DNA from: Trichaptum fuscoviolaceum
Taxonomy: Eukaryota; Basidiomycota; Agaricomycetes; Hymenochaetales; Trichaptaceae
Length of the DNA: 64,000 nucleotides
Direction of reading: 5' to 3'
NCBI GenBank assembly: GCA_910574455.1
Contig: CAJSYZ010000003.1
Span: forward strand, 5,083,250 to 5,147,249
Shown here: one piece after another, positions 1 through 64,000 of the stretch
Numbering within the stretch: position 1 is the stretch's first letter
Layout: every line of letters begins with the position of its first letter
Notes under the pieces: model-generated
Told to the model about the DNA's origin: nothing
The model's database searches: none
The model's input: only the letters and a program-made list of their open reading frames with translations
Position numbers and translations under genes: made by a program

Positions 1-1
1 T

Positions 2-529
2 GCTGGGGCAGTATTTCTCCTACGCTATCGTCAGACTCGATTGAAGCACGCCGCTCGAAAAATCATTGATCCTTTAGTATTTTCTCCCGGATCAATAGCG
101 AATCCACCACCAGGCACTATAGTGCAAGTGAAGAGTCAAAGAGCTGCAGAGGATGTACCTTCTAATTCACCGTCGTATAGTAAGCCATTCCTTTCGAGTC
201 TAATGTCGATATATGGCTTAAAACGAGTCACAGATACTTTATTGCCTCTTGAATACCCGCTATCGACTACGGCATTGCGGGAGAAGCAGGCACTCTCATC
301 GGAAAGCCGTGATTTGAGTGTCCCCACTGGCGTCCCCAATACCCCTGAGGCCTCGATTATGAGAGGAGGCACCCAAGATCCAGGCGATGCTCAGCAAAGT
401 GACCTCCCCATTCTGAGGAGAGAGATAGAAGACTTTAGAAGGACCCTACAGGTTATGAGGACCATTGTGTTCGAACAAGAACAAAGGACATCTGAGGCAC
501 CTCCTTCATATGACTATAGATCAGAGTAG
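2..529 (+). CDS. C-terminal part of a membrane protein with PPxY tail (5' end outside window)
   Basis: The frame is open from the first bases and ends at TAG 527-529. It starts with the last residues of a hydrophobic segment (AGAVFLL) followed by a basic stretch (RYRQTRLKHAARK), as expected just inside a membrane. About 150 low-complexity residues follow, then a short amphipathic helix (ILRREIEDFRRTL), and the end carries APPSYD, a PPxY motif. The GtaA-like protein at 42544-46237 has the same tail plan (ALREKQ, then LRREVEELRRQL, then APPLYD), so this is probably the cytoplasmic tail of a paralogue. The extracellular part is not visible, so its function cannot be stated. PPxY motifs are known to bind WW domains of Nedd4/Rsp5 ubiquitin ligases; that use here is inference. 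The present stop codon is supplied by the transposon that begins at 527. Confidence 0.6.
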   Translation, partial: AGAVFLLRYRQTRLKHAARKIIDPLVFSPGSIANPPPGTIVQVKSQRAAEDVPSNSPSYSKPFLSSLMSIYGLKRVTDTLLPLEYPLSTTALREKQALSSESRDLSVPTGVPNTPEASIMRGGTQDPGDAQQSDLPILRREIEDFRRTLQVMRTIVFEQEQRTSEAPPSYDYRSE

Positions 530-1081
530 TGTCCCTAAGAGGTCGGGTCAGGCCAGGTTGGGGGTATATTTGGTCCGACCCCGACCTGACCAGGTCAGAA
601 ATTTGGCTGAAAAGCTTGACCTCGACCTTGACCTACTCTGACCCGTAGGTCAAGGTCAAGGTAGGTCAGGTCAAAGGTCAGCCTGGGCCGACTCCCTTCT
701 GACCTATAATACTAAATGTACAAAAATAATATTCTAATCTGAGATGTCTGCGTAAGCTAAGTGGCATACATCTATATTAAGTTATTAGAGACGATTTTGG
801 GGTCTTAGTAGATATAGAATTCTAAAGATTTGGCCCTTAAACATGGTCAAATATGTACAAAAGGTGTAGCGTACTGCCATTTTAGGTATCTTAAGTGTCT
901 ACCGGTCGACCCGGGTCAGGTCGGGTCAAAGTAGGTCGGGTTCTGACAAGATTGCCCCGACCTGCAACCTGACCTGCCGCTGACTTGGCCTGACCCGGCC
1001 CAAGTGAACCCTTGACCTACGGGTCAGGTCAGTGGTCGGCCCGGGTCAATTTAGGTCTGACCTGACCTATTAGGGACGCTA
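527..1081. mobile_element. hAT-type non-autonomous element (MITE) with 8-bp target duplication
   Basis: Both ends read TAG(T/C)GTCCCTAA inward and continue as AGGTC(G/A)GGTCAG, giving imperfect terminal inverted repeats. The octamer GATCAGAG lies immediately outside each end (519-526 and 1082-1089), an 8-bp target duplication. TAGTG/TAGCG fit the YARNG terminus of hAT transposons, for which 8-bp duplications are the rule. Both subterminal regions (about 540-690 and 900-1075) are packed with AGGTCAGGTC-like repeats in both orientations. The centre (about 700-900) is AT-rich and has no coding potential. At 555 bp with no transposase it must be moved in trans. Confidence 0.75.
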
Positions 1082-1089
1082 GATCAGAG

Positions 1090-2624
1090 GATAACGCTAG
1101 GATTTAATGCCTATTTACCCCTATTGTAAGCAGTACGAAATCTCTGACATTATTAAGAGTGGGTAAATTTACATTGTTTCAAAGTTCTCGAGTTTGCGTA
1201 ACTGCTTGTGTTCCATTTGTTGGACTGATTTAGCCAGGTAACATATTGATTATATTGCAAATTAAGTAGTATATATTTATATCTATTTCTGGCTATACGA
1301 ATATCGATAGACATCATTAACCGGGCCAAGTTACAAGTACAGAGCACCCGGGACAACTGGACTAGTAAGTAGTGACATCATGATACTAGTACGACTTGCA
1401 GTACATACCAAGCGTTGCTTACGTCATCCGTTAGTAGGTCTTCCACGCTGGGTATTTTTTTCTTGCCGTTCTCCGACGCTTTCTTAACTACTAGCTCAGA
1501 ACTACTTTTGTTGGTCACTCTCGCACTTTCACCGGAGATTGATTACCGAAATCTAACGATGAAAGTACAAATACTTCAGGTGAGAGGACGTGCTTTCAAA
1601 AGCACTCCGAAATCTGTTGTCACCGGCTTGGTAGGTTCCACGATAAGCCTTGCTTGAACCTGAGCTCTTTGAAGTCATCGTGGTTGAATCACCCGATTAT
1701 TCTTCAGAGGTAAGACAAGTCCCTCTCCATGAGTATATTAAATAATTAGTACGCACTGTTACTCTAGACGTATATCGGCAATGATACGTCCCAGTGTTCA
1801 TCCTCTTCGGCTCTTCGAGCAATGTCATTATCGTACATAAGTTTCCTTCTGCTCGTCAATCTAATCACATTCTCTGTGGATAGGGCCTTACTATGGGAAT
1901 ATTCCGTTTTGTGAAGGAGCAGGATGACGGGGGCTTCTATCTGTCTGTGTTCTTTTTACGATCCGAGCTGTACTGAGGGCCAAGGAAGGAGAGTACGTTT
2001 CTCTGAGCTCTCGATTGCCTATCTGCTAGACATTGACTTATGCTGCTATCTATAGACTTGTCAAGTTGCTTAAGGACCGAGTCAAGCCAGAGGACCTTTT
2101 TGCCCTCGACCCTCTCTGACCCTTCATATTGGGCTAAAAAGGGCCGGGCCAGGGTCAGAGTGGGCAGTCCGGGCAAATACGGACACTTCACCTAAGTGTA
2201 TCAGTAGCAGCATTTCAAGTTAGGCATCAAGTCAAGTCGAAATTCTGTCTACAAGCTATATACCTTTGACATCCGGAAGGAGTCACGTATGTACGATATT
2301 CTTTTCAATGTATATCAGACTCCTAACAGAAACCTGCCTCGTATCAGTGTTATCCCGAATATTCAATATGGTCGAGTCACTATGTGATTACGCTTCCTAT
2401 CAACGAGGATGAGGACATGCTTCAACCTCCTGTAAACTTCGGACTTTGGGACAGCTGATCAATAATGCCTCTCACTCCACAAGAACCTCAGCGTGAGTAT
2501 GCTAGTCCGATAGCGACTGAGGTTGATCGAAGTTACCATGCTTGGCTTGACAGCGTATAAAACCGACGGCAGGCTTGTACAAGTTTTGACTATCCAGAAC
2601 AGTTGTATCGACTCGAATCACAAC
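1090..2624. other. Intergenic, no supported gene
   Basis: Only short uninterrupted frames occur on either strand and none gives a recognisable protein. A GC-rich patch at about 2095-2180 repeats CAGGGTCAG-like words reminiscent of the MITE ends, but no inverted termini were found around it. The cupin promoter must lie within the last few hundred bases. Confidence 0.4.
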
Positions 2625-3283
2625 ATGTCATCAGAGAATTCTCCGTCACCGCCCTTCCCGCCCGTTCGTCGAGACGTCACTGGACACACTGTCGAAGGCA
2701 AATCTATTGTGGTTCAAGATGCGCCAGTCTTGCCACACCCATACGGCGCCAGGAGGAGAGTCTACTTCACCGACCTCTTTTGGACGGAGGAGTTTCCGTC
2801 CGAGAATGACGTTGAGTTCAAGGATCAGGCGAAGGAGCACGAGACGGACCACTTCAGTCCAAATGGGAGCAATTTCCGGCTCTCCGAGTTCCCGCCGGAT
2901 GGTACGCCTTCTGTGAGTTCCTTTCTTAGTTTCATCGCAAGGAAAGCGTTCTCACATACCTGCATCTGCTACTCTGCACAGCCTTTCCATCGGTCAATCA
3001 CGCTTGACTATGGCATCGTATTGTCGGGATCAATAACACTTTTCTTGGATGATGACAAGCGCGTCGTCTTGAATGCTGGCGACGTGATTGCCCAACGTGG
3101 TACTATCCATGGTTGGGTTAACGAAGGCACGGAATGGGCTCGTGTGTTCTTCGTCATGCTCCGTATGTTTTCAGGGTTTCCTTCTTCGTACATGTAAAGG
3201 AAGCTAATACTTACCTTGTAGCGTCAAAGAATATACAGATCTGTGACCAAAATCTCGGGCCCGAGCTTGGTGTTATATCTTAA
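2625..3283 (+). CDS. Cupin-domain protein (about 176 aa)
   Basis: Three exons, 2625-2912, 2982-3162 and 3222-3283, join in frame through GTGAGT...CAG and GTATGT...TAG introns and end at TAA. The ATG at 2625 (MSSENS) is preferred because related fungal proteins begin similarly just before PPVRRDVTGHT. The product has an N-terminal PHPYG/VYFTDLFWTEEFP region and then a small beta-barrel cupin core: SITLDYGIVLSG, SITLFLDDDKRVVLNAGD and QRGTIHGWVNEG. It matches the short single-domain cupin_2 proteins common in ascomycetes and agaricomycetes, often encoded near oxidative or secondary-metabolism genes. The metal ligands are incomplete (one clear His in GTIHGW), so catalysis is not assured and no substrate can be named. 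No pathway neighbours are visible. Confidence 0.8.
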
Positions 3284-3918
3284 GTGGTCGGAAGAACACT
3301 ATACAAGGCATACCGACTTGGGGGGGGGGGGAAACCATGCTGTACAATCAAGAACTTGTCAAGAAGGCGAATAATCGAACTTTTTTTCGCACATAACTGG
3401 TCTGAGTCCGGACTCAGGACTGCCATTTCGTATACATCGGACTTAATGATATGTATTGGTAGAGAGAGCGTGCTAGGCGTACTGGAATGCCGCACCAAGC
3501 TAAGTCGGACTATCGGCTGGGTTCTAACTTCATCTCCGCTCAAACTTGAAGTTGGACTTCGTATCCTTTCTAGTTCTGAGCTCATATTTGCACATGCATT
3601 CAGTTCGCACAGGATTCACAGCCATTCTGTGAATCTGCTGAGAGACGTAGGAGCCTGTATTCTCAGGTCCTCGGTAAATTTATGGCTAAATGGGATCGGG
3701 CGGTACGCACAGGCTGTGCGAGGTTTATCTACCAATACAGTATGAGCAGTAAGCAGCCCCTATCCGTCGTTTTCAGAGCTTCTTCATTGATTTCGATTAT
3801 CATCTTTTCGCTCACGCATACATGCTAGCGGTGCAAGCACTGGTACAGTTATTTTTACATGTGCTGTGTATTATCGATAAGCGCCCGTTGTCAACTTACA
3901 TAAATAACGGCCTCGAGA
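3284..3918. other. Intergenic, no supported gene
   Basis: This holds the cupin 3' flank, including a short poly-G run near 3320. An uninterrupted plus-strand frame of 153 codons (3284-3745) has no recognisable domain and no splice context, so it is not called. Confidence 0.35.
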
Positions 3919-3934
3919 ATTTGCCATGCAGATT

Positions 3935-4010
3935 GTCGAGCGTGTCGAGCGTGTCGTGCGTCGTGTAGTGCGTAGTGTCGTGCATAGTGTCGTGCTTAAT
4001 GCTGTGCGTG
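3935..4010 (+). repeat. Left subterminal array of GTCGTGC units
   Basis: Seven-base units GTCGTGC/GTCGAGC, separated by a few bases, repeat about eight times next to the left terminus. The same unit, mostly inverted (GCACGAC), recurs at about 6470-6655 beside the right terminus. This is typical of subterminal transposase-binding arrays. Confidence 0.6.
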
Positions 4011-4100
4011 AGAATAGTTAGATGGCCAATTAAAATTCACATAATATAGATAAACTAATCGAGATACCAAAATAAGTAACAAGTGCCGTGCAAGTGTCGT

Positions 4101-5110
4101 CACGGCAAACATAGGTGGCTGTCTGAAGTGAAGACAGGACGTGTGAAACTGTGTCCCTTCTTTAGAATGCTGTTATTGCGCGTGACAGGTATTAGAGCCA
4201 GATTAGGTGTTTAATAGTTAAAAAGGTAACCCGTGAGAAAGAAAGTCAGTCTGGCTTTGTTTAAGGGAAACAGCTGTCTGAAACAGCCACTTGAGCCAGC
4301 CTTGCTGTGCTGCAGCGATACAGCTTTGTCACACAGTTTATCTGTCTACTTTGATGTCAGAAAGGCTGTCTTAATGGGCTGTCACAGCGTGTAACAGCCA
4401 AGCTGTCTCATTTTAAGTCAGACATACGTAATAGCATAACTGTCTTCTTTGACTGACTTGCAGTCGGACACCTGTGTTAGTCACTTCAGCTGACTTTATT
4501 AGAAACAGCAAGGCTACCTTTACTGCCTGTCTTTCTTACAGATAGTCTGTCCAGACAGCCCAGCTGTTTTACTTTCAGACAGCAGTAGCCTGCTTATTGT
4601 TCCGCTCAGTACTCCACTCGATAGCCCACTCTTAACAATTGAAACAGCTGGGCTGTCTGGACAGACTATCTTTAAGAAAGACAGGCAGTAAAGGTAGCCT
4701 TGCTGTTTCTAATAAAGTCAGCTGAAGTGACTAACACAGGTGTCCGACTGCAAGTCAGTCAAAGAAGACAGTTATGCTATTACGTATGTCTGACTTAAAA
4801 TGAGACAGCTTGGCTGTTACACGCTGTGACAGCCCATTAAGACAGCCTTTCTGACATCAAAGTAGACAGATAAACTGTGTGACAAAGCTGTATTGCTGCA
4901 GCACAGCAAGGCTGGCTCAAGTGGCTGTTTCAGACAGCTGTTTCCCTTAAACAAAGCCAGACTGACTTTCTTTCTCACGGGTTACCTTTTTAACTATTAA
5001 ACACCTAATCTGGCTCTAATACCTGTCACGCGCAATAACAGCATTCTAAAGAAGGGACACAGTTTCACACGTCCTGTCTTCACTTCAGACAGCCACCTAT
5101 GTTTGCCGTG
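4101..5110. repeat. Near-perfect palindrome: two 469-bp arms around a 72-bp loop
   Basis: Bases 4101-4569 are the reverse complement of 4642-5110 with no length change; each paired position sums to 9211. Only a few substitutions were seen by eye, for example G/T near 4318/4893 and C/A near 4545/4666. The spacer is 4570-4641. Neither arm encodes a recognisable protein. Transcription in either direction would give a hairpin of several hundred base pairs. The arm ends do not coincide with the ends of the enclosing element, so it is an internal structure or a nested foldback element. Confidence 0.9.
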
Positions 5111-5252
5111 CGTGCTAGTGCCGATTGGTGTCGAGCAAACTTCCAAAAGTAGAAGTGCTGTAAGGCACATATTAGGCACACACACAGCCTCCTATTGAAT
5201 TCGGATGACAATGCTTTTTCGATCTGGTGCCTGCCCTTCCATATCCGGGTGT

Positions 5253-5645
5253 TCATCCGAGCTCTGGCGCTTCGACCCCATCTACTTTCTCACCATCTCC
5301 ATATCTCTCCCACTTCACCTCGAAACACCCATAAACTGCAACATATCTACCGGACGTCATCCCTGAGCAAGGCCGGACAAGATTGAAGCCATTGATAGTG
5401 CAATATGTAAGGCCAAATGGGACGGACACATCACGGAGGATCTCCGCAGTACTAGTAGCATCAAAATGAGATATCAGATCAGCAAGTGTGAGGTTGGATG
5501 GAATGTTGTCTGGCACACCGAGGACGGTGTAGAAGACTTGGATAGCTTTCTAGGCCTGCCTCCCATTTTTCAACCCACTTTTCCATTTTGCCTCTACTAG
5601 CCGCATTTCCGACGTTGACAGTTGCAATCATTTCTTCCCAGTCAA
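5253..5645 (-). pseudogene. Unidentified coding-like fragment inside the element
   Basis: On the minus strand, 5645 to about 5550 reads as a plausible peptide (FDWEEMIATVNVGN...). After a likely intron or break, 5516-5253 reads as an uninterrupted 87-codon frame beginning MPDNIPSNLTLADLISHFD. Composition and frame continuity look like former protein-coding DNA. Together with its position beside TFIIB pieces in a transposon, this suggests another captured exon. I do not recognise the family. Confidence 0.3.
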
Positions 5646-5984
5646 AGCTCAGTGCGAAATCAGCGTGAATGCTGTCGACTCAAAGAAACTCAAGTGCTCG
5701 GAGTAAGGTACACCGCTTAGTAGTGGAATCTCGCGCGGGCTGTTGGTGTGTAGGTAAGTAAAGGGAAGACGGGATTGCTGTCTGGCGATGATTTGTGGGG
5801 CGGAGGAGGAGAGGTCTATGCCTGTTGATGCGACAGCGCAAGACCTTTTCATCGGTCCATATAATCCTGGAAGCGGTCGGAGGCGACCATGCTGAGAGGG
5901 ACTACGTCCACGCTCGTCCACGCGCTCGAACCGAAGCCTCATGCAGGCCTTTTGCGACATCTCGAGCTGCTGTTTTGGTTCTCG

Positions 5985-6146
5985 CTCCCGAAGACTATCA
6001 GTGACATTGCAAAACAACTGTACGAGCATTCGGATGAAGAGAAGCTGCTGAGAAGAAAGGAGCTTGACACAGTCACGGTCATTGTGGTTTGCATCTTCAT
6101 CGAAGTGAGAAACTTGGCAGTACGGATGAAGGATGTAAATCATTAA
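5985..6146 (+). pseudogene. TFIIB fragment (first cyclin repeat)
   Basis: The plus strand encodes LPKTISDIAKQLYEHSDEEK followed by LLRRKELDTVTVIVVCIFIE. This corresponds to the start of the first cyclin-like repeat of transcription factor TFIIB (SUA7), whose fungal consensus is LPRTVSDIAKQLYKRVDEEK then LLRGKPLEAVIAACIFIACR. Homology ends at about 6122. The zinc ribbon and B-finger are absent and there is no start codon in context, so this is a fragment. It lies head-to-head with the minus-strand fragment at 6170-6272, an order impossible in the parent gene. Confidence 0.75.
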
Positions 6147-6169
6147 TACACACTCCGAGTCTCGTCCGG

Positions 6170-6272
6170 TATGTTCTCCATCTTCACCTTTCAACATTAA
6201 CTTCACAGTACTCTCGCTGACATTCGCCACCTCACTGAACTCCTTTGCGGACTTCGGCTGCCCGAGAAGCAC
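6170..6272 (-). pseudogene. TFIIB fragment (second cyclin repeat)
   Basis: The minus strand from 6269 encodes LLGQPKSAKEFSEVANVSES then TVKL. This matches the end of the second cyclin-like repeat of fungal TFIIB (LLGQPKSAKEISEVAGVSES/TIK). Homology stops after about 26 residues and the frame runs on into unrelated sequence. In the parent this segment lies roughly 150 residues downstream of, and in the same direction as, the piece found here on the plus strand. The locus was therefore rearranged during or after capture. Confidence 0.7.
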
Positions 6273-6714
6273 CTGACAACACGAGACAGTCTTTCACTTT
6301 ACCACTGTCCATTGTACAAAAAATATAAACACTCATGCCAATCTCTGGGTAGCGGACTCTGCTGTGAGGAGCTCACAGCCTCTAATTGCTTGTATAACCA
6401 ATAGTCTGCGGCCAGAGACTCTAGCTAGTAACCTGTTACCCCGTATCAGGTACGTGATCTAGATGCATCGGGGGTCGTGCGGGTAATCGGGGTGTCGAGC
6501 TAGATAATCGGGGTGTCGTGCAGATAATCGGGGTGTCGTGCAGGCACCCCGATGCATCTCATTCAATGTCCTCCGGCCGACTGCTCGGCTTGCACGACAC
6601 CATTGCACGACACCATTGCACGACACTGCACGACACGCACGACACGCACGACAGTCTGCATGGCAAATTTGAAACTGCTATTGAAGACCTTAGTGATCCC
6701 TCCGTTTGATAAAT

Positions 6715-7558
6715 ATGGCTCTGATACAAGGGCTGTCAAGGCGCATTCGCCGAAGACGCCGATCAGAGCCCACTCCTGATACTCCTCCGCCCCGAGCCAG
6801 TGCTCGCCAACAAGCGCCGAGACGGTTAGGTGCCGTGGCAGATACTTCGACAACTGCAATGCGCGAGGCCCTCAGATTCATAAAGGATAGCTCAGATGCT
6901 TTCCCTCCATTGAAAACTGTTACCGGCGGACTGGATGCGATCGTCACTATGGTCGAGGTGAGCCCTGAAAGTTCTGCAAAATTAGGACCAAAGTGTGCCT
7001 AACGTTGCGGACGTGCACAGACTATGAATGATAATAAAGCAGATGTTATTCGACTTCGTTCTATGGTTGTCAGTGTCTCTGATACTCTTGAGGACCTAAT
7101 GATCGAAGAGGCCTTCATTCCGGATAAGTTGCGGTACAGATTAGCTATCCTGGATGAGTATGTCTTTTCATTCACCGTAATTCACTTGGTTTCTGAAACG
7201 GATTTCAGTGGACTCCAATATATGCAGAAGGAGCTGGATGCGATGTGCTTAGAGGGCAGGTTTCAAAGATTTATTCGCGCATCAAAGCGGCGAACGTATC
7301 TGGCCCAGCTAAGGGAGGACCTTATCGCTACCGACAGAGCTATTCAAGCTTCAAGCATAACTGTTGTTCGTGTTAAGCTTGATCGTACGGTGAGATGTAG
7401 TGAGATGATATGGAGAACATATGCTAACCTATTTAACTGCGTTATAGGACGAGAAAATCGATCGACTTGCTGCCTCAGTCAGCCAAATTGATCATCTCGT
7501 CTCAGCAAATTCTCGTTATCATCTTAGCGTCCCAATTTCTATCGTTTTATTTGATTAG
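6715..7558 (+). CDS. MLKL-NTD-like four-helix-bundle protein, copy 1 (223 aa)
   Basis: Four exons, 6715-6957, 7021-7157, 7209-7389 and 7448-7558, join in frame; exon phases and the lengths of exons 2 and 3 (137 and 181 bp) equal those of the paralogue at 25831. Start MALIQGLSRR is shared by both copies. The N-terminus has a dense arginine cluster (RRIRRRRR, residues 9-16) and a proline-rich linker. Helical segments follow: AMREALRFIKDSSDAFPPLK, then TVTGGLDAIVTMVETMNDNK, then helices to about residue 185. The SSDAFPPLKxVxGGL...NK signature belongs to the fungal MLKL_NTD/HeLo-like adaptor bundle, a membrane-acting cell-death domain usually fused to other modules. Here it stands alone. A role in regulated cell death is inference from the family. 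A transposon end lies 46 bp upstream of the ATG. Confidence 0.75.
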
Positions 7559-8068
7559 ACGGGCCCAGTGGTCTTGTGGTTGCTTTCACTGTCTAGTACA
7601 CATTGGAAGTAACCATGAGATGAGTTCTGTACAGCAGACTCTGTTGGTCCGTCAGTCCGTCAGCATTTCCCCCCAAATCCAAAGTACTAGTGCATCACCC
7701 ACCTTCAAACGCGTATATCCGGAATTAATCGGAGACAGGCGCGTGCCAGCATACATATATGGCGAGCTGAAAGCAGATGAATCTGCTGACTGCAAGCGCT
7801 TCATATAACGTTATGATTAGCATTTATGTAGTCCAAACGAGATAAATGCGTCATGAAATCAACTTGAATGTATCGCGAATTTTTGTAACAGCAATCGCAT
7901 GACATGAATAAATTTGTTTTTCGTTTCTCATGCACATTGTTCGGACATCTACTATTGCTAACTAAGTACATTCAATGATGCATCCTGATAACCACAGAAT
8001 GTGTATGCGCCAGATTCTTCATTAGACACTCCTACAGAAATTATTTCACTCTGTCACCCCCTCACAAC
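7559..8068. other. Intergenic between convergent genes
   Basis: AT-rich spacer between two genes whose 3' ends face each other. The copy-1 frame can be extended in unspliced form to 7808, but this only reflects chance lack of stops. No feature recognised. Confidence 0.4.
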
Positions 8069-11000
8069 CTAAATCGCATACCCCGACTCCGCTAACCCTT
8101 GGAGGAACGGCGCAGCAGCCGTCGGGTCCGCCATGCCGATCAGCGATTTCACGCGCGGGTCGCTCTTCGACGCGCTCGACAGCTGCTGCCCAACATACGC
8201 CCGCACGTCTGCGCCGATGTACGCCACCGGGTCCTCCAAGGTCGTTTCGGACGCCGCGAGCTTTGAATATGCTGCTTGGTACCCCGCGCCTTGCTCCTCG
8301 AAGTCGAGTGCACGCAGCGCTTCGTCTGGGTCCTCCGCCACGGTCTGCTGCGCGGACTTCAGGTGCGTGGATGCGCTGAAGAGCTTGACGAGCTCCGTGA
8401 ACGCCGCCGGCCTAGCGATGCAATGAGTACAATGTAGATGGTACGAATGGAAACCTGGACTTACCATTGCCGTACCGAAGGCTCCGACAGCATCAGTGAG
8501 CTCTGTGTAAGCATCCGCGAGACGCCCACGATGACCAGCTTTCTGTCCTTCGGCAGCATTCTAGGAATCTGCGGTAGCACCACGTTGGCCAACAGCTGCG
8601 ACCAAAGTCTGTCACGCAAATCAGCCATGGTAAGCAACAGCAGTAGGTAGAAAGGAACTCACTGAGGTTGTACCTCCTCCACCGAGCTGATCAGGAAATC
8701 GGGGCCAACACCGTCCACGGGGATCGCCATGATGAACGCAAAGAAGTAGACCAGCGCATAGACGTACGCGTCCGTCCGCGCCGTCTGCAGCCGTGTTAAC
8801 AGCATCGTCACCACACTCTTCATCAACGGCTTCAACGTCGCGCTCGGTATGTACCGCACGACGCTCTGCAGCAGCTCGAAACCCCACGCGTCGTTGACAC
8901 GGGACGGGATGAGTTTCTGCTGCACGACGGCGAGGATGGCCGTGAACTGGCCGGTCTGCGCCATCTGCACGGCATCTCGGGCGAGGAAGGCGCGCAAGAG
9001 GCGGACGAGAGCGGGGATAGAGCCTTTTTGTGCCCAGGATGCGGGCTGGAGGAGGAAGGGGAGGATGGAGCGGTAGTCGGGAGGCACGTCGCCGTCGTGG
9101 AGCTCGAGCATCTGCGAGAGGATTTGGAAGATGTACGGGATGAATTCTGCACAGATGATGGGTCAGGTGGTGTAGGTACTTGTAAAAAAGGCTGCTTACG
9201 ATCGATGTCCTGCTGCAGAATGATTGTGAACGGACCAAATAGAGCCTGTTCGAACGTTGCCAATGTTTGACGGGATGAACCAACGGTAAACCTGTGTATT
9301 AGTTAACAATCAGTACATGCTGCATGTTCCTCATTTCCTAAATCCTCACCTGATCAAAGCAGAAATGCTCTCGAAGATATACTGATCGAAGTTAGGATTG
9401 CTCGGGTTCTTGCAGATTGCCGCGAGGATGGCGACAAGACGATGCAGCAGTCGTTCGTGCTCCGAGGCTATCGTCGCCCGTGCGGTCAGAATGACACGCA
9501 TGACACCTAAGAATGGCACAGATAGGATTAATGAGAGACTATTCTCGAGAAAATTGCCAGCTCACATTTTATCAGATAGTCGTTTTCTGCAATTTTTTCC
9601 GGCGTCCCACCCGCCTCAATCTTTGAGAGTAAAGTGTTGATAATTTCGGGTGCAAGCTCCCGAATGTCTTCCTGGTTGAAGCTGCTGAAAATTTCAGATG
9701 ATATTCGCCGTAAGCAAGCGATTTACGCACAGTAAGGATGAGCCGCGCTTGATGAACAATATCCGCTCAATAGTCGTTGCTGCGTACGTATAGCATACGT
9801 AGTTCGGTGAGCGCAGATGCCGAACGAGAAGTGGAAGGACGGAGAGGAGTTGTTCTTTTGTGAGCTGCATAGTTGATTAGCGCTCGTCTTGCTTGATAGT
9901 TTGATATACACACCTGATTTCGGAATGAATACAAATAGCGAATCGCGTCAACCTGAAGAATTGGATGCACGGAGTTTTCATCGGCCTGTAGGTCCTCGTA
10001 CACGTGCTGTGAGAAGAACTGGACAACGTCTACAAGAGCATTCGTGCTTGTGACACCTTGCTATTGATCGCCAAAGTTATAAACCATTCCTTCTGAATGA
10101 ACAGCTTCTCTCACCTGAGCCGTTGCTCCAACCGTTGCCACCGCCGTGAGCAGGTACACACTTTCATCCTTCCTCTTCCAACTCTCTTCATCTCCCTTCT
10201 TCCTGTTATACTCCTCCAGTCCGTTCCCTATCAACGTTAAGACAACTTCGGTCGTCTCAGCCTCGAAACCTGAGGCAACGAGCGCACGGAGGACATCGGC
10301 TGCGGCTTGACGCCGCGTGGTGCCCTCCGCAGTCAGTCCGCCGATGGACGAGGAGGAGGCCGCAAAAGTAAGGTCGACTCGGACATACTCCAGAGGATCG
10401 TCCTCGAATTGCTCCACTTCGTGCTCTGCGGGTCGGGACAGTTACAATAGAGATGAGCGTGATGAAAGAAAAAGTTTACGCACCTCGTAATGTGACATTG
10501 GGGACAACTACGCCTTTGATCAAAGCATTGATCGTCTCCCTCTCCGCAAACGTCGCCTTGTAGTTTCCTGACCGGATGACCGTGCTGAGGAAGCGTAGAC
10601 CCTGACTGACGAGTCCGTCATAGGCGATTCCAGATCTTTGACCTCCACCGAGAAGCCCCCACAGCGCTGTGACAAATGCCGGTACGGTATTCGAAGACGA
10701 GAGGACCTCCGGGTATCGATGCGTATATAGTTCAGCGAGCTCGAAGATCGAAGTTTTAATTTGGGTGGAGAAAGAGGGAGTCGTATCGTCGGGATCACCA
10801 CGCATGTTCTCGGGATCCCAAGCAAGGAACTTGGTGAGTACTCCCTGATCGGCGCCGAAGAAAGCGGAGTGCGAGTCTTCAAAGGTGGGCGGCAGATCCT
10901 GGCACGTCAAGTCATAGAAGATTGACAGAAGCACGACCTGAGCCTGCGCCATCGCTTCAGTTCCCGTTCCATTAAGTAGATTGGTGGCGGTAAGCTCGAA

Positions 11001-11546
11001 TATTTGAAGGAAGGTGCCCGAGAAGCGGCTCAAGACGAAGTTGATCGTCGTGTAGAGCGAGTCTGAGCGTATTTCAGAACGCCAAGGCGCGAAAATCGAG
11101 TGAGCAGTCTCGAGAACAGAGACGTTTGTTGGATAGTTTGCAGCGTCGGGCGAGAGTGAAGAGACGAGCTGATCGATTAGATCTGGCCACTGCTCGGGGA
11201 AATCGTACTTCGCGACAATGGACACGGCCTCCGCAACCTGCGCTCGTAATGTCTTGTCCGCTGGACTCGAAAGCGCGATCATTGCAGGGACCAGCTGGCC
11301 CTTCACCTGCGTCTTCTCCGCCTCAGCCAAAGGCAAGTCTTCATCCTCCCATCGCCGCTTGATCGTGTTCTTGAGATAGACACTGGCCGCAAGTCGCACC
11401 GAACGGTCTTGAGTGCCATTGAGAATCAGTTGAAGGAGGAGGGAAAGAAATCCGGATTGTGTAGATAGGGAGAGTAGATTTTGTTCTGCTTGTCTGCGGG
11501 TGTCGGGGTGTAGGGAGGCGAGGAGGAGTGAGGAGACGTCTGCCAT
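8069..11546 (-). CDS. CSE1: Exportin-2 / CAS, importin-alpha re-exporter
   Basis: The start ATG is at 11546 (MADVSSLLLASLHPDTRRQA) and the stop at 8069. Exon 1 (11546-10484) and exon 2 (10425-10115) join in phase; about eight further exons follow with short introns. Exon 1 carries the importin-beta N-terminal domain (RQAEQNLLSL, then VYLKNTIKRRWEDED at about residues 65-80), followed by the Cse1-type HEAT repeats (YDFPEQWPDLIDQL, FEDSHSAFFGADQ). The last exons carry the CAS C-terminal region (DPRVKSLIGM, ending LAESGYAI). The total, about 970 residues, suits the family. Cse1 with Ran-GTP carries importin-alpha back to the cytoplasm through the nuclear pore. No frameshift was seen, so this is a functional housekeeping gene. 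An upstream in-frame ATG at 11579 is less likely because family members begin close to MADVSS. Confidence 0.93.
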
Positions 11547-12466
11547 CGCAGTGATCAAAGGCAAAGTTACAACTTTCAACGCGACTCAAGACGCGCCCGG
11601 ACGCGCCCTTTGAATGACATAATTGCGCATTATGTAATCCAGTTTCAATTTTTGTCTCCGAGTCCAGGTCAACAGATGTCGTTTTCACTCCTTGTCTCTC
11701 ATCACCGTCATTCAATATCTCTCCCTTCATTGAGTAATTTCTCAGCTGAGACCCTGTCATTGTCTTCATCTAAGCAGGAATTAAGGAATCGAGCGTGCTA
11801 GAGTTTGGTATCGTATGCCAAAGGCTTGATCATAGTAAATATATCACGCCTAGTTTATTGCAGGTCGACGATACTGAAAAGGGAAAAACTTTGTGAGTAA
11901 ATCGAGGCCAAATCTCGGGATGGGTTGCACACCATCGGCTCAGGGGACAATGTTTTGCAAGTTACTAGTCTCGCGCTGGCTTTGGCCTCTATCGCACCCT
12001 TGTCATGATCCTCCAATTACTATCAGAACGTGTATCTGTTGTACTATCATACATCAGGAATGTAAGCATACAAATATCCTTCGTAAGCTTGCTGAACTCC
12101 TCAAAGCAACAAAATATTTAGGATGGAACAAATTGGTGAATAGATACAAGCCGCTCGACATCTACATCAGCCCGTTTCCAACGTCAGACTTAAAAGGGTC
12201 TCTTGTATCCGACAGTACCTCTCTGAACTGCAAATTAACTTGAAATCAATCCTTGTTTGCGATAGTCGGATACCCATCTAGGAACATGCTAAGCATTTCG
12301 TTCCAAGTAAGCAGCAGCGGTTCCTTAAATCAGCACAGCATTCGAGTCCATCTGTCAGTGTTGCAACAAATCATGATGCTAATCAATATTGCTGGTATAT
12401 TTACTGCCTGCGCAGCTTGTCAACAGTCTTATGCTCTTTCCCATTATCCACCCCGCGAATATATGT
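11547..12466. other. Divergent intergenic region between CSE1 and the GtaA-like copy
   Basis: About 0.9 kb that must hold the CSE1 promoter and the former promoter of the GtaA-like copy. Open frames here have no recognisable content, and no clear TATA box or repeat was seen. Confidence 0.4.
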
Positions 12467-15400
12467 ATGTACGTCTTACTGAACGTCTTACTCTCGTCCC
12501 TGCTCCTTTCGACCAGAGTTCCTGTTCTTGCGCAGGGCGGACAGAATCCATGGACGTCATTCCCCCTTAATCCCAATTCATTCCCGCTAACTGTTAAGAC
12601 TCCGTATGTGAGCGCTTGGTACCCGCCAGGAAATGGGCCCATGAGTCTCTCTTGGCCAGAGTCTCTGTCATTTACGGTTAGTTCCCTTGTCTCAATACGA
12701 CACAGAATTACATAGCTCATGATGTTTATTTTATTGCCGTAGCCAATGGGCTGGTTCACCATCATTACAGCCAACGGCGTTGCTTATCAACTTATGGGCA
12801 GTGACAATATCCCTCCGATAGATTCAGCGAAACAAACAACCATCACAATAACTCCCACTCGGACTTCCATTCTCTCTGAAGCGGGACCAGTGACCGTGAA
12901 TGTAACATACCTTAGTCCCATTGAGGTAAATTTTACTCCATATTACTCCACTCCGCACATAATAATGTCGCTCTCCAGCCTTGCGATCTCGTTCAACAAT
13001 CGCTCCCTTTTTCCTATTATTATCTATCCTTTACTTCAAATGCCACGCATGCGATAGGCGTATACTGCGACATCACACTGGCGGTGTGTACAAACTTCAT
13101 ACTCTCGCGCATGCCGAATTGACGTGCACATCGTAAGAATGGACGACAGGAGACAATAGTCTACAGTCAAACTGGAATGCAACAGACGAAGGCTCTGTAG
13201 TCTATCTCCAAACTCAGCTGTCTGCACCCACTCCCTTCGAAGAAGCTAATGATCGTCCAACGGACGGAGTTGCTTATCTTGCAATGCTACAGGTATGTAT
13301 CAACTGTTCAAAAGGCATGCTGTCATTGATGACACAGAAAACAGCGAAGTGGTATCTCGTGGCAAATCGGACTATCAGGTGTTATGCGAGGATCATTTGC
13401 AAATGGGACGGGCCTCAATAATTCAATCGATTCCAACTTCCATCCCGTTGAATAGTTCGTTTTTTTTCTGCGGTCGCTATTGAACAGACCATGTTCGCTG
13501 GTATGGACTCAGTCCTTTTGACAGTATAGCGATTGCCGCAGATTTGGGCATAGTTCAGTCTTCAATTGACCCAATTGTATGGGCTGTGGGTGTCATACGG
13601 GATCCACTTATCCAGTTCACAGACTCTCAAGGCGAAGTACAGGAGCTGGACGCGTTCTATCGGTCCAACATTTCTTCCCGCCCCACCATATTTGACGTAC
13701 GTTCCACGGTATGCAGCTGAATGACATTTTCCGACGAGAAATATGCTTATTGTCTCAACTAGATCACAGACGTCCTTGATAACTTTGATGACGCACTTAA
13801 CAATGCAATAGTTCTCGACAGTCAGATCCTCGCCGATGGGAATAAAATCTCTGCAAACTACTCTGACCTCCTTGCAATCTCAACGCGCCAGGCAATGGGG
13901 GCCATTGACTTCACAATCGGCCACGATACTACTGGGAACTGGAACACTTCTGACGTGATGGCCTTCTTGCGGAACGCCGGGGATATTGGCTCTGGAGGGT
14001 GTGTTCTCTTCTCCGGAAGTACTCTCTATCTTATGTTAACTGTTTCTAACATATGTTTGCAAAACCAGAGTGAACACTGTGGATGTCATTTATGCCGCCT
14101 CGCCAATATATTTGTACCTCAATTCGAAGATCCTCGGATATTTCTTGAGGCCACTTTTGGAGTATAAAGAGAGCAGTATGTATACCAATCTGTATGCAGC
14201 TATTCACATTGGTGAGGTTCAGTACAACAGTCAAAGCATGGTTAAGAGCAAGGACTGAAAGGCTTCCTGAAGGTACTCGTTATTCCAAGGCTACGGGTAT
14301 AAACGATGCGCACAACGAAGTTGTTGAGCGTGAGTAGTTCGTATGCATAGTACGGTTTTCGAACTTATAGGAGTACTGTGTAGAATCCGGAAACATGCTG
14401 ATTATGACGTATGCGCATGCCCAGAGGACGGGAGACACTTCTCTACTCATCCAACACGTGCGGCTTTCAGCTTCTTGTCCTTTCCTTCTGCATACGCTCA
14501 AGCCTGTTACAGTACAATTTACTCCGAGGATGGGCGGATTACCTTGTCGACAACTCTCTTGCACCGGGAAACCAGTATGTGCATAGATACGTGCGAGAAT
14601 CGGTATTTCAAATATTTATATAGAATCCCTTCATCTTCTGATGGAATCTCGGCCGTCAATCAGACGAATCTTGCTCTGAAGGGTATTATTGGTATTGCAG
14701 CAATGGCAAACATAAGCTCGGTAGTTGGACAGAGCCATGATGCAAATCGCTATCAAGTCGGTATTATTATTCTTCATGTCACGAGTTGAAGTCCTGAATT
14801 TTTCTTTGTAGAATGTCGCACCTAGATATGCAAAGGAGTGGCAGGGATTGGCCTTCTCGTCTGACCAAAGTCATGTCACGACACAATATGGACTGGATGG
14901 CGCGTTCTCACTACTCTACAATCTTTACGCGCACAAGCTTCTCCGGCTTGACATTCTATCGGATTCCGTAAGCGACAGTCTTATAGACGCATTGGCTAAT
15001 AGTCCGAGCAGATGTTGCAGATTTTCGTGAACCAAACGGCTTTTTATAAGTCCAAACTAAGTTAGTCAGGCGAAGCGATATCTGTGAAGCCAATCTCTAG
15101 GACTTACTCACTTACACAACATTTTTCTCTCCATCAGATTCCACGCAGTACGGACTTCCACTAGACAGCAATAATACTTCAATATCGAGGTCAGGTACGC
15201 AACTTACTACCATACACTAGAAGCGGTTTCAAATTCATGGCCCTAGACTGGATGATGTTCACCGCAGCGATCGCATCCGACAATACCTTGTGAGATGCAC
15301 TGATAGATCAAGTACATGCATATGCATCGAGCTCGCAATCGAAAGAACCGTTCAACGTCTTATATGACCCGTTGAATGGTAGCTCCATCTCCGAGACAGC

Positions 15401-15880
15401 AAGGTCCGTCCCGAATGCAGACTGTCTTCCTTCTGAAGAGCAAGCTCTGAGTTGACTGTTAATGTTAATTTATGTATGTATTCGCAGTCCTGCACAGGGT
15501 GCTATGTTCGCGCTATTAGCTTTAGAGCAAGTAGATGCCATTAGATTCATGGGGCGTACCGACTTACTTAACTATCACTCTAGTAGACTCATCCGCATCT
15601 AACAGTAATCCAAGCAAAAGGAGGCCATTGAAACGTGCTATAGTTGGAGGGCTTGTTGGCGGTGTAGCACCTGCTGTCGGATTGCTATGTTTCCTTTGCT
15701 ATGTATCCCTAAATTGCCGTGGGATTCCTGTGATTCTCACCTCCCCTAAACTGCCGCTGCTGATATGGAAAAATGAAAGCGGAGAACCAAACGCAGGCTG
15801 CCCGCCAGGCTGCCACTGGCAGAGAGGGAGAGTAAGGAATCTGCCGGCGAAGCTCGGCCCGTTATCTAGTAACTACTGGT
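12467..15880 (+). pseudogene. GtaA-like (glutaminase A family) membrane-anchored protein, copy with in-frame stop
   Basis: ATG 12467 opens a signal peptide (MYVLLNVLLSSLLLST, cleavage near VLAQGG), then WTSFPLNPNSFPLTVKTPYV, the usual start of fungal GtaA-like proteins (DUF4964/5127/4965/1793 regions). About ten short-intron exons can be read in frame: GWFTIITANGVAYQLMG, WNATDEGSVVYLQTQL, VWAVGVIRDPLIQFTDSQGE, ISTRQAMGAIDFTIGHD, VDVIYAASPIYLYLNSKILG, YNLLRGWADYLVDNSL and LALKGIIGIAAMANI. At 15291-15293 the conserved frame hits TGA where the paralogue at 42.5-46.2 kb has CGA (Arg). Homology continues in frame beyond it (DALIDQVHAYASS, SPAQGAMFALLAL) and a transmembrane helix follows (AIVGGLVGGVAPAVG). 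The coiled coil and PPxY tail of the paralogue are not found. I read it as a young pseudogene; a truncated secreted product is the alternative. Confidence 0.7.
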
Positions 15881-15899
15881 AACGTGATTCTCCTCCAAT

Positions 15900-16789
15900 C
15901 TCACTTCCATCACATTCAATGTGATATGTGATTATGATCCTCCTGTTCATGGCTCCTACCATTTCGAGGGAGTACGTACACAAGCGCGGCGCTTTTTCAT
16001 TTCCGAAGAAGGCCAACATGATCCTGCAAAATATTTGCTGATGAACAGCGCTTTCTGTTACTGATGTCAACTAATGCGTTCCCATCATTATCCCATCATG
16101 CTGGTACAGTACCTATTGTCTTCAATGACGTCGCACCGCCTCCCTTCCTCCTCTTCCATCGTCCTGCAGGCCCCGCACAATATCTGTATTTTTGAGAGTC
16201 GGTGGCCGTTGACACTTTCCACAAAGTCGAAAGTCCATCACCGTTCTCTAGAAATGATTGACACTCTCCGGCGTCTCCGCTTTATCACCCCGATTCCGAG
16301 TCATGGCAAAACCTATTTCAGTATTCTTCTATGACTATCGACATTTATTATATATCAGGCAAGTGTTTGACACCCAGAATCACCTTGCGTTACTAATACT
16401 CTGATCATGCTGGCTGTGAAACTTTCGAAGACTTAACATCCAAGCTTCACAGATGACGCAAGAAGAGTTTAGTGTGTGTATAGATGTGCTGCAGTTTGAA
16501 AATGGCGCTGATCTATAGATGTCCTTCTATTGCTGGTGTCAAACTTTATCTCGATTTGTGTGACGCTGCCAGTGGCTGCCTCACGGTGTTCGCATGTGTT
16601 TCAATTATATAGAGATCCAGCGACGGTGATTCTCTTTCCCCCCGCTTCAACATCCTCCGTTCGCTTTCTCATCAATATGTCTAGTTTGTCACTTCTCAAT
16701 ACACTGTTTGGTTACCATCTAACATAATTTCACAGATCCAGGAATAGGTTTGTCATTGCTAGTAGCTCATGACGCTGAAATATTAACGG
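15900..16789. other. Intergenic or unresolved 5' region of the next gene
   Basis: Short coding-like stretches appear in changing frames (for example FNDVAPPPFLLFHRPAG near 16130 and SPASPLYHPDSESWQ near 16260). These could be first exons of the downstream membrane-protein gene or decayed coding DNA. No frame can be carried through with convincing splice sites. Confidence 0.3.
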
Positions 16790-19700
16790 GGCCAAGGTTA
16801 CATTTCGACGCAAGTGCCGAGCGATATCCTTCTCCGGCTCCTGAGTGCCACGGAGGAAATTCGGAACCTTCTTCGCCAAAAGGTAGATCAAGAATATGAA
16901 GCGAGTGAGTGATTAATTCACGCATCATCCACTCATATATAACACAGAAACAGCTCAGAAAACTATCAGAGCTTCACGACAGAGCAACTTCCTACCAGAT
17001 GGCGAAGATGCTACTACTCCGGAATCTCTTTACGCTGATACGGAAAGCGTCAAAACTGATGCCGACAGATATATCTCTTCTTCTGGTGGCCACAGGCATG
17101 AGGGTTCAATTGAATACATATACGAAGACCCACCACCAGAAGCAGGCGCTACTACTCAGGAATTTCGCAATTCTACTATGGCAAGCGTAGAGACTGATGT
17201 TTGGAGTGAGTGATTATATGTCGTCGATGACGGAGGCCGTGTTGGCTCAACTGCATTCACAGGCAGTTGGCCTAACAACGAAACAGTAACGAAGTACAAA
17301 GGCAGATGTGCAAGACACAAAAGGTACTTTATTCCATCTATCTGAATATTAAACTGGGACTGATATTACGGACTTCTGTTGCAGAGTGTGTGAAAAGATG
17401 CAAATTGAGGTACGTATGCGACCTTTGTTTGAGAATACTCTCGGAGTGAAAAAAAATAGTTGGGATATTTCACCGCACATTTGGGCATTGTCGGGGCCAA
17501 CGAAGACGTAATTGCAAAGGCAGAATTACTAAGGGAATTCTTGCTTACTCCGGTACAAAGTGTGGAGAAGGCTTTGTGTGTGACCCCCGATGGTATGTGG
17601 TGCTATTCTGTCTGTGAAGCTATTGTGTGAGTAGTAAGGAACTTGTAGAGAGACCGGGAGCGATAGGTGACGTCAGGAGGTCCTTCGCTAAAATTGATGA
17701 CTTCCTTCGTAACTTCGGTCGAAGCCTAAAGAAGGGAGAAGCACCTTATCTTGATAAGCTCACGCAATGGTGTAGCATCATTCATGTGAGTTTAGAGTAT
17801 CTATGGCTCATGCAAATGCTTAATCCTTTTACGTGCAGAGTGGGCGACAGGCTACCCTCGGTAGAGATTAAAGCTTACTATTCCAAAATTGATCTTTAAT
17901 GATATGCATATAGACATCAGCAAGTATAAAGGTACATTTGTCAAATGCTTGGAATTCATCAATGGCGAATTCTTCGCTGGTGTGGAAACAGCAATGAGCG
18001 GTGTCGTTGAAGCACTGACGGCATTCGAAGAGAAATGTAAGTCGATTAATTTAGTGCACGTGATTCTCTGGTATTGATTTAAACCTCTATGATCTTGTTT
18101 CGTAGCTGCTGGTGAATGGATAGCATCACAAAACATCGATGTTCTTGAAAAGCATTTTACGGAGTACATAAGTAGAGTCTTCCTTATCGCAGACTCGGAC
18201 AGTACTGTGGACTCGGGTAGTAGTTCAAATGCCTGGGCGAGCCCCGACGAAATCGCTCAGTTTGAGGAAAGGATTTTGGAACATAGACGGTATGTACAAG
18301 TTTGTTTCTCAATACTTGTTAGAAATTCTGGTATAAACTTCTTTCAGGTCATGCAATGTGATGCGGGAAGAGGTATGTGTATGGTTTCCGTCAAGTGCAA
18401 CTTAAGTAGTAACAAATGCAGTTGGGCCATCTTATTGCACACTATGGTGTTGTTGGAGGCGACAAAGAAGTCATTACGCAAGCAGGTTTACTGCAGGAGA
18501 TCTTTCCTGTTTTCTTAGAGTCTTTGGAGAGACTCCTGATTTCATCACCAAATAGTACGTTCATTTTGCATTGATTAGTTTTGATTTGATCTGATTGTCA
18601 AACTTCAGCAAATCAAAGTGCAATGACAGATGCAGTGGTCTCAATTGGAAGCGTTTACTACCACGTCATCAATTTTCAGAATAGCTTATACCACCAGAAG
18701 CATGCATTCTACTTCAGAAAAGTCAGGAAATGGGCGAGCTGCCTATGGGTGAGTAAGCGATAGTTATAGTAAAAGCTGCCAGATTAACTCCATAGACGTG
18801 AAGAATGGACTTCTTAAGATCCTCAGTGAGTATTTGATTCAGGTGCTTTTGAAGCAGTTCATGACAATGTTTGAACTTAGGTTTACTACATGAACTAGAA
18901 AAACAAGGTTTACTACGTGAGAGAGGGGTAGTCGAATGCCTAATGTGTCTATGCAATGATCTTTTTTCCGACATGGAGGAGACGATGATCGGAATAAATA
19001 AGGCATCAGAAGGAGCAAACATTGACGCTGGAAGCGTCGGCGGAGAACTAAATGCATTCGGAAAGGAGGGTGAGTGCTTCATCAAATGTTGCATCCAGTG
19101 TTCTAACGCAAAATTAGCCCTACCGAAGTTCCTCATTGATCAAATGGAGAGGGATACAACACGATATGTCAACCTAACAACGATTGCCACTTTCTTCTCG
19201 AGCGTGACTGCAACCACGCTCCAGTTCACCTACGCGGAGACAGATGCTGTACCGTCTATCTCCTTGAGAGGAGTGGTCAATCTCTTCTGGTTCCTCTCGC
19301 TAGTCTTCAGTGTGTCGTCTGCAGTGAGTAGCTTGCTAGGCTTGACGTGGAGGAAGTCTTCAATGTGCGTGATCTATTTAATCTTTATCTTGACAATGGT
19401 CAATTAATGGATTTTATAGATACGACTCATGTGTCCCTCCAAGGCTCATTCGCATGTGGCTTGACAAAGCACCCATGATGTTCTTGATTATTGCGGCTAT
19501 TTCTTTTGTCATAGGTTTGAACCTATTTGCATATCTATCTCTTCAGGTACGGCATTGATGATTCTCAGGCTTCAAGTTACACAATACTGAAGTTTGATCA
19601 GCCACATTTTGTCTCCTTCACAATGACTATCCTCACTGGACTGCATGGCGTGTGCTTATTGGCAGTCATAATTTGGTTTATATATCGGCTCAAGTATGAT

Positions 19701-20850
19701 CTCGTCTGGGCTGTATTGCACTGGATTGGGGACTTTCGAATTTGGAAGTGGATCAAGGATTGGGGAATTTGGTGTTGGATTCAACAGGCACGATTGCAAT
19801 ACAGAGAAAATAAGATGCATCTACATCGGAACTTCTTCTGGTATTTACAATTTCCTGCAATACCAAGTTCGTGCTGAAATTCTGATATAGGGCATTCGGA
19901 AATGACAACCGGGTAGCACGGATAAATAACGATATGATCAGGAGAGGTACCTGGCCAGAACCATACCTTCTTTCGAAGCTCATCCGAAGCATTGCATATC
20001 CAATCAAGAAGGGCTGGCTGATGGTAGGGCAGGCATTTACCAACCTCAGTCTCTCAGTCCGTAAGCACATATGCTTATCCTCGCATATTGAACATACACA
20101 AGGGGATGTTGAGACCGGGGAAAGGGGTGGACAGGAAGAAGTCGACGCACCAGAGAAACCCTTTATGGAAGGTCCTCAGGTCACGAAAGCAAAGAACGAG
20201 TTTCGTAGATCTCTACAGAAGATCTTTAGTGAGACTTGTTGGGTGGACCTTATCATGAAGGACATCGAGTACTTGGAAATCAATTCGTAAGGACACCAAT
20301 TTATGTGAAAAACCTAGTACTAATCTGTGTTTTGACCGATTGGCGTGATAGTTCCTTTGAAGGGCACATAAACGCGCGACTTTGGGGCTACCCAGATCTC
20401 GTAAAGGAGTTCTACGACAACGTACGCCCTGTTATCATTGAAGGAGAGGAGCCGACGGAATGGAGATACTGGATGGGGGTATTAGGGGCAACAACGGAGC
20501 ATGCGGGCAATGATTCACGGCCTCATCCCGCGAGTAAAGATCAGGATGCCACCGCATCCAGTCTACCCCAATTAAGCCAAACCGCTCCCTTTGACGACGG
20601 ATCAGGACCTTCTGCTAGTGGCGTGACTCAGACAGTTGCCGAACTAGACAGCCCAGATCAAACAGACGATCCTACTCCTGCTCCTGATGAACGACTTCCG
20701 CCGTCGGCATCCAAGTTACGAAACATAGATGCACTGAATACTATGTCTAGAGATTCGATATCGCAGCCAGAGATTCGCGATGTCAGAAAGGGGTCCGCTA
20801 TGTTCAGTCCGATTGAGGAATTTGTGTCTGCGCCGGGAGAACGAGAATGA
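16790..20850 (+). CDS. Multi-pass membrane protein with duplicated helical N-terminal domain (start uncertain)
   Basis: A many-exon gene ending at TGA 20848-20850. The first confident exon, about 16796-16905, reads PSDILLRLLSATEEIRNLLR. A Ser/Pro/acid-rich stretch follows (EGSIEYIYEDPPPEAG). Two related helical modules then occur: LGYFTAHLGIVGANEDVIAK (about 17460) and LGHLIAHYGVVGGDKEVITQ (about 18420). At 19130-19700 there are four hydrophobic segments (YVNLTTIATFFSSVTATTLQ, VVNLFWFLSLVFSVSSAVSS, MMFLIIAAISFVIGLNLFAY, MTILTGLHGVCLLAVIIWFI). This C-terminal membrane block is a widespread agaricomycete family of unknown function, often joined to WD40 or other N-termini. The cytoplasmic tail (20340-20850) is long, polar and probably disordered. 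The family is expanded and lineage-specific; no activity can be assigned. The true start may lie upstream. Confidence 0.65.
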
Positions 20851-21410
20851 GGAATTGCACACACCGCAAAGCAAGGAAGATTCGGGAGAGAGATGTAGTA
20901 TTTTGTAGAAAGGGTACGTCTAGCGATTCATTCATCCAATTGAACTATCTGAGACTCATTCTCATAGAACGGCGCAAAGATGATGTAGCCGTGTAAAGGA
21001 CTTCAACTCGTTAGCCTGTGTTACTTTTTTGTAAGGTGTCTCTTAGCGTGTATTCTAATTTTACTACTACCCCTGTATTATTGCAAGTTTGAGTTGACAA
21101 ATTTGGGATAGCATGGAAAAGCTTAACCGATCATTTACAATGTTTACTTTGAAACTTTGTAATTAAATATATGATGCTGAATGGACGCTTCTGCTGTTCT
21201 ACACGTGCCCTCCCCGCGACACATTCAAAGTACAGTGAATGTTCAATTGGCCTGAAAAAGGAGGAGGCAATCAGTCTCAGTTTTAGATACATAAAATTAT
21301 GAATAAAATCAGAACAGAATCCATAGGTAGTCTCATCCATCCCATAGAGCGTCGAAGTGAGCTGAGTTAAAGGAGTTCATCATAGTAAGTCATGGGGCTA
21401 CTTTAACTCA
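20851..21410. other. Intergenic, no supported gene
   Basis: This is the 3' flank of the membrane-protein gene, moderately AT-rich. Only short frames without recognisable content occur on either strand. Confidence 0.4.
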
Positions 21411-22260
21411 CTTGTCATCCTCGGTCTCATACATGCTAGGCGGTGGCACCAGCGCACGGCGAGTCCCCGACATTTGGATGAAGCAAATTAGCGGTCGCTG
21501 CTCCTGCGGGTCGTTCAGCTTGTAGAAAGTCTTAATGATCTCCATGATGCTTTTCATCGCAGTCTTTCCGTAGCCTACGTAATAGCGAGGAAGGGGAGAG
21601 ATGAGGTCGAGTACGGTCAGCTCGACGTAACGCAGGAAGAGCTGGCCAGTCGCGGCGAGGAGGGTGACGACGTCTCTGCGATGGTTCCTTCTCCATGGCA
21701 ATGACGGTATTGCCTCGAAGTCCTTGCCGCTATTAACTCTCTGAGTTGTCGTCTAACCGCCACGTTCGTAATCTCGTCCTTGACAGTGGTGTAGAGCTTA
21801 AAGTGCTCCATATTGGCTGCAGGGAAAGGCCATTAGCTATAGATGACAAAGGAGTTATTAGGTACGCACTGTAACCCCGCGTGATGCACTCCAAGAACGC
21901 CGGAACTGCCTAGTCAATACAATGCAAAAATCTGTCTCCTAACACCCTGACCGTGGCGCCGAGGCAGAGGAAATTGCACTCTCTAAGACGCGCCTTACCT
22001 ATCATGATGCCATCGAAGGCCGGCGTCTGCTTGCCGATGCACTCGTTTTCCACCCAATCGCACACGTTGCTCGACGAACGCCATCATAGTCTGGAAGACC
22101 GAGGCTTGGGTGGTGTCATGTACTGGATGTGGTCATCGTCAAGGACGCTAAGCGCCATCATCGCGCCGCGAGTTTGTAGCTGCGCTAGTGATACCCTTCT
22201 TGATGACGTTGCTGAGTGCCGGGAGAACATGAGCTGACGGAAGTGAAGTGGTGAGCGTGT
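21411..22260 (-). pseudogene. Importin-4 / Kap123 fragment A
   Basis: Read on the minus strand from 22260, this gives scattered Kap123 HEAT-repeat segments in shifting frames: HVLPALSNVIKKGITSA (about 22250), AFDGIM...RLRECNFL (about 21990-21960), VVTLLAATGQLFLRYVEL (about 21670), and MEIIKTFYKLNDPQEQRPL to YETEDDK (21550-21415). The order follows the parent protein but large internal blocks are missing, and several frameshifts and stops separate the pieces. Two longer relics of the same gene lie at 47.4-49.6 and 61.2-63.9 kb. The intact gene, a karyopherin importing ribosomal proteins and histones, is not in the window. Confidence 0.8.
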
Positions 22261-23337
22261 TGATGATGCGTAGAGCAGAACGAAGAAAGAGAGTCTTCAT
22301 CTACATCGTCCCAATTGGATTACATTGCGATAGGCATTGGGCTCTGGGGTGCCTCTAAGGCAAGGCCGGGAGATTGAACCTTCCACTTCTTCCAGATGGA
22401 ACAATCAATGACGTCTGTAAGACATGAAAGGGATGCCTCGTATTCTGACCCACACCGTATTGATGCACATCGAGGTGTATCCCAGAGTCTCATTCTTCCT
22501 CGGAGTTGTTGTATCGTGCAAACTGGCTATGCAATGATGGCAATCAGTTGACGCAAATAAAGCTAGGACGCGGTAGACGTACCTCATTAATCCGTACAGT
22601 TTCTCGTATCCCTTCCCTGCAGCTTTCTCACATATGCAACCCAATCTCAATATCCCTCCATTTCTTGGGTATGTAGTTGACACGGAAGTAAGCAAGCGTG
22701 ACTTGGTGCACAAGTGCGACTTGGTCAGGATGAGGAACTTGAAGAAGAGTAAGATATGCAAAAATCGACTCAGGATAACACATGGTGGATGTCGGAGAGA
22801 TGTTGTTGGCAAAGAGTTCCATCCGTCGTCCCTGCAGTGGCAGTGACGCCGTGACCCTTTCCTTCCAACACAATTGCAAATAAATATTTCCTTCGTTCTG
22901 ACCACCACTGGGGCATCTGGAAATCCGCCAAAATTGTTACTCTGTAGTCAAAGTCAAGGTAAGCATGCATTAGTTCAATGGGATGAAAAGTGGAACTGGC
23001 ATTCACCATGAAATTATCTCAGTCATTGAGGTATCGCACACGTCTCAAATCCTAGCATCGAGCTGAAGACAAGAATTGATGGATGGATGTTAATGGATGA
23101 ACGGCGAGAGTTGAACATGATCGACGTTGGACCTGGTCGCTGTGACGGCTCTTCAAGTTGGCAACGTAATGGGGTTTCCGCCGAGTAAACGCCTCACACG
23201 GTATTGGTATCAGTTTCCAACAGCTATCCTTTGACCTTGGCCTCTCTACGTCTCCCAAGGTCTTTAAAGCAATCATTCTCTCAGTTATATTCATTATAAT
23301 ACCCTCATTCCAAGACGCGGCCATCTCACTGTTTCTA
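22261..23337. other. Unassigned stretch with minus-strand coding-like frames
   Basis: The minus strand carries overlapping uninterrupted frames (22405-22908, 22628-22879, 22770-23009). Peptides such as QMPQWWSERRKYLFA and HQVTLAYFRVNYIPKKW look protein-like but match nothing I recognise and cannot be joined convincingly. The last 200 bases should contain the promoter of the zinc-finger gene. Confidence 0.3.
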
Positions 23338-24354
23338 ATGGCCTACTGTGATCGCTGCGAGCGCTACTTCCAGAATGATAACAATCTGCTCAAGCACAAG
23401 ATGAACTCTTGGTCGCATTTTTTCTGTGACAACTGTGATAAGGAATTTACGACCTGGAATTCTCTGGAGCAACACTACTCTAATAGCCCGCGGCATCACT
23501 ATTGCAGCGATCATCGATTGGTACGTAGTGGCCATGATCGATCTTTCGCACACTCATACATATATCACTTTCTTCAGAACTTCCACAGCCCGGAAAGCCT
23601 TCGCCAACACTACATTCAAAGTGGTGATCACTCGTACTGCAAGTTGTGTTCCATTCTCTGTAGCGACTTCGACGATCTCCTGGAGCATGGGGAGGAATAC
23701 CACTTTGTCTGTGGCAGTTGCGACCGATTCTTCCAGGCCGAGCAATCCCTCGCTTCCCACATAGCAGCCTCGCACTACTATTGCATAGATTGCAATCGCT
23801 TTTTCAATACTCAGTCCAACCTAGATCAACATCTCCGTTCATCCGCGCACAAACCGAAGACATTCTGCTGCGTTGGACGCGGGTGCTACAAGCAGTTCAT
23901 CAGCATCTCCGCGCTCGTCATGCATGCAGAATCCGGGGCATGCTGTGCCGGTCTCACACGCAAGCAAGTGGACGACTTTGTTGTGCGGGCCGACCGCAAG
24001 CACCGCCTCATCACGAACCCCAACCGCCTCCTCACAGACGCGTCCGGCACGTGCTGGGTGCCACCGGACGAGGAGTACCAGGCGACTTCCCGCTCCTGGA
24101 ATGGATCAGGCTTCGAGTGCTTTCTTTGTGGGAATGAATTCCGTACGCTGGCTGGGCTGAACATGCATCTGAGCAGTCCGAGACACGCGGCGGACATTTA
24201 TCGGTGCCCCATGACCGCTTGTGGGATGGAGTTCTCTACGCTGAGCGCTCTGATTCAGCACGCGGAGTGGGGCAGCTGTGGTGTCGGGCGTAACCAGCAG
24301 GTGAAGAGCGTCTTGAACGGTATGCCGAACAATATGAAGCGGATTGCTTTGTGA
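23338..24354 (+). CDS. C2H2 zinc-finger protein (about 319 aa after splicing)
   Basis: The frame opens at ATG 23338 (MAYCDRCERYFQNDNNLLKH) and ends at TGA 24352-24354. Successive C2H2-like fingers are visible: CDRCERYF...H, CDNCDKEFTTWNSLEQH, CKLCSILCSDFDDLLEH, CGSCDRFFQAEQSLASH, CIDCNRFFNTQSNLDQH, CVGRGCYKQFISISALVMH, CFLCGNEFRTLAGLNMH and CPMTACGMEFSTLSALIQH. Bases 23521-23577 begin GTACGT, end CAG, and are 57 bp without a stop. They are probably a phase-0 intron, because they interrupt a finger (HHYCSDHRL...NFHSPESLRQH) with unrelated residues. The alternating long and short finger spacing resembles a fungal family of unknown role, plausibly nucleic-acid binding. No partner or target is evident. 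Confidence 0.8.
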   Translation: MAYCDRCERYFQNDNNLLKHKMNSWSHFFCDNCDKEFTTWNSLEQHYSNSPRHHYCSDHRLVRSGHDRSFAHSYIYHFLQNFHSPESLRQHYIQSGDHSYCKLCSILCSDFDDLLEHGEEYHFVCGSCDRFFQAEQSLASHIAASHYYCIDCNRFFNTQSNLDQHLRSSAHKPKTFCCVGRGCYKQFISISALVMHAESGACCAGLTRKQVDDFVVRADRKHRLITNPNRLLTDASGTCWVPPDEEYQATSRSWNGSGFECFLCGNEFRTLAGLNMHLSSPRHAADIYRCPMTACGMEFSTLSALIQHAEWGSCGVGRNQQVKSVLNGMPNNMKRIAL

Positions 24355-25830
24355 TGGTGAGTGATTACCTTCACTTCTGAAGCCTATTGGGTCTGAGGGA
24401 GATATCTTGCATTTAGATAACGCTGATGGACTCGGTTGAAATTAACTTCTTGGAATTTTGGATTTGACCATGATATCGGGAGACACGGACAATCAAGGAC
24501 AAGAATCTCATGTTACCACTGCGTATTTTAACAATGTCAGTGGCTCAATTTCTACAGATGTATTATACCGGAATAAATGTATAAATGTTGGTTGCTTGAG
24601 CTGACTCTTTTTAGTGGCATGATATTCTGCGCTACCATCAAATCATTATTATTCTTCTTTGCAAAAAGCATGACAGTCGCGTGCAATTACTTACGCTTCA
24701 CTTTAATTTCTTTATCTTGCCTCGTTGTAATGCCCGAGGCATTGCGGAACCGCTTTGCGTTCTTTTCTAGATGAGCGAGATTTAACTTGCTTGTTATTTG
24801 TATTAATTTCTTTCACAATCCCCGCCCGTCCATAATTATACGGTGAAACATTTGCAAGGTATCTAAGAGGCCGGGTCCACTAATGCTGCTTCTTCTTCTA
24901 TATCTTAGCTGCATTATTCGGACACTCACTCGTTGCAAGCTCTGTTAGAGATGCATTTGATATTTCCATTGCTCCAAAGTCAATTCTAGTACTGCTTTTT
25001 ACAAAGGCAGTGAACAGGTGTCATAGCCATGCAATACTGATACTTTAAGTATACAACCATTATAAAAGAGAAGTACACTGCACTCACTAGATAAGGCTCC
25101 GGCATGTGCCTTCTAATTCAAGTTGTGCTAAAACATGTTCTCGTGCACGGTCATACTCTACCACACTATTACAGGGTGGCTTCGAATACCATCGTTGCTG
25201 ATGCCTCAGTCCTTCCGTTCAAAATCACTGAGAACAATCACCCATACAGAATGTGACATTGCCTCGTTTGAGGCAGTGAAGATTTGCTTCTATCACAAGA
25301 AGCTGAGATGAATGCGGGGCGAGACCTTTTCGATAAGTGTTCTTGCAACGTGTTTTTAATATCGATTACACCTGTGTCCAAAAAGGAAGAGATTGCAAGA
25401 TTGGTTACTACGTTTCTATCTCCAAGGGTGGACTTGTAAGTGGTACCTAAATTGAAAGTTAGATATGTTTATAGAGAAAGACAGGAAAAATTCTCAGAAC
25501 TCGATGTATGCGTTCAAACACGCACTTAAACACGAAATATTGTTTCCCCGAAGGCAACAGAATCCAGATGATTGCACTGTCTGTGTCAAGTTGTCAACAC
25601 CGGATTCACAGTTTCCCACCATATGTACCTTATATCACTGCCCCGTGTTCTCACTCGCCGTGATGCACAGCTGCGTCGTTCATGGGAACAAACCGAGTTT
25701 GGTGCTCTTGTTTTGGACTTTGAGGTGGTATAAGAAGAGGAGATAATCGAGTACTTTACAGCAGGGGCTCATTGATCCCCAGCTCATCTTGATCTAAGGA
25801 CCCGTCAGCACTATCTGTTCTAAGCCAGCT
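24355..25830. other. Intergenic, 1.5 kb, no supported gene
   Basis: AT-rich DNA with only short frames (for example 24577-24774 and 25465-25746) that give no recognisable protein. No repeats or inverted termini were noticed. It should include the promoter of the MLKL-like copy 2. Confidence 0.4.
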
Positions 25831-26648
25831 ATGGCTCTGATCCAACGCCTGTCAAGGCGTGTGCGTCTTAGACGCAGGTCGGAGCCCGCTCCTGATACAC
25901 CTCCTCCTGTCCAACAACCTTCACGGTCAAGGCAGATTCATGTCGCAGTTGATACGTCGAGAACCGCCGTGCGCGAGGCTATTATATTCATTAAGAATAG
26001 CTCCGATGCGCTTCCTCCGTTGAAGAGCGTAGCTGGAGGGTTAGATGGGATATTGACTATGATTGAAGTATGCAATATTCAAGGAGACATACCGTAGCCA
26101 GACTAATTTGGTCTTAATATAGACTATGCGCGACAACAAAGCAAATGTTATCCGCCTTCGCGAACTGGTTGTCCGTCTTTCTGACAACCTTGGAGACCTT
26201 GTGAATAAAGAGGAGTCTATACCAGATGAACTGAGATTCAGCTTAGCACTCCTAGACGAGTAAGTCATTTATACCTTCTCTGATATACTGTACTCTAATA
26301 TGTTTCAAACAAGTGGCCTCCAGGATATCCAGGAAGAGCTGGATGTCATTTGTTCCGAAGGAAGGATTCTGAGCTTCATTCGTGGATCGAAGCGACGCGG
26401 TCGTCTTGTCAAGCTAAAAGAGAGCCTTAGCGACACCGCTAACACATTTGTGGTCTCAAGCGTAGCAACTATCCAGATTCAGATTGGGCGCGTGGTGAGA
26501 GCAGTGTAATTAATGTAAAGACGGAAGTATGCTGAATTCTTGAGGTGCCTCGTAGGATGAGAAGGTTGATCGGCTTACGGCGTCGGTCAGCAGGATGGAT
26601 GATCGTTATCATCTCATCTTGAGAACTTCTATCGTTTTATTTGCCTGA
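25831..26648 (+). CDS. MLKL-NTD-like four-helix-bundle protein, copy 2 (215 aa)
   Basis: Four exons, 25831-26067, 26123-26259, 26314-26494 and 26556-26648, with the same phases as copy 1 and identical lengths for exons 2 and 3. It starts MALIQRLSRRVRLRRRSEPA, keeping the N-terminal Arg cluster. The core signature is SSDALPPLKSVAGGLDGIL, then TMRDNKANVIRLRELVV, and GLQDIQEELDVICSEGR before a basic IRGSKRRGR turn. It ends RYHLILRTSIVLFA. Both copies keep intact frames despite clear divergence, which suggests selection on both. Fungal MLKL_NTD/HeLo-like domains form helical bundles implicated in membrane-directed cell death. No kinase, NACHT or other partner domain is attached and none is encoded next door; the neighbours are a zinc-finger gene and ARB1. 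Confidence 0.75.
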
Positions 26649-27155
26649 GCACCTAAATGCTACCACCAAAGCAACTTCCTGATCAACCGCAACCAAACTA
26701 ACAACTAACAACAACTTGACTTTCGGTTTGATTTGGTTGTTGTGGCATGTGACTTTTGGCGGGTCTGACCCGTCGAATGTCGTTCCGACTTGTCTGTCGT
26801 GTCGGGGGTGCGGAGGGCAAAGGATGTCCGTCGACGGCGGATATCTCAAATCGACAGAAATCTTGAGTTTTGTTATTACAACGGACCATCCTTGGGTTTT
26901 AATGGTCGAGGGACTCTGTAGTGTAGAGATGTAACTTGTCAGAAGAAAGAAAATTGTCTCAAAAAGAACAAAAATGAGGTTTAGTCATCAAGGCACGTGA
27001 GTGACGTATAGCGAGGAAAATTGAGGCAAGGGTTTTCAGCCGACGCACTGCATTCAACCTCCATCGATCTTGCTTCTCCTAGTCCATTCCACTCTTTCCA
27101 CTCTTTCTGCTTCATCTTACTTCTTTTTCTCAACACAAAACAAAACAATAGAATA
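26649..27155. other. Promoter and 5' leader region of ARB1
   Basis: About 0.5 kb between the MLKL-like copy 2 and the ARB1 start codon. The last 120 bases contain pyrimidine-rich leader sequence (CACTCTTTCC repeats). Part of this leader is duplicated, with an internal deletion, at 49720-49965. Confidence 0.5.
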
Positions 27156-29993
27156 ATGGCCCCTTCAGCATCGAAGCAGAAGCGCTTGGCCGAGAAGGCG
27201 GCGAAGCAGTCATCAAAGGTCAAGAACGGTGACGGAAGCACGACGGGCACATCGACCACGACGCCCTCAGGCTCGGTCAATGGAGGAAGCTCTGTGAACA
27301 CACCGTTAACAAGCAGGTCGGCTGCGACGAGCACCGAGAACTTGAATGCGATGGAAAAGCTTCAGCTTGCTACTGATCGGTTCGTTACCCGCATTGGGCG
27401 TAAATGTGTGCATACATATGTGCTGATGATGTCCATCTTACAGGAGCGCTGCTGGTGTCTTAGTGTCAGACGTCAAGGGAAGGGACATCAAAATTGATCA
27501 GTTTACGCTGTCGTTCCACGGCCGACTACTTATTGAGGGAGCGGAGATTGCGTTGAACTATGGTCAGCGGTATGGGTTATTGGGTGAGAATGGCTCGGGG
27601 AAGGTAAGCAATCCCGTCGTTGAACTGTCTTTTTTATGCAAGAATATTTGTGTTTGGAACCTTGTCATGGTCAGCGAGATTGCTTCGATCGACCTTGCTC
27701 GATGAGCGTGAACTTAAGCGCTACTACAGCCGCAGGAAAGCATGTCGATGTCGTCCGTCTTGCTTTCTTTGCTTCTTATTTCCTGTGGAATTCCGAATGT
27801 GACGACGATAGCCTCATCTCAAACGAGCTGCATTTCTGTTACTTTGAAGCTCATTCAAGACTTCGTTTCTTTACGACTATATGCTTCATGTATGCTGACG
27901 CCGGTCTCTTTATCAGTCCACATTCCTGCAATCACTTGCCAATCGGGATATCGAGATCCCAGAACACATCGACATCTACCTCGTCAGCGGAGAAGCCGAT
28001 CCGTCAGACGTCAACGCCATCGACTTCATCGTCGCATCAGCGAAGGAGAAGGTCGCGAAACTGGAGAAGCGCATCGAAGAGCTCAGCGTCGCGGACGAGG
28101 TCGACGAGCTCGCGCTCGACGCCGCGTACGAGGAGATGGAGGAGCTGGACCCGAACACGTTTGAGGCGAAGGCGGGGAGCATCTTGCATGGGTTGGGCTT
28201 CAGCCAGGCGATGATGAAGCGGCCGACGAAGGATATGAGTGGTGGGTGGCGGATGCGTGTTGCGCTTGCGAGAGCCTTGTTCGTGAAACCGCATCTGTTA
28301 CTACTCGGTTCGTCTGCAAGAAGTTCATATGCTACAGACTTTTGCTGAAGACGTTATTCCAGACGAACCTACTAACCATCTGGACCTCGGTGCGGTGGTC
28401 TGGCTGGAGGCGTACCTCTCGACCTACAACCACATCCTCGTCATCACCTCGCACTCGCAGGACTTTATGGACTCCGTCTGCACGAACATCATGGACCTCA
28501 CGCCGAAGAAGAAGCTGATCTACTACACGGGCAACTACTCGACGTATGTGAAGACCAAGTCCGAGAACGAGGTCAACCAGATGAAGGCGTACGCGAAGCA
28601 GCAGGAGGAGATCGCGCACATCAAGAAGTTCATCGCGTCCGCGGGCACGTACGCGAACTTGGTGAAGCAGGCGAAGTCGAAGCAGAAGATCATCGATAAG
28701 ATGGAGGCGGCGGGGTTGGTGGAGAAGATCGAGCAGGGGAAGCCGCTGCGCTTCAATTTCGAGGGCATTCGCAGGCTGCCTCCGCCGATCATTGCATTCA
28801 ACGACGTCGCATTCTCGTACTCGGGGAAGAAGGAAGACTACCTGTACAAAAAACTCTCGTTTGGTATTGAGTGAGCTCAGCTATTCTTTTCTGATGGTAC
28901 GCTTCTCATAGCAACTCGCAGCATGGACTCTCGTATCGCTATCCTGGGAGCAAACGGTACGGGAAAATCGACATTGCTGCATCTCATCACGGGTGCGCTC
29001 CAGCCATGCGAAGGAACTATCTCCAAGCACGTCAGCCTGAAACTTGCCAAGTACTCGCAACATTCAGCGGACCAGCTGCCATATGACAAGACCCCGATCG
29101 AGTATCTCGATGCAATGTACCACGCCAAATTCCCGGAGAAGGACTTGATGGTGTGTAACAGAGGTGCTCCTTTACGTCGTCGTTTACTGAATATATATCG
29201 TCCCCATCTTCTTCCTCTTTCTTGCAGGCATGGCGAGCACAACTCGGCCGCTTTGGTGTCTCCGGATCTCACCAAACCTCTCCGATCAAGAACCTCTCCG
29301 ATGGTCTGCGTAACCGGTATGCCCACCCGCTGATTCATTGAACGCTTGTGAGCCTCATGCATATCGCACTTGCAGCGTTGTGTTCTCCCAACTTGCGTTG
29401 GAGCACCCACACATTCTATTGCTCGGTATGTGATCAGATCTTGTGCAATGGCGCATTTGGAGAAGCGGCGCTGATGGACTATTTTTTGCTTTGCGCCTCC
29501 GCCATGTGGTCTCTTGCTGCGCCTGCTTCTCGACGCGCACCGTTGCCCTGCCTACCTCGCAACGCGTCTCTGGCGACAGATGAGCCGACGAACCATTTGG
29601 ACATGGTGTCTATCGATGCGCTCGCACGTGCGATCAAGGAGTTCGAGGGCGGTGTCGTTATCGTCTCGCACGATTTCCGTACGCACGACTTCGATTCCTA
29701 GTACCACTCTTCTCTATGATTGACGATGCATTGTCTGCTTCAAAACAGGTCTGATCTCGCAGGTGGCCGAGGAGCTGTGGGAGGTTAAGGACAAAGGCGT
29801 GCGGAACTTGACGAAGGAGGGCATCACGATTGTTGATTACAAGAAGCTTCTTATGCAAGAGAGTGCGTCTTTCGTTCATCTCATTCTTCCGTCTCTTGCA
29901 TTCTGACTTTCTTTTTGCTGTCTAATAGGTCAAGACTCGATCGCGAAGGCGAAGCTGTTCAGCAAGGGATCCACGAGCCGGACGGGCACATGA
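27156..29993 (+). CDS. ARB1: ABCF-type ATPase ARB1 (ribosome biogenesis)
   Basis: ATG 27156 ([20 protein letters not shown]) gives the Lys-rich N-terminus of ARB1/ABCF2. Exon 1 (27156-27379) joins exon 2 (from 27444) in phase; the other exons follow with mostly short introns, except a roughly 310-bp intron after the first Walker A. Domains in order: first nucleotide-binding domain with [11 protein letters not shown] Walker [16 protein letters not shown] signature and DEPTNHLD Walker B; the ABCF linker ([19 protein letters not shown]); second domain with [28 protein letters not shown] and DEPTNHLDM plus SHDFR. Both Walker B motifs are split by introns after the first base of the Asp codon. It ends [10 protein letters not shown] at TGA 29991-29993. 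The second signature has Asp rather than Gly (LSDGL). No transmembrane segments, as expected. The yeast protein acts in 40S and 60S subunit maturation. Confidence 0.93.
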
Positions 29994-30470
29994 TTTATTG
30001 CGTGTAGGAGAAGGTTTTTCTTTCCGCGCACTGAGGCGCCCTCACGACACTTGTTGTTTTCTCCATCCTCATTGACACGCCCCAGTCACGAGAAACATAA
30101 TTGCAAAACGTACTAGTATTCTTCTGAATGTGTTGTTTTAGCATAAAAATTGTATCACAGCGTATAACTATAGATGTGGTTGTTTCCTGATATACATACG
30201 TGTATGTTCTCTTCAGACCATGTGTGTGATGATTTTGAAACTTGAAACGAAACGATGATGGAGAAGATATCAAAACACGCGCAGTTTCTATTTTGTTTAT
30301 TCTTAGAGACAGCAGGAAGCTAAGCTACATCTAGAGATCGCGGCGGGCGGCGGGAATAAAGATCAGATGACGAGATTTTGTGGGAGTGAAGTAAGTGATG
30401 GTGATGTACAAACATAAGAAACATAAGAAAAGTGAAAGGAAAATGATGATTAATACGGGTGAGGAGGGTA
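29994..30470. other. Short spacer between convergent ARB1 and PPH3
   Basis: About 0.48 kb holding the 3' untranslated regions of two genes transcribed toward each other. No gene or repeat seen. Confidence 0.5.
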
Positions 30471-32499
30471 TCAGAGGAAATATTCTGCGGGAGGCCGTTT
30501 TGCGGGTATGGATCGGACGTCCTGGGGGAGTATACATAAGTCAGCAATGGATCTGGCAGGTGAAACAGTCCGAACTAGGCGGACGAAGGACATCTTTTTT
30601 TTCTTGGTTAGTTAGATGGACTTACGGAGGGTGCGTGTGAGAAGACTTTGTATTCCTGCCCGAGGTGTTCGTCGAGGACGAGGATGGAGGCGACGTTTCC
30701 GCAGCTATGGATGGGGTGGTCAGAATCGGGTGTCAGAGGAAGGATTCTACGAAGATAAGTTCTTTGAAGAAAAATGAAGGAAGAAAGAAATCGAATAAGG
30801 GCAAAATGCTCGAGGGAAAGCTTGGCGGAAGATACTTCGGTGCAGAAATGTGTCAATCAATGCACCAAGCCAGCGATGGTCGCTCGGAGGGTGGGATTCT
30901 CCGACTGCACGATGAGATGCGGTTTGACTGGTCGAGGGCAAACGAAAACGAAACGAAACGAAACAGAAGAGGGGAAGAGAAGACATGAGTTTTGAGCGGA
31001 AACGCTTCTAGGCCAGGTCCTTTCCATCAGAACTCGACTCAACACCTCGGCGCATTACTTAAAGAGACCGCTTTATCTGTGCGCGCGGACTGGCTGGCTG
31101 GCTGGGACGCCGTGACGTTAGAAGGGAAGCAGAAGTAGAAGCATTCGGCGGTAGATTTCAGGCGATACAGGTCGGTTGCCGGGTGCGCGGTCTGGTGATG
31201 GTATGAACGCCGGAGTTTGGGACAGCCGGTGTATGATAGGTGGGGTTGAGGCGCGCTTCGCCGGGAGGTGATGCACATGGAAGAAGAAACACAAAAGAGA
31301 AGAGAGAGGTGTGCTTTGGAAACAAGAGAAAAGCGAAATTCGCGGTGGAGAGGAAGAACACGAGACGCGGGGGAACAGACGTACCGATAGCAATAATTCG
31401 GCGCGCTCCAGACGGTGACGATGGTGCGGTCGAACATGATCTTGTAGCCCTCCATGGCGAGCTGGTGCGCGCGCGCGATGAGGTCGAGCGCGTTGTTGTG
31501 TGCGAAGGCCTTCGTGATGTCGCCGCCGAAGAGGAAGCCGGCGCCGCGCGGGGAGAGGCCCCAGCCTGTGATGTCTGCAGCAGAGGTGAGTTAGGCGGGA
31601 GGGGGAGGGGGAGGGGAGAGGAGAACGTACCGTCGGGGTCGGACCAGAGGAGGTCGCACATGGGTCCGTCGTGCGGGACTTCCTGTTTACGGTCGATCGC
31701 GCGTATCTGCCGGGACGGGGGATGAGGGACTCGACAAAACAAAAATGCAGTCAGCGCTGCGCCGCACGCACCTGGTCCACACCCGTCAAATTCGGACTCA
31801 AGCCGCCATGCACGCAAAAGACACTGCCGTCGACGATAGCAGCGAGGGCGAGGTAGTCGAAGACCTCGCAGCAGTAGCGCCAGACGTTCGCGGAGCCGTA
31901 CTTGCGCTGGCACTCGTCGAAGAAGCCGTACACCTGCGTGATCTGCCGCGACTCGTGGTTCCCCCGGATGAGCGTGATCCGGTCGGGGTAGCGAACTTTG
32001 TAGGCGAGCAGCAGGAGGAAGGTCTCGACGGAGTAGAACCCGCGGTCGACGAAGTCGCCTGTGTGTGTGGTGTGCGGTGGGTGGTTAGTGGTTGTGAGTA
32101 AGGAAGGACAGGAGGGAAAGAGAGAGAAGGGCGCACCCATGAAGAGGTAGTTTGTGTCAGGACAGAACCCGCCGACCTTGAAGAGCTCCATCATGTCCCA
32201 GAACTGCCCATGAATGTCCCCGCATATCTACAATCAAAGTGTTAAATCAACTATCTTTACTGCAGAGGAAAGAGACAAGGAGACGAACGGTAACAGGAGC
32301 ATCGACAACCTGGACGTTCGCCTCCTCGATGAGGATCTCGCGCGCCTTGAGACAGAGCTGCTTGACCTGCTCCTCCGTGATGGGCTCGCACCGCAGCAGC
32401 TGCTCGATCTGGCTGCACGTCGGTGTGTGTCAGCGCTTTTTCTACGGTGTGGTACTGATGCTGCGCGACACGCACTTACTTGTCCAGGTCGCTGGGCAT
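30471..32499 (-). CDS. PPH3: PP4-type serine/threonine phosphatase catalytic subunit
   Basis: ATG at 32499 begins MPSDLDK, a 20-bp first exon. The last exon (30521-30471) encodes [16 protein letters not shown] and ends with the YFL tail typical of PP2A-like phosphatases, whose C-terminal Leu is carboxymethylated. Catalytic motifs are all present: [39 protein letters not shown], the metal-ligand His in HGGLSP, and [10 protein letters not shown]. Sequence choices follow PP4C rather than PP2A or PP6 ([40 protein letters not shown]). PP4 complexes dephosphorylate gamma-H2AX and Rad53 during recovery from DNA damage. Five to seven short introns interrupt the gene and no damage was seen. The assignment to PP4 over other PP2A-like subtypes rests on these residues. 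Confidence 0.92.
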
Positions 32500-35400
32500 C
32501 CTGTCTTTTTGTCTAGATTTTACGGAGGCGGAGGCGGGGCAAGGTCTTCACACGACACGACACAATGCGTGAAGGGTCCAAGAGTTGTTTATGGCACCAG
32601 GGTCCAACAGTCAGGGAAAAGATAGATAGAGTTGAGAGGCGACGACGACGACGGGGCCGACGACGCGTTTGACGATGAGCTCGATGTCAAGGGTCCTCCA
32701 AGGGTCTTGCTGTGCGGTCCGGCAACTTGAACAAAAGTAGCCGGTCATCTTATTTTTAAGATGCCGGACTTCTTCAACTTCTATCATACGCCTCGTTTGT
32801 TTCAGCTATGTTCGTAACACGAAACAATCATACTTTTTCTTAGCTCTCGCGCACTGTGGGAAGTACCGCGGCGTCCCCGTAGCGCAGCAATAACGGCGCT
32901 CTCAATTGAAGTTGAAGCTTGCACATACGTACTTATCTGCAGTCAACGATCAATCTGACAATCTCTGCCCATTGTCCATTGCCAGCGGCATCAAACCGCA
33001 ATCGACACTATCCCTGTCTCAGCACGCGCATTGCCACGACGACGTCGCGTCCACGCCCATACTTGGTGGCCTAAACCCCGCATCACACGACGCTTCATGA
33101 GCTCGATGTCTGGAATGAATTATGAGCGCATAATCGTCGGCGCCGTGAGTATTTCTCTGGGCCGCCCGCTGAGTCCTCGGAAGGTCTGTGATCACTGGCA
33201 GCATGCGCGGAATCAATGTCTTCTTCTTTCAACTTAATACAGTATACAGCACCTGAGGTGTATACATTTAGCAAGGTACTATTCGCTTTTATTTAGGTCT
33301 TGAAAACTTTAGACTCTGATTGTTTTGGATATGTACATATTTGTTCAGACGCTAGGACGCGTTGCTTACTCTTTCGAGTTCAAGCGCAAGTTACAATAAA
33401 CCGTGGAACGACCTGGTGTATTCAATAGCGCCTCTAAGGCCATCCCAGGAACAAACAACGCCTATTGTCGGCGTCGCTGCATTGACGGAGATACACAACA
33501 CTCGCATTTCCGCCGGCGAGTGCTTGTATGAACGTGGGTACGAGCATTTTCCATTGAGTTATTGAGAGATTGAGAGATTCGCTGACAAGCCGCGACAGAC
33601 CCTGGGATTGTGTCGGCGTGTGCGTGGCACTGGCACTAGGACACGCTTGGCCAGCTATCGCTATCGACAAACCTCTGGGAGACGATTCAAATTGAATGCA
33701 AGGATCCCACTTCCAGTACCCGATGTCAGACGCACAAAGCTAACCCTTGATCTGATCGTGGCTGTCTGATGCGAGTCCCTTCCAGTGCCCCAGCGAATCC
33801 TATTTTGCGTTCCCACCCAGAAGCGGCGGCAAGCGACAGGGGACAGAGGACAGACAGCAACAGGATCTGCTTCTTCGTGCACACGGACACGGACACCAGC
33901 GTCGTGATGCCCCTCGACGTTCATTCAGTTGTCACATATCAGGCGGGGTGAATATCGAGCACCCCTTGCTCATTGCAGTCTGCCCTGGATCACAGATCAA
34001 GCGGGGAAAGAGTACGCGTGAGATAAGATAACACAGGTAGTAGGCAGCTACTACGGCTGTGCAGAAGCGCGCTCGCTGTCTCCCGAGGCACAGCGAATCA
34101 GTGTAGGTTTGCACTCGAGGATCTACAGCTGCACGAATCTTCGAGTCTTCGACGTTGCTTCTGCTTCTCGGGACTCGGAGGGAAAAAAAAAACATCATGA
34201 TTCGGATTCACAGACCCTGAAATGCCAGACTCGGTGGACAGCGAAGTCGAAGCACACGAAATATTGAATGTACGAAGAAGCCTCTTCTTCTTCGTCTTCT
34301 GCTTCTTCCGAACCCCGGTATACAGTATATCCTGATTCCTGGCGGACCACGGTCCTACACTAGCAAAGCGTGGGTGCCAGTGTGCCCACTTTATTCCATC
34401 TGCGAGTTTGTTTTGTTAGGCATCACTCGCTTAGCCATTCTAATTTCTGTCTAACGGTCGTCGTCGGTAGAAAGTCCGCAATCGCCATCCCACGGACCAT
34501 CTTTAGGTTACGACATTCCCTGTGGCTTCTCTCATTTATCATGTTGATCGACATGGCATAGATATCTTTCAGTGTCTTGCTTTCTGTTCTCAGCCACGGT
34601 ACTGTTCCATCTGAAGGGAGACAAGACTTTATCATGACGCCTGGGGGCTTTAACCGCTGATCTTGCGGGGCGAAGAAGGCTGAGATGTGTCTTCGAATCC
34701 AACAATCAAAGGAGAACACAGAAGCAAGAAGCAAAGAAGAAGCAAGTCTTCGATCGGAGGCTATTCAAAGTGTGCCTGAACAATAATGTCGAAGCCGGCC
34801 GGACGAAACCGTGTCCGAACTTTAATCTCGATGAATACTCCCAGATGCTTCTCCTGCGCTCTCACGGGCGATGTGTGGATGATGTACGGCCCCGATCTCC
34901 GAGCTGCTTCTGGCTTTGTCTTTGGCTTTAGCTTTGAACACCGCCGTTCCAACGATCAGGTGTTAACAGTCCACCAGGATGTCATACACACGGCTCCAGG
35001 AACAGCACCAGCTAACCCGGTCCGTTGACTCCGTATGCCGGCTTTCTTTCTTGTCAGTGCAGCTCAACCATGATTCCATGAAGCCGATGTGCATTCTGCA
35101 TAGTACAGCACGTAATGCAGACTGCCAGTGACCATCCTACATACATATCTAAGACGTCTTATCTAGTATCTAATACGCAGCGCATAGTAGAGATGATAAT
35201 CTCAATCCCCTCTGTCCTATCTGTATTTAGCACCGAGCAGCAAGTCTCAAGCTTTCCATCAGAACACAATACGTTCCTTTCCCATCATTATAGCATATAC
35301 AAACAATCACCGGCGTTGTCTCTCCCGCATAGCTAGCTAACTTATACCCCACCCTAATCCGATTCCGACAGCCTAAGCAAGTCCCGAGTTCCATCAATTA

Positions 35401-37170
35401 TCGCCATCAATTACCGTGCGTGCGTGCGGTCTGATAGGCATATATCACATAATATAAAGCACGATCACGAGCACTCGACTTGCTGTCGCCGCCGGCCGGC
35501 GGATATGGAGTCTTACAGCCTATCGACGATCGTGCATACCATCATCTGGTGTGTATATTACATTGTATTGCTACTGTAGCTGCAAACCGATTATTATCAT
35601 GATCTCACACTCTATATGCGCTCAGAGGACGTGTAGAATCGCGCACGGATGACGCTTTTGGCGTACCCGGACCGGCGTATTGGAAAGCGCGTCGGACTCG
35701 GATTCAAGTTTGCCAGTGTGACTCCGGGAAAGAACAGCCAGAGCCTAGAGGGCCCGACCGGTCGTGGGTTGATACAATGAACGCAAAGACAATGAACCAT
35801 GCGTAAAGCGTAATTCAACAAGGCAGCGACGTCGACGTAGACGCACATCTGGGGTGGTAGTTTAGTAATACAGAACAAGAGTCGTGTCCCAAGATTCAAT
35901 TCGAGATGCGCACTGCACGCTGCCAGAAGGTGTTAGGCATCAGACAAATAAGAATGCGAGCGCAAGGGCCGCCGGTCCAGCAAGCCATTCCAAACAGCTA
36001 AGCAGACAGACAAGAAGGCAGACAGACAGGCAATTTGCAAGATTGAGACCATGCAAAGCACTTCGCTTGTCGATCCAGATCCAGATCCGAGCATATACAG
36101 ATTGATGGATAGGAACTTGCAAGCACCCGCAAGCCACGATGCACTCGGACTCAGACTAAAACCCAACACGTATTCGTATTCGTATTCGTATCAACTTGCT
36201 TCTCCGATTTCACATCTTACGCAGAACGAGTGATATCTATATTACATTTAGGAGGGACACACAAACACAGACATGGACAAAGATGCACAGAGGCGTGCCG
36301 AAAGAATGAGGGAAGAGAAGTATGTTGTTGTAGTGAGAAGAAAAACTATTTTGTATGCAGCGAAGTCGAGTTACGATCAGTGGAAACAAGGTAAGGAATA
36401 ATGAAGACGATAAGGGTGAGGAGTGAGAGAGAGGGTCGTTGGATGGGTTTGTAAGGATATAGCGAGCAGTAGCACAGAGTAAGGGAGATCGTATGGTCGT
36501 ATAACAGGACACAATTCACAGGTGTTGGTTGATTCGTGAGGGGAGTAAGTATGGTTGATGAAAAGAAGAGAAAAGAAAAAAGAATAAGTAGATATTAGGA
36601 CACGGATCGCAGATCGTTAGTTGGTGAAGTAATGTTGTCGAGAAATGATGAAAAACGAGCATGAGAATGGCGTATTTGCGTTTGCGTTTGTCGAGCAGAT
36701 GCTGGGAAGTCAGAGGAAAACAAGAGGACGAGAGAGAAGGAGAGAGAGAAGGAAGGAAATGCAGAAAGGAAGAGAAAAAAAAAAGAAAAAAAAGGGAAAA
36801 GAGATTTGCACACCGCTCTTCCCTTCGCGTCTCGAGAAATAACTGCACAACATGGAGTCGGCTTTCTTTGCCTTCCCCATAATACCAGCTCCTTTTGACC
36901 ACAATGCAACCCACTTCCCCGCCTCCCGCAACTCAACTCGACTCGACTCGGCGCGTCTTCCCCGTTCAAAGCGCGCGCGCGCTGCAAGAGTTGCTCGGGC
37001 CGCTTGCCCTTTCCTTCCGGCGCCCACCTCGTGAATGTCGATGTTCGACCCCGGGCGCGCGCGCAAGATTATACCATGGTAAGGATGACTCCGGACAACT
37101 CAGTCCGGCATTCGTCGTAGTTTTGATCCTTATTTCCTTCCTTCCTTCGCGTCCTTTCTTCCCTCCTCCA
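32500..37170. other. Long gene-poor region (4.7 kb)
   Basis: No protein could be supported on either strand; the frames present are short and without recognisable domains. It contains short simple repeats, including AGATCC units near 36075 and four tandem ATTCGT hexamers at 36171-36191. A purine-rich stretch on the plus strand lies at about 36710-36810. It holds the PPH3 promoter at its left end and the NRG1-like 3' untranslated region at its right end. A long non-coding RNA cannot be excluded. Confidence 0.4.
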
Positions 37171-39121
37171 TTAGGACGCATAGCCCTTCGCAGCCTGCGG
37201 GTAAGGATTCCCCGCCTGCTGGCCCTGGCCCTGCGCAACTGCGTCCTTCCGGATGGGCGCGAGGATGGGCGGCGGGCTCGCGTTCCCGTACCGCCCGCCC
37301 TGTGGGTGCTGCTGCATCTGGAACGCATACGACGCAGGCGGGGGTGCGCCATTCGGGTAGGGATGGTGCTGTTGCTGATGGTGGGTGTGATGATGCATCC
37401 CATGTCCGCCCTGTCCCGGCGTCGATGACCCGCTCCCTCCTCCATTCCCATTCGACTCGTTCTGCCCGTTTTGGTTCTGGTTTTGATGACCATTTGACGG
37501 AGGGTACGGGTTGTTGCTGCTGCCACCACCGGAGTTGGAACCGGAAACGGCGGGGTCGATGACGCCGATGCCCTGCGTGGACTGGTGCGGCGAGTGCGTC
37601 GGTGACGGGCTCCCGCTATGGCTCGGGCCCTGTCCCTGCGCGCGGTTCGAGTTCGGGTTCGAGTTCGAGCGCTGCAGCGTCGGGTACTGCTGCTGATACG
37701 GCTGCTGCTGCTGCTGCTGAGACGACGCACCAGGCTGCGGCTGCGCGCCATACGGCGATGCGTACACGGTCGTGTTCGCCGCGGGGCCCTGGAGGATGGG
37801 CACCTGCGGCTGCGGCGCGAAGGTGTAAGCCGTCTGCTGCCCGCCATAAAGGTGCTGCCCGTGTCCGTGTCCGTGGCCATGGCCATGGCCGTGCCCCATC
37901 ACAGGCGACGCGCTCGCCGAGTGGCCCGGCGAGTGCGTGTGCTGCGGAGGAGGAGGGGCGGCGTACGCCGTGCTCTGCGGGGGCGCGTACGTCGGGTATC
38001 GCAAGTCCGGGGAGCGCTCCGCGCTCGCACCCCGCGGCTCTCCGGGTGCGGGCGGGTATGCGTGCGCGAGGGGCGGCGGGGCGGAGGCTGCGACAGCGGC
38101 GGCGTTGGGTGCGTGCGCGTGTGCAAGCGGCGGGGGCGCGTTGGGCGGGGGCGGGGGCTGGGCCTGGGCGGCGACGAGCGCGGCGGCTGCGCTGGCGAGG
38201 GACGGCGGGTTCGTGGGCCCGCCGGGCCCGGTCATGGCGCGCTGGATGGCTGCGCGCGTCGCGGACGAATTGGAGCGGCGCGAGCCCGGGGAGAGGTGGA
38301 TGCGGTAGCTGCGTAAAAATAAGAAAAAAAAAAGGATTGGGTTTGGGCCGTAAGTACAGACACACGTAAAGGTAGGAGAGATAAGGGACGTACTGCTGCT
38401 GGAGGTTGTCCTGCCGCGAACAGCGCGTCTCGCAGCCGGGGAACGGACACTTGTGGTTCCGCTCGCCAGTGTGCACGCGTGTATGGCGCGCGAGGTGGCC
38501 CGACGTCGTAAACGCGCGCTCGCACGTCGGGCAGATGTGTTTCTTTTTCGACGAGCCACCTCCTGCACCACCACCACTTCCTGCACCTCCTGCGCTGCCC
38601 GTGGTGGGCGTGCCGTTCGCCTGTGGCTGGTGGGGAGCCTGAGGCGACTGGGGCGACATGGACTCGGGCGAGGAGGCTGCGCTGGCGAGCGGTTGCGTGT
38701 GGGCGGCGGGCGAGGCGAGCGGGGAGGCGTGTGCGGAGTCTGCGCCTGCGCCTGTTCCATTCTGTCCATTCCCGTTCTGTCCATTCTGCTGCTGCTGCTG
38801 GACGTAGCCGTTGTTCATCTGCTGTTGCTGCTGCTGCTGGGCGGGCGGGAGGTGGTGCATAGGCGGGGGTGGCATCGCCTGGTTGGAGGGCGGGTAGGAC
38901 ATGGGGTAGGGCCCCGGGTGCTGGGCGTGGTGTGCTTTGTGGATGGGTTCGCGCGGCATGGCGGCGAACGAGTTGGAGGAGGACGAGGAGGACGGGCCGG
39001 CGGCGTAAGATGCGTACTGGGTGCTGTAGTTGTGCGCAGGTGCGTAGTTGGCGTAGTCGAGGGCGGCCTGGCCAGCGGAGGACTGCCCTGAGCGCGGGGC
39101 GACAGCGAGCGCCATGGTCAA
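37171..39121 (-). CDS. NRG1: NRG1-like two-finger C2H2 transcription factor (621 aa)
   Basis: Two exons, 39121-38394 and 38308-37171, are joined through a GTACGT...CAG intron that falls inside the His codon of the second finger. MTMALAV is chosen as start; the ATG at 39115 is also possible. After a Ser/Gln/Pro/Ala-rich N-terminus (poly-Gln runs) come two adjacent fingers: CPTCERAFTTSGHLARH and CPFPGCETRCSRQDNLQQH, then YRIHLSPGSRRS. The finger pair and the TTSGHLARH helix resemble Nrg1-type repressors, which bind CCCCT-like sites in glucose and stress responses. The C-terminal half is low-complexity, with a run of alternating Gly-His dipeptides, Asn/Gln-rich tracts and a Pro-rich end (YPQAAKGYAS). 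Such tracts make length polymorphism likely. The symbol is by resemblance in the fingers only. Confidence 0.8.
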
Positions 39122-39270
39122 GCAGGGTCGGAGTCGGAGTCGGTAGCGTCGGTGTCGGCAGCGTTCGCGCGTCGGGCGTCGGGCGCAAACGAGAAGACAG
39201 GGTCCAGTACACAGAGAGAAGTAAAAAAAAGGGAAAGGAAAGAGGAGGTCAGAAGGGTTCGTCGCTCAGG

Positions 39271-39280
39271 GTATATATAA
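39271..39280 (-). promoter_or_regulatory. TATA-like element upstream of the NRG1-like gene
   Basis: TTATATATAC on the minus strand lies about 150 bp before the chosen ATG, in an otherwise GC-rich region. The position suits a core promoter TATA box, but no transcription start is known. Confidence 0.35.
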
Positions 39281-42200
39281 CCATACCTGTGATCGCGTTC
39301 GCGTCGACGCAGGGTAGACTCAGAGGACGAGCAGCAGAGGGGACACCCAGTCTCTTTACAATAGGGCCCTTTAAGGGTCCAAGCCCCTCCCTGCCTATGT
39401 ATTCCCACGATCAACTTATCTGCTCCGCTTTATTTTTTCTGCAGGACCCTTTTTTTCGCTTGCCGGATTTGGGGGGCTTCTCGTAGTAGCCGCTCATCGG
39501 CTAGGCTATCCTCCCATCAATTATTAATCGTATTAAGTTGTTTATCGTTTCCCCGACCAGAGACGCATCAGCGCACGGCGCCGGGCTATATAGTCCTCGT
39601 GCTCAACTGTATAAGATCCATCCTCGTAGGCGAGGACAGCCATCATTTCGCCATCATTCCTGCTATCCAGACAACGCAGCACGGTCACGGTCATCTCGCG
39701 TATAAACATTCTCGCGCCCTCCATGGCCAGCCATCAAAAGTTCAAAACACACCGCGCCCGATTGCCCGATGGTCGTCTGCCCCCCTCTGTTTGTCTGGCA
39801 TCATACTCGTGTATCCGGGAAACGCGGGATATTTGGCTGTTGAGTCACCTTACTCGTCTGGGGTAGTAGGATGCGCAGGCTGTGAGTCGTAGCTCGTACA
39901 CGCTCCGGCGTTCTACGCGACATTGCTTCTGAGCGACCCAACATACGCTCACGAACACAGGTAAGCGCCGTGGAGACGCCGGCCGGATCAGGCGCCGGTA
40001 GGCTACAGCCTTTGGAAGATAAGATGGCTGAAAAAGCAGCTGCTGACACATCGCTCGAGGGCGTCGGGGCTCGGCTCGTTATGGGGCGTGATCGAACGTT
40101 CGAGCGTCGATGGGCGGCCTCGTGCTCGATGGCCTGCCAGTCCTTCCTTCGTCGGTACTCACTCGGACTTGGCCCTCGTCGTAAATCGTACGACTCTTTC
40201 TTTCCCTTTCTTTTTTCTCTTCGCACTCATCAGAAACTCGTCTTGGTGATCATCACCGTCATCGACGTCGAGCATTGTATTTTTCTCCCCACCGTTCGGA
40301 CGTTCTGCGCAGAATATTCGCCCATGGAGCATAGTGTGCCATGGGTCAGCGGCGAAACCCCGAGTCAGGCACGCACACGGGGCCAATGCATCAATGCATC
40401 AGTTCCCATCATCCCAAACCCAATCAGAATGTTCTTTATCCGGGTCCTGTGCCGTAACGCTAGAATCCCGGCCATCCCCGACCGCGACCGGCTGAGTCCA
40501 CGTACGTCGCGCTCTCGATTAGTTGAGTTTGTCGATGGTCGACGACGACGACTTTGACGGTCCTCTAACTCGCAACGTTCTGCGAGACCGTTTGGTAAAT
40601 TCAAAGCGTGGCCGGACGTTGCTCTTAACTCAATTAAACGCCGGTTCTTGGAGCGATCCCCCGATTTTACGGATTTTGCTGATTATCGCGGATCCTCGTC
40701 CCGGGCTAGCCTCAGGCAGCGTCGGTCCTTCGCATCCCCCGACTCTTAGTCTTCTATTCGGTTCCGCCACGTTTTTTCATTAGTCGCCATTGCACGTTAA
40801 TCTGCTGCTTAATTGGCATCCGACTCTGCTTAGCCTAGGAGTTTGTAGGATACGAGCTTTGTTGAATTTGTATTTCATAATCTTTCTCAATGGTCCAATG
40901 CATTCGGTCTTTCACTCTGCGATGGCGATGGACTTGCACTCAGGCTGGTAAGCCTTCACTTCGAATTTGAACTCGTAAATGCGGTTCAGTGTTTTTGACC
41001 GGACAATCAACCCCGGAAAGCTGTTACTATTACGCACCTTTAGCGAACGAAGCACGGTAACAAGTATACCTCCACAGCCACCGGCAACAAATACACAGAC
41101 CCTAGATCTCGTCGATCGCACAGACTGGCTTCAACTGCGCTGCCACCTCAACTTGAACTCTAGAATTACATCACAAAGGTACATCCCCCCTTTCTTTACA
41201 TACACTTGTGCACTGCCCGATGGCTTTCTTATTCATCTTAGAGATCAGAGTAATGATGTACAACGTTGGCGCCTGCAGTTTCGGAGCCGTCAAATGCCAG
41301 TGTGTTTCACAGCCTGGTACACAATACAACTTTGAAGTCCAATACAGCTGCACCCCTCTAACAAGTCGTCCGTCACTCTTACCCGACTTTCAAAGCATCA
41401 CGAAGAGCGCGATACAGAATTGATGATCCGGCAGTTCGTACGCCCGTTCACAAGCACATACATGAATACGGTCTTTCTACAAATGTACATATATGCACAT
41501 CCCTTCTCCCCTGGCCTAGCCTAGCCTAGCCTGCCAATGCTACATCCCGGAAGCAAATACAGACTTCTTGTCATTCGTCTAATGAATGCAAATATGCAAT
41601 TCGCTGTGTTTCGATTCCTCGACTTACGTGCAGTTTATCCGCAGATGCTTCCGGGCCGTAGTGTTGAATCCGCATCTGCTTTCTTCTCTCTATCCGCCAT
41701 CGTCGAAAGTGTGAGGAGGAGAAGTGGTTGATCCCGCTGGTGAGAATGTTGGGTACGTGCGCAGAATATATAACATGTATTTCTCCCGCTTTTTGTCTAT
41801 CCGTCTAAAGAGTCAAGACTCTAACCCGTTCTTCGCACAGGCCGTTAAACTGGTTGAAGTCGTGCTCAGGACATCTATGCCCCCATACAACTGGTTAACG
41901 GACTCGCCTCACAGCATCCTTACCTCAGCATCTTAGAGCGGACGAATGGTGGAGGGCAAATGGTAAAGACCGTTGGTGAAAACGTTAGGTAAGACGGGGG
42001 TGGGTCGCATACGTATGTAGATTATCCTCCTTCCTCCGTACTCGACTGCTCGTCTTTGCTTACAGACAGACCGGAAGCAAATACAGGCCTGTTGTCATGT
42101 CATCCATCTCAATACTTATGCGAATATCCAATCTGATACTCATGCGTTAGTTTCAAGTCTTCGATTCTCCAGAGGTTTATCCGGATTCCGTACATGCTCC

Positions 42201-42543
42201 CGAAGCGCATTTTCGCGCAGGATAATATACAGGCTTTCGGTTTTGGGCGCATGCCAGTTTGTGTTAGGTTGGCGTCGATGCCTTGTAAGCAGTGCTTCGT
42301 GCTTGCAATTTATCGGTGTATCTCCGACATAAGGAGGGAAGGGGAAGAGTGCGCGTGATATGCAATGTGTATGCAACAAAGCATCCTGCTCTCTAAGTAA
42401 ACGCATCTTCAACTATTCTTAATCCAAGCCGCATGGCCCTGAATGAACTGAAGAAATGCTTAGGGTATTACACAGTCTAATACCTTACTCTACTGGTAAG
42501 CCGAGTCGGGACTCGGGCCATGGTGTTGCTATCTCCGCAGCTC
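39281..42543. other. Intergenic, 3.3 kb, no supported gene
   Basis: Several frames of 60-195 codons occur (notably 39970-40557 plus), but none shows a domain, and the opposite strand is equally open where GC-rich. GGAAGCAAATACAG occurs twice (about 41549 and 42073) with loosely similar surroundings, which hints at an old local duplication. A CCTAG-type pentamer is repeated near 41515-41530. Confidence 0.4.
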
Positions 42544-45500
42544 TTAGGCATCGTCGTACAAAGGCGGCGCTTCCGGCGCTGCCTCTCGAGTATGCCTCAT
42601 AAGCGCCAACTGTCTCCTCAACTCCTCCACTTCACGTCTAAGAGCTGCCGAGTCGTCGCCCTGAAAGCGATTAGCTTCATACGCAGCTCCCGTTGCCGTA
42701 TGGCGCCTTTGCGCAACAGGACCTCCCTGGATTATATCCGAATCTGCGCCCTGGCCCTGGCCCGGGTTGTCTGACACGCTTATTTGCTTCTCCCGCAGCG
42801 CGTCCATCGATTGCGGATAGTTGAGAAACGAAAGGACATCTGAGACGGAATTATCCAGCCCTTGAGAACTAGTTAGCGAACAAGAGGGACGGACGCACTG
42901 TGTAACACCGGAACAGCTGGAATTTGTCCCGTAATTGCTTGATCCTCCGCGTGCTGGGCGTCAGCCGGCTCTGGTTGTGTGATCGTGTTGCAAGGCGGAA
43001 GCATCAATGGTTCAATGACCGTCTGTTGTCCGGTGCGCTTCTTGGGGAGCTGGCGATGAATGAAGAAAGCAAGTAGTCCGGACGCACTGACGGCGCCTGC
43101 GACAGCTCCTCCGATAACAGCGCCTCTCTTTGAAGTCGTCTTTTTGCCATTCATACCTTTGTCACTCATACTACCATGACTTCCCGACACCTGTAATTTG
43201 ATTGGTATGCTGTAGAGCTCACTCAGCATCTACGCTCCTCAATCCGGTGACTCGAGACTCACTCTATGGCCAATAGCGCGAACATAGCTCCCTGCGCAGG
43301 ACTGTCACAACGGCTATATGTATCAGAACTATGACATTTATGTGTTAAGATTGGAAGTGAACGAACCTTGCAGATCCAAGAAGCTGTTCCCCTGTGATGG
43401 GGTTGTACACGACTTCGAAGGGGCGGACGTTTGTGAGAACCGAGGCATATGCATGGATCTGGGCTATGAGCTCATCTCGCAGGGTACTATTAGTTGTAGA
43501 GGCTGCGGTGAACACCATCCAATCTGGGCTCACACAGTGAGCAATTGAAAGATTCAAGTAGGTGATAATTACGTACCTGATCTAGTCATCGAAGTGTTAC
43601 TGCTGTCTAGCGGTAGGCCGTATTGCGACGGTTCTGTTTCGGAGACGAAAGAAGTTATAACAGTTGTTCTTTTGTTCTTGCAGGTGGCGTCTCACCGAGT
43701 TGGGACTTGTAGAAAGTAAATTGGGTGGAAATATCCTGGAGATTGGTACGGCTTTAGCTGCGGGATCGGCCAAGTTGCTATTCTTCACTTACGGAATCAT
43801 CCAATAGGTCGAGTTGTAATAGCTTTAGGGCATATAGGTTGTAAAGTAGCGAGAACGAGCTATCCTGGCCATACTGTGCTGTTATATGACTCTCATCGGA
43901 AGAGAAAGCCAATGAACGCCATTGCTGCGCATAACTAGAAGCCATCATCTGACATACGATCGTTAGACCCTAAGCAATGTACAAAGCTCAACGAGAACAC
44001 GGACCTGATAATAGTCGGCATCGGTGCTCTGTTGAACTACCCGACTGATCCCTGACATTGCCGCAATACCAATGATGCCTTTAAGCGCGACGTTGGTCTG
44101 ATTCACATATGGCACTCCATCGGTGACAGATGCACTTCTGTGTAAGTTGTTAGTGAAGTATGTGAGACGTCTGTTGTTATCCACTCACTGGTTTCCCGGT
44201 ATAAGACTGCTGTTTACGAGATAATCGGCCCAGCCTCTGAGTAAGTTGTACTGTGTACCGGTTGAGTATCAGGAGAAATGAGAGAGAATCTATTTCCATA
44301 CATGTTGGACGAGCAGAGAGATATCACCCGTTCTCTGGGCATGGGCAAATAACATGATTAACATATTTCCGGATTCTTCAAATAAAGTATACATAAGGAC
44401 TTCATTATAGTGGAAGGTTGGTAACACTCACGTTCAATGCCTTCATCATGTTCTCTGTTATTTCCGGTTGCCATGGAGTAATTTGTACCTGAAACGAATC
44501 AGCCAATGATCTAGATAGATAAACGTCCGTCTCACCAATGTCTACCGCAGCATATGCGTTTGGATACATGCCGCTTCCTTGGTATTCCAAAAGAGGTCTC
44601 AATAGATAACCAAGGATGTTGGGATTGAGGTAGAGATATATAGGTGAAGCGGCATATAGAACGTCGACGCAATTTACTCTAGACGTTTTAAATTCAGTGA
44701 ATCTAAGAACACGACTTCTAGAAAAACAGAACTGCAACTCACCCGCCGGAGCCAATGCCTGGGGTACCTCTCATGAATGCCATAACGTCTGAAGTGTTCC
44801 AGTTTCCGGAGCTATCTAGTCCGACGGTGAAGTCGATAGCCCCCATCGCCTGACGAGTTGAGAGCGCAAGAAGGTCGTAATAATTGGACGAGATCTTGTT
44901 TCCGTCGACAAGGATTTGATTGTCGAGAGCTATTGCACTCTCAAGAGCAGTATCAAAGTCACCAAGGAAAGATACAATCTATTCCGAAGGTGAGTATCTC
45001 TTCTCACCACAGACAAAAACGTTTTCTTGTCTCACTGCATCGTGGATAGTAGTATTATTAGACCAGTAGAACGCTCTCCGCTCTTCATGTTGCCCCGATG
45101 AATTAGTGAACATGATAACGGGGTCCCGAACAACGCCAACTGCCCATACAAGTGGGTCCGATGTAAACTGGATTTTGCCCAAATTTACGGCTATCCCGAG
45201 GGCGTCAAAAGGGCTAGTTTATATCAGCAGTGCCTCATTTCAAACTACAATTTTGAAGCACGTACTCGTCGAGAGGGTGAGAGCTTGTGTCAGCCGTATT
45301 ATTCGGGTTAGTTCCATTTCCGAATTCCGTCCGCAAGATGTTCAAGTCCTTAATTTGCCAGGAGATCCCAGTCCTCTGTTCAGTGTCAGATATCGTAAGC
45401 TGATATATACTCAGCAGCGACGTACGTCTAGCATGGCATAGTATGCAATGCCGTCCATCGGTCGATCCTCTAACTCCTGAAATGGACTGGGTACGGTCAA

Positions 45501-46237
45501 CTGTGATTGTAGATAAACAATAGTGCCGTCGTCCGTTGCACTCCAGTTTGCTTGAAGACTGTGGTCTCCTCCCATCCATTCTGATTATCTTGGAGTCAGA
45601 CTACATACGAGCTTGATCCAGGAGAAGCCTACCTGAGGTTATGTCACTATATACTCTGATATTATGTGCAACGTCGCAGGATATGGATAAATAGTAATAA
45701 GAGAATGGAAAGGATTGTTGGACAAGGTCATTTGGCTGTATATCATAAGTTAGATGTAAATTACGTCGTAGATATGCACGCGGAGACATACCATTACTGG
45801 GCTAAGGTAAGTTGCATTCACATTTACAGGTCCAGCTTCGTACAAAATCGAAGTTCGTGTTGGCGTCATCACAACCGCCAGCTGCGTAGCTACGGGCACC
45901 TGAGGGATAGTTTCACCCATGAGCTGATAAGGCTTATTGTCCACTGTGATAATGGTGACCCAGCCTAGAGGCTACAGCGGACGTTAGGACAATCCTCTTC
46001 AATTGTATAACGAGAGAATCTTACCGTATAGGATGGTCCAACTACAGCCCATGTATCACCGAACGATTCGCCTTGATTCGCATGAGGTTCCCAAACATTC
46101 ACGTACGGATTTTTCACGGCGAGCGGAAATGACGGAGCATTCAGAGGAGAGGTGGTCCATGTCGAGAAACCATTCTGTGCGGAAGCCAACGATCCAAGAA
46201 GCAAGAAAAATGAAAGCAGCTTAACCGACATGGGCAT
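42544..46237 (-). CDS. GtaA-like (glutaminase A family) protein with membrane anchor and PPxY tail, intact copy
   Basis: ATG 46237 opens a signal peptide (MPMSVKLLSFFLLLGSLASA). WTTSPLNAPSFPLAVKNPYV marks the start of the GtaA family (DUF4964, DUF5127, DUF4965 and DUF1793 regions). Readable exons include NWSATDDGTIVYLQSQL, VWAVGVVRDPVIMFTNSSG, FDTALESAIALDNQI..DGNKIS, DVLYAASPIYLYLNPNILGY, NMLIMLFAHAQRTGD, LALKGIIGIAAMSG and DWMVFTAASTTNSTLRDELI. After the catalytic-type toroid come a linker, one transmembrane helix (AVIGGAVAGAVSASGLLAFF) with a basic stop-transfer (HRQLPKKR), and a cytoplasmic tail with ALRREVEELRRQLALMR and APPLYDDA at the end. Characterised GtaA proteins are secreted glutaminases; the anchor and tail set this version apart. 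Glutaminase activity is not proven by sequence. About fourteen short introns; no frameshift seen. Confidence 0.82.
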
Positions 46238-47399
46238 GTCGTAGTTTGAGGGAGAGATACGTGGTGGATATTCCTACAGATGGAGCTCACGGCGGGCAAA
46301 ACTGCGTCCGAGATAGCAATATAGCATGAAACAAGTGGGGAAGGCGGCAGCGAATTTCGATCACTTCATCTCGAATCCGCTTCAGGTGGAACTGATTGGG
46401 CTATAGGAATTACTAAATGTCGTCAATCATTTGTGTTGAAACTATGGCTTGCTGGTCGACTATCCATCATCTGACTTTGCCTCTCGATCAAGGTGGCCTC
46501 TCTGTACCATCACCAATTATAAGCAAGTCCTTGTAATAGAGAATATCTGGACCCGGTACAAGAAATGGAAATGAGTTAATAATTGACTTGAAAGATTGTA
46601 GTGGCAAGCTGACTTACGATTACGGTGCAGTAATATCTAAGTTGAGATGATCGCAGGGAAGTTCATCTGATTTCCAGGAGAGATGTGCTTGCATCAAAAG
46701 ATCATTGCCATTTTTGTCGATATATTTATCGGAGTATACCAGTAGTGAGACTCGAACTGGGCTTCCCATAATTCGATCGATCTGATGCATAAGATTTACC
46801 TTGTCTCATTCATGAGCTCAACTTCTCTTACAGCAGTAGCCTCAATAGCAAGAAAAGAACTTACTTGAGCAAGATGAAGAGATGAATGGCTGTTGTTAAT
46901 AGTAACGGATGTGTTCTGCTCAGCAACGGGATCGGAGAAGAATAGGATAAAGGGTAGAGGTCGAACAGGTCATTCGTAAAGGCAAACATACTGGGCCACT
47001 GGGCATTCAGCGAGGTGGATAGGCATGAGAGATTTGCTTGATGGGAGTAAAGAAGAGAGAACGGCTCTCGGAGTTGGTAAACGGAACTTGAACATGAACA
47101 CCGCCACTTTACTACTAGTATGTACTAGCGGCGCCGGCACGGGTGACCCAACAACTCCAACTTCGCGTTCAAGTTGGTTCTCTTGCAGTCTCGCGATTCT
47201 CTACCATACCTTCAAGTGAGTTGATCTGAAGACTATAATGCCTAATAGTAATCATCTGTGTAGGAACTTCACGATGGGTTGAGCTCTACCCTGCCACTGG
47301 AAATTATGGCGACATCGACAACACCTCTCAGGCTGTGCGATACGCTCGTCTGATCCGCCTACCGAAGAAAGTGGAATGTGCAGTCCTTTGGCCTCTCTA
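46238..47399. other. Promoter side of the GtaA-like gene; no other gene supported
   Basis: About 1.1 kb upstream of the minus-strand GtaA-like gene. Frames are short and unrecognised. Kap123-derived sequence begins somewhere after about 47300. Confidence 0.4.
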
Positions 47400-49610
47400 G
47401 GTGACGCTCCAGATTGAAAAGCATATCATTGCCGAAGTTGAATGCGACGACCAAGTTGAAGAAGCACCTTCGCGCCATACGCTCGTCACCGACCCGGCGA
47501 GGCCTGCAGAGGTTCGGCGCGCTGCTCAAGATTTAGCAGGGTGTCATTAAAGGCTACCTTGCGTTGTTTATGGAACGAGGGCGCTTGTCCGGTCTGCTTG
47601 ACACTGCGCCACTCGAGGTCAAGGCCATCGTCATGGGCGCAAACGGGACAGCCACGTACGCTTCGCGAGGCAACTTCCTGCCGTACTTTGTAACGACTGA
47701 AGCACTTCCTCGTCTTGTCTGGTGAGGGTGAGGAGACGAAGCTGAGAGGCATTACTTTGGATGTGGTGGGCGCATTCACTGAGGCTGTAGGAATTGAGGT
47801 ATTCCGCAGGCACGATAACTCAGACGATCGATGGCATCAAGACGGGCAACGCACGCTTGCGGGAGTGCAGCTTCCTCTTCTTCAGCGTAGCCAGGGTTTC
47901 TGGAAAAGAGTCTGCTCCCCATAGATAGATGGTGTTGTCATTGCTGGAGAGGATCATGCGATGAACTCTTGGTCTCCGGTGAGTCCTCACCCACCCTTGC
48001 TTAATCTCCTGCAGCAGCTGAGGAAATCACCTAGTTCTTCTCCACCGGCGACTCCTCAATCTCAATATCAAGGTCAACAACACGAACGCGACGATCAAGG
48101 TCTACAAGGACAGAATGTCAATCAGTGACAACAAGCTCTTCCCCATCTCAGTCATTTGCGAAGAGAAGAAACCGCCGTAGACACCATTGGATCCGTCTTC
48201 TCCGCGTTTGGCCGGCAGTTCCTGCCGTACGTCGAGCCATCCGCGATCGAGCTCATTTCCCTCTCCAGGGCACCCGGGAGTGCGCGATGGAACACATCCT
48301 CGAGATCAAGACCTTCGATAATCTCAAGGAACCGCAGGACTGGAGGCCCGGCCTTGCCATTGCAGTGCCGTCACATCAAAAGGTCAAGAATCTCATTGCA
48401 CGCGCGCTAGTGCCTTTGCTTGACGCGTATTAGACTGAGGATGTTAAGTAAGTGGTGCTTTCCGGCGCATTTTACATGATGAGCTCCTTTAACTCAGCTC
48501 ACTTCGATGCTCATGAGACTACACATGGATTCTGTTCTGACCTTGATTATATTACTATGATTCTATACTGAAACTGACTTCCTCCCCAGGTCTGTCATCT
48601 CTGCGCTCTGTGCTGGCCTGGCTGATCCTCTTCAATCGTCGGTCCTGCATCCCTTGAAGGCCGTAAGTGCATCACACTGTATTCCTTGACTTTCACTAAT
48701 AACTGTTATAGAATTCAGAGATCTGCAACATCGCCATCCAGATCCGTACCGGGACGAGGATAACGAGCTGCTGAGGACCAGACAGAGTATGACTCTGTGC
48801 TGATCTCTTCCGCTCTTGTTCACTGCCATGCTTGGCGCCGACTTTGCGCAAGCCTTCCAGACCTTCTTCCCATGCACTCTAAATTCTGTGTACGTCAGGC
48901 TATGGTTATCTGGGTTGCACGTGCTGATAACTTGCTTGTCTGTAGGGGAAGAAACTCTCGCTCAGCAGCCGTTTCGTCGATTCTTGATGCACTCGCAGAG
49001 TTAATCAGAGGGACGATGGAAGCAATTTCGCCTACGACACAGCCTCTACTCAAGCTCTTCTCCCAGGCCCTTTCTGACGACGTTCTGAAAGTCCACAGTA
49101 AGACAGCCTTTGCTGTCGGCATCGTCGTCGACCACAGCACCGTCGACCTCTTGCCCCAATACCTAGCTCGCAGCTATCCGTCTGCTCGTCGAGGTCCCGT
49201 CTGACGCACCCACTTCACTGACACCGCGAACTTGAAGCTGAACACTCGCGAAAACACCGCGGGTGTCGTCTTGCACATGATCCTCAAGGAGGGCGTGGCA
49301 ATCCCACTGGTCCAGGTCTTGCCCGTGCTCGTCGGCATCCTGCTGCCGAAGAATGACTTCCCCAAGAACAGTCCTGTGTTGCGCGCGCTGTTCCACCTCC
49401 TCCGTAGCGCGTCGGGCGTCCTCGCTCCGTATCTCGTCTAGTTCCTCCTGGTCTTCTCGCACATTCTTGATTCGTTTGGTCCTGACTAGCTTGGTGACAA
49501 GGTTAGGGGAGAGCTGATTCAGCTCGTGCGGGCGCTGCATGCGGAGAACCTTGCAAAGATCCACGCAGCTGGTCTTACAACAATTAATAGATAAGTGCCT
49601 TATATTAATT
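47400..49610 (+). pseudogene. Importin-4 / Kap123 fragment B
   Basis: On the plus strand the order of a Kap123 C-terminal half is preserved but broken by frameshifts and stops: GVIKGYLALFMERGRLSGLL (about 47545), ASRGNFLPYF, LSGEGEETKLRGITLDVVGA (about 47715), VDTIGSVFSAFGRQFLPYVE (about 48180), LKEPQDWRPGLAIAVPSHQK, VPLLDAY then TAG, GADFAQAFQTFFP (about 48835), ISPTTQPLLKLFSQALSDD (about 49025), NTAGVVLHMILKEGVAIPL (about 49255) and NDFPKNSPVLRALFHLLRSA. Former introns are still recognisable (for example 48450-48590), so the copy is not a retropseudogene. Its 3' end runs directly into duplicated ARB1 leader sequence on the opposite strand. Confidence 0.85.
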
Positions 49611-49719
49611 TCCATTTGTTTGTAGGTGATAAAAATAACAATAATATTTGCTACGCAACTTAATGACGCAATGACTTGTTCATGGTGTCGCTATGAACTC
49701 AACCACTTCTACAACGCCT

Positions 49720-49965
49720 CGGCAGACGATGCCTTACCTTTGCATTCACCGACACCCTCATGGCTGATCTGCTTGTTAGTAAAGTGTTTGCGGAGCTGCC
49801 TCTAATGACCGAGCCTAAGGGCGTCGTGGTCGACGTGTTGAGAGAAGGAAGTAAAATGAAGCAGAAAGAGTGGAAAGAGTGGAATGGACTAGCAAGATGG
49901 ATGGAGGTTGAATCAACTTGAATGCAGTGCGTCGGCGGAAAACCCTTCATCAGGGAAACTACTTT
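49720..49965 (-). pseudogene. Duplicated 5' end of ARB1 with internal deletion
   Basis: On the minus strand this matches the ARB1 leader at 27030-27320: ACGCACTGCATTCAA, then the CACTCTTTCC repeat block, then CTTCATTTTACTTCC, followed by codons for TTTPLGSV and LLTSRSA. About 115 bp, including the start codon and the Lys-rich N-terminus, are missing relative to ARB1. Substitutions are frequent. It is a non-functional fragment joined tail-to-tail with Kap123 fragment B. Confidence 0.75.
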
Positions 49966-50369
49966 CTGCTTATGGCAACTGACGCGTCCTGATTTGGCTG
50001 GCACCTTTCTGAAGGGTCGCGACTTTGTCTGAAAATACACTGATTGCCTTAACTCACTGAAATAACGAGTGTTTCAGAATGCAAGACGACTCTCAGTACA
50101 TCAGAATGCAAGTCAGGATTTCAGTGCTCAAGCTTACGGCGGCTGGCTTGTCCTGGCGCGTCCTGAAGCTTCCTTAAATGGGTCGAAGTATTGCCATGCC
50201 TGCCTGAAGCGTTGCCTGGCTGCCTGGTGGCCTTAGAACACGGTGTTTCAGGACAAAATCAGTGCATAAGGAGGTAAATTGTACATTAGGCTGCTTGCTA
50301 TCGACCGTGGTCAAAGGCATCACATTGTTTACTTATCACAAGTACCGCAAATCGGTGGACTCTTTCAGG
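49966..50369. other. Spacer between ARB1-like and EDE1-like fragments
   Basis: GTTTCAG-type words (for example GTGTTTCAGGACAAAATCAG near 50240) and CCTGGCTGCCTGG-like short repeats are visible at 50070-50250. No coding content recognised. Confidence 0.35.
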
Positions 50370-51784
50370 AAGTACTAATGACAATGAGGTCGGCGAGGCG
50401 GCTCCGTTCGTTGAGCTAGCAGGAGGCTCCTTCGCCAGTTCCTCCTCAGCTGCCTCCCTTTCCTTTGCCGCTTCTTCCGCTTCGCGCTGAGCGACCTCTA
50501 GTTCTTTTAGGGCTTTGGCCCGTTCAGCCTCTCTCGTAGCGAGCCGCTTCTTTGCAATCGCCAGTAATCCCTTCTGGTGTTTCGTCTCTTTTTTCGCCTT
50601 CTCGATAGCAGCTTTCGCTTGTTGAATTTTATCTCCTGTCTCTTTCATTTTCCTCTGCAGTTCTCTGACGTCTTCTTTATCTCTCATAATACTGCTCTCA
50701 ACCTCGGCTTTCTCAACCCTGATACCGCTAAGATTGCTTTCGGCGTGAATGAGCTCCTCCCTTGCCTTTTGCATTTCTGCAGTTTGCTTAGCATATCTTT
50801 CCCCGGAGGGCATCCAAGAGACGAGTCTCTGTCTCAAAAGCAGCCTTCGCCGATGACAGCTGCGTCTGAAGGGCTGAAAGTTGACTTGCTTGAGCTGCAA
50901 GGGTCTGTTCCATATTCTGACGTTCTGCCTTCGTATGGTCAAGGGATTTGTCGGTTGAGTTCAATTGATTCTGGAGATTGCCAATCTCAACAGAGTTGTC
51001 GGGAACTGCGGCTGCAGCGGAGTCCTCTTCATCGCTGAACAGGTCACGTTGGCTACAAAGTTATTGATATGGGAAAATTAAACGATACTGACGATTTGTG
51101 ATAATAGTTACTTACCCGACGAAGCAAAAGCTGAAGCGCCAAACGGATCTGCAGCTGGTGCCGAAGGCGGCGATCTCGTACTGAAGGCACCTGTGTTTTG
51201 TTGCGGAATAAACCCAGTACCTTGGTGTTGCATGACACTGGACAGGTGTCGATTGATTGGCAGGCTGGGAAGCAAACTGAGGTATAGTATGCTGAGGCGT
51301 TGTGGCGGAAGCTCGAGGAGAATCATCCCAAAGCAGGTCTCTAATTGGTTCCGGTACAGGAGCCAGTGCGGACGATGCAGGATGTGCAAACGCAGATGCA
51401 CCCTGTAAGGTTGCGCGCATGGAAGGCGGTACCAGACTCGGAGGAAGAGACGCAGGAATTTCCTTCCCAGCAAGTTTGCCTTGAATTAGGTGCATTGCGA
51501 TTGCAAAACCTTCTCGGGTGAGGTGTCCATCATTGTTAAAATCGGCTAAGCCCTGCGGTAATATCAGCTATGAATGAGTATCCATCTACCAAACAGTATA
51601 CTCACCAAACTTGCGCAAGCACATCGCCATATACTTTTGATTGCAGCATGAAAGGCACAGCAACTTCGCCCTCAATGAATCCTCTTTTCGGGATGTCGAG
51701 GGTGTCAAATAACTTATCGAATCGAGCTTTTTCTTCTTGTGTCTCATCCCAAGGTGCTTGTGCTGGGCTTGCATTGTTGCCAAA
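50370..51784 (-). pseudogene. EDE1-like (EH-domain endocytic scaffold) fragment, downstream half
   Basis: The minus strand from 51784 reads NNASPAQAPWDETQEEKARF, then an EH domain ([54 protein letters not shown]), a Pro/Ser/Gln linker, and after an intron a long coiled coil (EIGNLQNQLN..., LQRKMKETGDKIQQAKAAIE, LEVAQREAEEAAKEREAAEE). This is the layout of Ede1/Eps15, early-arriving proteins in clathrin endocytosis. A one-base frameshift lies near 50806, between LLDALRG and RYAKQTAEM, and homology stops near 50370 without the UBA domain. The upstream half continues at 56814 beyond a 5-kb insertion. Confidence 0.8.
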
Positions 51785-51803
51785 CGCGGATCAGGAACCT
51801 CAG

Positions 51804-52055
51804 CTGTTTGGATTAATCCGGGGCCGTCAGCGACGCCACCTTGGATTAATCCATTTGTGGATTAATCCGATAACAATTAGTATTATATTTGAATCTATTT
51901 TACATTTCTTCTATCTACTATATGGATTAATCCCTTACCTCAGATTAATCCCTTACCTTGGATTAATCCACACCGGGGATTAATCCCTTACCTTGGATTA
52001 ATCCACATCGGGGACTAATCCCTTACCTAATTTTAATCCACACTAAGATTAATAC
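51804..52055 (+). repeat. Subterminal GGATTAATCC/CCTTACCT array
   Basis: The ten-base palindrome GGATTAATCC or a one-base variant occurs about ten times in 250 bp, alternating with CCTTACCT and CACACCGGGG-type spacers in the second half. Fewer copies lie at the right end (56733-56790). The array probably represents binding sites used in mobilisation. Confidence 0.75.
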
Positions 52056-52074
52056 ATACATTACTGATGAAATC

Positions 52075-52705
52075 ATAGCAAAATGTACCTTGACTGCACC
52101 ATATGGTCGGAGTACATGCCATGCCCGAGGATGAGCAGAGACTGCAAGATGGCGAGCATCGTGTTTGCAAGCACGTGCAGTGTCTTGTCGGACTTGAGCA
52201 CGGTCTTGCAAAATGCGGCCTTCGAGAGCTGATGGCTATCCTGAGAGGGACGGTGTATTGCGAAGTGTATGCCTGCAAGAAACATCAACAACATTAGACA
52301 TGAAGCAGGCAAAGAAGCGTAATTGTACATAAATGACATACCTTGGTTGAGATAACACCAATTTCCGGGCCCACATTGATGTGCACACTGCCAAGCGTCT
52401 CACGCGAAGCTGCAACGCGCCGCGCTTGAGGCAGCAGCGAAGCAGATAGATCTCTCCGCTCCGGGCAAGGAACACACAGATGTCGTCCCGGAAAATTGGG
52501 AATGGTCCATGAAGTCGGACGCAAGCTTGAAACTGATAGGGATCTCCATGAGCTCCTCGAATATCGCGCGCGTCGCGAAGCGGGAGTGGAGAGACATACC
52601 ACAAGTAACGGACATGATTCGTCTACCGCGCCAGACGATCGCAAGATACCTACCAACATCAAAGTTGACGCGCCCACGCATGGTGTTCACGACGGACTTG
52701 AGAGA
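52075..52705 (-). pseudogene. GFA1 (glutamine:fructose-6-phosphate amidotransferase) fragment
   Basis: The minus strand gives SVVNTMRGRVNFDVGR, RRIMSVTCGMSLHSRFATR, AIFEELMEIPISFKLASDFM, then after a frameshift SRETLGSVHINVGPEIGV, and further on VLKSDKTLHVLANTMLA followed by SLLILGHGMYSD. These follow, in order, the first sugar-isomerase (SIS) domain of fungal GFA1. The glutaminase domain and the second SIS domain are absent. Key positions are altered (CGTS to CGMS at the sugar-phosphate site). It cannot encode an active enzyme. Confidence 0.8.
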
Positions 52706-52759
52706 TGTTGTCGTCGTTGTCGTTGTCGTTGTCGATGTTGTCATCGAAGACACCGACAT

Positions 52760-53519
52760 GGTGGTCGGAAGGAAAGAGGGAGAGGCGGTACATTAAGGAA
52801 AACGCATTCCTTTGTTGGCGTCAAGTCCGTGAGAATAAATGGATTAATCTCACCAAACCAAATCACATGTTTTCAGGGTCTTGTTATGTCACGCGTTTAC
52901 TAGTAGTACATAGTACTAGATCATGTCACATTGGGACGTCACCAAACTAATTAAATCCGAACAGTGTCAAGACTTCGCCCCGCTCTCTTCGAAAGAGGTT
53001 CGCGCTTCGATAGATTTGCCCACCTCAGACACGAAGCACATTTGAGCAGCGCCATATGGGCTACCTTCAAACCGACCGACGCTGATAGGACATTCTTTCG
53101 TTCAGCAAGAAAGATCGATAAGGTACACCTAGCATACATCCGTCTCGAGACCGGGTGCGCTATGTCAATCAATGGGATAGTAAGTATTCTTGCGCAAATC
53201 AACACCATTGGAGATCTTTATTCATCCGATGAGAAGGCTTCCGAAGGACAACCCCATATGTCAGTGTTATTACCAGCTACCGGGCCAAGTCCTAGTACTT
53301 GATAAGGCTTGGGATGCTAATAGCGATCGGGTAACCTGACATGGTATGTATGTGCCATCCTTTTCTCTTGCTCAGGTTTCTCCTTGCTCACATCGCATTA
53401 CTTCCAAGGAGCTTCACAACGATAAGCTTGTCAGCTATAACAGCTCTCCAACCACTCCTACTTTCGTTAATACTTCACCCATCGCTTTGCAAAGATTCAG
53501 GCTTTACTCCTCAAACAAA
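52760..53519. other. Interior of the 5-kb element without assigned gene
   Basis: A plus-strand frame of 112 codons (52964-53302) is open but unrecognised. It may be an upstream exon of the PB1-type fragment or chance. Confidence 0.3.
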
Positions 53520-54105
53520 CTCAGAAAGCTCAGATACTACCGGGACTAGTCCGGGACGAGAACAATCTCGCCGTGGGCTTGTCAACCCGGATAACTTCCC
53601 TAAACCTTTCCAAAATCGCCCTGCTGGTCAATTCCATCTCCCATGGTCGCCATCCGCGTCGCAGACCTCTCATCCTACCTCTCCGAGCAATCACAACTCC
53701 ATGATCTCTATGGATGCCTCCATCGCGCCGTCAATGATGAGCTCCATTCTTGACGAAGCGCATGCCATCTCAATCAAGGCCGCGTTTGGGGATCATATCG
53801 TCGTCTTCCGGCGCGCTGATCGGGGCATCACTCTCGAGGAAGTGCGCACTAAAATCTATCATAAGCTGGTCAATCAGCAGAACCTTAAGCTTTCCGAGAA
53901 CTTCATTCTCATGTATAAAACCAACGCCACTCCTTCAACGTCAAGACCCGGCACGGGCGCTGGGCGAGCGCGGTCGAGCTCGATGTCATCAGTTGGTACG
54001 TCTTCTGAGGCACTCGCTTTGTGTCTTGTGTATTCACAAAACGATTGGCAGAATGTTGTCAATGCCTCTGGGGCAAAGATTACTCTCCACATTATCAACG
54101 CTTAA
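53520..54105 (+). pseudogene. C-terminal PB1/ubiquitin-fold-type fragment
   Basis: The plus-strand frame carries a Ser/Pro-rich linker (FPKPFQNRPAGQFHLPWSP), then AISIKAAFGDHIVVFRRADR, GITLEEVRTKIYHKLVNQQN, a Ser-rich insert and LCLVYSQNDWQNVVNASGAK, ending TLHIINA at TAA 54103-54105. Basic strand 1, the regulated helix and the late acidic/DW strand followed by KITLHI suggest a C-terminal PB1-type domain, as in polarity or NADPH-oxidase regulators; the subfamily is not clear. The frame is intact here, but no start or upstream exons can be identified and it lies among decayed fragments, so it is called a captured 3' exon. Confidence 0.45.
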
Positions 54106-54498
54106 TTGTACATAACATTATTGTTCCTTCATTGATTTCTCTTGCGGATATCCATATCTTCGGAACATATATATCTTCGAACTTCATTATTCTTCATCTT
54201 TTCCCTTTGCCGTCCTCTTATACCTTCCTGTATCGCATGGAGCAACATCTATTCTGATTTTCTCTCGGATTCTACAGTATGTTTGTACTACCTGTAACTC
54301 TTCGCCGCCATCCTCTGTCCTTCACTGTTTCTTATACCGCTCTTACATTACACACTCTCACCATGCTGTTGTTTTACGTCCTGTGAGGCTTTCTATGTAG
54401 CTGGGAATAGATGGATTTCCATGTCTTCGATCTAAACCGGTTATTAGAAACCTTCGCAATTAAATTATTAGAATATACAATAGGCGGAACTGCATCAA

Positions 54499-56470
54499 TC
54501 AGTAAGGAAAATGAGAGGACCTCAGGCTCCCACTGCAAGTTTCAACCTGCATAACGAGCGGCCTCGGAGCTCTGGGCGCCGGCGGTGCACCTTGTGGCAA
54601 AGGTGCCCTCGTCCAGTCTGGAAGGTGAAATATTCGCAGCGGAGGTTGTCCAGTCTGCTGCTCATTATCGCCATCAGCTGCTTCATCAGCAACCTCTGCT
54701 TCATCCCACTTTTCCCGAGTGATCTTGATTCCACCAATTTTCATTGCCCTGGATAGGAGAAAGTTTTCGTCAGCACAGCGTGTAGATTAAGAACTTCACG
54801 AAGTAGGACTAGAGCATCTTACCCTGCCAAAGAGCCTCCAACCCAAGGTAAAGCTACCGGAGTAAACGCGGGTGCCTTCCCCCCGGCGCTGTTGCCATAG
54901 GTGGTGAAGGGTTGTTGAGTATTGCTATATAGAAGGTGCAAGAGGCCGTAGCGGAGTATACGGGTCATATGTGAGAGGTGCTGGTCGGTCCCGCCGAAGA
55001 GATTGACGATGTGAAATAGTAGGTCGAGTTAATAAGCGGACGAGTTCAGTATGAAGCCGAGGTATGAATCCAGGTAACATCGGCGTGCCTCCAACGACTA
55101 AGATATGGACTTGCGGAGATCTATCGGTACCTAGGTAATAGCGAAGCAGAGAAGCAGACGAATGTGGGGTAAACAAGCAAAGGATCCGAGTATTAAGAGA
55201 TTTGACGTGACACCCATACAGATTGAGTTAATGGCAAGTTAGCCTTTCAGTTTATATCTCGGGCGTACCTTGAGTAGGGCATCTAAGAGCACATCAGCAA
55301 CACAGCTTTCGTCAACATCTCCTCCCTCAAATAGGTCTTCCGCCGCCCTTTCCCTGACCCAACCCGGAATAACGAGGGTGCCTTTGCTCGTTCCTGATCC
55401 AACTTGCATGGTGGGGGAATCAACACGAATATGCAATTCTGTTGCGGTAGAATGTCGGCTGTATATCGTCGCCATGGCTTGGAGTTGATGCTCTCCCGTA
55501 CTTCGGTCTATACCCGAGAAATTTGAGCTGAGCGCGTGCGTTAGAGAGGAGAACCCCGATGGAGATGTAACAGACGAAAGACGATTTGACGGTGGAGAAA
55601 CGGGGAGATAAACGGAACCACGATTCATATCCTGGTCCTGGTCTGCTAGGCTTCAATCACCAGGTGGGACATCTGTTTCTGTTGCGCCATCATCAACATA
55701 AACCATAGATGAATTTAGGTCAGCGTCGAAAGCCTCTCCAACAAAGCAACACCGAGCCTTTATGTCTTCCATAACAGCATCTGTGAGTATGTCTTCAGGT
55801 ACACGCATCGAGCGACTTGCAGCAGGGATGTTGGCTGCACCTCCTAGTGTACCAAGGGGCGGTAGATATGTGGCAAACATAAGAAGCAAAGCACGTAGAT
55901 GTGAAGTCAGGCGTAAACCTGCTAATGGAGTTGATCGAATTAACGGGAAGAGTGGTCGTGAGGAGAATATCTAAAGACTTTATGAATAGAATCGTGTTGG
56001 TAGTATGATGTTCCTTAGACTTACTGGTAAGACCGTCGGTTTGAGGTGTCCGCAATCAAGAACGAGTCCAGTGATTCTGCCCACACCAAGATGCGACAGC
56101 AGATGACTGCTGGCGAGAGAGAGTGATGGAATCTACATAACATTTCTTAGTTATTTTCAAAGCATAAATGGCAGATAGTCAAACATGACACTCGCCATCA
56201 TATCCTTAACATGCAGCGGCAGAAGAGGATCCCGTTCTGAGTGGACATGTGTCCATGACAATGACCAGAGTGAGGTGCTTGGCTCTTTCTCGACATAAAG
56301 CACATCTCGGGGTCGGCCCTCTCCACTGAAGCCAACCTTCCAGATGTTCGAGCCTGAATCGATGATAATTCTGTCCTCAGTCCCGTACAGAGAATGCCGC
56401 CTGGTCGTAACATAATAGGAGAGCTCTGCGCAGCTATGCCAGCACTAGCTGGCGTTGAAGGGTGCATCGC
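54499..56470 (-). pseudogene. ARP10-like (dynactin actin-related protein) decayed copy
   Basis: The minus strand carries, in order: PSTPASAGIAAQSSPIM; after a frameshift LYGTEDRIIIDSGSNIWKVG then FSGEGRPRDVLYVEKEPS; LGVGRITGLVLDCGHLKPTV; LLMFATYLPPLGTLGGAANI; GTLVIPGWVRERAAEDLFEG then GDVDESCVADVLLDALLK; ILVVGGTPMLPGFIPRLHTE; and AMKIGGIKITREKWDEAE near the end at 54700. This is the layout of Arp10/Arp11, the pointed-end cap of the dynactin Arp1 filament. Frameshifts occur near 56395 and near 55110 (between VPIDLR and HILVVGG), and an in-frame TGA near 55650. Former introns remain, so it derives from genomic DNA. Confidence 0.8.
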
Positions 56471-56813
56471 TACTCTTGATTACGGTGTTTCGGGCTTGAT
56501 AGTCATTTTGTTGTCTTTGTCCGCAGTTTATAGAGAGAATCTGTAAGATTTGTGGTAGTTTACCATCCAAGTTACCAGTGGAGTGCCAGTGGCCACTGGA
56601 GCTTCAAGTTCAAGTTCAAGTTCAAGTTGAGCGTGTGAGAAACGCGTCGCGACGGGTCATCCGACTCATTATTAGACCACCATCCCCCCATCCCCAGCCC
56701 TCGAGCCGATACTCTTCCAGCTCTCCATATGTTAATCCGTTGCGTGGATTAATCCGGGGTGGCATCGCTGACTGCCCCGGATTAATCCAAACAGCTGAGG
56801 TGATCGCGCGGAT

Positions 56814-57112
56814 GCACCGAGAGCAGCAAGAGGGTTTGGTGTGAACTGCGAAGGGAAAATAGCACTCTGTCTGTAGTTTTGGCCCGTCATCTGGGGCTGA
56901 AATCTTGGGCGCGAACCTCCCGTATTCTGAGAAGTCAGAGGGGTAGCCGTAATTCCGCTTGCACCACTGATGTGGCCGGACATAGAGGCTTGAATGAGGT
57001 ACATGGCAATCGTGAAGTCGGTTTGGTCAAGCGATCCTCTGTCCTGAGTATCTGCAAGTGTCCTGAAACAACGTCAATTGAAGTGGAAATATCACGCCCA
57101 GCCAGGATACAT
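56814..57112 (-). pseudogene. EDE1-like fragment, upstream part
   Basis: The minus strand from about 57070 reads TQDRGSLDQTDFTIAMYLIQ, then ASMSGHISGASGITATPLTS, and on to FTPNPLAALGASA. This is the end of the second EH domain and the linker of Ede1. It begins at an exon edge (TTTCAG just upstream). The first EH domain and the protein start are missing; homology ends close to 57112, where GGTACTAA repeats begin. Confidence 0.8.
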
Positions 57113-57124
57113 CAATAACCCCAG

Positions 57125-57540
57125 GTACTTTATTTAGTACCGATGACAGGTTTTCTGTCCGATTGGTACTAATTCAATCGGTACTAAATCCCATCGGTAC
57201 TAAATATATCGGTACTAAATCCCATTGGTACTAAATATATAGGTACTAAATACCATTGGTACGAAATATACTGGTACTAAATGTCATAGGTACTAAGTAT
57301 ATTGGTACTAATCCGTGCTGTGAGAGGGATTGGTACTAATTCGGCCGTTAAGAGAGATTGGTACTAATCTGGCATGTCAAGTGGGATTGGTACTAATTCA
57401 ATCGATAAGAGGGATTGGTACTAATCGGGTTGTTAAAAGAAATTGGTACTAATGTGACTGTTAAGTGAGACTGGTACTAATGCGGCCGGTAAGTGAGATT
57501 GGTATTAATTCAGCCGTGAAGTGAGATTGGTACTAATTTG
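57125..57540 (+). repeat. GGTACTAAT minisatellite
   Basis: GGTACTAA(A/T) or a one-base variant recurs more than 15 times. From 57304 to 57540 the period is a regular 28-29 bp, with units like GATTGGTACTAATTCGGCCG; before that it is about 18 bp. It starts with an inverted pair (GGTACTTTATTTAGTACC). It borders the EDE1 fragment directly. Confidence 0.85.
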
Positions 57541-58019
57541 GAATTCTAATTATCTATTGAGACGTACGTATTGGTCATAGAGCAATACTGGGATCAGATC
57601 AATCGATCGGTATGCAGGCATACATTATCACTGTATTCATATAGTTTGAATCATGACTTCTGAATAACATGAGAATGCGTCGAGTGCATCAGATGAAAGG
57701 CATGAGAATCTAGATTCATTTGTATCTAGTATTCGAACAGACATTGTGTGATAGAAGTAGAAGATTATTGATTATTATCATTCACGACAGTACAGCAAAG
57801 CACAGATAGGAAGAGAGAAAAAGAGCATGAGAGAATGGAAGAGTCCGAAGTAGTGGCTTATGGAACGTTGGGTTTACTATCACCGATCTTGAAGGAGATG
57901 AGAGACAATATATTTCAAAGAGGAACGTAGACTCACAATTGCCTCCTTAGTGAACCTCCCCAATAGAATTTTCCGTGTATTGAAATGAGATCTAGCCTCC
58001 TATATATATGACGCTCAGA
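57541..58019. other. AT-rich spacer
   Basis: AT-rich DNA without recognisable coding content between two minisatellites. Confidence 0.4.
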
Positions 58020-58640
58020 AGTAACCGGTTACTCGCCAGTCACCGGTCACTCTTAATTCAGCCATTCTAGGGTTAGTTTGACTATGAGAACGGTCACCTT
58101 CCTATTTAGGCTCAGTCACTTTGTGGGAAAGTCGGTCACCTTCCTATTTGGGGTCGGTCACTGGGTGTGGGAACGGTCACCTTCCTAATTGGGTTCAGTC
58201 ACTTTGTGGGAAAGTCAGTCACCTTCCTAATTGGGTTCAGTCACTTTGTGGGGAAGTCAGTCACCTTCCTAATTAAGGTCAGTTACTTTGCGTGGGAACA
58301 GTCACCTTCCTATTTAGTCTGGTCACCTTCCTATATATATAACCGTGGATAGTACCTAGGTACTCGGTGGGTCACTGGGTCACTCCTAATCCACCTATAT
58401 ATAGTGCAACTAGGGTTAGCATAAAGGCAAAGTGGGTCACTTTCCTAATTAGAGTGGGTCACCTTCCTATTTGGGGTGGGTCACTTTGTGTGTGAATAGT
58501 CATCTTCTTATTTGAGGTGGGTCATCTTCTATTTTGGGGTGGGTCACTGGGTCACCTTCCTTTTATAGTAGTGGGTCACTGGGTCACTTGCCTTTTATAG
58601 TAGTGGGTCACTGGGTCACCTTCTTGTTTAGTGTACATAA
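58020..58640 (+). repeat. GGTCAC(T/C)/CCTTCCTA minisatellite
   Basis: Interleaved words GTCACCTTCCTA, GGTCACTTTGTGGGAA and GGGTCACTGGGTCAC recur throughout 600 bp with irregular spacing of about 25-45 bp. In places the array is transparently open in one frame (58167-58352), which is an artefact of the repeat and not a gene. Confidence 0.85.
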
Positions 58641-58704
58641 CTGTCTATTTTCTGAAGAACATGAAAGATTAGCCATATAAATAGAACAATAAGATTAAAA
58701 AAGT

Positions 58705-58965
58705 AAATATGGAATCATTCAGATGAACAATGTTGGCTAAAAATAGTACACATCATTCAGCTGAACAATGAGAGCTAAAAATAGTGCAAACTGTTCAGCT
58801 GAACAATGAGAGCTAATAATAGTATACATCATTCAGCTGAACAATGAGAGCTAAAAATAGTACACATCATTCAGCTGAACAATGAGAGCTAATAATAGTG
58901 CAAACTGTTCAGCTGAACAATGAGAGCAAAAAATAGTACACATCATTCAGCTGAACAATAAAGGT
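58705..58965 (+). repeat. Seven-copy 38-bp tandem repeat
   Basis: CAGCTGAACAATGAGAGCTA starts at 58758, 58796, 58834, 58872, 58910 and (variant) 58948, with a diverged first unit at 58720, an exact 38-bp period. Units alternate between GTACACATCAT and GTGCAAACTGT endings, so a 76-bp higher-order unit exists. It ends about 150 bp before the TATA box of the next gene. Confidence 0.9.
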
Positions 58966-59109
58966 TATTATTAGATGACAATGATGCAATATGATGTAAA
59001 ATGATGCAATCTGACAGCGTGTGAACCATCAAGAGATGTGATTGGCCAGTGATAATCTGTGTGAGAGAAAACTTTAATCTGATTAAAGAATAGCCCCTAT
59101 ACCAAAGAG

Positions 59110-59117
59110 TATATAAG
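59110..59117 (+). promoter_or_regulatory. TATA box of the ParB-like gene
   Basis: TATATAAG lies about 150 bp upstream of the ATG. Allowing for the 55-bp intron (59201-59255, GTAAGT...CAG) in the 5' untranslated region, a transcript starting about 30 bp downstream of it would have a leader of roughly 65-70 nt. Confidence 0.55.
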
Positions 59118-59261
59118 GAGGTCAGATTTGAGTAAAATGCCCCAACTACCACAGACCAACTCAACTCTACTAGTCTTATTTGCTCAACAAGCTATTTCCA
59201 GTAAGTCAATAATCTTCTATATTATATTTAATTTACTAACTTCTCTCTTTTTCAGACAACA

Positions 59262-60907
59262 ATGTCTGTTCAAAGCACTCTCAATCCAGCTGGCCTTATT
59301 AGCCAAGCCCACAGCAACTCCTTCAAGGCTTTGCATGCTCAGAACTCTATTCTTGGCAATGTCTATATTGACATCAGGAAGATGAAAAAGCATGAGGTCC
59401 AAAGACCCATTAATGAAAATCATGCCAAACTTCTGGGCAAACATCTGGTTAAACATCCAAATCATAGGAACAACATCAATAACTATCTCTTGGTTATCTG
59501 TCCTGGAGTTACAACAAAGGAACAATTTCAGCAGCTCCTTATCCCCAAGAAGATCAATGGATGTGACACAGACTTCTTTGACCTTGAAACTCAATCCATT
59601 GGTGGAGGTCACAGAGCTTATGCAGCTATCAATTATACATATGGCAGAGATGTTGACCCATACTGGATTGCCACTTTCTATATGGATGGTTTATCAAAGG
59701 AAGTCTACAGGTCAGTTTCTAACTGAATTTTCTTTATATTATTGCTTATAATTTTTAATAGATATATCTGTATCATGGATAATCTGGTTATGTCAGAAGA
59801 AACTAGAAAGGCAGCAAAGACAGGACAACTATTTGCTCTTCTGGCCTACAGAGTTGCAGAAATCCAGATGCAAAATCCTATATCTGATGCAGATATGGAG
59901 AAGTTAATTTTGGCCAACTACAAGCAAATGGAGTTCTTCCAGCAGGATATGGAGACAGTGTTGGATCTTTTGAAGACATCAAATGGATTTATCAAGATTG
60001 TGCTGGATCTCAGTCTTATGCCTCTTTGGCAGTCATTGGGAAAGTCCCACTTTGACAAGATATTAAGAGCAGGAAGACAGATAGTAAGTTTTAGTTTATA
60101 GTCTCTATTTCTTAACTGACTTAATTTTATAGTTCTTCAAACCACTTCTCAAAGCTATCTTAGCAGATTATCAGTACTATGCTGATTCCACCAAGGCACC
60201 AACTGCTACTAGGCTTGACTTTATGAAAGATATAACCTTGGATCATTGTCACTTTTCAACAAGAATGGACCCCAAAACATACACTTTGGCTCCTGGAGTC
60301 AAGCCTGTCAGCTCAGCAACTTGCTCAACACAGGCTCAATGGGATAAAACCAGAAACATTCTATCAGCTCTAGTCAACAATCCAACTGGCCTATATAGAA
60401 TGGAAGAAGGACAACCACCCTACAGAAATCTTGTACCCTGTCATGCCTGTATTGTCTCCATAGACAATCCTGATTGCACCTTCTTCATTAACATATGTTG
60501 CTCAGTGAGTTATTAATTATTTCTTTTTGAGCTTTATACTTATTTATAATATTTAGATTCTCTACTTCAGTGGTATTGCTTTTTCAGACCTCAAACTCTT
60601 CCTCCAAGCTGTGGACAGGAGAAATGTGCAGAATCACAGGCCAACTACAAAGAACAGTACCCAATATCTGGACTTGGAAAATCAGATGAGGGTTATTCTG
60701 GCCTACAACACTCAAATTTATCATCAAGAAAATGGCAAAATTGACATGGACAAATTGGATCTGGTCAGAATGTCACCAGAGCAACTACAATTTTTTTGGA
60801 CCGTTACAGAAGAAGATTATGAAGAACTCTTGCAGTATATCTTCAGTAACTTCAACACCTTACAGACAGCCTACAACCAGATGTTGAAGAAGGAAGGGAC
60901 TCTATAG
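59262..60907 (+). CDS. ParB/sulfiredoxin-fold-like protein of unknown role (497 aa)
   Basis: Four coding exons, 59262-59710, 59762-60083, 60133-60504 and 60557-60907, join in frame with clean GTNAGT/TAG splice sites; a further intron lies in the leader. The start is MSVQSTLNPAGLISQ. Residues 34-123 have the outline of a ParB-like domain: VYIDIRKM, then RPINENHAKLLGKHLVKHPN, a strand LLVICPG, and GGGHRAYAAI resembling the ParB box II (G-[EH]-R-R/A-x-x-A). The remaining 370 residues are mostly helical, with Cys residues near residue 370 (PCHACIV, ICCS), and unrecognised. The gene is visibly more AT-rich than its neighbours and intact in all exons, unlike the pseudogenes around it. ParB-fold proteins can be CTPases, nucleases or kinases; which, if any, applies is unknown. 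Horizontal or element-borne origin is inference. Confidence 0.7.
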
Positions 60908-60919
60908 GTGTGCAGCCTG

Positions 60920-61140
60920 TCCCCATGGAGTTGGGGACTTCCCACGCTTTTCCGTAAAAGGACTCGGCTATGCTCGAAATGCCTCGGGTAGTGAAATGAC
61001 TCGGCAAGTATGAGTTCCCTTGGCAAATCGTTCGGCTAGCAAAGTTCCCTTGGCAAGTCCCTCGGTTAGTAGGTGTTCCCTTGGCAAATCATTCGGCAAG
61101 TAGGTGTCCCCTCGGGTAGTGTCGAAATGACTCGGCTAAT
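60920..61140 (+). repeat. TCGGCTA / CCTTGGCAA repeat block
   Basis: ACTCGGCTA, GTTCGGCTA, TCGGTTAGTA and GTTCCCTTGGCAA recur about every 25-35 bp over 200 bp immediately before Kap123 fragment C. TCGGCTA words in the same orientation also follow the fragment (63915-63975). Confidence 0.65.
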
Positions 61141-61189
61141 CGAGCAGTTACAGCAATCGATTCCGCTACTTGGAATCACTCCCTTGCTG

Positions 61190-63852
61190 TTGCTGCTGCT
61201 GTTTCCCGCTCAAGGTCGCTTCACTCCCACCAGCACAAGTCTTCCCCGCTCTCAGCAGCCTCATCACGCATGGCACGTCAGGCGCAGACCCGAATGCGCG
61301 TCACAATGGAATGCCACCGGCGACGCTCATGAAGACGCACCATCGTGTTCTGCGCTGCGCATCATCGACACCCTCTCAACGTCGCTCCCGCCCGCTCAAG
61401 TCTTCCCAGCACTCAGCAACCTCCTCAAGCAGGGCATATCGAGCGCAGACCGGAATGTGCATCGCGGCGCGATGAAGGCAATCGGTGTTGCCGTCGAGGC
61501 CGCTGATGCCGCAGGTCTGGCGGCTCTGGCCACTGATCGAGGCTGGTCTTCAGGACCACGATGCCGGCGTGCGTCGCGCGACCTGCATGGCTGTCGGCTG
61601 CCTTTGCGAGTGGGTCGAGGATGAGTGCATCAGCAAGCACGCCGCGCTTGTCCCCGCCATCATGGCTCTCGTCGCTGACCCAGCGACCCAGCGCCATGCC
61701 TGCCCAGCGCTCGGCGCTCTGCTTGAAATCCTGCAGGACGTCATCGAAGGTTACCTTGCGCTGCTCATGGAGCGCCTCTCTGACCTGCTCGACACCGCAC
61801 TGCTCAAGGTCAGGCCGTTGTCACGGGTTCGGTCCGCCGCGCACGCGTCGCGAGGCGACTTCCTTCCGTACTTCGCGCCGACCATGGACAAGCTCAAGCA
61901 CTTCCATGTTCTGTCTGGCGAGGGCGAGGAGACCATGTTGAGGGGCATTGCTATGGATGCGGTGGGCACATTCGCGGAGGCGGTTGAGAAAGGAGGCATT
62001 CCGCCCGTACTTCGCAGAGACGATCACGCAGGCCTTCGACGGCATCAAGACGACTGCAAGAGTGCAGCTTCCTCTTCTTCGGCGTGATGGCCAAGGTGGT
62101 TGGAGACGAGTTGCCCCCTACATCAGTCAGGTAGTGCCAGCGTTGCTAGAGAGCATCAAGCAGGACGAATCCTTGGGCTCCGGTGAGTAATCCTTAAAAC
62201 CCACCTTCACCCTTGCTCAATCTCTTGCAGTAGATAAGGAACTCACTGGGTTCTTCACCACCGGCGACTCCGCAACCTCTGCTATCAAGATCAAGGACGA
62301 GAACACGAATGCGACGATCGAAGTTGACGACGACACGGAATCTATCAGCGATGACAAGCTCTTCGAGGTCAACTCAGCCATTGCCGTGGAGAAGCAAATC
62401 GCCGCAGACACCATCGGCACCGTCTTCGCCGCGACGGGCCAACATTTCCTGCCGTACGTTGAGCCGTCCATGCTCGAGCTCATAAACCTCCTCTCCCACT
62501 ACTACGAGGGCATCCGGAAGAGTGCGACAGAAAGCGCTTCGAGATCATCAAGACCTTCTACAAGCTGAGCGAGCCGCAGGACTGGCAGCCCGGCTTAGCG
62601 ATCGCTGCGCCGCTCCATCAAAATGTCAAAGACCTCATTGCGCACGCACTGGTGCCACTGCTGGACATGTATGAGACCGAGGATGACAAGTGAGTTATAG
62701 TTTCCTGTGCACTTTACATGATCTTGATCATATTCTTATGTTTACACAACCGATACTGACTTCTTTCTTTCAGGTCTGTCGTCTCTGCCCTCTGTGTCGG
62801 ATTAGCCGAGACTCTTCAAACCGTCGGTCCTGCATTCCTTGAAGGCCGTAAGTGCTTTGATACTCCTCCAGCTTAGTTTCCTCTAATTCCTGTCACAGAC
62901 CTCGAAGAGATCTGCAACATCGCTATCCAGATTCTAGAACAAAAGCTGCTTTGCCAGCAAGATACGGACCAGGACGAAGGTGACGAGCTGCTGGAGGACC
63001 AAGCAGAGCACGACTCCGTGCTGATGTCTTGCGCCGGTGATCTCGTGGCGGCCCTCGCCGCTGTCCTCGGCGCCGACTTTGCGCAGGCCTTCCAAACCTT
63101 CTTCCCTCTGATCTCTAAGTTCTACGTAAGTCGTTTTCTTGCTTTCGATATTTCATTGGCTAACAATTTGTCTGCAGGGGAAGAAACACTCGCTCAGCGA
63201 TCGGTGGTCGTCTATTGGCGCACTCGCTGAGATAATCAATGGGATGAAGAGCGCAATCTCGCCTTCAACGCAGCCTCTCCTCGAGCTCTTTTACCAGGCC
63301 CTTTCTGACGACGAGCCCGAGGTGCACAGCAACGCCGCCTTTGCCGTCGGCGTCCTCGTCGAACACAGCACAGTCGATCTCTCCCCTCAATGCCTGCACC
63401 TGCTCGCCGCTCTCCGCCCGCTCTTCGAGGTCCCGTCCGACGCGCCCATCGCGAAGCTGAACGCGCGTGACAACGCTGCAGGCGCCGTCTCGCGCATGAT
63501 CCTTAAGAATAGCGAGGAGATCCCGCTGGACCAGGTCCTGCCTGTGATCGATGGGATCCTGCCGCTGAAGAACGACTTCCTTGAGACCAGGTCCGTGTTT
63601 TGCGCGATCTTCCGTCTGTTCCGCAGCGCGCCAGGCGTCATCGCGCCGTATGTCGACCAGCTGCTCCCGGTCTTCGCGCACGTCCTTGACCCCACGGGTC
63701 CCGACCAGCTTGGAGATGAGATTAGGGCAGAGCTGATCCAGCTTGTGCGAGCACTGAATGCAGAGAATCCTGCGAAGATCCAGGCTGCTGGTCTTACTGC
63801 AATTTGTAGAAATGTTTCCTTTATTGCTTTCCATTTTTGTGTAATGCTGTGA
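61190..63852 (+). pseudogene. Importin-4 / Kap123 fragment C (longest relic)
   Basis: The plus strand follows the C-terminal two-thirds of Kap123: LPPAQVFPALSNLLKQG, WPLIEAGLQDHDAGVRRAT, KHAALVPAIMALVADPATQR, HASRGDFLPYFAPTMDKLKH, AADTIGTVFAATGQHFLPYV, LINLLSHYYEGIRKSA, FEIIKTFYKLSEPQDWQPG, MYETEDDK, then intron, then DLVAALAAVLGADFAQAFQT, SDRWSSIGALAEIINGMKSA, LSDDEPEVHSNAAFAVGVLV and NDFLETRSVFCAIFRLFRSA, ending near 63852. Frameshifts occur near 61505, 61990, 62050, 62115 and 62525. The exon LPPAQVFPALS... is present twice in tandem (about 61218 and 61385). Introns remain. The 3' third (62770-63850) is open and best preserved, so loss was recent. No N-terminal importin-beta domain. Confidence 0.85.
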
Positions 63853-64000
63853 ATTATTTTTTGAACTGAAGACATCTTTGATTGTATATTAAACAGTATG
63901 CAGAGTGGAACTTGTTCGGCTATTAAAGTGGTTGTGCATGATCTATGGTCGAACTTGCTCGGCTATTGACATGATTGCGTGTGATCTATGGTCGAACTCG
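63853..64000. other. 3' flank with TCGGCTATT / GTCGAACT repeats
   Basis: TTGTTCGGCTATTAAAGTGG and TTGCTCGGCTATTGACATGA are two diverged copies of a roughly 58-bp unit with GATCTATGGTCGAACT between them. The array runs off the end of the window. Confidence 0.6.

What the first reader, a model, noticed from the sequence alone, without database searches (positions are those of the whole stretch)
51785..56813. Pack-TYPE-like transposon: 5-kb TIR element with GFA1, PB1 and ARP10 cargo, inserted in an EDE1 fragment
Seen: inverted ends of about 45 bp, flanking heptamer CGCGGAT, and an EDE1 frame that becomes continuous when the insert and one heptamer are removed. Cargo from three unrelated host genes lies in two orientations, with introns retained. 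Known: Pack-MULEs and other Pack-TYPE elements capture genomic gene pieces in plants. I know of few well-described fungal cases with several captured genes, so this would be a clean example. No transposase is encoded, so mobilisation would be in trans.
Basis: partly seen in the sequence, partly recalled or inferred. Interest (0 to 1): 0.88.

Follow-up and report, generated by a model that had tools for sequence, protein, structure and literature searches.

The report
Gene-capturing KDZ transposon in Trichaptum
A five-kilobase jumping element in a wood-rotting mushroom carries a copied piece of two neighbouring host genes plus older copied scraps, has a sister copy with the same cargo elsewhere in the genome, and shares its ends with an element that encodes the enzyme of a little-studied transposon group (KDZ).

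Summary
Window 51792-56806 is a 5,015-bp non-autonomous DNA transposon with 57-nt inverted ends (53/57) and an exact 7-bp duplication, CGCGGAT. An intact EDE1 paralogue on C1 shows the empty site. A genome-wide end scan gave 17 hits (control 0). Of seven paired copies, six have exact 7-bp TSDs and one 6/7 bases. One (C12, 23.4 kb) encodes a KDZ transposase, so this is a Pack-TYPE-like element of the KDZ superfamily, not a Pack-MULE. A sister copy on C10 (98.4%) carries the same cargo at another site. Correction: PB1 and ARP10 are not independent captures but one contiguous ~3.5-kb block (resident locus C8:1570859-1574337), joined at 5 bp of microhomology to an older element already holding a GFA1 fragment (seen in 7 of 8 non-autonomous copies) and a TE-derived segment. 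Unexpected: cargo and resident locus differ mainly at synonymous sites (dS 0.257, dN 0.037), which argues against simple capture from that locus followed by neutral decay; the donor was probably a divergent functional copy, perhaps from another lineage or species. Host: Trichaptum fuscoviolaceum TF100210M3, inferred from assembly statistics. Mobilisation by the KDZ transposase is inferred, not shown.

The parts
51785..51791 (.). left target-site duplication CGCGGAT
   Evidence: 7/7 identical to 56807-56813
51792..56806 (+). whole non-autonomous element, 5,015 bp, CAGGA...GATCG
   Evidence: ends set by comparison of 7 paired copies and their TSDs
51797..51853 (+). left inverted-repeat arm (57 nt)
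   Evidence: 53/57 with the right arm
51810..52060 (+). left subterminal region with 7 of the element's 9 copies of the palindrome GGATTAATCC (possible transposase sites, inferred)
   Evidence: element positions 19, 52, 68, 133, 169, 186, 204
52123..52696 (-). GFA1 fragment (52123-52208 and 52224-52696), older capture shared by the family
   Evidence: blastn to the resident GFA1 gene C10:1439158-1441334, 82.6% and 69.7%; also in the C10, C7a, C8, C2, C9 and C5 copies
52967..53503 (+). segment X, part of another interspersed repeat (33 loci outside this family among the 40 scored of 108 candidates), longer in sister elements, cut here at 53503
53499..53503 (+). 5-bp microhomology AGGCT at the junction X / captured block
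   Evidence: comparison with X in L027, C2 and C5 and with the resident locus
53499..56727 (+). captured host block, one colinear piece matching C8:1570859-1574284 (to 1574337 in the C10 copy), 88.4% over aligned bases
53335..54105 (+). 256-aa open frame running from X into the PB1 tail (199 PB1-gene codons compared, no new stop)
   Evidence: no evidence of expression
54492..56470 (-). ARP10-like gene copy, defective: one new stop, 162-bp deletion at 56230, 12-bp deletion at an apparent splice site
56731..56732 (.). junction of a ~1.1-kb deletion relative to the sister copy on C10 (right subterminal region absent here)
56745..56801 (-). right inverted-repeat arm (57 nt)
56807..56813 (.). right target-site duplication CGCGGAT
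50358..51791 (-). host sequence: EDE1 fragment, downstream part
   Evidence: 95.4% to C1:3400331-3401753; EH domain PF12763 E 4.8e-6
56807..57112 (-). host sequence: EDE1 fragment, upstream part, with a 135-136-bp internal deletion at 56971-56973; ends where another repeat begins at 57113
   Evidence: EH domain E 4.6e-5

Best explanation
This is a non-autonomous, host-gene-carrying (Pack-TYPE-like) transposon of the KDZ superfamily in a Trichaptum fuscoviolaceum genome. Inferred history: (1) a form with these ends and no transposase gene, holding a GFA1 fragment and a TE-derived segment X, spread. (2) In one lineage a break inside such an element was filled with ~3.5 kb of host-type DNA, the tail of a PX-PB1 gene and its convergent neighbour ARP10; the X-side joint shows 5 bp of microhomology. 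(3) The composite moved at least once: C3 and C10 carry it between different 7-bp TSDs. Insertion on C3 hit an EDE1 fragment. Movement in trans by the KDZ transposase of an element like the one on C12 is inferred from shared ends; no activity was shown.
For: Shown: ends shared genome-wide, 17 pattern hits, reversed-pattern control 0. TSDs: 6 of 7 paired copies 7/7, one 6/7. Empty site in the C1 paralogue. Same cargo at two sites: C3 vs C10 98.4% over 4,989 aligned bp, 99.5% within the block. KDZ transposase inside the C12 copy, which has the same ends and TSD CCTTGAT: CxC2 E 2.9e-27, KDZ PF18758 132.7 bits, KDZ E 5.3e-30 for one open frame; 2 homologues found among 3,484 candidates, the better 42% identical. 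One-block capture. Microhomology. GFA1 in 7 of 8 non-autonomous copies examined and not found in C12 or C7b.
Against: No transposition, excision or expression was observed. C12 is the only locus found with the near-complete transposase gene at DNA level, it carries a nested retroelement, and its gene was only read as separate open frames, so its activity is unproven. The right-hand joint of the captured block is hidden by an 807-bp MITE-like insert in C10 and by the deletion in C3. The first 5 bp of the two ends do not match. The C9 copy has an indel in one arm and C2 an imperfect TSD. Three loci (C7b, C5, C4) showed only one end. The X-side joint could be compared with only 3 X copies; the script did not locate it in C8 and C7a.
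Confidence: 0.92

Rival explanations
1. The cargo was copied directly from the resident C8 locus of this lineage and has decayed neutrally since.
For: The C8 locus is the only match in this genome outside the two elements, colinear and in the same orientation. The ARP10 copy is visibly broken. The test against it assumes equal mutation rates in element and resident locus. The 3' intergenic stretch differs by only 0.138, less than dS.
Against: Pooled over 3 coding stretches: 83.5 synonymous changes in 383.4 sites, 41.5 nonsynonymous in 1,164.6 (dS 0.257, dN 0.037). An equal-clock neutral-copy model expects at least ~138 nonsynonymous changes, P ~1e-21; PB1 tail alone 14.5 against 42.8, P ~9e-7. 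The same test on the EDE1 fragment against its C1 gene is roughly compatible with the simple model: 23 seen, 28.3 / 31.1 / 33.9 expected for a gene-branch ratio of 0 / 0.1 / 0.2, P 0.18 / 0.08 / 0.03, though its three stretches are uneven (ratios 0.35, 0.23, 2.5).
Confidence: 0.08
2. The donor was a functional paralogue in the same species that has since been lost, not another lineage.
For: Explains the low dN/dS without transfer.
Against: No second copy of the block is found in this genome outside the two elements and C8; it needs an additional duplication and loss of a two-gene block.
Confidence: 0.2
3. Not a transposon insertion but a mosaic made by segmental duplication and rearrangement in a repeat-rich region.
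For: The neighbourhood is repeat-rich and holds other duplicated gene pieces.
Against: Precise empty site, 7-bp TSDs at the paired copies, same ends at 10 loci, sister copy with the same cargo.
Confidence: 0.01
4. A Pack-MULE, hAT or Helitron element rather than KDZ.
For: Host-gene capture is better known for these groups (recalled; abstracts of PMC8903248 and PMC4289320 seen in listings; hAT passages).
Against: 7-bp TSD, long TIRs, and a KDZ transposase in the 23-kb relative with the same ends. A 7-bp-TSD hAT group is described in rusts, so TSD length alone would not exclude hAT.
Confidence: 0.03

Closest known systems
Pack-TYPE transposons of plants (Pack-MULE and others; PMC8903248, abstract seen in listing)
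   Same: Non-autonomous DNA transposon carrying host coding DNA; here also TIR, TSD, no transposase in the element.
   Different: Fungus instead of plant; KDZ superfamily; a ~3.5-kb block spanning two convergent genes on top of an older capture.
Kyakuja / KDZ transposons of Agaricomycetes (Kojima 2025, PMC12730594; sections 3.1.1, 3.2.1, 4.1 and passages read)
   Same: KDZ transposase in the C12 relative; 7-bp TSD as reported for Kyakuja; 5' terminus CA.
   Different: Kyakuja is reported without TIRs and with CA..TG termini; here there are 57-nt TIRs and CA..CG termini. The captured gene described there is a TET/JBP gene; here several host fragments sit in a non-autonomous element.
KDZ1-KDZ3 of Cryptococcus neoformans (PMC12810828, passages read)
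   Same: KDZ transposase with a cysteine cluster, long TIRs, shown to insert; TSD 8 bp (KDZ1) or 4-8 bp (KDZ2/3).
   Different: Transposase-bearing, CxC1-type; no captured host genes in the passages seen.
Transduplication of histone H3 by hAT and of another ORF by Tc1/Mariner in fungi (PMC3538342, PMC6710886, passages read)
   Same: Fungal TIR transposons that captured and multiplied host genes.
   Different: hAT and Tc1/Mariner; in P. fijiensis the H3 copy lacks introns and was put down to a transcript; here genomic DNA of two genes in a KDZ-type element.
Pack-TIRs of animals and the gap-filling / FoSTeST models (PMC8277862, passages read)
   Same: Breakpoints inside the element, microhomology at a joint, multicopy form away from the source locus.
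   Different: Mostly hAT and TcMariner in animals; median captured size 224 bp there against ~3.5 kb here.
Helitron gene capture in Pleurotus (PMC4289320, abstract seen in listing)
   Same: Mushroom-forming fungus, captured genes.
   Different: Helitrons are rolling-circle elements; this one has TIRs and a TSD.

Membership tests
Pack-TYPE (non-autonomous gene-capturing DNA transposon) | terminal inverted repeats | tested here: met
   57 nt, 53/57
Pack-TYPE (non-autonomous gene-capturing DNA transposon) | target-site duplication and empty site | tested here: met
   CGCGGAT 7/7; C1 paralogue empty site
Pack-TYPE (non-autonomous gene-capturing DNA transposon) | no transposase in the element | tested here: met
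   no PF18758 hit inside; 7 of the element's open frames scanned against Pfam, no transposase; frames listed
Pack-TYPE (non-autonomous gene-capturing DNA transposon) | host gene sequence with a homologous intact locus elsewhere | tested here: met
   C8:1570859-1574337 and GFA1 at C10:1439158-1441334
Pack-TYPE (non-autonomous gene-capturing DNA transposon) | moved after capture | tested here: met
   same cargo on C3 and C10 between different TSDs
KDZ superfamily | KDZ transposase in an element with the same ends | tested here: met
   C12 copy
KDZ superfamily | this element itself is mobilised by that transposase | not testable with these tools
   needs a transposition assay
Kyakuja (KDZ subgroup) | 7-bp TSD | tested here: met
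   6 of 7 paired copies exact, one 6/7; criterion from PMC12730594
Kyakuja (KDZ subgroup) | CA..TG termini without TIRs | tested here: not met
   termini CA..CG and a 57-nt TIR; criterion from two families in PMC12730594
Kyakuja (KDZ subgroup) | transposase groups with Kyakuja in a tree | not tested
   no labelled reference set on hand
Mutator / Pack-MULE | 8-11-bp TSD and MULE transposase (recalled) | tested here: not met
   7-bp TSD; KDZ transposase in the relative
Helitron | no TIR, no TSD (recalled) | tested here: not met
   TIR and TSD present

The most novel reading that the evidence does not exclude
A KDZ transposon picked up a two-gene block in a divergent lineage (another Trichaptum species, a deeply diverged population or an unsampled lineage) and carried it into this genome, so that KDZ elements move blocks of host genes not only within but between fungal genomes. 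The evidence: cargo and resident locus differ by dS 0.257 but dN only 0.037; after allowing for neutral decay in the element, a donor-resident divergence of about 0.18-0.23 per synonymous site remains, which accrued under purifying selection.
Probability: 0.4. Interest if true: 0.78.

Novelty: new variant of a known kind. Interest (0 to 1): 0.62.

Why it matters
Pack-TYPE gene shuffling is best described in plants. Here a transposase superfamily known in fungi for carrying TET/JBP genes (PMC12730594) is seen with a well-documented case: a transposase-bearing relative, non-autonomous derivatives, stepwise capture in a readable order, a mobilised sister copy and an empty site, all in one assembled genome. 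If the donor was another lineage, such elements would be vehicles for host genes between fungi, which could be tested directly with the 180 Trichaptum strains described in PMC8970355.

Tried and rejected
Pack-MULE and Helitron readings were rejected by TSD, TIR and the transposase in the C12 relative. A tRNA-like stretch in the right subterminal part of C10 (seen by eye) gave no ARAGORN gene in the 8 loci given (of 46 held). I suspected a precise intron loss in ARP10 (a processed capture), but the 162-bp gap removes apparent exon-intron-exon sequence, so it looks like an ordinary deletion. I suspected that the EDE1 fragment was itself cargo of an outer element: its right edge is the exact start of another repeat family (57113), but no second end was found in the window, so an insertion into a duplicated EDE1 fragment is as likely. 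Decay signatures: CpA/TpG to TpA changes 22 of 449 against 16 of 432 in the reverse direction, no clear RIP signal; CpG loss 31 of 210 in the element against 14 of 166 in the resident locus, a mild excess in the element. Copy counts are lower bounds by the tool's own statement.

The GFA1 dN/dS values rest on 71-97 codons in broken alignments and range from 0.23 to 0.70 over 7 copies; the low ones (C7a 0.23, C8 0.25, C3 and C10 0.32) do not clearly separate an old resident source from a divergent one. The dN/dS counts use a Nei-Gojobori script of my own; ARP10 stretches were taken as open frames, so a few boundary codons may be intronic. Codons with gaps or stops were dropped: 4 gapped codons in ARP10 exon 1 and one new stop in its middle exon; 46 + 1 + 1 gapped codons in EDE1.
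Full report
Where it is. The window is G000:C3:5083250-5147249 of a genome of 59,093,390 bases in 12 contigs. Peris et al. (PMC8970355, passages read) list T. fuscoviolaceum TF100210M3 with 12 scaffolds, N50 5,547.79 kb and 59.09 Mb; contig C1 here is 5,547,787 bases. I infer that this is that assembly. By the paper's naming it is a monokaryon, so the copies should not be alleles of two nuclei.

The element. It spans 51792-56806 (5,015 bp) and is flanked by CGCGGAT on both sides. The two ends read CAGGA and, from the other side, CGATC, then share a 57-nt inverted repeat (53/57). The palindrome GGATTAATCC occurs 9 times, 7 of them near the left end and 2 near the right; these could be transposase sites, which is inference. 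The EDE1 paralogue on C1 has one copy of the 7-mer, with one SNP, where the window has the element between two copies. EDE1 here is only a fragment: it matches C1 from 50358 to 57112, has an internal deletion of 135-136 bp and borders repeats on both sides.

The family. A scan of the whole genome for 23 bases of the end with up to 3 mismatches found 17 sites and none for the reversed pattern. With the similarity searches these give seven paired copies (C3, C10, C7a, C8, C2, C9, C12), three loci with one recognised end (C7b, C5, C4) and one further end with 2 mismatches on C1 that I did not read. TSDs are 7/7 in six of the seven paired copies and 6/7 in C2; an eighth base does not extend them. 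C12 is 23.4 kb, of which 6.3 kb is a nested LTR retroelement (Gypsy-like by eye) with a 5-bp TSD, and it holds the KDZ transposase: CxC2 (E 2.9e-27) and KDZ (132.7 bits; E 5.3e-30 for one open frame). C7b carries a 1.2-kb piece of the same gene. C9 also contains a nested LTR retroelement.

The cargo. Two DNA searches with the inner sequence hit one resident locus, C8:1570859-1574284, in colinear order; the C10 copy extends the match to 1574337. The block holds the last 199 codons of a gene whose more distant homologues are in part named PX domain-containing proteins, with a weak PB1 match at its end, and a convergent actin-like gene (ARP10). The C8 locus has a long open frame for the first gene (700 aa up to the edge of the fetched DNA) and long frames for the second. 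So PB1 and ARP10 came together. The element copy of ARP10 has one new stop, a 162-bp deletion and a 12-bp deletion at an apparent splice site, all shared with C10. None of the other eight loci tested (C2, C5, C7a, C8, C9, C4, C12, C7b, as far as fetched) matches the block.

Order of events. A GFA1 fragment is found in 7 of the 8 non-autonomous copies examined (not in C4, of which only part was read) and not in C12 or C7b. Segment X, part of another interspersed repeat, follows it. X has 33 scored loci outside this family (40 of 108 candidates were scored). In C2, C5, C8, C7a and C9 similarity to X runs past the point where it stops in C3 and C10, and C4 holds the later part. In C3 and C10 X stops at 53503 and the host block begins at 53499; the five shared bases AGGCT occur both in the uncut X copies compared (L027, C2, C5) and in the C8 locus. 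That fits repair of a break inside an older element by copying from elsewhere, as in the gap-filling models for animal Pack-TIRs (PMC8277862, passages). C10 keeps the family's right subterminal region and has an 807-bp MITE-like insert; C3 lacks ~1.1 kb there.

The donor. If the block had been copied from the C8 locus and had decayed since, about half of the divergence would be free of selection. Instead, three coding stretches give 83.5 synonymous changes over 383.4 sites and 41.5 nonsynonymous over 1,164.6. The simple model expects at least ~138 nonsynonymous changes. In the PB1 tail, by inspection, most amino-acid differences lie at positions where the resident protein agrees with its closest homologue and often with more distant ones, which places them on the element's branch. 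As a control, the EDE1 fragment against its C1 gene shows 23 nonsynonymous changes against 28.3, 31.1 or 33.9 expected (P 0.18, 0.08, 0.03 for a gene-branch ratio of 0, 0.1, 0.2), compatible to marginal, with uneven stretches. The test assumes equal mutation rates in element and resident locus. Non-coding divergence is mixed: 0.138 in the 3' intergenic part, 0.187 in one intron-like stretch, 0.396 in a poorly aligned upstream part. Taken together, the cargo seems to come from a copy that had already diverged from the resident locus by about 0.18-0.23 per synonymous site while under selection; equally, the resident locus could be the newcomer. No such copy is found in this genome. The paper gives 15.7% average divergence between T. 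abietinum and T. fuscoviolaceum and 5.4% within T. abietinum; the cargo differs from the resident block by 11.6%. These figures are not directly comparable, and I had no T. abietinum DNA, so the donor may be another species, a deep lineage or a lost paralogue.

Against known kinds. Pack-TYPE features are met. The KDZ superfamily is supported by the relative's transposase. Kyakuja is suggested by the 7-bp TSD (PMC12730594), but its reported lack of TIRs and CA..TG ends are not met, so I do not file it there. Fungal transduplication by hAT and Tc1/Mariner elements is in print, KDZ elements with a captured TET/JBP gene are too, and an F-box association of fish Zisupton is mentioned in PMC12062965 (passages). 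I found no paper on non-autonomous KDZ elements carrying host gene pieces in searches, nor a description of this family in Trichaptum in one search (listings; only some papers opened; the library lacks most subscription journals).

Limits. GFA1 is backed by matches to the glmS family model at its resident locus (each exon scored apart and below the whole-protein cut-off), EDE1 by EH domains, PB1 and ARP10 only by weak Pfam hits and, for the PB1 gene, homologues named for a PX domain.

Noticed in passing
window 57113 onward: Another repeat family begins exactly where the EDE1 fragment stops, with CAATAACCCC and an array of GGTACTAAAT; related starts are on C10, C6, C8 and others. No second end was found in the window.
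   Followed up: partly
window about 47660-49580 and 61840-63800: Two diverged, same-orientation copies of one coding region (HEAT/importin-like by eye; Pfam gives only HEAT_EZ at E 0.042 for one frame) lie on either side of the EDE1 fragment.
   Followed up: no
L027-L033 and KDZ copies C2, C5, C8, C7a, C9, C4: Segment X is shared between this KDZ family and interspersed repeats of at least two other kinds with different left ends, as if modules pass between transposon families.
   Followed up: partly
G000, whole genome: 115 matches to the KDZ transposase domain PF18758 (several matches can belong to one gene), many in near-identical groups: KDZ elements are numerous in this genome.
   Followed up: no
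L016-L017 (C12:412274-414740): The 23-kb KDZ-bearing copy also has overlapping open frames of 621 and 227 aa, beside the transposase and on the other strand; only a weak KOW motif (E 0.00056) was found in the second.
   Followed up: partly
C12:420638-426961 and C9:474667-481372: Nested LTR retroelements (Gypsy-like by eye) with 5-bp TSDs; LTRs 100% and 99.76% identical, so recent insertions into KDZ copies.
   Followed up: partly
C10 copy, element positions 5041-5847: An 807-bp MITE-like insert with 30-bp perfect inverted ends sits near the right edge of the captured block.
   Followed up: partly
L020 (C5 copy): A 396-aa open frame resembling a Tc1/mariner-type transposase (by eye, not searched) sits in the sequence next to the C5 copy's recognised end.
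   Followed up: no
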